NCBI GenBank assembly: GCA_947466075.1
Contig: CANIBP010000019.1
Location: forward strand, 1-64,000
Length of the DNA: 64,000 nt
From: Verrucomicrobiaceae bacterium
GTDB lineage: Bacteria; Verrucomicrobiota; Verrucomicrobiia; Verrucomicrobiales; Verrucomicrobiaceae
Direction: 5' to 3'
In this document: piece after piece, positions 1-64,000 of the stretch
Layout: every line of letters starts with the position of its first letter
Numbering within the stretch: position 1 is the stretch's first letter
Made by a program: the position numbers and the translations under genes
Notes under the pieces: generated by a model
Databases searched by the model: none
What the model was told of the DNA's origin: nothing
Seen by the model: the letters and a program-made list of their open reading frames with translations, nothing else

Positions 1-238
1 GTAGCTTCGATTGGCAATGGAGAAAGCCGTGTTCCGATTCTTGCGCTTTCTTGCTATTATTCAGGGAAGAAGTCATGTCTTTGCGGATTTGGATTTCATG
101 GGTTTGGCAGGCTTCTGCGTAATTTGGAAGTTCTGCTGTCATAATCCGTCATGTCATAATGCCGTGCTTCTGCAAGCAACTGCGAGGGTGTGAAAGGGTG
201 CGGGCGGTTGTCATATTTGAAAACGCCTGGCTTTGTCC

Positions 239-264
239 TTCTGCTCGTTGCGCAACGAGCAGAA
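239..264. repeat. Perfect 26-bp palindrome ttctgctcgttgcgcaacgagcagaa
   Basis: Read directly; sequence equals its reverse complement; lies just upstream of the HTH ORF. Confidence 0.8.
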
Positions 265-284
265 TTCATAAGCGCTGAAATGCA

Positions 285-518
285 TTGAAGCGTTTTGACA
301 TGTCTCCCCGATCAATGAACAAACCTCAAAATTCTCTTGATGCTCTCGCACAAACTTCCAACGAAACCACTCTCTGGACGATCGACGATGTGGCCCTTTA
401 CGCCCGTTGCAGCGTTCGCCACATCACTGAACTCCGCCGCCATGGCCTGCCCTACCGCAAGCTCGGCCACTTGGTCCGGTTCAGCCCGGAGGCGGTGAAG
501 CGGTGGTTTGAGAATTAG
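285..518 (+). CDS. Excisionase-like / MerR-like helix-turn-helix DNA-binding protein
   Basis: WTIDDVALYARCSVRHITELRRHGLPYRKLGHLVRFSPEAVKRWFE matches the HTH_17/excisionase pattern. Confidence 0.75.
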   Translation: MKRFDMSPRSMNKPQNSLDALAQTSNETTLWTIDDVALYARCSVRHITELRRHGLPYRKLGHLVRFSPEAVKRWFEN

Positions 519-840
519 AATTCTGGCTCGCTGTTTGGAGCGAACATCTCCTGTCAGTTTTGCGCTTCTATTTCGCTTTAAAAGTGTCGTGGCCTGCCAC
601 CGAAAATGGTTCGGTTCGGTCGATAAAGGCGTGCCAAGACCCGCGTCGGCAAAGAGTTGCGCCAGTTCAAGTGGCGTGAACTGGATGGGATTTTACCGTT
701 AATTGATGACCACTTCTACCAAAGCGAACCGCACTATTTCCGGCCAACCAAACCAAGCAGCATGGTGAGAACTCTCCCAGGAGACTTTTTGGCCGATTGG
801 GAGCGCCTCATACAACCCAAACCGACGATTCGAATGGGCA

Positions 841-939
841 CGTTGGGCACGTTGGGCACGTTGGGCACGTTGGGCACGTTGGGCACGTTGGGCACGTTGG
901 GCACGTTGGGCACGTTGGGCACGTTGGGCACGTTGGGCA
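841..939. repeat. Tandem array, 11 perfect copies of 9-mer CGTTGGGCA
   Basis: Counted directly; translates as (GTL)n or antisense (NVP)n. Confidence 0.95.
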
Positions 940-1036
940 CTTCGTAGCTCTGCCAAACACGGGAGAAATTAAATACAGTGATATAGAGAAGAATAGAGAT
1001 AATAAAAAAGACGTACGTACAGACGTTAGGGAGAAA

Positions 1037-1063
1037 GTGCCCAACGTGCCTAATGTGCCCAAT
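1037..1063. repeat. Inverted 9-mer array gtgcccaac/gtgcctaat/gtgcccaat
   Basis: Reverse complement of the 841-939 unit, separated by an AT-rich spacer. Confidence 0.85.
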
Positions 1064-1067
1064 CGCA

Positions 1068-1210
1068 TGTTGATCACGTATCCGACTGATCTGCCCGCCT
1101 TTGCGGCAACCATACGCGCTTGCGCATCAGTGGCACTCGATCTGGAAACCCACGGCCCGCGCAAGGGCGGTGGTCTTGCTTGGGTTTCTGATTGGCTTGC
1201 CCCCCCCTAA
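1068..1210 (+). pseudogene. 5' fragment of DNA polymerase A-type 3'-5' exonuclease
   Basis: ITYPTDLPAFAATIRACASVALDLETHGPRKGGGLA resembles the Exo I (DxE) motif of phage/mobile polA; no remainder of the domain follows. Confidence 0.5.
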
Positions 1211-1544
1211 GATGCTGCAGGTCAGCCGAGAAAGGTGTCGAGATCCGTGTCGGCAAGGACTTGCACCAGTTCAAGGGCCGAGAACTGGATGAGATCGTGC
1301 TCACGATGGGCGACCATGCCAATATAAGCGAGCATCATCGTTTCCAGTTCACGAAGCGATGCGGCATGGCGAGAAATGTTCTGGGAGACTTTTTCGAATC
1401 CGTTGGAACAGCCAATCTGAGGCTCAACCACCTTCCAGCGATGGGCATTTCGTAGCTCTGCCAAACACGGGAGAAAATAATTACCCATATAAAAAGGAAA
1501 ATAGAGATAATAAAAAAGAGTACAGTACAGCCGGAGAGGAGGGA

Positions 1545-1571
1545 ATGCCCAGAATGGCCGATATGCCCAAC
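1545..1571. repeat. Second-module 9-mer array atgcccaga/atggccgat/atgcccaac
   Basis: Follows a second copy of the spacer 'ttcgtagctctgccaaacacgggagaaa'. Confidence 0.75.
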
Positions 1572-1754
1572 GGCCGGGTCATCACCCGATCAGATCACCC
1601 TTGAAAATGTGGCGCGTTTGGCTGAGCTATTTCAGCGTGGTTTTTAAAGGCTATCTGCGTGACGCTGGATGCTGCTGTGCCGGCCCCGCCCTATATCCAC
1701 CTTCGCGCCAGCCACAGACGCGCCAGAGGGCTGTTTGCGGCACAAAGCGGACCA

Positions 1755-2077
1755 TCTCACTCTCCCCGGTGCAGCTCGGCCAGCGCCACATCAATCGCCC
1801 GCTGGTTCACCGCTTCACGCTGGTTCACCGCTTGAATGTTGGCTGCCCCCATGGAGCAGGTGCCTTTCAAAGTTTGTGCCAAGCGCCGCAAGCCCCCAAA
1901 ACGGCGCTGAAATGCGAGCTCGGGAAACTCGGGAAACTCGGGCGCGGGACGAGAAAGATAAGCGCCGCGCGCGAACTCGGGAAACTCGTCCCACCCCCTT
2001 TAGGGGGAGACGAGTTCCAGGACGAGTTCGCGCATGTGAAAAAAACAAACAACGTCAGGACGAGTTCGGCGAGACCG
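1755..2077. repeat. Hairpin/9-mer module copy A (ggaaactcg variant)
   Basis: Shares 'tctcactctccccggtgcag' and 'gtttgtgccaagcgccgc.agcccccaaaacggcgctgaaa' with copy B; internal imperfect inverted repeat. Confidence 0.85.
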
Positions 2078-2108
2078 TCGGGCCTCAACCGCCGACCAGC
2101 CTCACGCG

Positions 2109-2433
2109 TCTCACTCTCCCCGGTGCAGCATGGTCAGCGCCTCATCAATCGCCCGCTGGTTCACCGCTTGAATGTTGGCTGCTCCCATGGAGCAGGTGCC
2201 TCTCAAGGTTTGTGCCAAGCGCCGCTAGCCCCCAAAACGGCGCTGAAACGCGAACTCGTATAACTCGTATAACTCGTATCAACTCGTCCCGTTACGAGAA
2301 AGAGCGCTGCGGCCGCGAACTCGTATATCTCGTATCCACCCTTTAGGGTGGGACGAGTTACGATACGAGTTCGCGCAGGTGAAAAATAAAGAAAGGTGCG
2401 ATACGAGTTCTGATACGAGTTCGGCACATGCCA
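2109..2433. repeat. Hairpin/9-mer module copy B (tataactcg variant)
   Basis: Direct repeat of copy A offset by about 354 bp with a different microrepeat. Confidence 0.85.
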
Positions 2434-2537
2434 CCACCGCAGCCGACATAATGCGCCATCAGCAAGAAAGGGGACTGAGACCTAGAAGCCCGCCGGAGTG
2501 GTGAACGCGTTGACACGAACGCTGTTGTTAATCGCTC

Positions 2538-2759
2538 ATGAGCACCCTTGCCACCACACGCTGCTACATCTCGCTGAACCGCCTCGCGCAACTCACCGGC
2601 CACAGCCGCGTGACACTCCTGCTGCGCCTCAAGGATGGCAAGCTCCTGGCCGATGCCGCCATGGACATCGGTGGTGGCAAACTGCTGCCCCTGTTCTTCG
2701 CCGATAAAGCCGCTCCTTCCCAAACTGCCGCAACCACGACTGAGCACCCATTGCTGTGA
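2538..2759 (+). CDS. Small hypothetical protein
   Basis: MSTLATTRCYISLNRLAQLTGHSRVTLLLRLKDGKLLADA, possible HTH; closely followed by the next ORF. Confidence 0.4.
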   Translation: MSTLATTRCYISLNRLAQLTGHSRVTLLLRLKDGKLLADAAMDIGGGKLLPLFFADKAAPSQTAATTTEHPLL

Positions 2760-3427
2760 TCCATCTTTGCGCCACAACGGCAGCACTCATCACTTCACAC
2801 CATCGACAAGTCACACACACCATGCCGCCCTCGCTCAACCTCCTGATCCAATCTCTGAAGCTGCCTACCCTCAGCAAGACCCAGGTCCTCGCCCTCAAAT
2901 CCTTGCAAGACAACTGGGAGCGGCACTCGGAACGGATGGAGCAGTTGCGCCCGGAGTGTGCCATGCTCGATCAAAAGGCCGCATACGGGGCCTTCACGGC
3001 TGATCCCACAGCGGAAAACGAGCAACAACTGGCTGTGCTCGCTGATGAACGCCTCACCACCAAACGCTACGCGCTGCTGCGCCAAGCCCACGCGGAGGTC
3101 AGGCACCAGAACATGGCGAAGGCGACCTCGCTGCTTCGATCTCACCTTGAATCCATCCAGCAGAGCTTGAGGACGGAGTTGCAGTCGTGGGAGGCTGCCG
3201 CTGAAGCCGAAGCACGCAGCAAGCGCACCGACGAAGGTTGCCTCCAACTGCGTATGGCGGCTGAGGAACTGGCTCAATGGATCAAGCTGTTTGATCACGG
3301 GCTGGAGGGTGACAAAGACTGCTGGCTGGAGATGTTCTCGGATGCGCTGCAGTGCCTCGGCGGCGAGGCAGCCTCGGCAAAGAAATCACCCGCATCGCGC
3401 CCTTCCAACCTTGTTGCGCAACAATGA
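2756..3427 (+). CDS. Hypothetical protein, predicted alpha-helical/coiled-coil
   Basis: 223-aa ORF; start may be the internal Met at about 2822. Confidence 0.5.
   Translation: MIHLCATTAALITSHHRQVTHTMPPSLNLLIQSLKLPTLSKTQVLALKSLQDNWERHSERMEQLRPECAMLDQKAAYGAFTADPTAENEQQLAVLADERLTTKRYALLRQAHAEVRHQNMAKATSLLRSHLESIQQSLRTELQSWEAAAEAEARSKRTDEGCLQLRMAAEELAQWIKLFDHGLEGDKDCWLEMFSDALQCLGGEAASAKKSPASRPSNLVAQQ
3411..3424. repeat. Palindrome TTGTTGCGCAACAA
   Basis: Shares core GTTGCGCAAC with the palindrome at 239-264. Confidence 0.6.
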
Positions 3428-4035
3428 TGCACAACCATGACACTTGGGAAGCTTCCTCTGCCGTTTCAGCACACCTGCACCGTCGCTTATCACGGCTGAT
3501 CATCATGCGTGCGAACCAGACTTGCTAATCAGGGTTTAGCAGGCCTCATGGCTGTCTGCAGCGGCCTGCAACCTGACGGTGAGAGGAAGTGAGAAGGAGC
3601 CGGAAAATCAGAGGCAATGTCCCACATCAAGCCAGCGCGGGATGCTCATTTGGTAAGCATTTACGTGCTGGTGCAAGCAGCTGGAGGGGCAAATGTGCGC
3701 CTACCTGCTTGAACGTGGGGAGGCTTCATGACGGCCTGGAACACGAAAAAAAGTGGAAAGCACAAATTCGCGTTTGCATGGAATTTGCTTGGTGGGGCGC
3801 CTACCCAAGGTCACAGACGCGCACGGAAAGAGATTCCCTTGCACAGAGCGGCACACATCGGCACGCGGCAGCCTGCCAAGGCAATTCTCTAGCAGACGCA
3901 TGAATAAAAGCATCATCCCCATCATCACCGCCCTGTTACGCCGCTGGCTCCACTGCCATCAGCAGGTGCAACGAAAGAATTAGCCCGTCCCTTCGCAAAA
4001 CTGCGCCCTGAGCATCACCATGCGCATGAGCCACC

Positions 4036-4250
4036 ATGACCATCGCGGCGGACAGCCACGACGTTCACGACTAGGCCGAGCGCATTCGCGATAGGTTACC
4101 ACGTCGATTGCCGGAACTCTGGGAAGCGATGGGTCTGAGCAACGTCCACCCTGATTTGTGAGGGTGGCATCAGCCGGGAATCAATCGGCATGATCAAAGG
4201 CTGCTTCATCTGTCCGACCATGGTGAACCACCGGACTACCAACCCAACAC
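4036..4250 (+). pseudogene. Decayed XRE-family HTH regulator, paralogous to 14368-14628
   Basis: MTIAADSHDVHD*AERIRDRLPRRLPELWEAMGLS aligns with MPTAPDNHDAHNYAERIRERLPRRHQELRERCGLS; in-frame TAG at 4072. Confidence 0.7.
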
Positions 4251-4443
4251 GTGTATGTGTCGCGCCGTTCGTTACCGTTGTTCGGCAACTCGATACTCGA
4301 CTGGAGTTGCCTCAAACGTGCGTTGAAAGTGCTGACCGAAGCGGGAGATGTCGTGGAATCAGCTTGCTGCGTTGATAGGGGCCGCTGCTGTGACAAGAGG
4401 GACGTGGGCAGAAAACTGATAGAAATCTGGTTGTGGCCAAGTA

Positions 4444-4465
4444 ACTGGTATGACCTCCTACCACA
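4444..4465. promoter_or_regulatory. Putative GntR-family operator ACTGGTATGACCTCCTACCACA
   Basis: TGGTA...TACCA dyad; identical 22-mer at 61086-61107 in front of an SDR/FCD-regulator pair. Confidence 0.65.
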
Positions 4466-4491
4466 GGTCTATTCCGATTCTTTCTCCACGC

Positions 4492-4665
4492 ATGAAACTC
4501 ATCCGCTTTGGCACCCACGATCACGAGAAACCTGGTGTCATCCTTGACGATGGACGCCGAATCGGCGTGTCGGCGTGTCGGCGTGTCGGCGTGTCGGCGT
4601 GTCGGCGTTTGGGGCTGATTATAACGAGTTCTTTTTTTGGTGGCGGCGGCATGATGATTCAATGA
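4492..4665 (+). pseudogene. Truncated N-terminus of FAH-family hydrolase (or leader ORF) coupled to glcD
   Basis: MKLIRFGTHDHEKPGVILDDGRRIGVSA is a typical FAH N-terminus; stop overlaps the glcD ATG at 4662. Confidence 0.65.
4563..4610. repeat. 8-bp tandem repeat: five CGGCGTGT plus CGGCGTTT
   Basis: Counted directly. Confidence 0.95.
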
Positions 4666-6071
4666 CCTCACCTGTGACTTCATCTCTCGAACAACAACTC
4701 AAAGCGTTGCTGCCTCGCGGGCGTGTGCTGACTTCGGCAGCTCAGCTGGCGGGCTATGGCGCGGATGGCCTGGGTTATAAGAACCACCTTCCTGACGCCG
4801 TGGTGATTCCGGCGGATGCGGAGGAACTCGCGGGCTTCATGCACGGGGCGAAGTCGCTGGGGGTGCCGGTGGTGATGCGTGGAGCGGGCACTTCGCTTTC
4901 GGGTGGACCGGTGGCGGCGCAGGGTGGTGTGATCGTTCACACATCGGCGTTGAAGAAGATTCGGGAGATCAATACCGAGGGCTTCTGGTGTGAAGTCGAA
5001 TGCGGTGTGGGACTCAATGATCTTGATGCTGCGCTGAAGCCGCATGGCGTGTTCTATCCGCCTGATCCATCGAGTGGTCCGGTCTGCACGCTCGGTGGCA
5101 ATGTGGCGTCGAACGCGGGTGGCGCGCATTGTTTTCGCTACGGTGTGACGAGCAATTATGTGCTCGGAGTCGAGGCCGTGATGCTGGATGGCAGCGTGCA
5201 TCGCTTTGGCGGTCCTGCGGGTGGTCGCGGGCCTTGGCGTGAGGATTGGAAACGCTTCATGATCGGCTCCGAAGGCACTCTGGCGGCCTTCACGCGTTTT
5301 TGGCTAAGACTGCTGCCGCTGCCGGAGAAAGTGTGGACCTTCCGTGCGACCTATCCCGACATGAAAACCACCGAGGCGGCGATTCATGCGTTGGTGGCGC
5401 ACTCGTCGTATCCAGCGGCGATCGAGATGCTTGACCCGCGTGGCGTGGCGATGGTGGAGAGCAGTCAGATGGCTTGCGGATTGCCCGAGGGCTCGTTCAT
5501 GCTGCTGGTTGAGATTGATGGTCCTGAGGCGCTGGTGAATGCTCGCGTGCAGTCAGTCGCCGAGCTTTTGCGTCAGGCAGGCTCGAATGATGTGATGTTC
5601 AGCGATGAGGATGCACTTCGCCAAAAGCTCTGGAAGGCACGCAAAGCTGCGGGCGGACTGCTGGGGCAACTCAGCCCCGCATACGTGGTGCAGGACGCCG
5701 TGATACCGAAGCGGGCCTTGGCCGAGGTCCTGCAACTTGTCTATGATGAGGCCGATGCCGCGAATATTCGCGCGGTGAATGTCTTCCACGCAGGCGACGG
5801 CAATCTGCATCCGAACTTCCTCTTCGACTCGCGTGTTCCGGGGGAACTGGAGAAGGTGGAACTCATCAGCAAGCGTCTCATGCAGCGCGTCATCGACGTC
5901 GGCGGCACGCTCAGCGGTGAGCACGGCATCGGCAATGACAAGTCCGCTTACATGCCGCTGGTCTTCGGGCCGGACTCAATGCGTCTCCAACTCTCCGTGC
6001 CAGCCGCATTCAATCCCGCGCATCAAATGAATCCGCTCAAGGTTTTCGACAGTCGCCACTTCATCGCATGA
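4662..6071 (+). CDS. glcD: FAD-linked oxidase, glycolate/D-lactate oxidase GlcD-like
   Basis: FAD_binding_4 motif VMRGAGTSLSGGPVA and C-terminal GDGNLHPNFLFD...GEHGIGNDK. Confidence 0.88.
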   Translation: MTSPVTSSLEQQLKALLPRGRVLTSAAQLAGYGADGLGYKNHLPDAVVIPADAEELAGFMHGAKSLGVPVVMRGAGTSLSGGPVAAQGGVIVHTSALKKIREINTEGFWCEVECGVGLNDLDAALKPHGVFYPPDPSSGPVCTLGGNVASNAGGAHCFRYGVTSNYVLGVEAVMLDGSVHRFGGPAGGRGPWREDWKRFMIGSEGTLAAFTRFWLRLLPLPEKVWTFRATYPDMKTTEAAIHALVAHSSYPAAIEMLDPRGVAMVESSQMACGLPEGSFMLLVEIDGPEALVNARVQSVAELLRQAGSNDVMFSDEDALRQKLWKARKAAGGLLGQLSPAYVVQDAVIPKRALAEVLQLVYDEADAANIRAVNVFHAGDGNLHPNFLFDSRVPGELEKVELISKRLMQRVIDVGGTLSGEHGIGNDKSAYMPLVFGPDSMRLQLSVPAAFNPAHQMNPLKVFDSRHFIA

Positions 6072-7012
6072 ACGTCTTTCCTCCCATGCAGCACGAACGG
6101 CTCTTTGCACCCTTCCTGGATGAAGTGGATGGCACGCTGTGCCTTCCCGCGAATGCGACAGCGTCTGACATTCGATCTCAAGCTCGGACGCATCGCCTGC
6201 GCTTTCCGCTTCTTTTGGATGAGGCAAAAACTTTGCGCGATCAAATTGCCGCTACCACTCATGCGCCAGCGTCGTGCCGATTCGGACCCTATTGCGATAA
6301 CATCCTCGGCATGAACTGGCGGCTGCCGAGTGGACGGATTGCGCGCATCGGAGAGCGTGTGGTTAAAACCACGACCGGTTATGACTGGCTCCGCTTCCTG
6401 CTGCACAGCGGCTCGCGCTACGGCGAGCCTGTGGACTACGTTTTGCGGTTGCGGCCTGATTGTGGATGCACAGCCATCGCCCGCTTCGACGGAGACACCA
6501 AGGCTTTGCGCTCCTGTGTATCCAAACTACTTCACGGCGGCTGGATGCACTGGTGGGATGCGGTGGATTTCATCACGGAAAGTGGGGCATCGTTCGTCCG
6601 TGTGATGATCCATTGCGTGCCAGAGGAAGCGTCCATCTTTGCTCAGCAACTCGAACGCATCGCCGCATCGACGAGCACTCAGCTTACGCTGCAAAGCAAC
6701 GTGCCTCCGCCCTTTGATGGTCTTCCCGATCTCGTGATCAAGACGACGCCTGATCGTGTCATCGGTCTCGCTGCGGAACTCGCGCACGCTGCGCGGCGTA
6801 GTGTGGCGCTGTGCTACAGCGGTGTCGTCCACGTTTACATGAACGAGAGCGAAGACCTCACCGAGCGCACTCAAGCTCTCGTGCAGCCTTACACCGCAGA
6901 ACTCCACAGCCTCGGCGGCGACTGGCACTCGCGCTGGTTGCCTGCCACGCCGCCAACCATCACCGAGTCTGCCTGGCTCAACACGCTGGAGGAAGCCATT
7001 CATGAGCACTGA
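6068..7012 (+). CDS. glcE: FAD-binding subunit, GlcE-like
   Basis: Position between glcD and glcF; RFGPYCDNILGMNWRLPSGRIARIGERVVKTTTGYDW. Confidence 0.75.
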   Translation: MNVFPPMQHERLFAPFLDEVDGTLCLPANATASDIRSQARTHRLRFPLLLDEAKTLRDQIAATTHAPASCRFGPYCDNILGMNWRLPSGRIARIGERVVKTTTGYDWLRFLLHSGSRYGEPVDYVLRLRPDCGCTAIARFDGDTKALRSCVSKLLHGGWMHWWDAVDFITESGASFVRVMIHCVPEEASIFAQQLERIAASTSTQLTLQSNVPPPFDGLPDLVIKTTPDRVIGLAAELAHAARRSVALCYSGVVHVYMNESEDLTERTQALVQPYTAELHSLGGDWHSRWLPATPPTITESAWLNTLEEAIHEH

Positions 7013-8219
7013 AGCAATGCCTCCAGACTACTTCTCCAACTGCACCCACTGCGGTTTCTGCCTCGCCGTGTGCCCGACTTACAAACTCACTGGCGATGAG
7101 AACAACTCACCGCGCGGACGATTGCGCTTGTGGAGTGAAGAAGCGGCGGGACGGCTGCCGCAAGACGAGTGGACGGACTTTTACACCGCCGAGTGTGTCG
7201 GTTGTCTCGCCTGCGAGACGGCCTGTCCAGCGACGGTGCCGTATGGTGAAATCTTCGAGCATGTTCGTCATGAACACGTCGCCTCGCATCGCTTCAAACC
7301 AAAGCTCGCGCTCCGATTGGCAGCCGCAGCGGTCACGCGTCCGATGTTGTTCAATCTCGCCCTGCTGCCCGCACGGCTCCTGCGAAGCGCGGGCCTCAGC
7401 GTGCATCGCTTTCTTTTCCCTGGCAGTCCCTCGGTTCTGAAAAGCACCGCTGCGTATGCAGACGAACTCATGCAGCGCCATCGCCCCACCGGTCCGCGTG
7501 TGGCCCTGCTCACCGGTTGCTTGATGGAGGCCATGTTCCGCGAGATCAACTTCGCCACCGTGCGTGTGCTCATCGAGAACAACGTCCAAGTCATCATCCC
7601 TGATGGCCAGGGCTGCTGCGGTGCGTTCCAGGAGCACACCGGACTTGATGGCGTGGAAACCCTGCGCGATCAGAACCGGCGAGCGTTTGGCGCGCTCGAT
7701 GTCGATGCCATCGTCAGCAACTCATCGGGCTGCGGTTACGCTTTGGGCAAGACATTGGAGCCCGGCAAGCAAGTGCGCGATGTGCTCGGCTTCCTCGGTG
7801 AACTCGGCCCTCTGCGTCGCCAACGTGCCCGCTGTGATGGCACGCGAGTCTATGTCGATCTGCCCTGCCATCTGGTGCATGGACAGAAGGCCTCAGGCAT
7901 TCCCGCGAATGTGCTCGATGCCACTGGCTACCGTTGGGAACTCGCTCCCAAGGCCAAGGACTGCTGCGGCTCCGGTGGTGTTTACAACATCCAGAAGCCC
8001 GCGAACGCGAGTGCGATCCTCGCCGACAAATCCGCCTTCCTCAACGAAGCCGAAGGCGCGCCCGTCATCCTCAGCACCTCCAACCACGTCTGCATGATGC
8101 AATGGCACAGCGCCGGAGCCACCGGACTCGTCTCCCGCCCTTACGAGGTCAGGCACATCATCCAGCTCCTCGATCCCGGAGAGAAGTTCAGCATCCCTTC
8201 CAACTCACCACAGCCATGA
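7002..8219 (+). CDS. glcF: Glycolate oxidase iron-sulfur subunit, GlcF-like
   Basis: Two 4Fe-4S motifs (CTHCGFCLAVCP, CVGCLACETACP) and CCG-type C-terminus (KDCCGSGG). Confidence 0.88.
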   Translation: MSTEAMPPDYFSNCTHCGFCLAVCPTYKLTGDENNSPRGRLRLWSEEAAGRLPQDEWTDFYTAECVGCLACETACPATVPYGEIFEHVRHEHVASHRFKPKLALRLAAAAVTRPMLFNLALLPARLLRSAGLSVHRFLFPGSPSVLKSTAAYADELMQRHRPTGPRVALLTGCLMEAMFREINFATVRVLIENNVQVIIPDGQGCCGAFQEHTGLDGVETLRDQNRRAFGALDVDAIVSNSSGCGYALGKTLEPGKQVRDVLGFLGELGPLRRQRARCDGTRVYVDLPCHLVHGQKASGIPANVLDATGYRWELAPKAKDCCGSGGVYNIQKPANASAILADKSAFLNEAEGAPVILSTSNHVCMMQWHSAGATGLVSRPYEVRHIIQLLDPGEKFSIPSNSPQP

Positions 8220-10831
8220 AAATCAACACCATGATCGCCTTCGCAGCGTTGCTCACGCTGTCCGCATTGAATGCCGCCGAGCCGGTTGATCCGAACCGCT
8301 TTGAAAAGGAAATCCTCGTGCCGGCGGCGCGTGATGCGATCCAGATGGAAGTGCTACCCGGTGGCGATGTCATCTTTGCTGAGTTCTGGGGCACGATCAA
8401 ACGTTGGGATGCGAAGTCAGGCGGCGTGAGCATTCTCGGCTCGGTGCCGACTTATGCGAAGGGCGAGATCGGACTGCTCGGCATGGCGGTGGCGCGGGAT
8501 TTTGAGCAAAGCGGGCATCTCTATGCATTGTATGCGCCGACGGCAAAGTTGGGCACCGTGCGGGTGAGCCGCTTCACGGTGAAGGAAGGCAGGATGGCGG
8601 TGGAATCGGAGGTGGAACTGCTTTCATGGCCTTACGATACCGAGCATGTCTTCCACATGGGCGGCGCGATGTGGATGGATGGAAAAGGCGATCTTTACAT
8701 CGGCAATGGCGACAACTGTCACTATGATCCGGGCTTGCCCCAGGACACGCGGCCGGATCGCAAAAACTGGGACGCCTTCCGCTCCGCCGCCAACTCGCGC
8801 GACCTGCGCGGCAAGGTGCTGCGCATTCATCCGAAGCCGGAGGGCGGCTACTCCATCCCCGAGGGCAATCTCTTTGCCGATGGTAAGGACGGCAGGCCGG
8901 AGGTCTTCGCCATGGGCGTGCGCAATCCCTTCCGTCTCTCCGTGGATGACAAAACGAGCACGCTCTACTTCGCTGACGTCGGCCCGAACGTCATGCCGGT
9001 GCTCGGCGTGAAGCCAGATGGCTACGAGGAACTCAATGCCACGCAGACCGCAGGGAACTTCGGCTGGCCGCTCTTTGTCGGGCCAAATGAAGCGCTGCCG
9101 CTCTATGACTTCGCCGCGAACAAGGAAGGTAAACGTTACGACCCGCAGTCGCCGGAGAATCTATCGCCGCGCAACACGGGCATTCAAAAACTGCCACCCG
9201 CGAAGCCCGCGGTCATCTGGTATTCGAGCCTGCCTTCGAAAGAGTTTCCCACCGTCGGCAGCGGTGGTCGCTCCATCATGGCCGGACCGGTGTATCGCTA
9301 CGACGCGGCGAATCCTTCACCCATCAAGCTTCCCGAAGCGCTCGATGGCCGCCTCTTCATCTACGAGTGGATGCGCAACTGGATTCAGACCGTGAAGCTC
9401 GGCACTCCAGGGCCAGAGATCGAGCCCTTCGTGCCATCCTGGAATCTGCGCCGCCCCATCGACATGAAGATCGGCTCCGATGGTGCGCTTTACATGATCG
9501 AGTATGGCGACCAGTGGTGGGAGAACAACGACAGCCGCATCGTGCGCGTCGTTTACCGCCGCGGTAATCGTGCGCCTGTGGCACGCCTCAGCGCGAGTGA
9601 AACAGCGGGCAAACAACCGCTCGCGCTCACCTTTGATGCGGCTGCATCGAGCGATCCCGACGGCGATGCGCTGAAGTTTGTCTGGAGCATCGCGGGCAAG
9701 GAACAGACCGGCAACGGAGCGAAGTTTGCGCACACCTTTGATCAACCCGGCAGCTATGAAGTCAGCGTGACCGCGCTCGACAGCGGCGGCGCAAAGAGCT
9801 CGGCGAAGGAGATGATTCACGTTGGCAATGGTCGGCCCATCGTGCGCTTCGAGTCGCCAGCGCATGGTTCGTTCTTTGATTGGGATTCCAAGATTCCTTA
9901 CAAGGTAGCTGTCACCGAAACCGATGGCGACAGCGTGCAGACCAATCTCGCCACCGTGCAGGGCGAGTTCCGCGGACGCCGTTTTGCCAGCGAGGGTGAC
10001 AAGGATGTGCTCGATCCCGGACTCGCCATGATGCGCGCCAGCACCTGCTTCGCCTGCCACATGGCCGACACGCCTTCCGCCGGTCCGCCTTACAAAACCG
10101 TCGCCTTGAAATACAAGGACGACCCCGCTGCTGCCGAGCGTCTCGCACAGAAAGTCCTCAGCGGTGGCACTGGCGTTTGGGGGCAGCTTCCCATGCCGCC
10201 GCATCCGCAGCACAGCATCGAGCAACTCCGCCGAATGGTCGCCTGGGTGCTCTCGCTCAAGGACGATCCCGCCAGCCCGCCGCAATCCGGAGCCAGCGGC
10301 ACCTTCACCGCGCCGAAGAAGCCCGAGAAAGGCACACGCGTGGACGAGGGCGTGCTCATCCTCACTGCCGCTTATACCGATGATGGCAAGCAAGCCACCC
10401 TGCCGCGCCTGCGTGGTGAAGGCACCGTGGTGCTGCATTCCCGCCGCAAAAAAGCCGCGCTCTATGATGAGAACCACGGCATGGCCTACGTCGAGCATGC
10501 CTACGGGGAAAAGGCCATCGTCGGCCACTTCAAAGACGGCACCTACATCCTCTGGCGCGATCTGAACCTCACCGGCATCTCGCGCATCACCGTCCGCGCC
10601 GGTTGCTTCGACACCAAAGGCGGCACCCTCGAACTCCGCAGCGGCTCACCCACCGGCCCCGTGCTGGCCAGCGTCGAAGTGAAGCCCTCCGGCCAGGCCG
10701 ACTCCGGCGAGTTCCTCTCCAACCCCGCCACGCTCACGAACGCCAACGGCCTCACCGACGTCTGCGTCGTCGCCCGCTGCGCCGACAAAAACACCGAACT
10801 CGGCCTGAACTGGATCGAGTTCCAACCGTGA
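8216..10831 (+). CDS. Secreted glucose/sorbosone-dehydrogenase-like protein with PKD and cytochrome c domains
   Basis: Signal peptide; IGLLGMAVARDF...GNGDNCHYDPG; PKD (FDAAASSDPDGDALKFVWSI); heme motif CFACH; C-terminal carbohydrate-binding-like region. Confidence 0.85.
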   Translation: MKINTMIAFAALLTLSALNAAEPVDPNRFEKEILVPAARDAIQMEVLPGGDVIFAEFWGTIKRWDAKSGGVSILGSVPTYAKGEIGLLGMAVARDFEQSGHLYALYAPTAKLGTVRVSRFTVKEGRMAVESEVELLSWPYDTEHVFHMGGAMWMDGKGDLYIGNGDNCHYDPGLPQDTRPDRKNWDAFRSAANSRDLRGKVLRIHPKPEGGYSIPEGNLFADGKDGRPEVFAMGVRNPFRLSVDDKTSTLYFADVGPNVMPVLGVKPDGYEELNATQTAGNFGWPLFVGPNEALPLYDFAANKEGKRYDPQSPENLSPRNTGIQKLPPAKPAVIWYSSLPSKEFPTVGSGGRSIMAGPVYRYDAANPSPIKLPEALDGRLFIYEWMRNWIQTVKLGTPGPEIEPFVPSWNLRRPIDMKIGSDGALYMIEYGDQWWENNDSRIVRVVYRRGNRAPVARLSASETAGKQPLALTFDAAASSDPDGDALKFVWSIAGKEQTGNGAKFAHTFDQPGSYEVSVTALDSGGAKSSAKEMIHVGNGRPIVRFESPAHGSFFDWDSKIPYKVAVTETDGDSVQTNLATVQGEFRGRRFASEGDKDVLDPGLAMMRASTCFACHMADTPSAGPPYKTVALKYKDDPAAAERLAQKVLSGGTGVWGQLPMPPHPQHSIEQLRRMVAWVLSLKDDPASPPQSGASGTFTAPKKPEKGTRVDEGVLILTAAYTDDGKQATLPRLRGEGTVVLHSRRKKAALYDENHGMAYVEHAYGEKAIVGHFKDGTYILWRDLNLTGISRITVRAGCFDTKGGTLELRSGSPTGPVLASVEVKPSGQADSGEFLSNPATLTNANGLTDVCVVARCADKNTELGLNWIEFQP

Positions 10832-13044
10832 TGCGATCTTCCATGAAACACGCCCTCACCCATCGAGACGACAAAAAGATTTGGGACAAAAACCGGAAGG
10901 CCCGAATCCTATTTTTCTGTCTCCAATCTTTTTGTCTTTCCGTCACCGCACTCCACGCCGCCGAGCCGGTCACCAACTCCATCGGCATGAAGCTCATGCG
11001 CATCGAGCCGGGCACGTTCACCATGGGCCAGGACGGGCCGCCGATGGAGGATTACCTGCGGCAAAAGCGGTTCGGCGAGATGCACAAGGATTTCGACCGG
11101 ATCGATTTTGATGAGAAGCCCGCGCACAAGGTCACCATCACGCAGCCATTTCAAATCGGAGTCACCGAGGTCACAGTGGCGCAGTATCGGCAGTTTGATC
11201 CCGAGTTTAAAAAGAACGACCCGAAGTCGAAGCCTGCGGATGACGATGCGGCGAGCGGTGTGACGTGGGAGCGGGCGGTGGCGTTCTGCGAATGGCTCTC
11301 GAAGAAGGAGGGCAAGACCTATCGCCTGCCAACCGAAGCGGAGTGGGAGTTTGCGTGCCGTGCGGGCACGACGACGCTTTTTCACACCGGCGGCACGTTG
11401 CCGGATGGGCATCAAAAGTGGTTCGGCGAGGACAACTTTCGCGGTGTGTATTTCCCAGCAGGACCAATGCCTCGCGAGTATGATTGGAGGAATGCCGGGA
11501 AGCCTGCGGCGAGCTTGAAGCAGGGGCAAATCATCGGCCTCACTCATCCGGTGGAGGAATCGAAGGCGGGTGGCTCGGGTGCATTGCGTGTGGCGCAGAA
11601 GACGCCGAATGCCTGGGGCCTGCACGACATGCATGGCAATGTGGCCGAGTGGTGCAGCGATTGGTATGGGCCGTATGAGAGCGGTGCGCAGACTGATCCG
11701 CTGGGGCGCGTGGATGGCGACTGTCGCGTGTTTCGCGGCGGGTTTCATTCGTCGATGATTCGCTTCCTGCGTTCGGCGAATCGCGGCTCGTGGGTGACGA
11801 ACTCCGCGAGCCCGCGTATTGGCTTCCGCGTCGTGCAGGGTGAGTTGCCGAAGGGAAAACCGCTGCCGCTGGCGGCGCCGCCGCTGAATGCGCAGAACGT
11901 GAGTCATCGTGATGCGGACACTCCTGTCCGCAGCGACTTCACGGACAAGAGTGTCCGTGTCACGGCAGATGCGCCGTTCTACGAAGGCCCGAAGCCTTAT
12001 GTGCGCATCCCGGATGGCGCTTTCGGCCCGGTATTCATCAGTCAGAATCACAGCCCGGCCATCACCGAGTGCCCGAATGGCGATCTGCTCGCCGTGTGGT
12101 TCTCCACCATGGGCGAAACCGATCTCACCACCGCAAACGCCGCCTCGCGGCTGCGTTATGGCGCAAAGGAATGGGAGCCGGCTTCATCGTTCTGGGACGC
12201 GCAGGATGTGAATGATCACGCACCGAAAATCTGGTGGGATGGCGACAAAACGCTCTACCACATCGTCGAAGGCCGACAGCATGGCGACATCCTGATCCGC
12301 CGCTCCACCGACAACGGCGTCACATGGTCCAAGGCCGAAGTGATGCGTGCGCACGGCGAGTCGGCGAGCCATCCCATCCGCACCAAGGAAGGCGTCATCG
12401 CGATCCCGTTCGACTTTTCCGGGCTCTCGATCAGCCGCGACAACGGCAAGAGCTGGAGCGAGACCGGGCGGGATCGTCGCGGTTCGGATGACATTCAACC
12501 CGGAGGCAAAGGCCCTTTCATCGCGGGCATTCATTCACCCATCGTCGAACTCGCCGACGGACGCCTCATGGCCTTCGGTCGTCTCTCAGCCGAGGAGCCC
12601 GCGCAAAAGCGTTTCGACCTCAAGATGCCCGTGAGCTACTCCAGCGACCTCGGCGAGACCTGGCAGTGGGAGGTCAGCGAGTTCCCCATCGTCAGCAACA
12701 CGCAGCGCCCCGCCATGCTGCGGCTCAAAGAAGGCCCCATCGTCCTGTGTTCCTTCACCGACCAGGCCCGCACGCCTTTCAAAGAACGCAAAGGCCTCAC
12801 CTTCAAATCCACCAGCGGCAACTACACCGGCATCGGCCTCTACGCCGCCGTGAGCTACGACGAAGGCAAAACCTGGCCCGACCGCCGCCTCATCGCCCCC
12901 GAAGGCAAAACCACCGCCGACATCAACGGCTACCTCGCCATCACCCAAACCCGCGACGGACGCATCCAACTCATCACCAGCAAGGACCACTACGCCTTCA
13001 ACCTCGCTTGGATCAAAGCGCTGGCGAATGGGCCGAAAAGGTGA
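10831..13044 (+). CDS. FGE-like domain protein fused to BNR sialidase domain
   Basis: NSIGMKLMRIEPGTFTMGQ...YRLPTEAEWEFACRAGT...NVAEWCSDW; Asp boxes RSTDNGVTW, SRDNGKSW, SSDLGETW. Confidence 0.85.
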   Translation: MRSSMKHALTHRDDKKIWDKNRKARILFFCLQSFCLSVTALHAAEPVTNSIGMKLMRIEPGTFTMGQDGPPMEDYLRQKRFGEMHKDFDRIDFDEKPAHKVTITQPFQIGVTEVTVAQYRQFDPEFKKNDPKSKPADDDAASGVTWERAVAFCEWLSKKEGKTYRLPTEAEWEFACRAGTTTLFHTGGTLPDGHQKWFGEDNFRGVYFPAGPMPREYDWRNAGKPAASLKQGQIIGLTHPVEESKAGGSGALRVAQKTPNAWGLHDMHGNVAEWCSDWYGPYESGAQTDPLGRVDGDCRVFRGGFHSSMIRFLRSANRGSWVTNSASPRIGFRVVQGELPKGKPLPLAAPPLNAQNVSHRDADTPVRSDFTDKSVRVTADAPFYEGPKPYVRIPDGAFGPVFISQNHSPAITECPNGDLLAVWFSTMGETDLTTANAASRLRYGAKEWEPASSFWDAQDVNDHAPKIWWDGDKTLYHIVEGRQHGDILIRRSTDNGVTWSKAEVMRAHGESASHPIRTKEGVIAIPFDFSGLSISRDNGKSWSETGRDRRGSDDIQPGGKGPFIAGIHSPIVELADGRLMAFGRLSAEEPAQKRFDLKMPVSYSSDLGETWQWEVSEFPIVSNTQRPAMLRLKEGPIVLCSFTDQARTPFKERKGLTFKSTSGNYTGIGLYAAVSYDEGKTWPDRRLIAPEGKTTADINGYLAITQTRDGRIQLITSKDHYAFNLAWIKALANGPKR
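10870..10936. repeat. Imperfect palindromic element gacaaaaagatttgggacaaaaa...tttttctgtctccaatctttttgtc
   Basis: Inverted arms read directly; same element as 40184-40250. Confidence 0.85.
11914..11959. repeat. Twin-hairpin REP/REPIN-like element inside CDS
   Basis: gcggaca-ctcc-tgtccgc and cacggaca-agag-tgtccgtg. Confidence 0.75.
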
Positions 13045-13058
13045 ATCACCACACAGCT

Positions 13059-14345
13059 ATGAAATCCACCCACAACCTCCTCACCGCCCTGCTGCTTGCG
13101 CCGCTGGCCGCATTCGCCCAAGCCAAACCCGAAGTTGCCAACGCCACCAAGGCCGCGAAACGCGCCTGGGAATACGCGCCCGCTGAAAAGAAAGCGCTTT
13201 GGCAGCAACACCGCAATGCATTGATCAACATCGACCTCTCCGACGACACGAAGCGGCAGATCGTCATTGCGCGCGGCACACCTCAGCCCGGCGAGTATCA
13301 CGCGCATCCGACCACCGCGATGCTCGCGGACAACAAGACGATGTTCTGCGTCTGGAACCTCGGCCACGGCGGACACGCGGGGCCGATGGCTCGCAGCGAG
13401 GACGCGGGGCTGACGTGGAAGCGAATCGACGACTCGCTGCCGCCGAACTACGTCAACTTCAAGAACTGCCCCAGCCTCTATCGAATCACCGATCCGCAGG
13501 GCATAGAGCGCTTGTGGGTCTTTGCCGCACGCACCTTGACCAACAAGGAGAACCCCAAGCTCATCGAAGGCCGTCACGAAGGTTTCATGCCGCGCATCGT
13601 CAGCGAGGACGATGGCAAGACCTGGCGCGAGCTAGCGCCCATCGGCGGACGCATTGCCAAGGACGATTCCTTTCGCAACATCATGACTTTCTCCAGCATC
13701 GTGCGGCTGAAGGATGGCTCGCATCTGGGCATGTTCCATCGCGGTGGCGGCATCGGCGAAGGCGGCACGTTGCAAGTGCTGCAATCCATCACACGCGATG
13801 GTGGCTTCACCTGGTCGGAGCCCATGATGGCCAGCGATGGAACGCAGCTCGACGGCAAGCACCCTTGCGAGCCGTATGTCTTCCGCTCTCCTCACGGCGA
13901 TGAACTCTGCTGCCTCATGCGCGAGAATCGCCGCAGCGGCACCAGCCTCGTGATGTTCAGCAGCGATGAAGGCAAAACATGGTCGCAAGCGGTGGACGCA
14001 CCGTGGGGCCTCACGGGAGATCGTCACCACGGCATCTCTTTGCCCGATGGCCGCATGGTCATCGTCTTCCGTAACGCCTCGCCGCAGTCGAAAGACAAAG
14101 CCGGCTTCATCGCCTGGGTCGGCACCTACGACGACATCAAGCAAGGTAAGCCAGGTCAGTATCGTGTGAGCCTGCTGAAGACTTTCAAAGACGGCTTTTA
14201 CCCCGGCCTTCACTTGCTCCTCGACGGCACCATCGTCGCCACGACGTATGCGAACTATCGGAAGGAAGACGTCGGCTGCTCCATCGTCAGCGTTCGCTTT
14301 AAAATGAGCGAGGTGGATGCGATGGCGGCGAAGGCATCACCCTAG
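13059..14345 (+). CDS. Exo-alpha-sialidase-like secreted protein (BNR)
   Basis: Signal peptide MKSTHNLLTALLLAPLAAFAQA; Asp boxes RSEDAGLTW, SEDDGKTW, SSDEGKTW. Confidence 0.8.
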   Translation: MKSTHNLLTALLLAPLAAFAQAKPEVANATKAAKRAWEYAPAEKKALWQQHRNALINIDLSDDTKRQIVIARGTPQPGEYHAHPTTAMLADNKTMFCVWNLGHGGHAGPMARSEDAGLTWKRIDDSLPPNYVNFKNCPSLYRITDPQGIERLWVFAARTLTNKENPKLIEGRHEGFMPRIVSEDDGKTWRELAPIGGRIAKDDSFRNIMTFSSIVRLKDGSHLGMFHRGGGIGEGGTLQVLQSITRDGGFTWSEPMMASDGTQLDGKHPCEPYVFRSPHGDELCCLMRENRRSGTSLVMFSSDEGKTWSQAVDAPWGLTGDRHHGISLPDGRMVIVFRNASPQSKDKAGFIAWVGTYDDIKQGKPGQYRVSLLKTFKDGFYPGLHLLLDGTIVATTYANYRKEDVGCSIVSVRFKMSEVDAMAAKASP

Positions 14346-14367
14346 CCAAGTAGCCGTATGACCCACC

Positions 14368-14628
14368 ATGCCCACCGCGCCGGACAACCACGACGCCCAC
14401 AACTACGCCGAGCGCATCCGCGAGCGGCTGCCGCGTCGGCATCAGGAGCTTCGGGAGCGCTGCGGGTTGAGCATGTATGCGCTGTGGCTGAAGTGCGGCG
14501 TCTCGCGTGATACGATCAGCCGAGTGGAAGGCGGTGAAACCATACCCGGTGTGCATGTGCTAGCGCGGCTGGCCTGGGGCTTGGGAGTAACGCTGGAGAA
14601 GTTCTTCGGTGGGATTGAGGACGGTTGA
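14368..14628 (+). CDS. XRE-family HTH regulator
   Basis: RERCGLSMYALWLKCGVSRDTISRVEGGETIPGVHVLARLAWGLGVTLEKFF. Confidence 0.8.
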   Translation: MPTAPDNHDAHNYAERIRERLPRRHQELRERCGLSMYALWLKCGVSRDTISRVEGGETIPGVHVLARLAWGLGVTLEKFFGGIEDG

Positions 14629-15130
14629 AGCAAGACTTGGAGAAGAGGAGACTCTGAAGCCATTCTCCCCAGTCGCCCGGCGAAGCCGTTCTCCACGTCT
14701 TCCGGTCTTCAGGTCTCGCAGTCTGGAATGGCCGTCCTGAATATCGGACTAACGCCCCTCGCGGGGGCTGTGCTCCAATCTGCGCCATCACACCTGATGC
14801 CCGCGATGAACCCGTTCACCCGCCCAACTCGATTGATTTTGCCTCCGAGGGCCGCTTTTTGGCCTGAAACGGGGCTGTTCCCCCGGCAAACGCCGCCCCC
14901 ATTTCGCGCGGGGGCCGCACTGGACGCTGCGGGGGCGGAGTTCCGGCTGCCGGGGCCATCGCTGGCCGTCGCGGGGGCTTCCCTCCGCCAAATGGTAGCG
15001 CCCCCATTTCATGCGCCGGGGCCCCCGCCGCGTGCAGCGATGCCACCTTTTTCTGCAGCGGACACCCCGCATCTCGCGGGGTAGGCCCTCAACCAAGCAC
15101 CAGGAACAAGGAACCAAGAACCTCACCCGC

Positions 15131-15922
15131 ATGAACTGGGACCAATCCAACTGGGACAGCGGCCTTTGGGACCAGCCGTCCGACTATTTTTCTCCTCAAC
15201 CCAAACCTAAATCCAAAATGAAACGACAAGACTACTACCCCAGCCGCATCGGTGACCAGGTGAATTGGCTCGCCAACTACGCCGCCAAACTGCCCATCTA
15301 CGGCCCCACGCTCGGCGTGGTGGCGGGCGATGTAACCGCTAGCGTGAACGACGCGAAGTATGCCAACTACGTCCTCGGCGTATGGCTCACCGCCGTGCGC
15401 AATTTCTCACCATCGACCACCGACGCCGTGGACGACGTGCTCACCGGCAGCGGCACCACGCCCTTTGTGCTGCCCACCTTCACCGCACCAGCCTTGCCCG
15501 CTGGCGTCAGCGCCGCACTGCCCGGTGCGCTGAACCGCATCTTCGCCCTCATCGCCAAGATGAAGCTCGCCTCCGCCATGACCGACGCCATTGGCACCGA
15601 CCTCGGCATCGTCGGTTCCGAAGACGATCCCTCCACGCATCCCGTGCCCAAGTTCAGCGCCGAAGCGGAGCAAGGCGCGACATGCCAATGCGTGCGCCTG
15701 AAGTTCTTCAAATACGGTCACATGGGCGTCTATATCGAAAGCCGTCGCGGCACTGGAGCCTGGGAGTTCCTCGCCATCGACACCGAGAGTCCCTATGAAG
15801 ACGAGCGCCCGCTGCTGCAAGCCGGCACCCCCGAAGTCCGCGAATACCGCATGCGCTTCTGGGACAAAGGCACCCCCAACGGCGACAGGACCCGTGTGGT
15901 GAAGGTCACGGTGTCGCCATAG
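15131..15922 (+). CDS. Conserved-looking hypothetical protein (MKRQDYYPSR...)
   Basis: 264-codon ORF with coding-like composition; no recognised domain. Confidence 0.6.
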   Translation: MNWDQSNWDSGLWDQPSDYFSPQPKPKSKMKRQDYYPSRIGDQVNWLANYAAKLPIYGPTLGVVAGDVTASVNDAKYANYVLGVWLTAVRNFSPSTTDAVDDVLTGSGTTPFVLPTFTAPALPAGVSAALPGALNRIFALIAKMKLASAMTDAIGTDLGIVGSEDDPSTHPVPKFSAEAEQGATCQCVRLKFFKYGHMGVYIESRRGTGAWEFLAIDTESPYEDERPLLQAGTPEVREYRMRFWDKGTPNGDRTRVVKVTVSP

Positions 15923-16043
15923 GCGACCAAGACAAGGAGATGGGGAGACGATGAGACAAGGAGACCGGCTCATCGCTCCCGCATCGCCCTCTGGAAATCT
16001 CCTCTTCTCCCAGTCTCCGAGTCTCATTGTCTTCTGAAACGCC

Positions 16044-16313
16044 ATGCCCTTCGATCCATCCAAACCCGCGAACAACTCACCTGCCTCCAGCGCGGAAATG
16101 CGCAGCCAACTCACTTCGCTCAATGCCGACATCCAGCAGCGAGCGATGATCAACGACCTCAACAGCGCCATTGCCAACGCTTTGGCTCAAACCAGCAACA
16201 ACAGCAACGGCGTTGGCACGCTCGGCATTGGCGCGGATGGCGGCTACAACCAGCAGCAGATGCAGGACCTCATCAACAAGGTGGACGAGCTGATCAATGC
16301 ACTGCGACGGTAA
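16044..16313 (+). CDS. Small hypothetical protein
   Basis: MPFDPSKPANNSPASSAEMRSQLTSLNADIQ...; follows the preceding hypothetical. Confidence 0.5.
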   Translation: MPFDPSKPANNSPASSAEMRSQLTSLNADIQQRAMINDLNSAIANALAQTSNNSNGVGTLGIGADGGYNQQQMQDLINKVDELINALRR

Positions 16314-16469
16314 GAGGCGCACTCGATCACGGAGGTGGCGCTTGGATTGATGAAGGCGTGGGTTCACTCATGCCCGCAGGGCTGGTGATGCAAAGATGTG
16401 ACCGGCGGGGCCGTTCGTGGAATGACACACACACGAACGGGGTGAAGCGCCTTCGTTGCTGCATTCCCC

Positions 16470-19253
16470 ATGAAACCAATCTTCTCCCTCCTCACCGCAT
16501 TGCTGCTCGCGCCGCTGGCCGCGCTGCACGCAGAGTCATCGCGCAATCTTTTGTGGGATGGTCAGTTCAACACTGGTCTTGGCAACGGTTTCTGGACGGT
16601 GTGCACGGGCAATCACGGGCCCAATCTCCGGCGTCTTTGGCGTGATGGTGTGGTGTTGCTGGAGCAGGACATTGGCTCGCGCGCTTACAGCTTGGATGAT
16701 GGTGCCTACACGCTGACGGCATGGGTGCGGCAGCGAGATGGTGAGGAGGCCAAGGCGAACGCGGCGCTCAGCATCACGAACTTGAACTACTATGGCGACA
16801 AGGAACACAACGAGTGGGTCGCGCGCTCGAAGGTGGTGTCGGGCGAGTGGCAACGGGTGGAGTTAAAGTTTGACGTGCGTCAGCCAGTGCGGCGCTTGTT
16901 TCATGTGGAGCTGCATGGCGAAGGCGCGGTCGAGGTGGATGCGGTGATGCTGGTGCCGGGCAGTGAACCGGCTACAGCGTATCGCGCAGCAGCGACGGTG
17001 GAATGCGGGTTCCAGATGGCGGAGGAGACGAATACTTTCGTCGATGGCGAGCCGCGCAGAGTGGATCTCGTGATCTCGAATGAGGGCGAACCCACCAAGG
17101 CCGAAGTGACTTGGCAGGTGTTCGATCATCGTGAGGAGAAGGTGCGCCGCGCCGCGCTGAAGGTCGATGCCTCGCATGGAGTGACTCGCGTGCCGCTGGT
17201 GCTCGATGATCTGCCGTGGGGTGGTTACCGGATGGCTTGTCGTGCGGAGGGATCGCCGGTCATCGGCGATGCCTTGTGCGCGATGCTGCCGCGCATCGAT
17301 CACACGCAGCGACCTTTCTGGGGCGCGGATGCGAACATCCAGCCTGCGACCTTTGGCTTCACGTATCGGCTGATGCAGCGGCTGGGCATGAACACGGTCA
17401 ACACACTGAGCTGCTCTGGCGATCAAGGGCGCTGGGGCTTGTGTAATCCGGCTCCGGGCGAGTATGTCTTCACCGATGAGGCGGTCGATGCGGCAGCGAA
17501 GGCGGGCATCGAGGTTGTTGGGTTCCTCGGTCTGAAACATCCGCCACAGTGGGTGGAAGACCGCGCCTTCAAGGCCGATGGCAAACGGCGCGTGCTCGTG
17601 GATGAGACGTTCTTTATTGCAGCATTCGACGATTACGTTGAGGCGTATGTGAAGCGGTTCGCGGGCCGTGTGCGCACTGTTTTGATCGAGGATGAGATCC
17701 ACAACTGGGAGTTCGACAGCGCTGACCACACAGCCCTCGCTCGCGTTTATCGCGCCGCCTTTCAGCGCGCGAAGGCCGTGGCGAAACAGCGCGGCGTGGA
17801 ATTGCGTGTGAGCTTGAACGCGACCGATCTCGCGTTTTGGGAGCAGTGGCTGAAGATCGTGCCAGCGGACGAGATCGATTTCCTCAGCGGCAACTACAAC
17901 CTGCGCCCGCAAGCCACCGCAGATCTGCTCAATCGCGTGCGCGAGCGCGGACTGAGCGTCCCAGAGTTTCGCACCATCGGCGTGGGCCAGCCAGGCACCA
18001 TGCGCGGAACCTCGCTGCCGCTGGATCGGCCCGATGGCGTGTCGAATCCGCCGGGATGGTTCGCGTGGATGGCGTTGCAACAATGGTGGATGGATCGCGC
18101 GTGGGATGCGCCGTCGCGCCAGCCGGAAGTGCACATGGGCTACTACGACTTCCGCACACTCGGGCAATCGGCCTACATACCCGTTGCTGGCAAATCAGGC
18201 ATCGAGTATGATAACAGCCCGACGCTCGGCATGTCTGCCATCGCGATGCTCAAGCATCGACTGCTCGGCATGAGTCCCCTGCGCGATACACAGGCTGCAT
18301 ATTCGTGCAACGGCAGCAGCACGGCGAGCAAGCGCGTCTTCGCCTATCCCTTCCGTTCGGCGAACGCTGCGACCATCGTGCTCGCCACAGCCGATGGCCA
18401 GGATCTCGGCAACACGTGGACACTCTCCGGCGTCGATCTCTCGGCGATGCAACCGAGCGACCTCTTCGCTCAGCCATTGAAACGCAAAGACGGCACCTTC
18501 ATCGCGCGCGAACTTCCGGTGTGCCTCAGCACCACACCCGACAAACTCAGCGCTGCACTCGAACAGCTTCGCCAACTCAAAGCCGAGCCCACCGCAGCCT
18601 CGCAACACTTCACACTCAATGTCGCGCCATGGACGCTGGAACTCGATGCCGACCGCGATGGCATCCTGCGGCTCTCACGCGAGACGAACGGCAAAAAGCA
18701 AATCATCCTCGAAGGCATCGCCTCACAACCCGCGCTGCCGAAGCCCAAGATCACCGTCAATCAGCGCACTGGGGCAGCCGAGGCTACCATCGAGTTTCTG
18801 CGCTATACTTTGCTCGTCATCAGCATGAGCCCCGACGGCTGCTCGCTCGATTGGCGCGAGCGCAACAATCTGCCGAAGCCCCTGACACGCACCATCCGCT
18901 TCCGCATCGCGCAAGACGGAGCAGGACGCGACATCTTCATCCAGGAAGGCAAAACAGTCCGTGCCGGTAAACTGCGCGAGGACTACGGCGCTTTGTTCCC
19001 CGCCGCCATGACACCCGAGCGCTCCCCCTTGCCCGAGGATGCGAGCGTCGTCAGCCTGCAAGACTTCGCCACCTTCGAACTCTCCGCCGCCACCGGCAAC
19101 GCAGACTTCAAACCGAAACAAAGCCTGCGCTGGACCACCCAAGACGGCCAAGCCTGGCTCCAACAACGCTACGATCTCGCTCCCTTCAATGGCGGCGGAT
19201 CGAAGAACGTGTCCGGCATTCATCTCGGCGTGACGGTGCGGTGCTGCCAATGA
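16470..19253 (+). CDS. Secreted glycoside-hydrolase-like protein (TIM-barrel, clan GH-A-like)
   Basis: Signal peptide; FTYRLMQRLGMNTVNTLSCSGDQGRW...; beta-sandwich-like N-terminus. Confidence 0.65.
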   Translation: MKPIFSLLTALLLAPLAALHAESSRNLLWDGQFNTGLGNGFWTVCTGNHGPNLRRLWRDGVVLLEQDIGSRAYSLDDGAYTLTAWVRQRDGEEAKANAALSITNLNYYGDKEHNEWVARSKVVSGEWQRVELKFDVRQPVRRLFHVELHGEGAVEVDAVMLVPGSEPATAYRAAATVECGFQMAEETNTFVDGEPRRVDLVISNEGEPTKAEVTWQVFDHREEKVRRAALKVDASHGVTRVPLVLDDLPWGGYRMACRAEGSPVIGDALCAMLPRIDHTQRPFWGADANIQPATFGFTYRLMQRLGMNTVNTLSCSGDQGRWGLCNPAPGEYVFTDEAVDAAAKAGIEVVGFLGLKHPPQWVEDRAFKADGKRRVLVDETFFIAAFDDYVEAYVKRFAGRVRTVLIEDEIHNWEFDSADHTALARVYRAAFQRAKAVAKQRGVELRVSLNATDLAFWEQWLKIVPADEIDFLSGNYNLRPQATADLLNRVRERGLSVPEFRTIGVGQPGTMRGTSLPLDRPDGVSNPPGWFAWMALQQWWMDRAWDAPSRQPEVHMGYYDFRTLGQSAYIPVAGKSGIEYDNSPTLGMSAIAMLKHRLLGMSPLRDTQAAYSCNGSSTASKRVFAYPFRSANAATIVLATADGQDLGNTWTLSGVDLSAMQPSDLFAQPLKRKDGTFIARELPVCLSTTPDKLSAALEQLRQLKAEPTAASQHFTLNVAPWTLELDADRDGILRLSRETNGKKQIILEGIASQPALPKPKITVNQRTGAAEATIEFLRYTLLVISMSPDGCSLDWRERNNLPKPLTRTIRFRIAQDGAGRDIFIQEGKTVRAGKLREDYGALFPAAMTPERSPLPEDASVVSLQDFATFELSAATGNADFKPKQSLRWTTQDGQAWLQQRYDLAPFNGGGSKNVSGIHLGVTVRCCQ

Positions 19254-19292
19254 CTGGAACTGGCGAATCAAATAAAGAAGAAACGAATAACC

Positions 19293-21572
19293 ATGAAACA
19301 CATCCTCGCTACCCTCCTGCTCGCGCCTTTGGTCGCGCTGCACGCTGCAGATGACCTTCCTGAGCCGCCGGTGAGTTGGAAATACCCGCCGGAGATGCCG
19401 GGGGCGAGCGTGGAGGTTTATCGGGAGGTGAACGGTGTGAAGCTCAATGCCTACATCTTCACGCCGCCGGGTCATCGGTCCTCGGATCATCGTCCCGCAG
19501 TGTTGTTTTTCTTTGGCGGCGGATGGAAAGGCGGATCGCCGGGGCAATTCCTGCCGCAGTCGCTTTACCTCGCGCAGCGCGGCATGGTCGCCATCCCGTG
19601 CGACTACCGGGTGCTGAGCCGCCACGGGGTCATCCCGCAGGATTGTCTGCGCGATGCGAAGGCGGCAATTCGTTGGGCTCGTGCCAATGCCGCGCGTCTC
19701 GGCATCGACCCCGACCGCATCGTGGCCGGAGGTGAATCCGCTGGCGGTCATCTCGCTGCGGCGGTGGCGATGGTGCCGGGTTTCGAGGACGGAGATCACA
19801 CGGAGGTCAGCTCCATGCCGAACGCTCTCGCGTTGTTTAATCCAGCCGTTGTGCTATCTCCGGTGGAAGGTCATCCCGGGCTGCTTTCAGATGAAAAAAT
19901 CGCCGACATCAGTGCCCGCACCGATGGCCGTCCGCAGGAGATATCTCCCTATCATTTCGTCCGTGCTGGATTGCCTCCGAGCATTCTCTTCCACGGCACG
20001 AAAGATGAGGCAGTGCCATTCCCCACGGTGGAACTCTTTGCCAAAGCCATGACTGCCGCAGGCAATCGCTGCGAACTGAAAGCCTACGAAGGCCAGCCGC
20101 ATGGCTTCTTCAATCCTGGGCGCGGCAAAGGCGAGCCGCGCGAGGAAGCCACTCGATGCTTCCACCGCACCATTCGCGAGTTGGACACCTTCTTCGGGTC
20201 GCTGGGCTATCTCAATCCATCGGACCAGCCGCCAACACTGGTCGCCAAAAAGCTGTCCGATTTCCAGCCACTCGTCCGCACCGAGACCTGGACCGAGAAA
20301 TGGCCGGATGCTTCCGGCAAATCTGAAACGCGTAATGTTACCGCAGAAGTGTGGACACAGGCCATGCAAGCGACGCTCGACGCCCAAGGAACGCTGCACA
20401 TTCCCGCGCGAGCGCAGCCTTATTACTTGGATGGCCCGCTCGTCTTGAAATCCGGTCAAAAACTCAGTGCCGATCCGACTACCGAGATTCGCCTCAAGCC
20501 TGACAGCAACACCTGCATGGTGCGCAACGAGCATGTCGTCACCTTGAACACCAAGCCCGTGCCCGCCGATCTGCCGCTCGATACGGACATCACCGTCGAA
20601 GGCGGAATCTGGACCACGCTCGCCACCGCTGTAGCCAATCACGGCAACGAGCGCGGACAATCCTCGAAGGAGAATCCTGCTTTCGGCACGCACGGCGTCA
20701 TCCTGCTGCAAAACGTCCGCCGCGTCTCGGTGAAGAACCTCACCGTGCGGCAGAGCAGGCCCTTCGGCGTGCATTTGGTGAACGCCCATGAGTTCACAGT
20801 CGAGAACATCACCCTCCAGGAGCACCGTCGCGACGGCGTGCATGTGAACGGACCCGCCAGTGACGGCGTGATTCGCGGCGTGCGTGGCGATTCCCACGAT
20901 GACTATGTAGCGCTGAATGCCTGGGATTGGAAAAACTACGCGCCCAGCTACGGCCCCATCGAGCGCATCACGGTCGAGGATGTGACCGGTTGGCCCGAGG
21001 ACTATCACGAAGGGAACATCGCCATCCGCATCCTGCCGGGCGTGAAACGTTTTGATGATGGCAGCACGCTCGATTGCCCCATCCGCGACATCACCCTGCG
21101 GCGCATCACCGATATCCGGCATTTCAAAATCTACGACCAGCCGAACTTCGAACTCGGCCGCGACAACGACTTCAGCATCGGAGTGGGGACAGTGAAAAGC
21201 CTCCGCCTCGAAGACCTCACCTTCAATCGCCCCGGTCAGATCGAACTCCACGCGAACACCGACGGACTTTCGATTCACAACGTCCGCGTGAATCATCCCA
21301 TCACTCCCGATTGGCATCTCCTCGCCATCGGCCCGCTGTCGCAGACCTACAAGCGCGGTAAGTCCGAAGACTCCACGAAATGGTTCGAGATCTTCTCACC
21401 TGACCTCGACTGCACCGTGCGCAACGTCAGCATCTCCGGCGTCCGCATCCGTGACTCGCACGCCGATTTACCCATCGAGAAAGTCGTCAAAGTCATCGAG
21501 CAAAAGCCCAACCCCGACTACCCGAAGACCACACCGAAAGGCGGCACCGGCAAGGGCATCTGGATTCGGTGA
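19293..21572 (+). CDS. Alpha/beta-hydrolase (esterase) fused to right-handed beta-helix (GH28/pectate-lyase-like)
   Basis: FFFGGGWKGG and GGESAGGHLA followed by VRRVSVKNLTVRQSRPFGVHLVNAHEFTVENITL. Confidence 0.8.
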   Translation: MKHILATLLLAPLVALHAADDLPEPPVSWKYPPEMPGASVEVYREVNGVKLNAYIFTPPGHRSSDHRPAVLFFFGGGWKGGSPGQFLPQSLYLAQRGMVAIPCDYRVLSRHGVIPQDCLRDAKAAIRWARANAARLGIDPDRIVAGGESAGGHLAAAVAMVPGFEDGDHTEVSSMPNALALFNPAVVLSPVEGHPGLLSDEKIADISARTDGRPQEISPYHFVRAGLPPSILFHGTKDEAVPFPTVELFAKAMTAAGNRCELKAYEGQPHGFFNPGRGKGEPREEATRCFHRTIRELDTFFGSLGYLNPSDQPPTLVAKKLSDFQPLVRTETWTEKWPDASGKSETRNVTAEVWTQAMQATLDAQGTLHIPARAQPYYLDGPLVLKSGQKLSADPTTEIRLKPDSNTCMVRNEHVVTLNTKPVPADLPLDTDITVEGGIWTTLATAVANHGNERGQSSKENPAFGTHGVILLQNVRRVSVKNLTVRQSRPFGVHLVNAHEFTVENITLQEHRRDGVHVNGPASDGVIRGVRGDSHDDYVALNAWDWKNYAPSYGPIERITVEDVTGWPEDYHEGNIAIRILPGVKRFDDGSTLDCPIRDITLRRITDIRHFKIYDQPNFELGRDNDFSIGVGTVKSLRLEDLTFNRPGQIELHANTDGLSIHNVRVNHPITPDWHLLAIGPLSQTYKRGKSEDSTKWFEIFSPDLDCTVRNVSISGVRIRDSHADLPIEKVVKVIEQKPNPDYPKTTPKGGTGKGIWIR

Positions 21573-21608
21573 TGAATCTCCTTCACCGCACGACCGTAGT
21601 CCATTTCC

Positions 21609-22895
21609 ATGACTAATCCTCCTCCAACCCAAGCACGCCGCGCCGTGCTCTTCTTCGCCGTCACTTTGGCGATCATCACTTATGTGGATCGCGTCTGCAT
21701 TTCACAGGCGGATCCGACGATGCAGGAGGAGCTGGGATTGACGAAAATCCAGATGGGCTATGCGTTCACCGCGTTTGGTTGGGCTTATGCGTTGTTTGAA
21801 ATCCCTGGTGGCTGGCTCGGGGACCGCATCGGGCCGCGTAAGGTGCTGATGCGGGTGGTGGGCATGTGGTCCATCTTCACAGTGGCGACGGGTTGGGCGT
21901 GGAATCTCTGGTCGCTGGTGGTTAGCCGGTTTTTCTTTGGCATGGGCGAGGCGGGTTGTTTTCCGAATATCACGAAGGCTTTTACCAATTGGTTTCCGGC
22001 TGCCGAGCGTGTCAAAGCACAGGGCATCTTGTGGCTGAGCGCTCGTTGGGGTGGTGCCTTCACGCCGCTCATTGTCGGCTGGATGCTGGCGAGCGGTGGT
22101 GAGGGCAAGTTCGGGCTCGGCCTGCATTACCGGTGGGTGTTTCTGATCTTCGGTCTGCTGGGCGTGGTGTGGGCGCTGATGTTCTACCGCTGGTTCCGCG
22201 ATTATCCGAAGGATCATCCCAGCGTCAGTGCCGCCGAGCTGGCTGTCATCGGGGAAACGCAGCACGGCGGTGACCATTCCATGCCGTGGGGCAAGCTGCT
22301 GGCCTCCCGCACGGTCTGGATGCTGTGGGCGCAGTATTTCTTCATGTCCTACGCCTGGTATTTTTACATCACCTGGTTCCCCACTTACCTGAAGGAGCAG
22401 TTCACCGGCATGGGCGACATGCAGCGAGCCTTGCTGGCCTGTGTGCCGCTGTTTTTCGGCGGCATCGGCTCCATCCTCGCGGGTCTGCTTTCGGCGAGAT
22501 TGGATGTGTGGCTCGGCAGCATCGCCCGCACGCGCCGGTGGCTGGGAGTGCTCGGCATGGGTGCTGCGGGTCTCATGCTGCTCATCTCGATGCAACTCCA
22601 CACACCGGTGGCCTCCGTGCTCGCCATTGGTCTCGCGGCTTTGTGCAGCGATCTCGCCATGCCCGGTGCCTGGGGCGCGTGCATGGACGTCGGAGGACGC
22701 CACACTGGCGCTCTCTCCGGCAGCATGAACATGATGGGCCAAGTCGGCGGAGCCATCGCACCGATGGCCGTGCCCCTCGTGCTCGCCGCCACAAACAACA
22801 ACTGGACCATCAACATGGGCCTCTTCGCCGTCAGCTATTTCCTCGGAGCGATCTGCTGGGCCTTCATCAACTCCGACGAACGTCTGCACGAATAA
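21609..22895 (+). CDS. MFS transporter, ACS (sugar acid) family
   Basis: YVDRVCISQADPTMQEELGLTKIQMGYAFTAFGWAYALFEIPGGWLGDRIGPRKVL. Confidence 0.88.
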   Translation: MTNPPPTQARRAVLFFAVTLAIITYVDRVCISQADPTMQEELGLTKIQMGYAFTAFGWAYALFEIPGGWLGDRIGPRKVLMRVVGMWSIFTVATGWAWNLWSLVVSRFFFGMGEAGCFPNITKAFTNWFPAAERVKAQGILWLSARWGGAFTPLIVGWMLASGGEGKFGLGLHYRWVFLIFGLLGVVWALMFYRWFRDYPKDHPSVSAAELAVIGETQHGGDHSMPWGKLLASRTVWMLWAQYFFMSYAWYFYITWFPTYLKEQFTGMGDMQRALLACVPLFFGGIGSILAGLLSARLDVWLGSIARTRRWLGVLGMGAAGLMLLISMQLHTPVASVLAIGLAALCSDLAMPGAWGACMDVGGRHTGALSGSMNMMGQVGGAIAPMAVPLVLAATNNNWTINMGLFAVSYFLGAICWAFINSDERLHE

Positions 22896-22930
22896 CCCAA
22901 CACTTCATCATTCCAGCACTCCACCAATCC

Positions 22931-24034
22931 ATGAAGAACCTCATCCTCACCCTATTATCCGTCGGCCTTATCTCCGCTCATGCTGATGTCACCAAAGACA
23001 ACTTTGGCACCACGCGCGATGGCGAATCCGTCGAGCGTTACACCTTGAAGAACAAGCATGGCCTTGTCGCGAAGGTCATCACCCTGGGCGGCATCATCAA
23101 CGAACTGCATGTGCCGGACCGCGCGGGAAAGCTCGCCGACATCGCGCTCGGATTCGATACGGTGGCCGAATACGAGGAGCACAACGGCGGCGTGTATTTC
23201 GGCTGCATCACCGGGCGCGTGGCCAATCGTATCGCTGGCGGTAAGTTCGACCTCGACGGCAAGTCCTACACGCTGGACCTGCATCCGAAGACCACCTTTC
23301 ACCTGCATGGTGGCTTGAAGGGTTTCAGCAAGGTCATTTGGAAAGCAGAAATCGTCACCGACCCACGCGGACCCGCTTTGCGCCTGACTTACCTCAGCAA
23401 GAACGGCGACCAGGGATTCCCCGGCAATCTCAACACCAGCGTGACCTATGTGCTCACCGAGGAGGATGCGCTTGTCATCGAGTATGAGGCCACGACTGAC
23501 AAAGCCACGCCTATCAACCTCACCAATCACACTTACTTCAATCTCGCCGGTGCTGGCAGCGGCACCGTGCTCAACCATCGGCTCACTTTGCAGTCGCAGC
23601 GCTATCTCGAAACCGATGCCGACCTCTTGCCCACGGGGAAGCTGCTGCCCGTCGCGGGCACGGCGTTTGATTTCACCAAGAGCGAAGTCATTGGCAGCCG
23701 TCTCGCTGAAATCTCCATCGGCGGCTACGACCATGCCTTCGTTCTCGCCGACAAGCCGCAAACCAAGCCCGCCCTCGCCGCCGAAGTGTATGAGCCCAAG
23801 AGCGGCCGCATGATGCGAATCCTCACCGACCAACCCGGCATCCAACTCTACACCGCCACCTACACCGCGCCGCTCAAGGGCAAAAACGGCATGGGCTATG
23901 ACCGCTTCCACGGCCTCTGTCTGGAGACGCAGCATCATCCCGATTCCGTTCATCACGCCGAGTTCCCCACGACCATCCTCCGCCCCGGAGAGGCTTATCG
24001 CACCACGACCATTCACCAGTTCACCACGCGGTGA
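22931..24034 (+). CDS. galM: Aldose 1-epimerase with signal peptide
   Basis: VITLGGIINELHVPDRAGKLADIALGFDT...GCITGRVANRIAGGKF...LHGGLKGF. Confidence 0.9.
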   Translation: MKNLILTLLSVGLISAHADVTKDNFGTTRDGESVERYTLKNKHGLVAKVITLGGIINELHVPDRAGKLADIALGFDTVAEYEEHNGGVYFGCITGRVANRIAGGKFDLDGKSYTLDLHPKTTFHLHGGLKGFSKVIWKAEIVTDPRGPALRLTYLSKNGDQGFPGNLNTSVTYVLTEEDALVIEYEATTDKATPINLTNHTYFNLAGAGSGTVLNHRLTLQSQRYLETDADLLPTGKLLPVAGTAFDFTKSEVIGSRLAEISIGGYDHAFVLADKPQTKPALAAEVYEPKSGRMMRILTDQPGIQLYTATYTAPLKGKNGMGYDRFHGLCLETQHHPDSVHHAEFPTTILRPGEAYRTTTIHQFTTR

Positions 24035-24158
24035 TCATTGCGGTTTGTGAAACGGCATTGGCGTCAATGAGTCGGAACATCCGTGGCCCAGCACAGCGTC
24101 CCTATCATTCTCGAGATCGACCGATGATTTTACGTTCTGGATTGAAAGAGCTCTGACA

Positions 24159-24182
24159 GTATACCGTATTGAAACGGTATAC
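24159..24182. promoter_or_regulatory. Putative autoregulatory operator GTATACCGT-ATTGAA-ACGGTATAC
   Basis: Perfect 9-bp inverted repeat immediately before the GntR ATG at 24186. Confidence 0.7.
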
Positions 24183-24185
24183 CGC

Positions 24186-24845
24186 ATGAGCTTAACACCA
24201 CCTACAACCACCCGATCCGACATCACTGTCTCTCGCCTCAGGCAGGAAATCCTCGATGGTGAAATACATCCAGGTCATCTCCTTGCTGAGTCTGCTGTTG
24301 CGCAACGGCTTGGCGTCAGTCGCGTGCCGGTGCGGGAGGCATTGTTCACGCTGGAGCGGGAGGGGTTGGTGGAGTTCAGCGACACGGGTCGGGCTTATGT
24401 CAAAGACCTGACGCCGCATGATTTTGAAGAGCTGTATGTGCTGCGTCTCGCGCTGGAACCCGTGGCGGCGCGATTGGCTGCGTCAGCCTTGCGCGGAGAC
24501 TGCTCGCGTCTCGAGAAGAATATCAAGGCTACCAGCAAAGCCACCACGTTGCTTCAAGTCACGCATTTGGATCTCGATTTCCACGAGATCATTCTGGAGG
24601 TATCGGGGAATGCACGACTGCTCAAGCTCTGGCATTCGCTGCGCAGTGAGTTGGAGCTTTGGCTGGGGCGGCTGCATCGCTCAAAGCAACTTCAGACGCG
24701 CGGCACGCGTGCAGAGACGGTGAGCAGTCACCAAGGTGTCGTGGAGGCTTTCAAAACCAAGTCCCCCACCGAGTGCGAACGGCTCATGCGCCAACACATC
24801 CTGAGCTGGCGCGAGTGGCTCCCGGTGCTGCCGGAGAACGAATGA
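24186..24845 (+). CDS. GntR-family transcriptional regulator (FCD domain)
   Basis: AVAQRLGVSRVPVREALFTLEREGLVEF and an FCD-like C-terminus. Confidence 0.9.
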   Translation: MSLTPPTTTRSDITVSRLRQEILDGEIHPGHLLAESAVAQRLGVSRVPVREALFTLEREGLVEFSDTGRAYVKDLTPHDFEELYVLRLALEPVAARLAASALRGDCSRLEKNIKATSKATTLLQVTHLDLDFHEIILEVSGNARLLKLWHSLRSELELWLGRLHRSKQLQTRGTRAETVSSHQGVVEAFKTKSPTECERLMRQHILSWREWLPVLPENE

Positions 24846-24884
24846 TTTTGCCTGCGCCACCAACGTCCACTCACCGCTCCAACC

Positions 24885-27800
24885 ATGAGTCCGCTGATCC
24901 GATTCCTCATCCCCTCTTCAGTCGTGTGCCTCGCGCTCACGGCTGCTGCTGCCGATGATGCGGCTGACCGGGCGAAGGCTTATGCGGAGCGGATACACCC
25001 GTTGCTGGTGAAGACCTGCGGGAAATGCCACGGCAAGGAGCCCAAGGACAATGATCTCGACCTCACGAGCCTTGTCATCGCTGAGGCGCTTCTCGCGCAG
25101 CCGAAGGTGCTGGAGGACATTGCTGAGCGGTTGAATGAGGGTGACATGCCGCCAAAGAAGGCTGCGCAGCCGAGTTTGGCTGAACGAGATCAGTTGCTTG
25201 GCTGGATCGGAGCAGCGGTGGATAAGGTGGCGGCAGCACACGCGGGTGACCCTGGGCCGGTGACGCTGCGCCGGCTGACCAATGCGGAGTATGACCATGC
25301 GGTGCGTGATCTCACGGGCGTGGACATGCAGCCGACGCGGGCTGGTGAGTTTGCGCCCGATAGTGTGGGCGGCGAAGGGTTCGCGAACGTGGGTGAGGCC
25401 ATGCCGATGACTCCAGGTTTGGTGGAGCGCTATCATCAGGCCGCGCGCTATGTCGCGGCGCGGGCGGTGTTGTTGCCCACGGGCTTTCGATTTTCGTCTT
25501 CTCCAGATGGTCCTGATTGGACGACAGAGGCTGAGAAGGCACTGCGCAGTTTTCACTCGCGCTACGCCGGGGCCAATGGGGAGCCGCCGCTCGCTGCGCA
25601 TCTCGCGGCGACGTTGAAACATCGCGACCGGCTCACTCGCGGCGGTGCCTCCGCCATCGCGGAAGTCGCGGCGGAGGAGAAACTCAACGCGACTTACCTA
25701 GCCGCGCTCTGGGCCGGACTCAGCGGCAAGCGAGACGCATCTTTGCCAGTAGCGGAACTCGATGCGCAAACGAAGCAATGGGAGAAGAAGGCAGCCCAAG
25801 TGGAAGCCGAGAGGAAACAGCGCCAGTCGGCTCTCGACTCGGCGCGTCAGAAAATCGAGTCGCGCTGGGCTGCGTCGAAACGAGTGCTCGTGGAGTCGAA
25901 GGTTGCGGAAGGGGGCTCGGTCCCCTTCGAGCACAAGGTGTCGGTTCGGCGCGGCGAGCTGCTGCTCCTGACCGTGCTGCCCAACCAAAGCCACGGAGCC
26001 GACAGCACGCTCATCGAATGGACGATCCGCGAAACGACCGGCGATCAGCGAAGCTGGAGCGTCGCCGATGTGATTCCCGATCTGTTGAAGGGCAACCCCA
26101 GGCTGGACAAGCACGGGGCCAGTTGGAGCTTCCTGGAGACGACATCCTCCCCGGTGTTCCTCGCCGAACCGCGCGACAGCAACGGAGGGCGGTCCGAGGT
26201 GAAATCGTGGAGCCTCGGCTCCGAGCCCTCGATCTTCGTGAACACCGCCGCCGAGCCCTTGCAGGTCTGGACGAAGTTGCCCGCACGATCGGTCTTCGTG
26301 CATCCGGGGCCCAAGCGCCCCGTGGCGGTCGCCTGGACAAGCCCGATCGATGCCGAACTTGTGGTCTCAGGCCGTGTCGCCGATGCCCATCCCTCCGGAG
26401 GCGACGGCGTTTCATTCGAACTCTCGCACGTCGCGGCATCGGAGCTGGGCCAAGCGCTGGGTGTGAAGCCTGCCCCCCTGCCAGCTGTCGGCCTCCCGCC
26501 GGACATCATGGGCTTGGTCCGGGAAAAATGGCGCGCGGCCACGACCGATCCCGCACCCGTGCTCGCCGCGATCAAGGCCATGCGGGACAAGTTGTTCTGG
26601 AGCAACTACCGCCGGCATAATGTGCTGGCGGTCGGCAACGGCGTCCCTGCCTGGGTGGACATGCTCCGCGTGGTCGCCCGTGAGCAGGTCCAGGGTGCGG
26701 CCCGCGAACCGATCTTCCGGCTGGTCGCGCGGCAGGTGGCCCCTGCGATGCCGGGCACCTTCGTGGTTTGGGACCGTCTACGGTTGGAGAGCGGCGACGG
26801 GCCCACACTGGTGTTGGCGGAACACGCGGAACTGCGGGAAGCCGTCGAGGCGGCGTGCGGACTCCGGTTTGGCCTTCATCCGCAAGGCCGGCCCGTGCCA
26901 CCGGCCGCCCTGGTCACGGAGGCAGGTTCAGAGGTCCGCATCGACCTGCGGAAGCTGCCAGCGCCGCTCTTGAAGTCGCTCACGCTGCCGCGGTTTATCC
27001 GCGCCGATGTGAGCCTCGATGCCGGCAGCCCGGAGACGGCCACGGTCCAGGCTTTACTGCTCGCTGAGCCGGACCTCATGGACGCCAAGCAGACACGAGA
27101 AGGGCGGATCAACCCCACTTCATGGCGGTCCGGAGACCCACTCATCGCGGACGAGCCCGAGCCGCGGGTCGCGCAGATTGTGCATCCGCGCGTCGCCGCC
27201 GAGCGGGCCCAGCCGGCGGCGGAGTTTCGCGCCCTGTTTCCACCGGCGGTGCTCTTTGAGCCGATCATCCCGCGGGACGCCCAAGGAAGCCTTTTCATGT
27301 TCCACCGCGAGGACGAGCCGCTGCGCCGACTCCTGCTCGATGAGACAGGCCGGGCGGAGCTGGAACGTCTCTGGAGCGAACTGCATTTCCTGCGCGAGGA
27401 TGCGCCCGCCAACACGCTCATGTATGCGGAACTACTGAAGTTGTATTCCCAGAAAGGCCAGGCCCAGATGCACTTCTTCATCCAAACTTTTGAAGAACGC
27501 TTGAAACGGGATGATGCGGCACTCCTCGCCGATCAGGCCGCCGCCGAACCGAAGCACCTCGATGCGCTGCTCACTTTCGCCGCCCGGGCCTGGCGTCGGT
27601 CCCTCGGTGCCGATGAACGCGAAAACATTCTCGCTTCCTACCGCAGTGATCGTGCCGAGGGCATCAAGCACGATCCGGCCCTTCGCGCCGCTCTCGCCCG
27701 CGTGCTGTCATCGCCGTGGTTCCTTTACCGCGTGGAGCAGCCAGCGGACGGACCGCGCTGGCAGCCGGTGACAGGTGATGAGTTGGCCACGCGGCTGAGC

Positions 27801-28808
27801 TTCCTGCTTTGGGACTCGATTCCTGATGACGAACTGCGTGCGGCGGCCCCGCGTCTGCACGAGCCCGCCGTGATGGAGGCGCAGTTGCGTCGGATGATCA
27901 AAGACAGCCGGACGCGCGGCATGGCCGAGGAGTTCGGCGCTCGCTGGCTCGGCGTGCGGGACTTCGTCGCCAACCATGGCCGCAGCTTGAAGGACTTCCC
28001 CGAGTTCACCGACGCCGTGCGTGACGCGCTGGCCGAGGAACCGGTGCGTTTTTTTGAGGACCTGCTCATCAACGACCGCGCGGTGAGCGACGTGATCGCC
28101 ACCGATGCCGTCATCGTCAACGACGTGCTCGCCAAGCACTACGGCATCCCCGGTGTGACGGGGCCGGAGTGGCGTCGTGTGGAAAAAGTCGCCGCCTACG
28201 GTCGCGGCGGTCTGCTGGGACTCGGCGCCGTGCTCGCCAAGCAATCCGCCGCCGCCCGCACCAGCCCCATCAAGCGCGGGGCCTGGGTGGCCCGCATGCT
28301 CGGTGACCGGCTCCCGAATCCCCCGCCGAATGTGCCGCCGCTGCCCGATGTCGTGCCCGCCGGGCTGAGCGTCCGCGAACTGACCGAGCGTCACCGCAAG
28401 GACGCCAACTGCGCCGCCTGCCACGTGCGCATCGATCCGTATGGCATGACGCTGGAGCAGTTCGACGCCATCGGCCGCCTGCGGCCCGCCAGCGCGCTGA
28501 AGCCCGGCGAGAGCCGTGCGACATTGCGCGACGGCACCGATGTCCATGACTTCACCGGCCTACGAAACTACATCGCCGGCCCACGGCGCGAGGACTTGCT
28601 GCGCACACTCGCCCGCAAGCTGACCGGCTACGCCCTGAGCCGCGCCGTGCTGCCCTCAGACCGCGCGCTGGTTGATGAAGTCACCAAGACCATGATTGCC
28701 GGCGGACGCTGGTCGGACGCCCTGCTCGTCATCGTCCGCAGCGAGCCCTTCCGCTGCATCCGGCCCGCTGACGGGGCGATGAAGTCGGCAGACAACCGCA
28801 CGAAATGA
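24885..28808 (+). CDS. DUF1592/DUF1588/DUF1585/DUF1587-type cytochrome protein
   Basis: CGKCHGKEPKDNDLDL; VTLRRLTNAEYDHAVRDLTGVD; YRVEQP...LATRLSFLLWDSIPDDEL; NCAACHVRIDPYGMTLEQFDAIGRLR. Confidence 0.88.
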   Translation: MSPLIRFLIPSSVVCLALTAAAADDAADRAKAYAERIHPLLVKTCGKCHGKEPKDNDLDLTSLVIAEALLAQPKVLEDIAERLNEGDMPPKKAAQPSLAERDQLLGWIGAAVDKVAAAHAGDPGPVTLRRLTNAEYDHAVRDLTGVDMQPTRAGEFAPDSVGGEGFANVGEAMPMTPGLVERYHQAARYVAARAVLLPTGFRFSSSPDGPDWTTEAEKALRSFHSRYAGANGEPPLAAHLAATLKHRDRLTRGGASAIAEVAAEEKLNATYLAALWAGLSGKRDASLPVAELDAQTKQWEKKAAQVEAERKQRQSALDSARQKIESRWAASKRVLVESKVAEGGSVPFEHKVSVRRGELLLLTVLPNQSHGADSTLIEWTIRETTGDQRSWSVADVIPDLLKGNPRLDKHGASWSFLETTSSPVFLAEPRDSNGGRSEVKSWSLGSEPSIFVNTAAEPLQVWTKLPARSVFVHPGPKRPVAVAWTSPIDAELVVSGRVADAHPSGGDGVSFELSHVAASELGQALGVKPAPLPAVGLPPDIMGLVREKWRAATTDPAPVLAAIKAMRDKLFWSNYRRHNVLAVGNGVPAWVDMLRVVAREQVQGAAREPIFRLVARQVAPAMPGTFVVWDRLRLESGDGPTLVLAEHAELREAVEAACGLRFGLHPQGRPVPPAALVTEAGSEVRIDLRKLPAPLLKSLTLPRFIRADVSLDAGSPETATVQALLLAEPDLMDAKQTREGRINPTSWRSGDPLIADEPEPRVAQIVHPRVAAERAQPAAEFRALFPPAVLFEPIIPRDAQGSLFMFHREDEPLRRLLLDETGRAELERLWSELHFLREDAPANTLMYAELLKLYSQKGQAQMHFFIQTFEERLKRDDAALLADQAAAEPKHLDALLTFAARAWRRSLGADERENILASYRSDRAEGIKHDPALRAALARVLSSPWFLYRVEQPADGPRWQPVTGDELATRLSFLLWDSIPDDELRAAAPRLHEPAVMEAQLRRMIKDSRTRGMAEEFGARWLGVRDFVANHGRSLKDFPEFTDAVRDALAEEPVRFFEDLLINDRAVSDVIATDAVIVNDVLAKHYGIPGVTGPEWRRVEKVAAYGRGGLLGLGAVLAKQSAAARTSPIKRGAWVARMLGDRLPNPPPNVPPLPDVVPAGLSVRELTERHRKDANCAACHVRIDPYGMTLEQFDAIGRLRPASALKPGESRATLRDGTDVHDFTGLRNYIAGPRREDLLRTLARKLTGYALSRAVLPSDRALVDEVTKTMIAGGRWSDALLVIVRSEPFRCIRPADGAMKSADNRTK

Positions 28809-28815
28809 AGGACGC

Positions 28816-30723
28816 ATGAGAACCACCGTCACACTCCTCACCGCCCGGCTGCTTGCGCCGTTGGCCGCATTGCACGCTTCTGACACCCTGCCAAGTCAGG
28901 GAACAAGCCACGTCATCGTGCCCCACTCGAAGGAGGCCGCCCGCAATGGCGAGGCGTCGTTGATCGATCTGCGGGATGGCTCGCTGCTGCTGATGTATGG
29001 AGCCCATCAGAAAAGCGGAGACTGGGATCGCGGGGAGATCCGCCAGATGCGATCCCGCGACGAGGGCAAGACCTGGTCCACGCCCGAGACCGTCTTCAGC
29101 GATGCGAAGCGTTCGTTGTTTCAAGTCGCCTTCGCGCGACTGGCCAACGGCGATCTCGGCCTGACCCACACCTCGCTCGCCAATGGCCGCGATGCCTTCA
29201 AGGTCTTCCGCCGCTCGACGGACGAGGGCCAGACTTGGTCGGAGCCGCTGAAGATCAGCGATGCTTCACACGAATACACCACCGGCCCCTGGGACAAGCT
29301 CTACGTGCTGGCGAGCGGGCGGGTCATTGCGCTGTTGCACTGCAACATGAAACCGGATGCGAAGAAGCAGGGCGGCCCGCTGGGCGTTTACACCGTTTAC
29401 TCCGACGACCACGGGCAGACGTGGACTCGCTCGCCACTCAATGAAGTGCTGCATGTGTCTGACAATCCGCTCAAGAAGCACGAATGGGGTTTCTGGGAAC
29501 CGGCGCTGGTCGAGCACGCTTCGGCGAAGCTGCTCATGCTGGGCCGCACCACGACGGGTTGGCTATGGGAGAGTCGTTCGGATGACAACGGCACGACGTG
29601 GAGCGCGCCCGTGCAGTCCACCGTGCCCAATCCCGTCGCACCACCTGTGCTAACGCGTGTCCCTGGCACGGACACGCTCGCGCTCATCCACAATCCCGAC
29701 GTGAAACTAAGCGACAGTTGGCACGGCGGCGAACGCGTCGCCCTCGCCTTCCGCACCAGCCAGGACAGTGGTCGCACCTGGTCCGCGCCCACGGACATCT
29801 ATCGCGCACCGAACAACCAACTGTGGGTGGACTATCCCGCCGTGCGATGGGTCAAAGGCCAGTTGCACCTCGTCTGGCGGCACATCGTCAAAGCAAACCC
29901 AGCCAGCGGACCGGGTGGCACGAGCCTCTACCACCACGTCCTGCCGCGCGAGACTTTCGAAGCACGGACCGCGCTGAAGAAGTCCGCTGAATCCAACGCC
30001 AAGCCCCTGCTCATCCTGCCGCTCGGCGACAGCATCACGCGCGGCTCCTACCTCGCGAAGATTGATGGTAAATCCACCGGCCTTCCGCATCCTGATGCCG
30101 GCGGTTGGCGCAAGCCGCTCCAAGACAAGCTGCGTGTTGTCGGCATCGCGTATGATTTTGTCGGCGAACTCAACTACGCCGCCTTCGGTCGCGATGGTGT
30201 GGTCGATCCGCAGTTTGATCCCGATCATCACGGCCTCGCTGGCTTCAGCAACGCGGGCATTCTCAAAGGCGGCGTGGTGCCGACATTGCCGGATGCACTG
30301 GCACAGTTGGGCGTGAAGCAAGTCACCGTCCCCGGCATCGTGGACGTGCTCAAGAAGCATCAGCCCGACATCATCTTGCTCATGTCCGGCGCGAACGGTT
30401 TCGATGCGCCCGCGCGCGACCGGCTCATCCACACCATCGGCGATACGAGCGCTGCGCATCTATTCGTCGCCACCATCCTCCTGCAGAAAGCCCCGCGCGC
30501 CGGCTGGGAGAAAGTGGATGCCTACAACGCCTCGCTGCCCGCCATCGTCGCCGCGCAGAAGGCCGCTGGCAAACGCATCACGCTCGTGGACATGCACGCC
30601 GCCATCACGGCGGATGATTTGTTGCCGGACGGTGTCCATCCCAACCAGAGGGGCATGGACAAGATGGCCGTGACTTGGTTCGCGGCTTTCCGCGCCTCGT
30701 TGAAGCAAACAAATCGGCCATGA
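28816..30723 (+). CDS. BNR sialidase domain fused to SGNH/GDSL hydrolase
   Basis: Asp boxes SRDEGKTW, STDEGQTW, SDDHGQTW, SQDSGRTW; SGNH blocks ILPLGDSIT and DGVHPNQRGMDKMA. Confidence 0.85.
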   Translation: MRTTVTLLTARLLAPLAALHASDTLPSQGTSHVIVPHSKEAARNGEASLIDLRDGSLLLMYGAHQKSGDWDRGEIRQMRSRDEGKTWSTPETVFSDAKRSLFQVAFARLANGDLGLTHTSLANGRDAFKVFRRSTDEGQTWSEPLKISDASHEYTTGPWDKLYVLASGRVIALLHCNMKPDAKKQGGPLGVYTVYSDDHGQTWTRSPLNEVLHVSDNPLKKHEWGFWEPALVEHASAKLLMLGRTTTGWLWESRSDDNGTTWSAPVQSTVPNPVAPPVLTRVPGTDTLALIHNPDVKLSDSWHGGERVALAFRTSQDSGRTWSAPTDIYRAPNNQLWVDYPAVRWVKGQLHLVWRHIVKANPASGPGGTSLYHHVLPRETFEARTALKKSAESNAKPLLILPLGDSITRGSYLAKIDGKSTGLPHPDAGGWRKPLQDKLRVVGIAYDFVGELNYAAFGRDGVVDPQFDPDHHGLAGFSNAGILKGGVVPTLPDALAQLGVKQVTVPGIVDVLKKHQPDIILLMSGANGFDAPARDRLIHTIGDTSAAHLFVATILLQKAPRAGWEKVDAYNASLPAIVAAQKAAGKRITLVDMHAAITADDLLPDGVHPNQRGMDKMAVTWFAAFRASLKQTNRP

Positions 30724-31562
30724 AACCCACCCTCACCCTCCTCACCGCCCTGCTGCTGGTTCCGCTGGCTGCGCTCCACGCCGCTGATGTGCCCGCGCCT
30801 GCATCTGATCTGAAGCCTGGCACCAGGATGATTCTGAAGTTCCCGGAACTGCCGCAGACAATCTATGCGATGCAGTCGGGACAGGAGGCCGTGACGCAGG
30901 CGTATCTCGCGCTGCCGGAAAACTACTCGCCAGAGCGGAAGTTCCCGCTGTTTGTCTTCCTCTACGGCGGACACGGAGGGCCAGGCGCGGGTCCGGGACG
31001 CGGACAGCAGATCATGGTGAACAAGGATTGCATCTTCGTGAACCTGCCGCTCTTCAAAGCCAAGTTCGATCCCACCGGCCCCTTCAAAGGACTGCTCATC
31101 ACCACCGAGCAAGACGGCGAGACGATTTGCCGGGCTTACAACGCGATGCTGAAGAAAGTCTATGCCACCGTCCCGAACATCGACACCGCGCACAACATCA
31201 TCGGCGGCATGTCGAACGGCGGGCACTCCATTGTCGCGATGTTTGAGCAAGGTGACGCCTATCTCATGAGCACTTTCCAGAACCTCGTGCTCATCGAGGG
31301 CGGCTGGTATTCGATCAAAACCTTCGACCGCTACAAAGGCAAAGCCATCCTCTATTTGCACGGCGACTACGCCGGGCAAAACGACTGGCTGGGAAAGAAG
31401 ATGCGCGAGGATCTGCCGAAGGCCGTCAAAAAGCTCGAAGACGCCATCGCCGCCAACCAACTCAACGCCACCGGCCTCGTGATGAAGGACACCGGCCACG
31501 ACATGCCGACGAAGTTTGATGCCGATGTCAAAGCGTGGGTGCTGAAACAACTCGCTCACTAG
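30720..31562 (+). CDS. Secreted alpha/beta-hydrolase-like esterase
   Basis: FPLFVFLYGGHGGPG, GGMSNGGHS motif. Confidence 0.75.
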   Translation: MKPTLTLLTALLLVPLAALHAADVPAPASDLKPGTRMILKFPELPQTIYAMQSGQEAVTQAYLALPENYSPERKFPLFVFLYGGHGGPGAGPGRGQQIMVNKDCIFVNLPLFKAKFDPTGPFKGLLITTEQDGETICRAYNAMLKKVYATVPNIDTAHNIIGGMSNGGHSIVAMFEQGDAYLMSTFQNLVLIEGGWYSIKTFDRYKGKAILYLHGDYAGQNDWLGKKMREDLPKAVKKLEDAIAANQLNATGLVMKDTGHDMPTKFDADVKAWVLKQLAH

Positions 31563-31594
31563 CTCACGATGCCGAACAGACACAATCTCAAACC

Positions 31595-31705
31595 ATGAAA
31601 CACACCCTCACAGTTGCCTGCTTCTTTTTGAAATCAGCTTGGCAGGCTGTCTCCCTTCGGTCGGCTCTCACCGCCCTGCTGCTCGCGCCGCTGGCCGAGT
31701 TGTAG
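31595..31705 (+). pseudogene. Orphan, interrupted signal-peptide cassette
   Basis: atgaaacacaccctcac + about 50-bp insertion + ctcaccgccctgctgctcgcgccgctggccgag then TAG. Confidence 0.7.
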
Positions 31706-31782
31706 GCTTCGCACGTCAAAACTCCGCGCTTCGTCATCGCAACCTTTTCCACATCCGCTCAATCCCAACCCCAACACCACCC

Positions 31783-33087
31783 ATGAACATCCAACGCAAC
31801 CACTGGCTCATCAGCCGCCGCCACGCGCTTCGCGGCATCGGGGCGACACTCGCATTGCCTTTGCTCGATTGCATGAAACCGGCTCGGGCCGCCGCCGCGA
31901 GCGCCGCCAGCCTGCCGCCGACGCGCACGCTCGTCACCTTCACCGGCATGGGTTTCCACTCGAAGCATTGGTGGGCCAAGGGCGACGGTGCGGCGATGGA
32001 AATCGGACCCTGCCTGAAGCCGCTGGAGTCTTGGAAGGAGCGCATGGTCTTCCTACGCGGCCTGTGGAACGAGCAGGCGAATAACGGGATCATCCACTGC
32101 ATGCAAACAGGCAACATGCTCAGCGGCGCGGCCATGGCGAAGAACGAAGTCCACACGGGGGTCAGCTTTGACCAAGTGATGGCGCGGCAGATCGGCGACC
32201 GCACCCGGCTGCCTTCGCTGGTGCTCGGTTGCGAGGAAGCGATGCCCGGCCTCCAGGACGGGCATCCGCTGCTCTACGGCTCGCACATTTCGTGGAGTTC
32301 ACCGGTGTCGCCAACCTGGACCGAAACGCGGCCCGCGCTCGCCTTTGACCAGCTCTTTCGCACCGAGCGCAACCGCGATGACCGCCGCGTCGTCGATGCC
32401 GTGCTCGATGACGCGAAGTCCCTGCAACGCAAGCTCTCCAGCGCGGACCGCCAGCGCTTTGAGGAGTATATCGGCTCCGTCCACGAGATCGAGGGCCGCA
32501 TCAAACGGGCCGGCAAGGAACGCGCGGCCGGTGAATGGAAACCGACCCTCACCAGCCCCGATCGCCCGCGCCCTGCCGACGGGATCCCGGCGGATCTTCC
32601 GGAGTATTGGAAGCTCATGAATGACATCCTCATTCTTGCCTTCCGCACGGACTCCACGCGCATCGCCACCATGAAATACTGCAACGACGCCTCCAACATC
32701 GTGCACGCGCACCTCGGCATCCGCGATCACCATCACTACATCGCCCACTCGCAGCCGGACGATCTCATCACGCTCAACCAGTTCTTCATGTCGCAGCTCG
32801 CCTACCTCTGCCAGCGCATGTCCGAGATCAAGGAAGGCGACAGCACATTGCTCGACAACACCGCCATCATGCACTGCTCCAGCATGCTGCACGGCAACCA
32901 TGAGTCCAAGCAGTTGCCAGTGATCCTGCTAGGCGGTGCGAGTGGGAATCTTCGCGGCGGTCGCGTGCTCGATTACCTCGACAAACCCAACCGCCGCATG
33001 TGCAGCCTCTTCCTCAACCTCATGGACTGGGGCGGCTTGAAGCTCGATCGCTTCAACGATTCAACCGAACGGCTAGCGGGTATCTGA
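31783..33087 (+). CDS. DUF1552 protein with twin-arginine-type signal
   Basis: SRRHALRGIGATLALPLLDCM...TFTGMGFHSKHWWAKGDG; ...QTGNMLSGA; paralogous to 37408-38739. Confidence 0.85.
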   Translation: MNIQRNHWLISRRHALRGIGATLALPLLDCMKPARAAAASAASLPPTRTLVTFTGMGFHSKHWWAKGDGAAMEIGPCLKPLESWKERMVFLRGLWNEQANNGIIHCMQTGNMLSGAAMAKNEVHTGVSFDQVMARQIGDRTRLPSLVLGCEEAMPGLQDGHPLLYGSHISWSSPVSPTWTETRPALAFDQLFRTERNRDDRRVVDAVLDDAKSLQRKLSSADRQRFEEYIGSVHEIEGRIKRAGKERAAGEWKPTLTSPDRPRPADGIPADLPEYWKLMNDILILAFRTDSTRIATMKYCNDASNIVHAHLGIRDHHHYIAHSQPDDLITLNQFFMSQLAYLCQRMSEIKEGDSTLLDNTAIMHCSSMLHGNHESKQLPVILLGGASGNLRGGRVLDYLDKPNRRMCSLFLNLMDWGGLKLDRFNDSTERLAGI

Positions 33088-33133
33088 ACCGCACCATCAC
33101 CACCACTTTCCATCCAATACTGGGGCTCCAACC

Positions 33134-36100
33134 ATGAAACCAGCCTTCAAAAAACCTGCTGAGCACACGATGACACGTAAAACAATGCGCGTTGAAAAAT
33201 GGCTGGCACTCATCGCCATCGCATCGTCTTCCATCCAAGCCTTTGCCGATCAAAAGCAGGTCTTCGAGCAAACCATTCAGCCTGTGCTGAAACAGTATTG
33301 CCTGGACTGTCACTCGACGAAGAAGCAGAAGGGCGATCTCGATTTGGAGCGCTTTACCTCACTCGATCTCGTGAAGCGTGATCCCGTCGTGTGGGAGCAT
33401 TCGCTGGATCAGATCCGCGACAAGGAGATGCCGCCGAAGGACAAGCCCCGGCCTTCGCCCAAACAGATGAAGCTTCTCTCGGACTGGATGCAGGGCACGC
33501 TGGATGACATCGCGCTCGCCAGCGCTGGTGATCCGGGGCCGGTGGTGCTGCGGCGTCTGTCGAACATGGAATACACTTACTCGATCCGTGATCTCACCGG
33601 CGTCCCGTCGCTCGATCCGGCGAAGGAGTTCCCCGTTGATGGTGCGGCTGGGGAAGGCTTCACCAACGCGGGTGCAGCTCTGGTGATGTCGCCTGCGTTG
33701 CTCACGAAATATCTCGATGCCGCGAAGGACGTGGCGAGCCACGCGGTGCTCACGCCGACAGGCATTCAGTTTTCCGCAGGCTCGTCATCGCGTGACTGGA
33801 CCGATGAGACACTGGCGAGGATTCGCGAGTTCTATGCTGAGTTCAGTGATACGACCGAGCAATCCGTCGCGGTCAATGGTGCTGAAAAAGTCAGTAACAA
33901 GGGAGGTCGGCTGCCGATCGACAAGTATCTGGCGGCCACTTTGCAGGAGCGTGCAGCCCTCGCCAGTGGCTCGAAGAAGATCGCTGATGTCGCGCGCGAA
34001 CGTCGCTTGAGCGCGAAGTATCTCGGGCTGCTATGGGCCATGTTGCAGGACAACAAACCCTCTGCGCTGCTCGATCCGCTGCGCGCGAAATGGCGCGAAG
34101 GCAGTCTGGCAGTGGCTGACATCGAAGCTTGGCAGCAGGCGCTTTGGCGCTTCACCAATATTGGACATCTGGGTAAAGTCGGCGGCCCGAAGTCCTGGCT
34201 GGAACCGGTGACACCGCTCGCGGCGCAGCATGAGTTGCGGATGAAGTTGCAGCCTCCGTCGGACGGCGGCGATCTCACGCTGTATCTCACCACCAGCGAT
34301 GCGGGGGATGGAAACGCGAACGATTTTGCCCTCTGGGAAAAAGCGCGACTCATCACGCCAGGTCATGGCGAGCTGCTCCTGCGCGATGTGCGCTCGGTCG
34401 TGCAACAGATGATGCGACATCGCGATACAGTGACAGAAAGCGTGGTGAGATGTCTCGCGGCAGCGAACGAGGCGACGAGTGCAGATGGCCGTCCTGACCT
34501 CCTCGCGCTTGCGAAGAAGCACAATGTCGATGGCAAAGTGCTCGCGGGTTGGCTGAATTACCTCGGCATTGGCACTGCGGGCGAAGTGAAACTGGAACCG
34601 CTGCTCGTGAAGAAATCGGAGCGCTCTCCGGCCTATGAGTTCATCAAAGGTTGGACCGGTGACAATGCTCTCAGCGTGCTGGCGAACTCCTCCGATGCCA
34701 CGGTGAAAATTCCTGGCACGATGCCGCCGCACAGCGTTGCCACACATCCCTCGCCGAAGCTTGCATCGGTCATCGCGTGGCGCAGTCCGGTCACCGGCAC
34801 GCTGCGAGTGAGCGGCAAACTTCAGGACGGGCACACGGTGTGCGGCAACGGCATCACCTATGCGCTGGAACTGCGGCGCGGCCAGACGCGCGAGGTGCTC
34901 GCCGCTGGCGAAAGCAAGGGCTCGACAGTGATCCCGATGGGACCGTTTCAAAACGTGCGCGTGATGACTGGCGATGTCATTGCGCTGGTCATCGATCCGC
35001 GCGATGGCGACCACACCTGCGATCACACGATGGTGAATCTGACCCTGAACGATGGTAAAACCGAGTGGGATCTCGCCAAGGATGTTTCGCCGAACATCCT
35101 GGCTGGCAATCCGCACGCTGACCGTCACGGCAACAAAGCGGTGTGGCATTTCCTGAGTCAACAAGCGGCGGGAGCGGCATCGTCTGTCATCCCCAGTGAT
35201 TCGCTGTTGTCAAAATGGCAGAAAGCGAAGGACGTCGACGAGTTTGCACGAATCGCTGCACAAGTGCAGCAGTTGCTCCAGCAAGACGCTGCAGCCTTGA
35301 AGGCGAGCCCGACCGATCGCGAACTGCGCAACCAGCTTCTCTCGTTCAACGGTCCGCTGCTCGCCGACGCATGGCGCTCGGTGAAAGCGCAGGCCGGAGA
35401 TGGCCCGGCGTCGCCTTACGGACTCGATCCTGCGATGTTCGGCAAGCATCCCAAAGGCGGCGAGGTTGCCGCGACGAGCCTCTGCGTGCAGGCACCGTCA
35501 GTCATTGAATTGAGACTCCCCGCATCGCTGCTGGCGGGCGCTGAACTGGTGACCACTGGCCGCTTGCATCCCGCCAGTGGCGGGGAAGGCAGCGTGCAAA
35601 TGCGGGCGCTCACCACGAAGCCAGCCGCGTTATCAGGATTGCAAGCCACGGCGGCAAGTTCGGCCAAGGAAGGCGGCGCATGGAACTCCAGCAAGCCCCC
35701 GGTGATTTTCGATTCGCCGATCCTGGTGCAAGATGGAAGCGCCGCACGTCAGCGTTTCGAAAGGGCCTTCGATGACTTCCGCGGCCTATTCCCTGCCGCG
35801 CTGTGCTACACCAAGATCGTGCCTGCCGATGAGGTGGTGACGCTGACCTTGTTCCATCGCGAGGACGAGCAACTCAGGCGATTGATCCTCGACGATGCGC
35901 AAAGTGCTGCGCTCGACCGCCTTTGGGATGAATTGCATTTCGTCAGTCAGGATGCCCTCACGCTGGTGGATGCCTTTGAGCAGATCTGGCAGTTCTCCTC
36001 ACAAGACGGCCCCGACGCGCCCAATGGCGACAAACGACTGGAGCCGCTGCGGGAGCCGATCATGCGCGGAGCCGAGGCCTTCAAGAAACTGCAAATCGAA

Positions 36101-37393
36101 GTGGAGCCCAAACAGGTGCAAGCAGTGCTCGACTTCGCCACGCAGGCATGGCGTCGCCCGCTCAGAGACACAGAGCAGAAAGAACTGCGCACCCTTTATC
36201 AAAAGCTGCGCACGCAGGAGATGCCGCACGCCAAAGCTGTGCGCATGATGCTTGCGCGAGTGCTCGTGGCACCGGCATTTCTCTATCGCGGCGAAAAAGC
36301 CGCGCCAGGACCAAAAGCCACGCCAGTGAACGATTGGGAGATGGCCACGCGCCTCAGTTACTTCCTCTGGTCCTCCGCGCCCGATGCCGAACTCACGCAG
36401 CTCGCTACCACAGGCAAACTCCAAGAGCCCGATGTGCTCGTCGCGCAAGTGAAGCGCATGATGAAGGACGAGCGCATCCGCCGCCTCGCCACCGAGTTTG
36501 GCTGCCAATACCTGCACGTCCGCGAAGTCGCCACACTCGATGAAAAGAGCGAGCGCCACTTCCCCACCTTCGTGAATGTGCGTGAGTCCATGCAGGAAGA
36601 AGTCACCCGCTTCTTCATCGACCTGTTTCAGAATGATCGCAGCGTGCTCTCGCTGCTCGATGCGGATTACACCTTCGTGAATGCGGAGTTGGCAGCACAT
36701 TACGGAATGAAGGCAGAAGAATGGGGGCAGAAAAATACTTCTGTTCCTCATTCTCCTGCCCCCATTCTTCTGCCTACTTCAGATTGGCACCGAGTGGATC
36801 ACATCCGTTCTCAAGGTCGCGGCGGCATCCTGGGCTTCGCTGCCACACTCGCGAAGCAAGCCGGTGCCTCGCGCACCAGCGGCATCTTGCGCGGGGCTTG
36901 GCTCTGCGAAGTGGTGCTCGGCGAGAAGCTTCCGGTTCCACCCAAAGGCGTGCCCATTCTCCCCGAGCAACCGCCCGAAGGTCTCACCGAACGCCAACTC
37001 GTCGAGAAGCACAGCTCGGATGCGAACTGTGCTGCCTGCCACCGCCGCATTGATCCCTTCGGCTTTGCCCTTGAAGGCTTCGACGCCATCGGACGCTCTC
37101 GCAAAGCCGACACGAAGGTCTTATTGCCAGATGGCTCTCGCGTCGATGGTCTTGACGGCTTGCGCAGTTACCTGCTGGACAACCGCAGCGATGATTTCTT
37201 GCGTCAGTTCTGCCGCAAGTTGGTCGGCTATGCCTTGGGCCGCAGCGTGCAACTCTCGGACAAGCCGTTGATCGCTTCCATGCTCACCCAACTCAAATCC
37301 GGCGACCACAACGTCGGTGCCGCCATCGAGTTGATCGTTCGCAGTCCGCAGTTTCGCGAAGTGCGCGGTAAAGATTTCGTCGTCCATAACTAA
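33134..37393 (+). CDS. DUF1592/DUF1588/DUF1585-type cytochrome protein
   Basis: CLDCHSTKKQKGDLDLE; VVLRRLSNMEYTYSIRDLTGV; MATRLSYFLWSSAPDAEL; NCAACHRRIDPFGFALEGFDAIGR. Confidence 0.88.
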   Translation: MKPAFKKPAEHTMTRKTMRVEKWLALIAIASSSIQAFADQKQVFEQTIQPVLKQYCLDCHSTKKQKGDLDLERFTSLDLVKRDPVVWEHSLDQIRDKEMPPKDKPRPSPKQMKLLSDWMQGTLDDIALASAGDPGPVVLRRLSNMEYTYSIRDLTGVPSLDPAKEFPVDGAAGEGFTNAGAALVMSPALLTKYLDAAKDVASHAVLTPTGIQFSAGSSSRDWTDETLARIREFYAEFSDTTEQSVAVNGAEKVSNKGGRLPIDKYLAATLQERAALASGSKKIADVARERRLSAKYLGLLWAMLQDNKPSALLDPLRAKWREGSLAVADIEAWQQALWRFTNIGHLGKVGGPKSWLEPVTPLAAQHELRMKLQPPSDGGDLTLYLTTSDAGDGNANDFALWEKARLITPGHGELLLRDVRSVVQQMMRHRDTVTESVVRCLAAANEATSADGRPDLLALAKKHNVDGKVLAGWLNYLGIGTAGEVKLEPLLVKKSERSPAYEFIKGWTGDNALSVLANSSDATVKIPGTMPPHSVATHPSPKLASVIAWRSPVTGTLRVSGKLQDGHTVCGNGITYALELRRGQTREVLAAGESKGSTVIPMGPFQNVRVMTGDVIALVIDPRDGDHTCDHTMVNLTLNDGKTEWDLAKDVSPNILAGNPHADRHGNKAVWHFLSQQAAGAASSVIPSDSLLSKWQKAKDVDEFARIAAQVQQLLQQDAAALKASPTDRELRNQLLSFNGPLLADAWRSVKAQAGDGPASPYGLDPAMFGKHPKGGEVAATSLCVQAPSVIELRLPASLLAGAELVTTGRLHPASGGEGSVQMRALTTKPAALSGLQATAASSAKEGGAWNSSKPPVIFDSPILVQDGSAARQRFERAFDDFRGLFPAALCYTKIVPADEVVTLTLFHREDEQLRRLILDDAQSAALDRLWDELHFVSQDALTLVDAFEQIWQFSSQDGPDAPNGDKRLEPLREPIMRGAEAFKKLQIEVEPKQVQAVLDFATQAWRRPLRDTEQKELRTLYQKLRTQEMPHAKAVRMMLARVLVAPAFLYRGEKAAPGPKATPVNDWEMATRLSYFLWSSAPDAELTQLATTGKLQEPDVLVAQVKRMMKDERIRRLATEFGCQYLHVREVATLDEKSERHFPTFVNVRESMQEEVTRFFIDLFQNDRSVLSLLDADYTFVNAELAAHYGMKAEEWGQKNTSVPHSPAPILLPTSDWHRVDHIRSQGRGGILGFAATLAKQAGASRTSGILRGAWLCEVVLGEKLPVPPKGVPILPEQPPEGLTERQLVEKHSSDANCAACHRRIDPFGFALEGFDAIGRSRKADTKVLLPDGSRVDGLDGLRSYLLDNRSDDFLRQFCRKLVGYALGRSVQLSDKPLIASMLTQLKSGDHNVGAAIELIVRSPQFREVRGKDFVVHN
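36711..36775. repeat. Palindromic element, perfect 20-bp arms, in frame within CDS
   Basis: aggcagaagaatgggggcag (36711-36730) / ctgcccccattcttctgcct (36756-36775). Confidence 0.92.
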
Positions 37394-37407
37394 CCAACCT
37401 CAGACTC

Positions 37408-38739
37408 ATGAAAACCCATCAATTCAACCGTCGAGCCTTCCTGCGTGGAGCAGGTGTCACCATGGCACTGCCGTGGATGGAATCCGTCAATGTCTGGGGC
37501 GATGAGCCCAAGAAGAACAAACCCGCTAGCGATGCACCCGTGCGCTTGTGCGTGACCTTCTCCGGCAACGGCTTCCAGTCGAAAGAATGGTGGGCCAAGG
37601 GCGAAGGCAAGGCGATGGAGCTTGGCCGTGTGCTTGCGCCTTTGAACGAGTTCAAGGAGAAGCTGCTCTTCGTGCGCGGCTTGTATCATGAGGAGGCGCG
37701 CAAAGGAAACATCCACTCGTCGCAGACGGGCAATATGCTCTCCGGTGCTCCTATCGCCAGCGGTGGGGAGATTCGTTCGGGCACGAGCTTCGATCAAATG
37801 CTCGCGCAAACCTATGGGCGCAGCACGAAGGTGCCGAGCCTTGTGCTGGCCTGCGAGAAGTCGAACCCTTCGGTGCACAAGAACTACTCGATGCTCTACA
37901 GCTCGCACATCTCGTGGAGTTCACCGACGACACCCACGCCACTCGAGTTGTATCCCGCACTCGCATTTGATCGTCTCTTCAAAGACGAAGCTTCGCCAGC
38001 CGACAAGAGCGTGCTCGACGCCGTTTTGGCCGATGCTCAGGACTTGCGCCGCGACATCAGCACCAGCGATCAACGAAAGCTCGACGAGTATCTCGACAGC
38101 GTGCGCGACGTGGAGAAGCGCATCGAGAACGCCGGTAAACGCGGCGAACTGCAGGGCTGGCGGCCCACGCTCGACAAGCCGAATATCAAACGCCCGGACG
38201 ACGGCATCCCGCAGGACATCGGCGAACACATGCGCATCATGTGTGACCTGCTCGTGCTCGGCTTCCAGACCGACACCACGCGCATCACTACACTGAAGCT
38301 CAACAACGACCACAGCGCCCTGCGTTTCCCAAATCTGCCCAGCATCCAGCAGCCAGGCCACGGCATTGATTACATGATCCATCACCTCCTTAGCCACAGC
38401 GATGGCGAGGACTTCCTCAAGGTGAACCAGCTCTTCATGGAGCAACTCGCCTACCTCGCACGAAAGCTCGACGCCATCCAGGAAGGCCCGCGGACGCTGC
38501 TCGACAACACCATGCTCATGCATTGCTCCAGCATGATGGCCGGAGCCAAGCACGACAACGATCAGCTCCCCATCATCGTCCTCGGCGGCGCAGGCGGCCG
38601 GCTCAAAGGCGGACGTGCGCTCGACTACAAAGACAAGCCCGACCGCCAACTCTGCCGCCTCTTTATGTCGATGATGGACAAGATGGAAGTGCGCCCGAAG
38701 ACCTTCGGCGATGCGAAACTCATGCTGGAGGAAGTGTGA
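37408..38739 (+). CDS. DUF1552 protein
   Basis: NRRAFLRGAGVTMALPWMESV; SGNGFQSKEWWAKGEG; QTGNMLSGA. Confidence 0.85.
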   Translation: MKTHQFNRRAFLRGAGVTMALPWMESVNVWGDEPKKNKPASDAPVRLCVTFSGNGFQSKEWWAKGEGKAMELGRVLAPLNEFKEKLLFVRGLYHEEARKGNIHSSQTGNMLSGAPIASGGEIRSGTSFDQMLAQTYGRSTKVPSLVLACEKSNPSVHKNYSMLYSSHISWSSPTTPTPLELYPALAFDRLFKDEASPADKSVLDAVLADAQDLRRDISTSDQRKLDEYLDSVRDVEKRIENAGKRGELQGWRPTLDKPNIKRPDDGIPQDIGEHMRIMCDLLVLGFQTDTTRITTLKLNNDHSALRFPNLPSIQQPGHGIDYMIHHLLSHSDGEDFLKVNQLFMEQLAYLARKLDAIQEGPRTLLDNTMLMHCSSMMAGAKHDNDQLPIIVLGGAGGRLKGGRALDYKDKPDRQLCRLFMSMMDKMEVRPKTFGDAKLMLEEV

Positions 38740-38741
38740 TC

Positions 38742-40211
38742 ATGCCGACCGTCATGCGGGCTCTTTTTCTTCTCGCGCTGGCGTGCCAAGCCGCGCCAGC
38801 CGCCGATGCTGCTTTATCGAAAAAGCCCAACGTTCTCTTTGTCGTCTTCGACGACTTGAACAACCGCCTTGGCTGTTACGGCGATCCGGTGGCGAAGTCG
38901 CCGAACCTTGATCGGCTTGCGGCTCGCGGCACGGTGTTCACGCGGAACTTCTGCCAGCAGCCGATTTGCGGTCCATCGCGCGCCTCGTTCATGAGCGGGC
39001 GCAGGCCTGACTCGCTGGGCATCTGGAGCATGACGAAGTATCTCTACGATCTGCATCCAGATGCGGTGACGATGCCGCAGTGGTTCATGCAGCACGGCTA
39101 CACGTCCATGAGTATTGGCAAAGTGCTTGGCGGCTATGGCAAGGAAGCGGACTTCAAGACACTGAGCGTGCCGGATCGTCGCACGGGCGGCAAAACGAAG
39201 GATGAGTTTGCCTTGCCAAATGGAGCTGCTTTGCCGCCAAACCTCGCGAAGGATCTGCTCTGTGAGAGTCGCGATGTGCCGGACGAAGCGTGCTTTGACA
39301 ACGTGTCGGCCAGTCTCGCGATTACCGAGTTGCGGGCGCTTGCGAAGAAGCCAGAGCCGTTCTTTCTCGCGCTGGGCATCTTCAAGCCGCACACGCCTTA
39401 CAAGGTGCCGAAGCGCTACTGGGACATGTATCGTCGAGAGGACATCCCGGCCATCGAGACGCCCGCACGGCCTCGCAACGCGCCCGAGATCGCCTTTCAC
39501 GCGAACCACGAAATCCTTGGCGAGCCGACTGTCCGCCGCACACTCGATGAGGATGCCAAGCGCGAGATCCGTCACGGTTACTATGCCGCGATGAGTTTCG
39601 CCGACGCGCAGTTTGGCCGCGTGCTGGATGCGCTCGATGAACTGAAGCTCCGCGACAACACCATCGTCGTCATCATTGGCGACAACGGCTTTCATCTTGG
39701 CGAGCACGATGTCTGGGGCAAGATGACCTTGTTCGGCTGGGACGCCCGCGTGCCGCTCATCATCAGCGCTCCAGGCATCGGAAAGGGCGGCGCGAAGACC
39801 AGCGCCATCAGCGAGTTGATCGACGTCTTTCCCACGCTCACGGACCTCAGCGGTCTTCCATCTCCTCCTCAGTTCGACGGCACTAGCCTCGTGCCGGTCC
39901 TCAAGGACTCCTCAGCCACCGTGAAAGCCGCCGCGCTCACGCAGCATCCACGCCCTGCTCTTTACTGGGGCGGCGGACCGCAGGCCTTGCCGCAAGTGAT
40001 GGGCTACGCGCTCAAAACCGACCGCTGGAGCTACCATGAGTGGCGCGACTTCAACACCGGCCATGTGGTCGGCCAGGAACTCTATGACGAGCAAACCGAT
40101 CCGCTCGAAACGGTGAACCTCGCAGGCACCGTTGAAGCTGCGGCACAGATCCCCGCGCTTGCTAAGCAACTCCGATCAATAACGACAAAAAGATTGGAGA
40201 CAAAAAGATGA
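38742..40211 (+). CDS. Sulfatase, iduronate-2-sulfatase-like
   Basis: KPNVLFVVFDDLNNRLGCYGD; sulfatase signature CGPSRASFMSGRRP. Confidence 0.9.
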   Translation: MPTVMRALFLLALACQAAPAADAALSKKPNVLFVVFDDLNNRLGCYGDPVAKSPNLDRLAARGTVFTRNFCQQPICGPSRASFMSGRRPDSLGIWSMTKYLYDLHPDAVTMPQWFMQHGYTSMSIGKVLGGYGKEADFKTLSVPDRRTGGKTKDEFALPNGAALPPNLAKDLLCESRDVPDEACFDNVSASLAITELRALAKKPEPFFLALGIFKPHTPYKVPKRYWDMYRREDIPAIETPARPRNAPEIAFHANHEILGEPTVRRTLDEDAKREIRHGYYAAMSFADAQFGRVLDALDELKLRDNTIVVIIGDNGFHLGEHDVWGKMTLFGWDARVPLIISAPGIGKGGAKTSAISELIDVFPTLTDLSGLPSPPQFDGTSLVPVLKDSSATVKAAALTQHPRPALYWGGGPQALPQVMGYALKTDRWSYHEWRDFNTGHVVGQELYDEQTDPLETVNLAGTVEAAAQIPALAKQLRSITTKRLETKR

Positions 40212-40250
40212 GGAATAGAAATCCATTTTTCTGTCTCCAATCTTTTTGTC
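40184..40250. repeat. Palindromic element, 19-bp perfect stem, spanning a gene junction
   Basis: gacaaaaagattggagaca / tgtctccaatctttttgtc. Confidence 0.92.
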
Positions 40251-41761
40251 GCGCTGTTTTCATCGCGCTGCTGCTGCTTGCTCCGACAGCTGGAGTGCAT
40301 GCTGAGGCATTACTGAAGAAGCCCAACGTCCTGTTCATCGCCATCGATGATCTGAAGCCTCTGCTCGGCTGTTATGGCGCATCGTGGATCAAGTCGCCAA
40401 ACATCGATCGCCTCGCATCGCGCGGCACGCGGTTTACGGCGAACTACTGCCAGGTCTCCTTCTGCGCGCCTTCGCGCTTCAGTCTGCTCACAGGTTTGCG
40501 GCCGGATACGACGCGCGTCGTAGTCAATCCCGCGAAGCAGGACGACCTTCTGCGCAAGCGCTTCCCGGACATCGTCACGCTGCCGCAGCACTTCAAAAAC
40601 AACGGCTTCCTTACCTGCGCCATGGGCAAGGTCTTCGATGGTCGGACCGTGGACGACGGCCATGACACCGCTTCGTGGTCGGTGCCGTATGTGCGTCGAT
40701 TTGATGAAGCGCCCGGCGGTCTTGGCAAGCCGCCAGGTTATCAAAACAAAAGCACGCAACAACAACTCGCCGCTGCCGCATCCGGCATACAAGGGCCGCC
40801 GGTGGAGTGCGAGGACGTTCCCGACAACGCCTACTACGACGGTGCGATGGCGCGCACTGGAGCGGCGAAGATCCGGGAGTTTGCGAAGGCAAAGCAACCG
40901 TTCTTTCTCGCGGTTGGATTCTTGCGACCGCATCTGCCATTCATAGCGCCGAAGAAATATTGGGACCTCTACGACCGGGCAAAGCTGCCGCTCGCTCCCT
41001 TTCAAACGATGCCTGCCAGCAGCCCGCACGACCTCGCCTTTTACAGCAACTCCGGCGAGCTGCGAGCCTGGTCGGATGTGCCAAAGACCGGCCTGATCCC
41101 CGAGACGCTTCAGCGCGAACTCATCCATGGATACGCAGCCTCGGTTTCTTACAGCGATGCCAATGTCGGCCTGTTGATGGCCGCGTTGGAAGAAGCTGGC
41201 GCGCTTGAGAACACCATCGTCTGCGTGTGGGGCGACCACGGCTGGCATCTCGGTGAGCACGGACATTGGGGCAAGGTCACCAACTACGAGGATGCGACCC
41301 GCGCGCCACTCTTCATTGCCGCGCCCGGCCATAGACAGGGCGCAGAGGTGAAAGCCATCACGGAGTTCATCGATGTCTATCCCACACTCTGCGATCTCGC
41401 CGGCCTGTCGAAGCCAGCGCATTTGCAAGGCACCAGCCTCACGCCTTTGCTTGGCGAGTTGCGGACCACGCTGCACGAAGCTGCGATCAGCCAGATGACT
41501 CCCAACGCCAGCAAGGATGGCGTGATGGGTTGGACACTGCGCACGCCACGCTACCGCTATATCGAATGGCGTCGCGCCGACCTTAGCACCGAAACACCTC
41601 ACATCACCGATCAAGTCGAGTCCGTCGAACTATACGACTACCAGACTGATCCGCTCGAACGCGAGAACCTCGCAGGCAAGCCGGATCACCTCGCCGCACT
41701 CAAAGAGCAACAAGCCCTCTTCGACAAACTGCTGCCGCATCTGCCGAAGCGCTTGGAATAA
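40208..41761 (+). CDS. Sulfatase
   Basis: KPNVLFIAIDDLKPLLGCYG; signature CAPSRFSLLTGLRP. Confidence 0.9.
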   Translation: MRNRNPFFCLQSFCRAVFIALLLLAPTAGVHAEALLKKPNVLFIAIDDLKPLLGCYGASWIKSPNIDRLASRGTRFTANYCQVSFCAPSRFSLLTGLRPDTTRVVVNPAKQDDLLRKRFPDIVTLPQHFKNNGFLTCAMGKVFDGRTVDDGHDTASWSVPYVRRFDEAPGGLGKPPGYQNKSTQQQLAAAASGIQGPPVECEDVPDNAYYDGAMARTGAAKIREFAKAKQPFFLAVGFLRPHLPFIAPKKYWDLYDRAKLPLAPFQTMPASSPHDLAFYSNSGELRAWSDVPKTGLIPETLQRELIHGYAASVSYSDANVGLLMAALEEAGALENTIVCVWGDHGWHLGEHGHWGKVTNYEDATRAPLFIAAPGHRQGAEVKAITEFIDVYPTLCDLAGLSKPAHLQGTSLTPLLGELRTTLHEAAISQMTPNASKDGVMGWTLRTPRYRYIEWRRADLSTETPHITDQVESVELYDYQTDPLERENLAGKPDHLAALKEQQALFDKLLPHLPKRLE

Positions 41762-41778
41762 GAAACAAAAGAAAAAAT

Positions 41779-42090
41779 ATGATCCACGTCATCGCCACCA
41801 TTGAACTCGCGACAGGCACGCGCGAAACATTCCTGACCGAGTTCCGCAAAATCATTTCCGACGTTCGCGCAGAAAAGGGCTGCATCGAATACGGCCCTGC
41901 GGTGGACGCACTAACCGATCTCTCCAATCAAGCCAAGGTCGGTCCCGACAAGGTCGTCGTCGTGGAGAAGTGGGAAGACCTTGATGCGCTCAAGGCACAC
42001 TCGGTGGCGCCGCACATGCAAGCGTATCGCGTGAATGTAAAAGACTACGTGCTCGGCGTGCATTTGCTGGTTCTCGACCCGGCCGATTAA
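41779..42090 (+). CDS. Antibiotic biosynthesis monooxygenase (ABM/YgiN-like) domain protein
   Basis: IATIELATGTRETFLTEFRKIISDVRAEKGCIEYGP...VVEKWEDLDALKAHSVAPHM. Confidence 0.85.
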   Translation: MIHVIATIELATGTRETFLTEFRKIISDVRAEKGCIEYGPAVDALTDLSNQAKVGPDKVVVVEKWEDLDALKAHSVAPHMQAYRVNVKDYVLGVHLLVLDPAD

Positions 42091-42173
42091 GTCATTCACG
42101 ACAGATTGATGAAGCAAAAATACACCGCGCGCTCAGCGAGACGTTTCACACAAATACGGAACACAACGCAACG

Positions 42174-43178
42174 ATGAAAACCACTCCCACCCACTTCACA
42201 GCCCTGCTGCTCGTCCCCATCATGCAGACCTTCGTGCGTAGTTGCCTAAGCTTATTCTTTCTATGCTCCATCGCATCTGGACAGGAAACATGGACCAAGA
42301 CCGATGTGGATCGATTGATGACCGAGCTGTCCAACTGGGGCAAGTGGGGAACCGATGACCAGATGGGGACGCTGAATTACATCACACCCGAGGTCCGGCA
42401 GGCAGCTGCAAAGCTGGTCAAGGAGGGGATAACGGTGTCCCTCTCCCGCGATGCCGCCAAGACAAAAGCCCCGGACAACGGCAGTCCTTATGAGCACAAC
42501 ATCGCCGCTGCCAGTGAGAATCAGGGCTGGAACGGAGGCAGCATCAAGGTTGCCTATCATGGCCTGGCCCACACGCATCTCGATGCGCTCTGCCACAAGC
42601 TTTACGACGGCAAAATGTATAATGGCTATTCATACAAGACCGTCACCGCCAATGGGGCTGAAAAGAACTCCATCATCAACCTCAAGGCGGGTGTATTCAG
42701 CCGCGCCATCCTGATCGACATCCCGCTGCTGAAAGGCGTGGATTATCTCGAACCGGGAACGGCTATTTTCGCCAAGGATCTCGACGCCTGGGAAAAACAC
42801 AGCGGGGTAACAGTCGGGGCGGGCGACATCGTCCTGGTGCGCACCGGCCATTGGAATCGACGGGACAAACTCGGCGTCGCCGCCCAGCGTCCGGGTCTGC
42901 ATGTTTCCTGCGTGCCATGGTTGCATGGTCGCAAGGCAGCGATGATCGGCACCGACCTTGCCTTGGATGTATCTCCCTCCCAAGTCCGGTTTTCCGACCA
43001 ACCGGTGCACCAGCTATGTCTGGTCGCCCTGGGTATGCCTGTGCTGGACTGCGCCGACCTCGAACAACTGTCCATCGAAGCCGCCAAACGGAAGCGATGG
43101 GATTTTCTCATCAGCATGGCCCCGCTCGCCGTCGATGGAGCCACCGGTAGTCCGATCAATCCGATCGTGACGTTCTGA
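42174..43178 (+). CDS. Secreted cyclase-family protein (kynurenine formamidase-like)
   Basis: WGTDDQMGTLNYITPEVRQAA; GLAHTHLDALCHKLYDGKMYNGY. Confidence 0.8.
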   Translation: MKTTPTHFTALLLVPIMQTFVRSCLSLFFLCSIASGQETWTKTDVDRLMTELSNWGKWGTDDQMGTLNYITPEVRQAAAKLVKEGITVSLSRDAAKTKAPDNGSPYEHNIAAASENQGWNGGSIKVAYHGLAHTHLDALCHKLYDGKMYNGYSYKTVTANGAEKNSIINLKAGVFSRAILIDIPLLKGVDYLEPGTAIFAKDLDAWEKHSGVTVGAGDIVLVRTGHWNRRDKLGVAAQRPGLHVSCVPWLHGRKAAMIGTDLALDVSPSQVRFSDQPVHQLCLVALGMPVLDCADLEQLSIEAAKRKRWDFLISMAPLAVDGATGSPINPIVTF

Positions 43179-43224
43179 GCGCCCACGTCGCATCTGCCGA
43201 AACGCTAGGAATAACAAACCGACC

Positions 43225-45051
43225 ATGAAACCCACCCTCACTCTCCTCACCGCCCTGCTGCTGGCACCGCTGGCCGCGCTCCAAGCCGCCGAATCACTTA
43301 CCCCTTACACGGCTGACAACGTGCCACAGAACGTCGTGGATCTATGGAAGGACGTTGATGCTCGCAAAGACGCACTCGAAACGAAGATCGTGAAGGAGTG
43401 GAGGGAAGATGGCGTGGTCTGCCGCTACGTCATCTTCAAGGTCGGCACGTTCAAAGGCGCGGACTCGCGGATTGCGGCTTTCTATTCCTTTCCCGAGGGC
43501 GCGAAGAAGTCGCCTGCATTTGTATGGGCGCATGGTGGTGGACAACGCGCGGATCGGGAGCGCGGCCTCTATTTTGCCAAACAGGGTTATGCCACGGTGG
43601 ACATCAACTGGGGCGGCCGCGAGATGGTCGAGGGGATCAAGGAGAACACGGACTGGGGGAATGTCGATCCCAGCCAAGGACCGCAGTTCTATCCGAAGGC
43701 GTTTCGTCGTGGGAAAAGTAATCTCCTGCCGGACGAACACACGATTGATTCGGTGGTTAGTCCGCGGAATGGAAACTGGTTCTTGCTGACCTATGCCGCC
43801 CGCCGGGCGATCACCTTTCTTGAACAACAACCGGAGGTAGATCCCGAGAAGATCGGATTTACTGGTTTCTCGATGGGTGGCAACATTACCTCGTATGTTG
43901 CCATCGATTCGAGGCTGAAAGCGGTGGTGCCCATGGTCGGTGGCACGGGATTCATCTCCAGCGAGTTCCCCGGAATAGCCCACAACCGGCCCAGCGCTGC
44001 CCCCTATAGCGGTCACGTCGAGTTGTTCGCCAACACCATGGAATCGCAGTCCTACTATCCGCATGTCAAAGTCCCCGTGCTTGTGCTGACGGCATCGGAC
44101 GACTTTCACGGGATTGTTGACCGCGCTTACACGTGTATGGATTTACTGCCACATAAAGACTGGCGGGTCAGCTTGAAGATGCATTACAGCCACAACCTCG
44201 GGGCGGAGCAGTGGATCATGATCAATCAATGGTTCGACAAATACCTCAAAGGCGAGCCCATCAACATCCCGAAGACCGCCGAGTCGAGCCTCGCGCTGAA
44301 GCCGGAGACCCACGCCGCTGTGTTCACCGTGAAGCCTGATCAGCCCGGTCAACTCAAGGCACTCGACATCTACTACAGCTATGACCCGAATCCGCAGTCA
44401 CGCTTCTGGAAGCTCGCTTCCAGCGTGCAACACGAGGGCGACACCTGGTCCGCGAACCTGCCGTTGCATAGCGGTCTGCCTTTGTTTGTATTTGCCAACT
44501 GCACCTATCCGCTCGGCACTGAACGCGAATCCTTCGATGGCAGAACTTCCACCTATACCATCACCTCCAGGGAGCAGGTGCATCTGCCCACCGAGTGGAA
44601 ACTGGAAAACTTGAAGACCTTGGCTGCCAGTGATGAATTACTGCCATCCTTTGAGCGTGGCTGGGGCGATTCTCCTATTGGCGGAGTCATCACCTACAAG
44701 TTCCGCGACCCCGAGATGAGGCTGCCCGGCAAAGATCGCGCACTGCGGCTGACTCTGACCAGCGTTACCGAGAGCTATGGCGTGCGATTCCGTATAACGA
44801 AGAACCACTACCTCACAGACGTCAAAGCACCGCCGCAGGATTACGTGGCAAACGTCCTCATCAAGCCTGGTGACACCAAGGTCGTCGTTGGCCTCGCTGA
44901 TTTCCTTGATTCCAAGAAGCAAACCATGCCGGACTGGAGCAACGTCTCCACCCTCAGGCTGGATTTCATCCAAAAAAGACAGTCGATACCCCTGAAGGGT
45001 AATCCCATGCTCCAGTCACTTGAGTGGACGGCTGCGAAGGCAGAGAAATAA
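43225..45051 (+). CDS. Secreted alpha/beta-hydrolase (acetyl-xylan-esterase-like)
   Basis: FVWAHGGGQRADRERG; EVDPEKIGFTGFSMGGNITSYVA. Confidence 0.78.
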   Translation: MKPTLTLLTALLLAPLAALQAAESLTPYTADNVPQNVVDLWKDVDARKDALETKIVKEWREDGVVCRYVIFKVGTFKGADSRIAAFYSFPEGAKKSPAFVWAHGGGQRADRERGLYFAKQGYATVDINWGGREMVEGIKENTDWGNVDPSQGPQFYPKAFRRGKSNLLPDEHTIDSVVSPRNGNWFLLTYAARRAITFLEQQPEVDPEKIGFTGFSMGGNITSYVAIDSRLKAVVPMVGGTGFISSEFPGIAHNRPSAAPYSGHVELFANTMESQSYYPHVKVPVLVLTASDDFHGIVDRAYTCMDLLPHKDWRVSLKMHYSHNLGAEQWIMINQWFDKYLKGEPINIPKTAESSLALKPETHAAVFTVKPDQPGQLKALDIYYSYDPNPQSRFWKLASSVQHEGDTWSANLPLHSGLPLFVFANCTYPLGTERESFDGRTSTYTITSREQVHLPTEWKLENLKTLAASDELLPSFERGWGDSPIGGVITYKFRDPEMRLPGKDRALRLTLTSVTESYGVRFRITKNHYLTDVKAPPQDYVANVLIKPGDTKVVVGLADFLDSKKQTMPDWSNVSTLRLDFIQKRQSIPLKGNPMLQSLEWTAAKAEK

Positions 45052-45052
45052 C

Positions 45053-47116
45053 ATGATCATGAAACACACCCTCACGCTCCTCGCCGTCCTGCTGTTCGCA
45101 TCGCTCAGCGCGGTAACGTTGGATGCGGCGGCGCCGACATCGGAAGAGAACGCTGCCGCTGCGCAATGGGCGAAGCGCCATATCTTCGCGGAGCATGCGA
45201 AGTTGCCGTTCAGCTTTGTGTTCGGTGGAAAATCATCGGATGAGTTGCTGCGTGATTGGAAGCGAACCGATGCAGTGCGTGAACTTGATGCCCAGCGCCG
45301 AGAGCGCACGCTCACGTGGATGGATGCGACTACGGGACTGCAAGTGCGGCTTGTTTCGACCGAGTATGTCAGCTTCCCCGTCGTCGAGTGGACAGTTTGG
45401 ATCAAGAACACCGGAAAGACCGACACGCCGCTCATCGAGAACATCCAAGGTCTCAACAGCACCTTCACCGCAAATCCGAAAGACGCACTTTCACTGCATG
45501 GCATTCGCGGTGACACCTGCGTGGCTGAGAGTTTTCAGCCTTGGACACGCGAACTAACAACCGGAGCGCGTCACGTTTTCTCTCCGCCAGTGAAAGGCGG
45601 CTACGCCTCCGGCAAATCCAGCGACGGCCCGGATGGCTGGCCTTACTGGAATCTTCAAACACCCAATGGCGGCATGATTCTCGCCGTCGGCTGGCCTGGG
45701 CAGTGGGAGGCGAAGTTTGAGCGCAGTGAAGATGGTTCGTTGCACCTGAGGGCTGGGCAGCAACTCACGCATCTCGTGTTGAAGCCGGGCGAAGAGATTC
45801 GCACGCCGTCCACCACACTTTTATTCTGGCAAGGTGACGATCTCGTGCGTGCGCAGAACCTCTGGCGCTCCTGGTATCTGGCCCATGTGCTGCCACGCAT
45901 CGGCGGCGTGCCGCAGCCGCCCACCACTCAGATACAAGTGGGCGGTTCGCTCGCCACATGGCCCGGCGTGCAGGCCTATCTCAATGCGGGCATCAAGCCG
46001 GACATCCTCTGGCGCGATGCAGGTTCGGATTCGAAAAGCACTTGGTATCCCAGCGCCGGACCACGCAAGACTGAGTGGCTGAACACCGGCACCTGGGAGC
46101 CCGATCCCGCCAGGTATCCGCAGGGTTTCCGACCCTTCAGTGACAAGGCGCGCGAGAACGGCATGCAGTTTCTGCTGTGGTTCGAGCCTGAGCGCGTCGG
46201 TGATCCTGGCTCATGGATTGGCAAGAACCATCCCGATTGGCTTCTGCCCGGCAACAGCGCTGGTGACGTGCTCAATCTCGGCAACCCCGATGCCTTGAAA
46301 TGGCTTATTGATCACATCGACGGCATGGTGAAATCTCAGGGCCTCGACTGGTATCGCGAAGACCTCAACGGCGACGGTTACGGCACCGCTTGGCGAAAAG
46401 CCGACGCGCCTGACCGGCAGGGCATCACCGAGAATCTCCATGTGCAGGGGCATCTCGCCTTTTGGGATGAACTGCGTCGCCGCAACCCGAAACTGCGCAT
46501 CGACTCATGCGCCTCAGGTGGACGTCGCAACGATTTGGAAACCATGCGCCGTTCCGTGCCGCTGCTGCGCAGCGACTGGTCATGCATGCCATTCAAAGAC
46601 GCAGCGCTGCAGCGCGAAGGCAATCAATCGCAAACCTATGGCCTCTCGTCGTGGTTGCCTTGGCAGGGCGCGGGTGTCCATTTCACTGACAACTATTCCG
46701 TGCGCAGTTATTTCCTGAGCGGTTTCGGCATGATCATCCCCGGCTGGACCAAGACGCCGGAGTCCATCGCCGCAGTGCAGAAAGGCTACGCCGAGTGCCG
46801 CCGCATCGCTCCGCTCATGCTCGGCGACTACTACCCGCTCACGCCCTACAGTCTCGACACGACCTCATGGATCGCATGGCAGTTCCATCGCACCGACTTG
46901 AACGAAGGCGTCGTGCAAGCCTTCCGCCGCCCCGAAGCCGCGACCGAAACGCTCACCGTCAAACTTTACGGCCTCGACCCGCAGCAACGCTACGAGATCG
47001 AAAATCTCGATGGCGGCAAAGAAGTCCGCACCGGCGCTGAACTCATGCGTGGCCATGCCATCACGTTTCGCGAGAAACCCGCCGCCGCCGTGCTCGTGCT
47101 AAAAGCCATCCAATGA
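45053..47116 (+). CDS. Alpha-galactosidase, GH36-like
   Basis: LWRDAGSDSKSTWYP; LLWFEPERV; DWYREDLNGDGYGTAW; RIDSCASGGRRNDLETMRRSVPLLRSDW. Confidence 0.85.
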   Translation: MIMKHTLTLLAVLLFASLSAVTLDAAAPTSEENAAAAQWAKRHIFAEHAKLPFSFVFGGKSSDELLRDWKRTDAVRELDAQRRERTLTWMDATTGLQVRLVSTEYVSFPVVEWTVWIKNTGKTDTPLIENIQGLNSTFTANPKDALSLHGIRGDTCVAESFQPWTRELTTGARHVFSPPVKGGYASGKSSDGPDGWPYWNLQTPNGGMILAVGWPGQWEAKFERSEDGSLHLRAGQQLTHLVLKPGEEIRTPSTTLLFWQGDDLVRAQNLWRSWYLAHVLPRIGGVPQPPTTQIQVGGSLATWPGVQAYLNAGIKPDILWRDAGSDSKSTWYPSAGPRKTEWLNTGTWEPDPARYPQGFRPFSDKARENGMQFLLWFEPERVGDPGSWIGKNHPDWLLPGNSAGDVLNLGNPDALKWLIDHIDGMVKSQGLDWYREDLNGDGYGTAWRKADAPDRQGITENLHVQGHLAFWDELRRRNPKLRIDSCASGGRRNDLETMRRSVPLLRSDWSCMPFKDAALQREGNQSQTYGLSSWLPWQGAGVHFTDNYSVRSYFLSGFGMIIPGWTKTPESIAAVQKGYAECRRIAPLMLGDYYPLTPYSLDTTSWIAWQFHRTDLNEGVVQAFRRPEAATETLTVKLYGLDPQQRYEIENLDGGKEVRTGAELMRGHAITFREKPAAAVLVLKAIQ

Positions 47117-48024
47117 ATCCAACCATGAACACCACCACCCGCCTCTTCATTACCCTCCTCGCCTTCGCTTTGCCTTTCGGCACGCGAAGCTCTGCCGCTG
47201 ACGCGCCTATTAAACATCGCCTTCTCTTCACCGAGTATGGCAAAGGACCAAATCGTTTCATCGAACTCGATGCCGATGGAAAATTGGTGTGGGAGTTCAA
47301 GCCGCCGAGCACCACGGTGATCTTCCATGTGCTGCCGAATGGGAACATCCTTTTTGGCTACGGTGGCCAGCCCACGGGCGTGCGCGAGATCACTTCGCGT
47401 GGTGAGACAGTGTTCGATTACGTCAGCAAGTCGCATCAGGTCTTCGGCAGCGAGCGACTCGCGAACGGCAACACGCTCGTGGCCGAGCAGGAGCCGTGTC
47501 AGGCCGTGGAGGTGAATCCGAAAGGTGAGATCGTGCATGTCACGCCGCTGACGACGAGCGCGAAGGGCTTTCACCTTCAGGTGCGCAACGTCCATAAACT
47601 GGCGAACGGCAACATCCTCGCCGCGCATGAAGGCGAGGGCGCGGTGCGCGAGGTGGACCCGAGCGGCAAGGTCGTGTGGGAATACACTGGCGTGACGAAC
47701 ACAGGCGAGGCGCAACGGCTCGCCAATGGAAACACGCTCATCTGCTGCGGCACGCAGAAGCGCTTGATCGAGGTCACACCGGACAAGCAGATCGTGTGGG
47801 AGTTCAGCGACAAGGATGCACCGGATTTGAACATCACCTGGGTCTCCAGCCTTCAGCAGCTCAAGAACGGAAACCTGCTCATTGGCAACTTCATGCGCGG
47901 CAAGGAAGGCCACGGCGCGCACGCCATCGAAGTCACGCACGACAAGGAGAAGCGCGTCGTCTGGAAATGGGACGACCACAGCCTCATCAAGTCACTCACC
48001 ACCGTCCGCGTCATCGGTGAATAA
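47113..48024 (+). CDS. Secreted beta-propeller (PQQ-like) protein
   Basis: Repeated LANGNTLV / GKVVWEY units. Confidence 0.7.
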   Translation: MNPTMNTTTRLFITLLAFALPFGTRSSAADAPIKHRLLFTEYGKGPNRFIELDADGKLVWEFKPPSTTVIFHVLPNGNILFGYGGQPTGVREITSRGETVFDYVSKSHQVFGSERLANGNTLVAEQEPCQAVEVNPKGEIVHVTPLTTSAKGFHLQVRNVHKLANGNILAAHEGEGAVREVDPSGKVVWEYTGVTNTGEAQRLANGNTLICCGTQKRLIEVTPDKQIVWEFSDKDAPDLNITWVSSLQQLKNGNLLIGNFMRGKEGHGAHAIEVTHDKEKRVVWKWDDHSLIKSLTTVRVIGE

Positions 48025-48040
48025 CCTCACACACACGACC

Positions 48041-49018
48041 ATGCCCAAAATAGCTATCACCGACTACACCTTTCCTGACCTCAGCCTGGAAGAAGCTGTG
48101 CTTCGACCTGCGGGTGTCGAGATCGTCTCCTTCAAAGAAAAGCGTTCACCCGCGGAACTTGCCGACCTCGTGCGCAATGCCGATGCCGTGATCGCGCAGT
48201 TTGCTCCCGTGAACGCCGAAGTCGTCGCTGCGATGACCAAGGCGAAGGCCATCGTGCGCTATGGCATCGGCTACGACAATGTGGACACCACTGCCGCACG
48301 CGAGCGTGGCATCCCGGTGTGCAACATCCCGGACTACTGCGTTGATGAAGTCGCAGATCACACGCTGGCCTTCATCCTCGCCATCACGCGGCAGGTGGTT
48401 CCAAACGCGCTCGACATCCGCGCTGGCAAGTGGGGCCTCGCCACGCCGTTGACCGCGATGTCATCGCTGAAGCACCTCACGATTGGCATTGTCGGCTTTG
48501 GACGTATCGGTCGTGAGGTCGTGCAGCGTCTGCTCGCGTTCAAAGCTCGTGTGTTGGTGTTTGATCCCGTCGTGGCGGCGGATGAGATCGCCAAAGCTGG
48601 AGCGGTGGCCGCAGCGTCTTTCGATGAGTTGCTCGCGCAGAGTGACATTGTCTCGCCGCACTGCCCATCCACACCGAAGACAAAACAACTCTTCAACGCC
48701 GCCGTGTTCGCGAAGATGAAAGCGGGCTCCATCTTCATCAACGTAGGCCGTGGCGATCTCGCCGACAGCGCCGCCATCACGGACGCTCTGCAATCCGGTC
48801 ATCTCGCCGGTGCCGCGCTCGACGTCTTCGATCCCGAGCCGATTCCGGCAGATCATCCGATCCGCACGATGCCGAACGTCATCCTCGCCGCGCACATCGC
48901 CTCCGCGAGTCCGCCTGCGGTGAAGACGCTGCGTGAGACCGCCGCACGCATCGCGCTCATGGCCGTGCGCGGCGAGCCGCTGCCGAATGTCGTCAACGGC
49001 GTGACCACCGCGAAGTGA
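48041..49018 (+). CDS. D-isomer-specific 2-hydroxyacid dehydrogenase
   Basis: TIGIVGFGRIGREVVQRLLAF; NVGRGDLADSAAITDALQSG; AAHIASAS. Confidence 0.9.
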   Translation: MPKIAITDYTFPDLSLEEAVLRPAGVEIVSFKEKRSPAELADLVRNADAVIAQFAPVNAEVVAAMTKAKAIVRYGIGYDNVDTTAARERGIPVCNIPDYCVDEVADHTLAFILAITRQVVPNALDIRAGKWGLATPLTAMSSLKHLTIGIVGFGRIGREVVQRLLAFKARVLVFDPVVAADEIAKAGAVAAASFDELLAQSDIVSPHCPSTPKTKQLFNAAVFAKMKAGSIFINVGRGDLADSAAITDALQSGHLAGAALDVFDPEPIPADHPIRTMPNVILAAHIASASPPAVKTLRETAARIALMAVRGEPLPNVVNGVTTAK

Positions 49019-49054
49019 TTCCATCTTTCCAACACTCCAATCATCCACAACACC

Positions 49055-50098
49055 ATGACCACACGACGTTCCTTCCTTACTTCCATCAGTTCACTCGCGG
49101 CCACACCGTTGCTGGCGCGTGATTTCGGCCCCGGCGCCGCACCCGTGCGTTATCCCGAGCCGGATGTCATCGCGCTCGATAAGGCATTCGAGAAATACAA
49201 GATCGGCTCCGCGCCCATTGAGCGACTGCACACCGGCATGTATTGGGCTGAAGGGCCTGCGTGGAGCGGTTGGGGGCAGTATCTCGTGTGGAGCGACATC
49301 CCGAACAACGTGCAGCATCGTTGGCTCCAGGATGACGGCGAAGTCACAACGATTCACAAGCCCGCCGGTCACAGCAATGGCAACACCTTTGACCGCGAGG
49401 GTCGGCAGATTTCCTTCGAGCACGGCAACCGCCACGTGGTGCGCTACGAGGCCGACAACAGCCTCACCGTCCTCGCCGACAAGTTTGACGGCAAGCCCTT
49501 CAACGCACCCAACGACGGTGCCGTGCATCCCGATGGCAGCGTGTGGTTCACCGATCCGGGCTACGGCAGTCTGGGCAACTATGAGGGAAACAAAGGCGAT
49601 CTATTGCTCAAAGAAGCGGTCTATCGCATCGATCCGAGCGGCAAAGTGGAGAAGGTCACCGATGAAATCTTCAAGCCCAACGGCCTTTGTTTCTCGCCTG
49701 ACTACAAGAAGGTCTATGTGGCCGACACCGGTGCCACGCATTACCCCGAGGCACCGAAGAACATCAAAGTCTGGGACATCGACGGCGCGAAGCTGAAGAA
49801 CGGCCGAGAGTTCGCCTCCATGAAAATGGACCTCAATGGCAAAGAGGTCGCCGGACTCGCAGACGGCATTCGTTGCGACAAAGACGGCAACATCTGGGCC
49901 GGATCTGGTTGGGTGGGCGATGGCTACGACGGCGTGCAAATCTTTTCACCTGAGGGCAAACGCATCGGTCAGATCGTGCTGCCGGAAGTGTGTAGCAATG
50001 TGTGCTTCGGCGGTCCACGCCGCAATCGCCTGTTCATGACCGCCAGCCGCAGTCTGTATGCCGTGCATGTCGAGGCCATCGGCGCTCATTGGTGCTGA
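49055..50098 (+). CDS. SMP-30/gluconolactonase family lactonase
   Basis: TGMYWAEGPAWSGWGQYLVWSDIPNN; FNAPNDGAVHPDGSVWFTDPGYG. Confidence 0.88.
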   Translation: MTTRRSFLTSISSLAATPLLARDFGPGAAPVRYPEPDVIALDKAFEKYKIGSAPIERLHTGMYWAEGPAWSGWGQYLVWSDIPNNVQHRWLQDDGEVTTIHKPAGHSNGNTFDREGRQISFEHGNRHVVRYEADNSLTVLADKFDGKPFNAPNDGAVHPDGSVWFTDPGYGSLGNYEGNKGDLLLKEAVYRIDPSGKVEKVTDEIFKPNGLCFSPDYKKVYVADTGATHYPEAPKNIKVWDIDGAKLKNGREFASMKMDLNGKEVAGLADGIRCDKDGNIWAGSGWVGDGYDGVQIFSPEGKRIGQIVLPEVCSNVCFGGPRRNRLFMTASRSLYAVHVEAIGAHWC

Positions 50099-50116
50099 TA
50101 ACCGCCGCCTGAACTG

Positions 50117-51628
50117 ATGCCAACACCACCGGACATGAATGCCCGCATCCTCGAAGCCCCCGACATCGTGCTTGTCGGCAGCGGCATCATGTCCGCGACG
50201 CTGGCGGTGATGCTCAAGCGGCTCAATCCGCGGCTCCGCATCCAGATGTTCGAGGTCACGAATGAACTCGCACAGGAAGCCTCGAATGGCTGGAACAACG
50301 CGGGCACAGGCCACGCCGGCATTTGCGAACTCAGCTACACTCCGGCACGCGATCAAAGCGGTGGCGTGCCCATCAGCCTGGCCTTGCATATCTTTGAGCA
50401 GTTCGAGCACTCGAAGCAGTTCTGGGGCTCCGCGACTGCTGAAGGCATGGTGGGAGCTGCTGCGGATTTCATCCATGCGGTGCCGCATGTCTGCTTCGTG
50501 AAGGGACGGGAAGACGTGGACTTCTTGCGCGCACGCCACACCGCGATGGCTGATCATCATTTCTTCCGAAGCATGACGTTCACGAACGATCCATCGATTA
50601 TCCAACAGTGGGCTCCGCTGGTGATGGAAGGACGCGATGCTTGTCCAGTCGCGGCCACCTCCGGCGCTGGCACCGAGGTGGACTACGGCCTGCTGGCCCG
50701 CCGTCTTTGCAGCTGGCTGGCGGAGCAGGAGTATTGTGGCATCGCCGCCGGATGGAAGGTCACAAAACTCCAGCGCGGTGTGGGTGAATGGCATCTTGAT
50801 CTGCGATGCATGGCTTCCGGTGAAGAGCGCAAGCAACGTGCGAAGTTCGTCTTCGTCGGCGCGGGCGGCGGCAGCCTGCCTTTGCTGCAATCCACCGGTC
50901 TCGCCGAAGTCGCTGGTCTTGGCGGATTTCCCATCGGCGGCCAGTGGCTTGTGTGCGATGAGCCTTCGATCTGCGCCCGGCACGAAGCGAAGGTTTATGG
51001 TGCCACGCCTCCCTCTTCACCCAGCCTCGGTGCGGGACACCTCGATGTGCGGCGACTCAATGGCCAGCGCCAGCTTCTCTTCGGCCCGTTTGCTTCATGG
51101 ACGACGCGTTTCCTCAAACACGGACACTGGAGCGATCTGCCGCTTTCGATTCGCGCGAACAATCTCGGTGCTCTGCTGCAGACCGCCGTGCGCAACCGCT
51201 CGCTGGTGAAGTATCTCGTCACCCAGGGTCTGCAGAGCATGGAGAGCCGCATGGATGCCGTGCGCGAGTATTACCCCAATGCCCGCTCGGAACACTGGAG
51301 GCTCGTGCAGGCAGGAATCCGTGTGCAGGCCATCAAGAAAGCGGACCGTGGCGCGGTGTATTTCGGCACCGAAGTATTTTCCTCCGCAGACCGTTCGATC
51401 GCTGCGCTGCTGGGCGCTTCGCCGGGCGCATCGGTCTCGGTGAACATTGCGCTCGAGGTCGTTCAGACCTGCCTGCCGCATCTGCTCACCAGCGCTGAAG
51501 GCCAGGAACGCATGAGGCGGATGATCCCCACCTTTGACCAAGACCTGAAGCAGTCCGGTCATGCTGCCCTGTTCGAGAAAACCAGTCGTGAAGCCACAGA
51601 ACGGCTGCAACTCAATTCCAAAAACTAA
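50117..51628 (+). CDS. mqo: Malate:quinone oxidoreductase
   Basis: DIVLVGSGIMSATLAVMLKRLNP; NGWNNAGTGHAGICELSYTP; FVGAGGGSLPLLQ. Confidence 0.9.
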   Translation: MPTPPDMNARILEAPDIVLVGSGIMSATLAVMLKRLNPRLRIQMFEVTNELAQEASNGWNNAGTGHAGICELSYTPARDQSGGVPISLALHIFEQFEHSKQFWGSATAEGMVGAAADFIHAVPHVCFVKGREDVDFLRARHTAMADHHFFRSMTFTNDPSIIQQWAPLVMEGRDACPVAATSGAGTEVDYGLLARRLCSWLAEQEYCGIAAGWKVTKLQRGVGEWHLDLRCMASGEERKQRAKFVFVGAGGGSLPLLQSTGLAEVAGLGGFPIGGQWLVCDEPSICARHEAKVYGATPPSSPSLGAGHLDVRRLNGQRQLLFGPFASWTTRFLKHGHWSDLPLSIRANNLGALLQTAVRNRSLVKYLVTQGLQSMESRMDAVREYYPNARSEHWRLVQAGIRVQAIKKADRGAVYFGTEVFSSADRSIAALLGASPGASVSVNIALEVVQTCLPHLLTSAEGQERMRRMIPTFDQDLKQSGHAALFEKTSREATERLQLNSKN

Positions 51629-51629
51629 C

Positions 51630-53012
51630 ATGCGCTACTTAGGCATCGACATTGGCTCCAGTTTCATCAAAGGTGCGGTCCTTGATGCCGGTGGATTGTG
51701 TCTCTCGCACATTGAGCGGATGGACGCGCCGCCGCTCGTGACCGGGCTCGATCCCATGTTTCGCGAGGTCGATCCGGAGGCCATTGCTCAATGCGTGCGC
51801 CAAGTGCTAGAGCGCCTGCATGATCAGGCCCCGGATGCCGCTGGTGTGCTCATGTGCAGCCAGCTTCACGGCATGGTGCTGTGCGATGAAAAGGGCAATG
51901 CTCAGTCGCGCTACATCACTTGGCAGGATCAACGAGCGCTCATGCCGCTGCCGGGCGCGGACGCTAGCAGCTTTGACGAGATCGAGTGTATCATCAGCCG
52001 CGAGGAGCGACAGCAACTCGGCAACGAACGCGTGCCCGGCCTGCCGCTGAACTATGTCTTTTGGTTCGCGCGAAACCACGCTTTGCCGGACATGCGGGTG
52101 ATACCCACAGCGCTGCCCTATTTTGTTGCCGCACAGCTCTGTGGCACCACACCTGTCTCGGACATCACTCAAGCTTATGGCCATGGTGCGCTGAGCATTC
52201 ACACACGCGACTGGCATCACGCGGTGATTGAGAAACTGGGTCTCGGTGATGTGCAATGGCCGCGCATTGTGCCGCAGGGCACGGTCATCGGCGAGTGGTG
52301 TCATGCTGGCCGTTCTCTACCGGTCTTCGCGCCGGTGGGTGATTATCATTGCTCGCAAGTCGGCGCGTTGCTGGAGCCAGACGAGTTGTCTGTTAACATC
52401 TCCACCGGCTCCGCCGTGATTCAGATCGCCGAGGGAGCCGAGACTGGCGAGTTCCAGACTCGGCCCTGGTTTGACGGATGCTATCTCAAAACCATCACGC
52501 ACATCCCTGCCGGGCGCGCGCTCAATGCCCTCGTGCGTCTGCTCAGTGAACTCAACACGGCGCAGGGCGTGGCATTGCGTGATCCATGGGACTACATCCA
52601 CGCTGAGGCCGCTCGTGCCGATGGTGGCGGTCTGCAAGTCGATCCGGCGTTCTACACGAGCAACATGGGCAATCGCGGTGCCGTGCTGAACCTACGCGAG
52701 GAGAACATGACCATCGGCCATCTCTTCCACGCGATGTTCAGTGGCATGGCCGACAACTACGCAACCTGCGCTGACCGCATCGCTCCCCAGCGCGATTGGA
52801 GTAGGCTGGTCTTCTCTGGTGGAGTGGCCTTGAAGAACCAAGTGCTCCGGCAGCTCGTTTGCGAGCGCCTTGGTCAGGATCACCGGCTTGCGCCTTCAGA
52901 CGAGGACACGCTCTTCGGCCTGCTCGTGCTTTCACTCGCTTTCACCGGACGCACCGCATCGGTGCGCGAGGCCATCGCATTTGTGCGCGACAACCATCAA
53001 CCCCCGAACTGA
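51630..53012 (+). CDS. FGGY-family carbohydrate kinase
   Basis: YLGIDIGSSFIKGAVLD; CSQLHGMVLCD; RLVFSGGVALKNQVLRQLV. Confidence 0.88.
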   Translation: MRYLGIDIGSSFIKGAVLDAGGLCLSHIERMDAPPLVTGLDPMFREVDPEAIAQCVRQVLERLHDQAPDAAGVLMCSQLHGMVLCDEKGNAQSRYITWQDQRALMPLPGADASSFDEIECIISREERQQLGNERVPGLPLNYVFWFARNHALPDMRVIPTALPYFVAAQLCGTTPVSDITQAYGHGALSIHTRDWHHAVIEKLGLGDVQWPRIVPQGTVIGEWCHAGRSLPVFAPVGDYHCSQVGALLEPDELSVNISTGSAVIQIAEGAETGEFQTRPWFDGCYLKTITHIPAGRALNALVRLLSELNTAQGVALRDPWDYIHAEAARADGGGLQVDPAFYTSNMGNRGAVLNLREENMTIGHLFHAMFSGMADNYATCADRIAPQRDWSRLVFSGGVALKNQVLRQLVCERLGQDHRLAPSDEDTLFGLLVLSLAFTGRTASVREAIAFVRDNHQPPN

Positions 53013-53013
53013 A

Positions 53014-53718
53014 ATGGCCCGATTCACTAGACTGGATGTTCTGAACAGGATTCTTGACGAGGCGCTCATGCCGATATTCTCCCATGGCGATGCAGAGACC
53101 GTATGCCGCGTTGCTGATGCCGTCGCTGCCGGTGGAGTGACGGTGTTCGAGTTCACCAATCGTGCTGACCATGCCATCGACGTGTTTAGAACATTGGCGC
53201 AGCACTGCCAGCGGGATCTGCCGAATGTTATCCTGGGTGCGGGATCGATCGCGGATGAGGCAACGGCCGCCTTATTCGCGGCACATGGTGCCAATTTCAT
53301 TGTCGGCCCATCCTTCGACGAGCGTGTGGCGCGGTTCTGCAACCGTCGCAAGGTCGCTTATCTGCCAGGATGCCAAACGGCAACCGAGATTGCCGCCGCT
53401 GAGGAAATGGGCGTCGAGATCGTGAAACTCTTCCCTTGCGATGCAGCGGGTGGCCCGGGGTTCGCCAGAGCAATCCTCGGACCGTCGCCTTGGACAAGAT
53501 TATTGCCCACGGGCCTGTCCGATGTGTCGCCGAAAGGTCTGGCCGCATGGTTTGAAGCCGGTGCCTGTGCCATCGGCCTCGGGCGCGAACTGATCCCCAA
53601 GAACCACGTCGAAGCCGGCGATTACGCCGCCATCACACGCCGGGTCCTGGAAGTCTGCGAATGGGTCAGGGACGCCCGTGCAAGTCTCGCGCTTCCGCGA
53701 AGTCAGCGCCAAGGCTGA
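53014..53718 (+). CDS. eda: 2-keto-3-deoxy-6-phosphogluconate aldolase family protein
   Basis: GVTVFEFTNRADHAI; GAGSIADEATAALFAAHGANFIVGPSF; VEIVKLFPCDAAGG. Confidence 0.85.
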   Translation: MARFTRLDVLNRILDEALMPIFSHGDAETVCRVADAVAAGGVTVFEFTNRADHAIDVFRTLAQHCQRDLPNVILGAGSIADEATAALFAAHGANFIVGPSFDERVARFCNRRKVAYLPGCQTATEIAAAEEMGVEIVKLFPCDAAGGPGFARAILGPSPWTRLLPTGLSDVSPKGLAAWFEAGACAIGLGRELIPKNHVEAGDYAAITRRVLEVCEWVRDARASLALPRSQRQG

Positions 53719-53799
53719 AGCGATTATCCAACTCACTCCGCCACTTAAATCAGTGAAGCACTCACCCCAACAACCTAGCCAATCCAACAACACAATACC

Positions 53800-54759
53800 A
53801 TGAGCAACCCTGACACCGCCACTCCTGCCAAGCACAAGCCGCTCTTTCGCGGCGTCTGCGCTTCCTCCATCACACCCTTCAACGCGGACGGCACCTTCGC
53901 CCTTGCCCGGCTCAAGCCACACATCGACTGGTTGATTGCCGAGGGCGTGAGCGCCATTTCCCCGCTTGGCAGTTCGGGAGAGTTTGCCGGCATGGAATCA
54001 GACGACCGCAAGCGCGTGATGGAAGCATCCATTGAAGCCTGCGCAGGTAGGGTGCCGATCGTCGCGGGCACCCATCATGTCTCCACGCGTTTGACCATCG
54101 AACTCTCCAAGCACGCGGAGAGCGTGGGGGCGGATGCGTTGCTCATCGTGCCGCCTTATTACATGGCACCCACACCGGCCCAGACCATGGACCACTTCCG
54201 GCGAATCGCAGAGGCCGTTTCCATCCCGGTGGTCCTCTATCACAATATTCCGCTGACCGGGGTTAATCTTCGCACCTCGCACCTTGCACAACTTTTCCGC
54301 GAGGGTGCCATTAAAGGCGTCAAGATGTCCAATGCAGAGCCCGACCGCATTTGCTCGTTGCTACAAGAGACCGATGGGCAGCTCTCTGTCTATGCGGGCA
54401 TCGATTCGGTAGCTTTTGAGGGGCTCTGCCATGGAGCCCATGGATGGATTTCCGGTATCCCGAGTATGGTGCCAGCCGCAGCGGTGAAGCTTTATCAAGC
54501 GATCTCGGTGAAGGGGGATCTGCTCGCCGCTCGGCAGATATGGGCTAAGCTTGCGCCACTCATGCGCATGCAGTTTAGCGCCTACCACAACGGAGGCGAC
54601 GGAGCCCATTGGTTCAGCGTCATGAAGGCAGGACTCAACATGATAGGCCCCGAAGTTGGCGATCCATCGCCCCCGGTGCTTCCTTTGCCCGCAGAGTTCC
54701 ACGAGACCCTCGCCACACTGCTCCGCGACCTCGGCTACGACGTTCAAACCAAGCACTAA
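53800..54759 (+). CDS. Dihydrodipicolinate synthase/N-acetylneuraminate lyase family protein
   Basis: GVCASSITPFNADGTFALARLKPHIDWLIAEGV; VVLYHNIPLTGVNL; IKGVKMSNAEPDRI. Confidence 0.88.
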   Translation: MSNPDTATPAKHKPLFRGVCASSITPFNADGTFALARLKPHIDWLIAEGVSAISPLGSSGEFAGMESDDRKRVMEASIEACAGRVPIVAGTHHVSTRLTIELSKHAESVGADALLIVPPYYMAPTPAQTMDHFRRIAEAVSIPVVLYHNIPLTGVNLRTSHLAQLFREGAIKGVKMSNAEPDRICSLLQETDGQLSVYAGIDSVAFEGLCHGAHGWISGIPSMVPAAAVKLYQAISVKGDLLAARQIWAKLAPLMRMQFSAYHNGGDGAHWFSVMKAGLNMIGPEVGDPSPPVLPLPAEFHETLATLLRDLGYDVQTKH

Positions 54760-54779
54760 ACGAATCTCTTCATCCTTTC

Positions 54780-55589
54780 ATGAAACTCATCCGCCACCAA
54801 GCCAGCAACGGCACCATCCAGCACGCAGCCCTTCAACCCGACGGCACCGCCCGCCGCATCGAGGGCGATCTTTTCGGCGACTTCCACGTCACTGATGAAA
54901 TCATCACGCCGGGCAAACTCCTTGCGCCGCTGGCACCCACGGCCATCTTTTGCATCGGTCTGAACTACCGCAAACACGCGGAGGAGAGCAACGCTGCCAT
55001 CCCTCAGTATCCGGTGCTCTTCATGAAATCGCCAGGCGCGGTGCAGAATCCCGGCGATGACATTATCCTGCCACGCCATCTAGCTAGCGATGAAGTGGAC
55101 TACGAGTGCGAACTCGCCGTCGTCATCGGCAAGGCCTGCAAGAACGTCTCTAAGGCGAACGCGCTTGATTATGTGCTCGGCTACACCTGCGCCAACGACG
55201 TGAGCGCGCGCGACTGGCAGATCAAGCGCGGTGGCAGCCAGTGGTGCCGTGGCAAGACCTTCGACACCTTTGCGCCGCTTGGCCCATGTCTGGTGCTCAA
55301 GGACGAGATCGCTGATCCGAACGCGTTGCGCATCCAGACCATCCTCAATGGCAAAACGATGCAGGACTGGAACACGAACGACATGATCTTCGACGTGCCC
55401 ACGCTCATCGAGTTCCTCAGCGGCAGCACCACGCTGCTGCCAGGCACTGTCATCCTCACCGGCACGCCCCAAGGCGTCGGTGCTGCGATGAAGCCACCGG
55501 TTTTTCTCCAATCTGGAGACACCGTCACCATCGACATCGAGAAGATCGGAGCACTCACCAATCCCGTCGTGGCCGAGTCGAACGCATAG
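54780..55589 (+). CDS. Fumarylacetoacetate hydrolase family protein
   Basis: IFCIGLNYRKHAEESNAAIPQYPVLFMKSPGAVQNPGDDIILP; YTCANDVSARDWQ; GTPQGVGAAMKPPVFLQSGDTV. Confidence 0.9.
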   Translation: MKLIRHQASNGTIQHAALQPDGTARRIEGDLFGDFHVTDEIITPGKLLAPLAPTAIFCIGLNYRKHAEESNAAIPQYPVLFMKSPGAVQNPGDDIILPRHLASDEVDYECELAVVIGKACKNVSKANALDYVLGYTCANDVSARDWQIKRGGSQWCRGKTFDTFAPLGPCLVLKDEIADPNALRIQTILNGKTMQDWNTNDMIFDVPTLIEFLSGSTTLLPGTVILTGTPQGVGAAMKPPVFLQSGDTVTIDIEKIGALTNPVVAESNA

Positions 55590-55624
55590 TCCTGAGAGCC
55601 ATCACGCCAACCACCCACCTCTTT

Positions 55625-56914
55625 ATGACAGCCTCTTTCGCCATCGATCCCATCGCTCTTCGCCGCAAGGTCGCGTGGCGTGTGCTGCCTTTGGTCATCC
55701 TGCTCTACATCATCTCCTACCTCGACCGTGCGAACGTGGCCTTTGCCAAGCTGCGCATGGGCGAGGCGCTGGGGTTTTCGGAAGATGTGTTCGGCTTCGG
55801 CATTGGCGTGTTCTTCATCGGTTATCTGTTCCTGGAGATTCCTGGTGCGCTGCTGGTGGAGCGATGGAGTGCGCGGAAGTGGTTCGCGCGTATCCTGATC
55901 ACCTGGGGCTTCATCTCTGCGGCGATGGCCTTTGTGCACACGCCGTCGCAGTTCTACTGGGCGCGGTTCTTCCTCGGTGTGGCGGAGGCTGGATTCTTTC
56001 CCGGCATCATCGTGTATTTCACACACTGGTTTGCGCAGAATGATCGCTCGCGAGCGCTGTCAGGGCTGCTCGTGGCCGTGCCTTTCAGTCTTGCGCTCGG
56101 TGCGCCGGTGTCGTCGATGCTGCTGGATGTGAAATGGTTTGGACTCGATGGCTGGCAGTGGCTTTTCATCGTAGAGGGATTGCCTGCTGTGGTGATGGGG
56201 TTCATGGTTCTCACGTGCCTCACGGATCGACCTCGAAATGCAACATGGCTCACTCAAGCCGAGCGTGATCATCTGGAAGGTGTGCTCGCTGCCGAGGCGG
56301 CGGCAAAGGAAGCGACGGGCAAAATTTCCGTCTGGCAGGCGCTACGGTTGCCCGCTGTTTGGCTACTGGTAGTCGGCGTGCTGGTGGGCAACAGCGGCGG
56401 CTATGCGCTTAGCTTTTGGTTACCGACCACGGTGAAGAATCTTTCCGGCGGCTCTGATCAATTGACGCTGCTCTACAGTGGCCTCTTCTACAGTTGCGGC
56501 ATCCTCAGCGTGCTCATCTCCGGCCAGACCGCAGACAGAACGGGAGATCGCAAATGGCACGCGGTGTGCGGCATGATCGCCACGGGCATCTTCCTCCTGT
56601 GCAGCACGATTCCGGGACAAGGATTCGGCACGCAGATGATCTGGCTCTGCCTCACGGCGCTGGGCGCATTCTTCTGGATCGCACCGTTTTGGACACTGCC
56701 CTCGCTCACGCTCACCGCCTCCGCCGCCGCAGTGGCCACCGGTCTGATCAACATGGGAGCGAACCTCGCTGGCTACGCTGGCAACCACGTCACCGGCTGG
56801 CTGCGCACGCACGGCTATGGCGAAATGCAGTGCCTTCACTTCCTCGCTGCCTGCTTCATTTTCGGCGGCATCATCATCAGCTTTCTACGTCTCAAACCAC
56901 GCAGGTTGGAGTGA
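55625..56914 (+). CDS. MFS transporter, ACS family
   Basis: YIISYLDRANVAFAKLRMGEALGFSEDVFGFGIGVFFIGYLFLEIPGALLVERWSARKWFARI. Confidence 0.9.
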   Translation: MTASFAIDPIALRRKVAWRVLPLVILLYIISYLDRANVAFAKLRMGEALGFSEDVFGFGIGVFFIGYLFLEIPGALLVERWSARKWFARILITWGFISAAMAFVHTPSQFYWARFFLGVAEAGFFPGIIVYFTHWFAQNDRSRALSGLLVAVPFSLALGAPVSSMLLDVKWFGLDGWQWLFIVEGLPAVVMGFMVLTCLTDRPRNATWLTQAERDHLEGVLAAEAAAKEATGKISVWQALRLPAVWLLVVGVLVGNSGGYALSFWLPTTVKNLSGGSDQLTLLYSGLFYSCGILSVLISGQTADRTGDRKWHAVCGMIATGIFLLCSTIPGQGFGTQMIWLCLTALGAFFWIAPFWTLPSLTLTASAAAVATGLINMGANLAGYAGNHVTGWLRTHGYGEMQCLHFLAACFIFGGIIISFLRLKPRRLE

Positions 56915-56990
56915 TGGAGCAATGGAGTGGTGCGCCACTTCAACTCCTCCATTTCTCCATCAATCCACTTCTCCATCAATCCACTCGTTC

Positions 56991-58967
56991 ATGACCTCAT
57001 CCCCCCTTCAACTCTACCGCACCATGCTCACGATCCGCATGGTGGAAGAACGCCTGGCAAAATCGCACCAGCGCGGACTCATTCCCGGAGCCTGCCACAC
57101 CTATGTCGGCGAAGAAGCCATCGCCACGGGTGTGTGCGCGCATTTGCATGAAGCGGACGCCGTCTTCAGCACGCATCGCGGTCATGGTCATGCCCTCGCC
57201 AAAGGCATGGAGCCGCGCCAACTCATGGCAGAACTCTATGGCCGAGAGACAGGATGCTCGCGGGGTCGCGGGGGTTCCATGCATCTGTTTGCACCTGAGG
57301 TTGGGATGATGGGCACTAGCGGCATCGTCGGTCCTTGCATCCTGCAAGCGACCGGTGCGGGCTATAGCTCTTTGATCATGAAGACGGGCAACGTCGGCGT
57401 CGCTTTCTTCGGCGATGGGGCGGCGAACAACGGCGCGTTTCATGAAGGCCTGAACATGGCGACCATCTGGAAGCTGCCGGTGCTGTTCGTGTGCGAGAAC
57501 AACCAGTTCGCCACGGAGGTTCCGTTTTCCAGTGTTGCGGGCAATCCTAGCGTGGCATCTCGCGGCGCGGCGTATGGCATCGCTAGCATCGAAGTGGATG
57601 GCAACGATGTGCTCGCTGTAGAAGCCGCTGCCGGTGAGGCCGTGAAGCGCGCTCGCAACGGCGATGGCCCGACTCTCATCGAGTGCAAAACCTACCGCAC
57701 CCGTGCGCACGCCGAAGGTATGGGCGACTTCACCTACCGCACGCGTGAAGAGGTGGAACAGTGGAAAACACAGTGTCCCATCGCTCGATTGAAGAAACAT
57801 TTGCTAGACCACAACCTAGCGACCGATACCGAACTCAACGCTATCGAGCAGGAGGTCGCCGCACTTACCGAAACGGCGCATGAGTTTGCCGAAAAGAGCG
57901 CCTATCCAACGGCTGAGAGCGCCACCACTCACATATACGCAGCCCCACGCAGCGGACCTCTGCGTGATGTGCCTGCATCAAACGCCAGCACTCGCGTGTT
58001 GACCTTCATGAAGGCGACGCTCGAAGCGCTGACCGAGGAGATGGCTCACAATCCGAAGATCTTCGTCATGGGCGAAGGCATTGGTGTGCGCGGCGGAAAC
58101 TTCGCCACCACGAGCGGCTTGTTTGAAGTGCACGGCCCCGAACGGCTGCGTGATACGCCCATTTGCGAGCGCGGCTTTGTCGGACTTGCAGGAGGCGCTG
58201 CGATGACTGGCACTCGCCCGGTGATTGACTTCATGTTCGCCGATTTTGTGCTCGATTCCGTGGGCGAGATCGTCAATCAGATCGCCAAGATGCAATACAT
58301 GAGCAGCGGACGACTGAAGATGCCCGTATTGATGCGCGGCTGCATCGGCATCGGTCACGCAGCGGCCACGCATCACAGCGGCAGCTACTACTCGATGTAT
58401 GCTCACTTCCCCGGTCTACGTGTCGTGGTGCCTTCGTCACCACGCGATGCGAAAGGCCTGCTCAAAACCGCGCTCACCTGCGACGACCCCGTGCTCTTCC
58501 TCGAACATCGCGAACTGATGACCGTGAAAGGCCCCGTGCCGGAGGAAGAATACTTCATCGACTTCGGCAAAGCCGCCATCGTGCGCGAAGGTAGCGATGT
58601 CACCGTTGTCGCCCTTGCTCTAATGGTGCATAAGACACTCGCCGCCTGTGAGACCCTCGCGAAGGAAGGCATCTCCGTTGAACTCATCGACCCACGCACC
58701 GTCGCGCCACTTGATGTGGAAACCATCATTCAGTCCGTCGCAAAAACTGGCCGCCTCATCATCGTGGATGAAGACTTCGCCCATTGCGGCATCGGAGCCG
58801 AGATCGCCGCGCAACTCGCCGACCGCGGTTTCGACGACCTCGACGCCCCCATCCGCCGTCTCAACGGCAAACCCTCACCCACGCCCTACAGTCCCACACT
58901 TGAGGCAGCGGTGGTGCCGAATGTCGAATCCATCGCCCAAGCCATCCGCGATCTTTGCGCTGAATAG
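56991..58967 (+). CDS. 2-oxoacid/acetoin dehydrogenase E1, fused alpha and beta subunits
   Basis: GDGAANNGAFHEGLNMATIWKLPVLFVCENN (TPP motif) followed by E1 beta FVMGEGIGVRGG...GHAAATHHSGSYYSMYAHFPGLRVVVPSSP. Confidence 0.88.
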   Translation: MTSSPLQLYRTMLTIRMVEERLAKSHQRGLIPGACHTYVGEEAIATGVCAHLHEADAVFSTHRGHGHALAKGMEPRQLMAELYGRETGCSRGRGGSMHLFAPEVGMMGTSGIVGPCILQATGAGYSSLIMKTGNVGVAFFGDGAANNGAFHEGLNMATIWKLPVLFVCENNQFATEVPFSSVAGNPSVASRGAAYGIASIEVDGNDVLAVEAAAGEAVKRARNGDGPTLIECKTYRTRAHAEGMGDFTYRTREEVEQWKTQCPIARLKKHLLDHNLATDTELNAIEQEVAALTETAHEFAEKSAYPTAESATTHIYAAPRSGPLRDVPASNASTRVLTFMKATLEALTEEMAHNPKIFVMGEGIGVRGGNFATTSGLFEVHGPERLRDTPICERGFVGLAGGAAMTGTRPVIDFMFADFVLDSVGEIVNQIAKMQYMSSGRLKMPVLMRGCIGIGHAAATHHSGSYYSMYAHFPGLRVVVPSSPRDAKGLLKTALTCDDPVLFLEHRELMTVKGPVPEEEYFIDFGKAAIVREGSDVTVVALALMVHKTLAACETLAKEGISVELIDPRTVAPLDVETIIQSVAKTGRLIIVDEDFAHCGIGAEIAAQLADRGFDDLDAPIRRLNGKPSPTPYSPTLEAAVVPNVESIAQAIRDLCAE

Positions 58968-58976
58968 ATCTACATC

Positions 58977-60182
58977 ATGCCTAACAACATCACATTACCC
59001 CGTCTCGGCTGGTCCATGGAGGAAGGCAAGTTCCTCGCCTGGCTGAAGAAAGATGGTGACTTCATCAAAGAAGGCGATCCGCTCTTCACGCTTGAAAGCG
59101 ACAAAGCCGCGCAAGAAGTTGAAGCCATCGATAGTGGCCTCTTACACATCGCACCCAATGGTCCCAAGCCCGGCGACGTTATCAAAGTCGGGCACGTGCT
59201 CGGCTACTTGCTCGCCGAAGGAGAAAGCGCACCGGTTGCCAACCACTCTGCGACAAAGTCAAAAGAGCTGAGCGAAGCGCATCAATCGGCACAGAAGAAT
59301 CTGCTTCATTCTCCTGCCCCCATTCTCCTGCCTACAGAAGCCCGTACTGAGACACCCGCCAGCCCCCGCGCCCGTCGCGCCGCCAAACAGAAACAGGTAG
59401 ATATCTCCACGCTGTCCCCCACCGGCAAAGGCGGACGTATCCGCGAGCGCGATGTCCTTGCCGCGGCAACTGCCATCCCAACCGCCGGGATGAGGCAGGT
59501 TCCGCTCACGCAAATGCGGCGCATCATTGCCGCACGGCTCATGCACAGCCGGCAGACCACAGTCCCCGTCACCATCACCGGACGTTGCGATGCCACCGCG
59601 CTCCTCGCCCTCCGCAAGCAGCTCAAATCCATGGGCGAAAAAGCGGACCTCGCCGTCATTCCCACCATCAACGACATCCTCGTCAAACTCGCCGCCGCCG
59701 CCTTGCGACAGCATCCCATGCTCGCCGCCACTTGGGCAGAAGATCATCTCCTGCTCCCCGAAAGCATCCACCTCGGCATCGCTGTGGACACCGAAGCTGG
59801 CCTTCTCGTCCCGGTCATCCGCGACGTAGGCACCTCCACGCTCACCCAGATCGCCGCGCAATCACAGAAGCTCATCGCCGCCGCCCGCTCCGGTCAGCTC
59901 GCCGCAGCGGACATGCAGGGCGCTTGCTTCACGCTTAGCAATCTCGGCAGCTTCGGTGTCGAAGCCTTCACCCCAGTCATTAATCCCCCCGAGTCTGCCA
60001 TCCTCGGCATCGGTGCCATCGTGCGCGAGGCCGTGCCGCTCGACGACGGCACCTTCACCGCGCGTGACCGCCTCACGCTCAGCCTCACCTTTGATCATCG
60101 CGTGAACGACGGTGCCGCCGCCGCGCGCTTTCTGCAAACCCTCCGCCAACTCATCGAACACCCTCTCCTCGGGCTCGTATAA
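58977..60182 (+). CDS. Dihydrolipoamide acyltransferase E2
   Basis: Lipoyl motif TLESDKAAQEVEA; E3-binding-like region; catalytic TFDHRVNDGAAAARFL. Confidence 0.88.
   Translation: MPNNITLPRLGWSMEEGKFLAWLKKDGDFIKEGDPLFTLESDKAAQEVEAIDSGLLHIAPNGPKPGDVIKVGHVLGYLLAEGESAPVANHSATKSKELSEAHQSAQKNLLHSPAPILLPTEARTETPASPRARRAAKQKQVDISTLSPTGKGGRIRERDVLAAATAIPTAGMRQVPLTQMRRIIAARLMHSRQTTVPVTITGRCDATALLALRKQLKSMGEKADLAVIPTINDILVKLAAAALRQHPMLAATWAEDHLLLPESIHLGIAVDTEAGLLVPVIRDVGTSTLTQIAAQSQKLIAAARSGQLAAADMQGACFTLSNLGSFGVEAFTPVINPPESAILGIGAIVREAVPLDDGTFTARDRLTLSLTFDHRVNDGAAAARFLQTLRQLIEHPLLGLV
59306..59335. repeat. Partial copy of the 36711-36775 element inside the E2 linker
   Basis: tcattctcctgcccccattctcctgcctac versus tcattctcctgcccccattcttctgcctac. 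Confidence 0.85.
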
Positions 60183-60196
60183 ACCTATCCTCACTC

Positions 60197-60979
60197 ATGA
60201 AAGTTCAACTCAAAGACCAAGTCGCCCTCGTCACCGGAGCCGCCGGAGCCATCGGCCAAGCCATCTGCGCCTCGTTCGCCGCTAACGGAGCCAAAGTCGT
60301 CTATGCCGACATCAACCTCGAAGGTGCCCGCCAGCTCGCTGCTGCCACGCCCGGAGCCATGGCGCTCCGCATGGATGTCACCGATGAAAAACAGATCGAG
60401 TCCGCCATCAGCGAGATCATCGCCGCGCACGGTCGCCTCGACATCCTCGTCAACAACGCTGGCATCAACACCATGGCTCACCGTGTGAACATCGATTCCT
60501 TTCCCGCCGAGGAATGGGACCGCATCCTCCGCGTGGACCTCACCGGCCTCTTCCTCGTCAGCAAGGCCGCCTCGCGCCGCATGCTCCAGCGCAAATCCGG
60601 CCGCATCATCAACATCTCCTCCGTCATGGGACTCGTCCCCGCACGTCTCCAATGCGCCTACACCGCCGCCAAGGCCGGCGTCGTCAATCTCACGCGCACC
60701 ATGGCCATCGAACTCGGCTCGCAGGGCATCCTCACCAACTGCATCGCCCCGGGCTCCATCCTCAGTGAAGGCACGAAGCAGCTCTTCTACGGCGAGAACG
60801 GCCAGTTCAACGACCGCGTCCAGGCCATGCTCGCCCACGTCCCCCTCGGCCGCCCCGGCCAGCCCGAGGAAATCGCCCACGCCGTCCTCTTCCTCGCCGC
60901 CCCCGAAAGCTCCTACCTCAACGGCGCCATCATCCCCGTCGATGGCGGCTGGCTCGCGGGCTACAGCCGTGATTTTTGA
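60197..60979 (+). CDS. Short-chain dehydrogenase/reductase
   Basis: VALVTGAAGAIGQAICASFA; LVNNAGIN; YTAAKAGVVNLTRTMA. Confidence 0.9.
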   Translation: MKVQLKDQVALVTGAAGAIGQAICASFAANGAKVVYADINLEGARQLAAATPGAMALRMDVTDEKQIESAISEIIAAHGRLDILVNNAGINTMAHRVNIDSFPAEEWDRILRVDLTGLFLVSKAASRRMLQRKSGRIINISSVMGLVPARLQCAYTAAKAGVVNLTRTMAIELGSQGILTNCIAPGSILSEGTKQLFYGENGQFNDRVQAMLAHVPLGRPGQPEEIAHAVLFLAAPESSYLNGAIIPVDGGWLAGYSRDF

Positions 60980-60999
60980 TTCAGCTTTGGTGAGGACTG

Positions 61000-61026
61000 A
61001 AAAGGAGCGGCTCTGTCGCTCCTTTT
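61000..61026 (+). terminator. Rho-independent-type terminator after the SDR
   Basis: AAAAGGAGCG-GCTCTGT-CGCTCCTTTT, 10-bp perfect stem ending in a T-run. Confidence 0.8.
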
Positions 61027-61085
61027 TGAATTCGGTTGAAGAGGGAAACCTCACGAAAGAACTCAATATGCGTCCGCGTTTTGTT

Positions 61086-61107
61086 ACTGGTATGACCTCC
61101 TACCACA
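61086..61107. promoter_or_regulatory. Putative GntR-family operator ACTGGTATGACCTCCTACCACA
   Basis: Identical to 4444-4465; 11 bp before the SDR ATG. Confidence 0.7.
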
Positions 61108-61117
61108 AACCTCTTCC

Positions 61118-61870
61118 ATGAATCAAATCGACCTCCAAAACCGCATCGCCATCGTCACGGGTGGTGCTCGTGGCATTGGCCGTGCCATTGCCGAACGTCT
61201 CCTCGCCTCGGGGGCACGCGTCTCGCTTTGGGATGTGGATGCTGCGGCGCTCGCGCAGACATCGTCCGAGATGGGCACGCCGGACACCGTTCATACCGCG
61301 ACCGTCGATCTCGCGGACCTCGCTTCCGTCCAGGCCGCTACAGCAGCCACTGTGGCCGCGTTTGGAAAGATCGACATCCTTGTGAACAATGCCGGCATCA
61401 CCGGTGGCAATGCGAAGACTTGGGAACTCGATCCAGCCGACTGGCGGCGCGTGATGGAGATCAATCTCAACGGACCCTTTTACTGCTGTCACAGCGTGGT
61501 CCCGCACCTCATCACCAACGGCTACGGACGCATCGTAAACATCGCCTCTATCGCAGGCAAGGAAGGCAATCCCAATGCAGCCCACTACAGCGCTTCCAAG
61601 GCTGCTGTCATCGCACTCACCAAATCACTCGGCAAGGAACTCGCCACGGCGAACATCACCGTCAATACCGTCACGCCTGCCGTCATCGCCACGGACATCC
61701 TCCAGCAGATGCAGCAATCGCACATCGACTACATGCTCTCGAAGATCCCGATGGGACGGTTTGGCAAGAAGGAAGAAGCCGCCGCGCTCGTGGCCTGGCT
61801 TTGCTCAGAAGACTGCTCCTTCACCACCGCCGCGGTCTTCGATCTCTCCGGCGGCCGCGCGACTTACTAA
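61118..61870 (+). CDS. Short-chain dehydrogenase/reductase
   Basis: IAIVTGGARGIGRAIAERLL; LVNNAGITGG; YSASKAAVIALTKSLGKELA. Confidence 0.9.
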   Translation: MNQIDLQNRIAIVTGGARGIGRAIAERLLASGARVSLWDVDAAALAQTSSEMGTPDTVHTATVDLADLASVQAATAATVAAFGKIDILVNNAGITGGNAKTWELDPADWRRVMEINLNGPFYCCHSVVPHLITNGYGRIVNIASIAGKEGNPNAAHYSASKAAVIALTKSLGKELATANITVNTVTPAVIATDILQQMQQSHIDYMLSKIPMGRFGKKEEAAALVAWLCSEDCSFTTAAVFDLSGGRATY

Positions 61871-61890
61871 ACTCCATCACACACCTCTCC

Positions 61891-62601
61891 ATGAACATCA
61901 CCGCACTCGAACGTCCAGCATCCCTCGTCGAACGTGTCTGTCAGCAACTCGCCGAACTCATCCGAGGCGGCAGCGCTGAGGAAGAGCGCTGGCTGCCCGG
62001 CGAACGCTCCTTGGCAGAGAAGCTTGGCGTTAGCCGCACTGTCGTGCGTGAGGCAACGAAGCGACTGGAGCAGCAAGGCATGCTGGAAATCCAGCACGGC
62101 ACCGGCATCAAGATCGTGGACCGCCTGCACCGCCCGTTGAATGACTCCCTCTCGCTGCTCATTCCTGATATGGCAGATCGTCTTCAACAGCTTAATGAGA
62201 CACGGCTTTCCATCGAGCCCGATGCCGCTGCCTATGCCGCGCAGCGTGCCACCAAGGAGCAACTCAAAACAATGCGGCGAATCCAAAAGCAGCTGGAAAA
62301 CGCCACCGAAGGCCCCGCCGCTATTGAGGCCGATATCGCCATGCATCACGCCATCGCTGATGCCAGCGGCAACCTCATTTACCGTCTCATCCTCGATTCC
62401 CTCGCTGATCTCGGCGTCTCCAGCCGCCTGCGCACCATTGGCCGCATCGGCAAGCGAGCCGCCATCGAGCAACACGAAGCCATCCTCGTCGCCATCGAGA
62501 ACCGCGACCCCGAAGCCGCCCGCGCCACCATGCGCAGCCACATTCTTGCTGCTGGTGAGGATATGGATCTTCCCGCACTGAAAACCATAAAGGCAAAATG
62601 A
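61891..62601 (+). CDS. GntR-family transcriptional regulator (FCD/FadR type)
   Basis: WLPGERSLAEKLGVSRTVVREATKRLEQQGMLEIQHGTGIKIVD and FCD domain. Confidence 0.9.
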   Translation: MNITALERPASLVERVCQQLAELIRGGSAEEERWLPGERSLAEKLGVSRTVVREATKRLEQQGMLEIQHGTGIKIVDRLHRPLNDSLSLLIPDMADRLQQLNETRLSIEPDAAAYAAQRATKEQLKTMRRIQKQLENATEGPAAIEADIAMHHAIADASGNLIYRLILDSLADLGVSSRLRTIGRIGKRAAIEQHEAILVAIENRDPEAARATMRSHILAAGEDMDLPALKTIKAK

Positions 62602-62604
62602 GAT

Positions 62605-64000
62605 ATGAAGCCCATCTATCTGTCATCCATCTTTTTGTCATTGCTCTGCGTCACCAACCACGCAGCCGACACCGCATTCTTCGACTCCAAAGTCCTGCCC
62701 ATCCTCCAGCAGCGTTGCTTTGAGTGCCACTCGCACGGAACGAAGATCAAAGGTGGCCTCGCTTTGGATTCACGCTCTGGCTGGGCGGAGGGCGGAGACA
62801 ATGGTCCCGCCATCAAGCCCGGCCAATTAGAGGAAAGTCTGGTCATCAAAGCGGTCCGCTATGTGGACTCGGAGTTCGAAATGCCTCCAAAGGCCAAGCT
62901 TCCTGCCAGCGAGATCGCCATTCTCGAAGAATGGGTGAAGCTCGGTGCGCATGACCCGCGAACCGCTGGGACCGGAAAGCAAAAGAAAGGCATCGACCTC
63001 GCCGAAGGCCGGAAGTTCTGGGCCTTCAAACCCGTGAGCAACCCCAAGCCTCCGCTCGTTAAGAATGGCGCATGGCCACTTGATCCGCTGGATCATTTCA
63101 TCCTCAAGCCGCTAGAAGCCATGGGCATCAAGCCCGTGGGTGATGCCGATCGCTACGCTTGGCTTCGTCGTGTAAGCCTTGATCTCACCGGCCTGCCGCC
63201 GACAGCGCAGGAGATTGAATCGTTTTCAAAAGACTCGTCATCCGATGCGTGTGCGAATGTTGTGGATCATTTGTTAAACTCCAAAGCCTACGGCGAGCGC
63301 TGGGCACGCCACTGGCTCGATCTCACCGGTTATGCCGACATGATCGGCACGTCGAACGGCGTGTTCGCAGAGCACGCGTGGCGCTATCGCGATTACCTCA
63401 TCAACGCCTTCAATGCCGACAAACCCTTTGATGAGTTCGTGCGCGAGCAGATCGCGGGTGACTTGATGCCATCGAAGTCCACCGAAGATCACGCCCAAAA
63501 AATCATCGCCACTGGCTTCCTCATGGTGGGCGACATCGAGATCGTGAACCCGGACAAGGCGAAGATGGAGACCGATCACATCGATTCCCAGATGATCAAA
63601 ATCGGCCAGACCTTCATGGGCATGACGCTTGGCTGTGTGCGCTGCCATGATCACAAGTTCGACCCCATCGGAGTCGATGATTACTATGGCATCGCCGGCA
63701 TGCTGCGCAGTTCACCCTCCTCGCACAAAATGCCCAATATGGGCGTGTGGAGCACCATCAACAGCACCGCATTGCCTGAGACTCCGGCTCAGCTTGTTGC
63801 GCGCAAAAAGCTCGAAGCCGAGAACGAACAACGCATCGCAAGTCTCAAGGTCGAGCAAAAGAAGCTCACCGACGAGAAAGCCACTGTCGCCAAACAACTC
63901 GCCGCTCTTGGCAAACCCACAGCGCCAGCATCAAAAGTCGTCGCCGCTACGGACAACGCACAACGCGACATTAAGACCAATGCTGACACCAAGCCAGCTA
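62605..64000 (+). CDS. PSCyt1/DUF1549-type cytochrome protein, truncated by window end
   Basis: Manual translation: MKPIYLSSIFLSLLCVTNHAADTAFFDSKVLPILQQRCFECHSHGTKIKGGLALD...WLRRVSLDLTGLPPTAQEI...ERWARHWLDLTGYAD...CVRCHDHKFDPI; absent from the ORF track, probably because no stop is reached. Confidence 0.88.
   Translation, partial: MKPIYLSSIFLSLLCVTNHAADTAFFDSKVLPILQQRCFECHSHGTKIKGGLALDSRSGWAEGGDNGPAIKPGQLEESLVIKAVRYVDSEFEMPPKAKLPASEIAILEEWVKLGAHDPRTAGTGKQKKGIDLAEGRKFWAFKPVSNPKPPLVKNGAWPLDPLDHFILKPLEAMGIKPVGDADRYAWLRRVSLDLTGLPPTAQEIESFSKDSSSDACANVVDHLLNSKAYGERWARHWLDLTGYADMIGTSNGVFAEHAWRYRDYLINAFNADKPFDEFVREQIAGDLMPSKSTEDHAQKIIATGFLMVGDIEIVNPDKAKMETDHIDSQMIKIGQTFMGMTLGCVRCHDHKFDPIGVDDYYGIAGMLRSSPSSHKMPNMGVWSTINSTALPETPAQLVARKKLEAENEQRIASLKVEQKKLTDEKATVAKQLAALGKPTAPASKVVAATDNAQRDIKTNADTKPA

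Follow-up and report, generated by a model that had tools for sequence, protein, structure and literature searches.

Decayed replicase fragments in a Verrucomicrobiaceae genome as probable remnants of iteron origins carried within a fused primase-helicase-polymerase gene

The 64,000-nucleotide stretch analysed here (hereafter the window; positions 1 to 64,000 of contig CANIBP010000019.1, Verrucomicrobiaceae assembly GCA_947466075.1) carries near its start two related, repeat-bearing copies of the same module. All features are on the forward strand unless stated. Adjoining this remnant is a small excisionase-like open reading frame (ORF) at 285-518 (Pfam HTH_17, 5.6e-7; excisionase-type PHROGs). 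In copy 1, the remnant of a helicase C-terminal winged helix (630-834, including AKTRVGKELRQFKWRELDG; match 630-848, 48%) precedes a left arm of 9-bp units (835-940), an AT-rich spacer (941-1036), a right arm of three opposed 9-bp units (1037-1063) and the truncated start of a 3'-5' exonuclease/DNA polymerase A part (1064-1192, including VALDLETHGPRKGGGL; protein match 917-1192, 55% to the intact gene of the relative G002). The left arm is expanded to 11-12 exact units, against about three in intact relatives: Tandem Repeats Finder (TRF) reported 11.8 copies with 100% match at 835-940, and exact matching placed 11 CGTTGGGCA units at 841-939. The right arm consists of GTGCC[C/T]AAN units (GTGCCCAAC, GTGCCTAAT and GTGCCCAAT). 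Copy 2 comprises a second winged-helix remnant (1225-1410; match over the same positions, 61%), a single left unit (GATGGGCAT, 1440-1448), an AT-rich spacer (1449-1544), a right arm of three units (ATGCCCAGA, ATGGCCGAT and ATGCCCAAC, 1545-1571) and the polymerase part, cut off by a stop after its first codons (1572-1604; protein match 1443-1604, 83%, stop inside). Two spacer blocks of 28 bp (TTCGTAGCTCTGCCAAACACGGGAGAAA, at 941 and 1449) and 17 bp (TAGAGATAATAAAAAAG, at 994 and 1502) are identical between the copies, and an upstream gtcggcaa...gaactggat block is common to both, with substitutions. The repeats, the shared blocks and the eleven-fold left arm of copy 1 thus lie where the original prediction had placed them; its plural left-arm 9-mers hold for copy 1 only, since the left arm of copy 2 is one unit.

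The arms of copy 1 are complementary well beyond coding expectation (inverted-repeat score 23, at most 11.5 in 300 codon shuffles), and as single-stranded DNA this copy folds with z = -7.7. Arm complementarity in copy 2 alone was not significant in the codon-shuffle test because its left arm is down to one unit. A third copy, on contig C97 of the same genome (C97:5267-5394), has complementary arms that beat 300 of 300 shuffles; additional copies lacking complementarity, the refuting case then envisaged, did not occur. An ORF similar to the HTH_17 one lies near this third copy (C97:6907-7125), and a TerS-like protein (weak match to PHROG 57, 2.4e-5) stands beside it. None of the three copies is intact: copy 1 changes frame between the helicase end and the linker (ORFs at 657 and 797), copies 2 and 3 are interrupted by stops, and a protein match search found no intact fused replicase gene in this genome. 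The three copies are truncated remnants of a replicase gene, and the two in the window do not make up a working duplicated module; copy 2 and the G003 copy, being so decayed, were not counted as evidence. A common stretch round TGGTGGGGCGCCTACCCAAGG with GGAAAGAGATTCCCTTGCAC, found at 3760-3905 of the window and in reverse at L003 390-520, adjoins both remnants and might be an old element end. Further along, at 4562-4608, the 8-mer TCGGCGTG, whose sequence is unrelated to the iterons, is repeated without error 5.9 times just before a FAD-linked oxidase-like ORF.

The nature of the source gene emerged from a same-genus relative (G002), where the window spacer matches the linker inside one ORF of 1,473 codons (L017:6188-10606) with the domains PF09250, PF01612 and PF00476, i.e. 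Prim-Pol, 3'-5' exonuclease and DNA_pol_A. Across the relatives, this ORF of about 1,470 codons is ordered as Prim-Pol, AAA+ helicase, winged helix, array, 3'-5' exonuclease and family-A DNA polymerase. The conserved blocks of the original prediction are coding: the helicase part ends with gtcggcaaagagttgcgccagttcaag...gaactggat, the linker corresponds to the spacer, and the exonuclease begins after the right arm (VALDLETHG in copy 1). In fused homologues from Prosthecobacter and other Verrucomicrobiota, the linker is read through with no stops; a two-gene junction was rejected, the intact copies being one ORF. The exact spacer had no match in viral_contigs.

Opposed arms recur at nearly all junctions of intact and decayed homologues, each arm measuring 19-37 nt (48 in one), and nearly every intact homologue has three units per arm, mostly with a 9-bp period and in opposite orientation. 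The AT-rich stretch between them spans about 50-115 bp (mostly 87-114, and 52-64 in two elements), with an AT fraction mostly of 0.5-0.78 (0.42 in L077). Unit cores vary from element to element (GGGCAT, GCGCAT, GCGCAC, GGGCAC, GGACAC, GCAAAC, GGGGAT and others), and the strict 9-bp step is not kept in two elements (L062 and L067). At 14 of the 18 junctions, the opposed arms outscored every one of 300 codon shuffles; the remaining four were L073, L078, copy 2 and c4. Among fused genes added by a wider search, the arrays of L133, L134 and L135 exceeded all shuffles, the arms of L136 only equalled the shuffle maximum and those of L108 were weak. Two opposed iteron sets round an AT-rich region are present in all intact fused homologues except the weak L108 (L136 being marginal), and in several unfused ones. 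When arms were swapped among 16 elements, cognate pairs scored 18.7 on average against 5.6 for non-cognate pairs, and none of 20,000 permutations was as good, so that the match within copies and divergence between copies, first noticed in the window, proved general. A tandem-repeat artefact was rejected, as unrelated elements show the same pattern with units of their own. The same fate befell a single recent duplication followed by drift, which the original prediction had named as a refutation: the units of copy 1 differ from those of copies 2 and 3, copies 1 and 3 stay complementary, and other genomes repeat the pattern.

Such arms could also act through their structure, as a DNA cruciform or single-strand hairpin recognised as a nicking or single-strand initiation site, and not only as opposed duplex iterons. 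Pairing of the arms as a DNA-strand hairpin is possible: besides the fold of copy 1 given above, the arms frequently match in register with inter-unit triplets and variant units included (L133, 33 of 34; in L066 a variant GGGCGT unit stands opposite ACGCCC). In some elements this match of the inter-unit triplets (L071, 23 of 23) is more than required of independent iterons, and speaks against the origin-iteron reading. The arms of L077, L079 and c4, however, match equally well or better with a one-unit shift, and the comparison of in-register and shifted pairing is biased, because arms were picked at their best register, and was not relied on. Moreover, each arm is built of short direct repeats, like the iterons of phage-inducible chromosomal islands (PICIs), and the neighbours examined included no relaxase or HUH nuclease. 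Recognition by structure is, on balance, unlikely.

RNA-level explanations fare worse. Several right arms open with ATG or GTG preceded by a purine-rich stretch (e.g. GGAGAGGAGGGAATG in L017), as would be expected if mRNA structure in the linker regulated translation or allowed a separate polymerase part to be made from an internal start. Yet arm mismatches show no G.U excess (10 G.U-compatible versus 12 A.C-type), a canonical start codon is absent at the right arm in L062 and L077, and unfused relatives have the same array past the stop codon, outside any coding linker; we find this explanation scarcely credible. The structured non-coding RNA of the original prediction was rejected for want of the same G.U signature and for the in-frame position of the arrays inside the replicase ORF.

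The helicase part was modelled with AlphaFold (alignment A1, 16 homologues; pLDDT 82). The C-terminal element of the modelled fold is a winged helix (helices 334-343, 348-353 and 359-371; strands 380-385 and 393-398), with the array directly after it. The best solved structures in Foldseek were the NrS-1 helicase region, PriRep1 with double-stranded DNA (7pds) and SCCmec Cch (5dgk), at E-values of about 1e-7 to 5e-6 (4e-7 with a low TM-score for 7pds). As whole-model TM-scores are low (about 0.3-0.4), the relation to PriRep1 rests on Foldseek E-values and domain order, and it is in this sense that the predicted model resembles SaPI-type PriRep1. A search of PDB sequences with the A1 profile gave nothing meaningful, and only the fold search linked the helicase to PriRep1. 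In SaPI Rep, the C-terminal domain is used for iterons directly downstream (PMC7581432). By analogy, we infer that the adjacent winged helix would read the iteron array.

A possible trace of this specificity lies in one residue at the start of the recognition helix. It is Thr in eight elements that have C as their sixth core base (L071, L103, L106, L082, L135, L105, L136 and copy 1), and His or Ile in six that have T there (L101, L104, L017, L062, L133 and copy 2); L134 (Lys, C) and L108 (Thr, mixed) fall outside the rule. The association (Fisher p = 0.0006 for a 6:7 split), seen post hoc and with kinship ignored, is a prompt for a test only; with these same reservations, a one-residue/sixth-base trace of winged-helix specificity is suggestive.

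The array keeps its place even where the polymerase part is missing. Unfused helicases of the same family (L080 and L083) and more distant ones (L114 and L143) have three-by-three opposed arrays directly after the stop codon, 66-72 nt past it in L080 and L083, while in fused genes the array lies roughly 40-180 nt past the helicase profile match. More distant unfused helicases often had no array within the 450 bp searched. The same layout was read in the sequence of the experimentally tested PICI origin of EcCICFT073, where CTGTCTACC units in 9-bp tandem lie in both orientations round AT-rich DNA, directly after pri-rep. We take the unfused relatives to decide the reading in favour of a putative origin, and the resemblance of an AT-rich spacer beside 9-mer iterons to an origin, already remarked upon in the original prediction, was the right lead. 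Iterons bound in other systems can also repress, and opposed repeats recognised by a single protein might equally act as operators for autoregulation of the replicase or as partition sites. Both roles are highly improbable here: the arrays lie more than 2 kb inside or after the gene and not at its promoter, no ParA or ParB was seen among the neighbours examined, and position and layout agree with PICI origins.

The neighbourhood of the fused gene is that of a mobile element. Upstream lie a PD-(D/E)XK exonuclease and a Dda/PIF1-type helicase; a tyrosine integrase adjoins the gene in G011 and G118 and was not seen at the other loci examined; and among the cargo are AbiEi/AbiEii (G011), HmaA/HmaB-like genes (G012) and methyltransferases (G118). 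Integrase and cargo neighbours place the replicon in integrative elements. The fused-replicase elements of L103, L105 and L106 adjoin HmaA/HmaB-like, AbiEi/AbiEii and methyltransferase genes, suggesting that such elements carry defence cargo.

A second type of array (type B) is found close to the window remnants. Its 9-mers (AACTCGGGA, AACTCGTAT, GTTCCC-type) occur in both orientations round a small TTTA-loop hairpin: array B1 (1915-2066) has AACTCGGGA units round a CCCCCTTTAGGGGG hairpin, and array B2 (2249-2423, TRF) has AACTCGTAT units round a CCCTTTAGGG hairpin, the unit differing between the two window copies. Further type-B arrays were located in L014 (about 5550-5760 and 6230-6450) and L070 (601-860), and in L070 and C97 they lie close to where a separate polymerase gene begins. 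Each window array adjoins a C-terminal piece of a TerS-like/HTH protein (near 1757-1891 and 2110-2200); the first, on the reverse strand at 1757-1891, was identified by sequence identity to a complete protein at C97 (L014) 4482-5078 with weak PHROG matches.

Taken from sequence comparison and a predicted fold, the modules most likely derive from iteron origins of an integrative element, bound by the adjacent winged helix and carried in frame within a fused replicase, and the window copies are probably remnants of such a mobile-element replication origin. The C-terminal winged helix of the self-loading helicase would bind element-specific iterons, about three per arm, usually at a 9-bp period and in opposite orientation; two helicase assemblies would then load face to face, for bidirectional loading, the AT-rich stretch between the arms would melt, and that protein's own primase and polymerase domains would begin synthesis. 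The unit sequence of both arms would change together because one protein domain must read both. A more speculative idea, to which we give a small though tangible chance, is that the arms template each other, a hairpin at a single-strand stage allowing the polymerase to rewrite one arm from the other. If so, a new iteron would spread to both arms at once, 9-bp steps would keep the reading frame, and origin specificity could change along with the neighbouring winged helix; the pairing of Thr or His/Ile with the sixth core base is a possible trace of such templating with a change of specificity.

These results offer a sequence rule for finding candidate origins of uncultured mobile elements, namely opposed 9-bp arrays at the end of a helicase part, and would carry the origin layout of PICIs over to Verrucomicrobiota and to a protein-coding origin. 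Since this origin would also be protein-coding, its DNA words and the linker peptide must evolve together. Element-specific iterons beside their own winged helices make initiator specificity directly testable.

Among known systems, the closest likeness is to the origins of PICIs and SaPIs (EcCICFT073; PriRep of SaPIbov1 and SaPI5), with which the Verrucomicrobiota arrays share opposed short iteron sets, an AT-rich middle, a position directly 3' of a primase/helicase initiator, element-specific iterons, the 9-bp iteron period of EcCICFT073 and a related helicase fold; PICI origins are described as an AT-rich region with a set of iterons on either side, located 3' of the initiator (PMC6092414). 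Unlike these, the predicted origin falls within a single long ORF, its initiator having a family-A polymerase fused to it, and the host phylum is Verrucomicrobiota. An origin carried in frame within a primase-helicase-polymerase gene would thus be a new version of an architecture itself already known; a literature search confined to open-licence full text found no papers describing this fusion or its origin. The Cch2/CCPol-MP module of SCCmec likewise combines a self-loading helicase, binding sites just downstream and a family-A polymerase partner in one operon (PMC7581432). It differs in having separate genes, no Prim-Pol, and a Cch2 binding that depends on 23-bp direct repeats. As for bacteriophage lambda, its iterons form one direct set beside an AT-rich region, whereas two opposed sets are present here, and the initiators are different. 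What the two would have in common is an iteron origin lying within the sequence that encodes its own initiator, gene O in lambda (PMC6022878).
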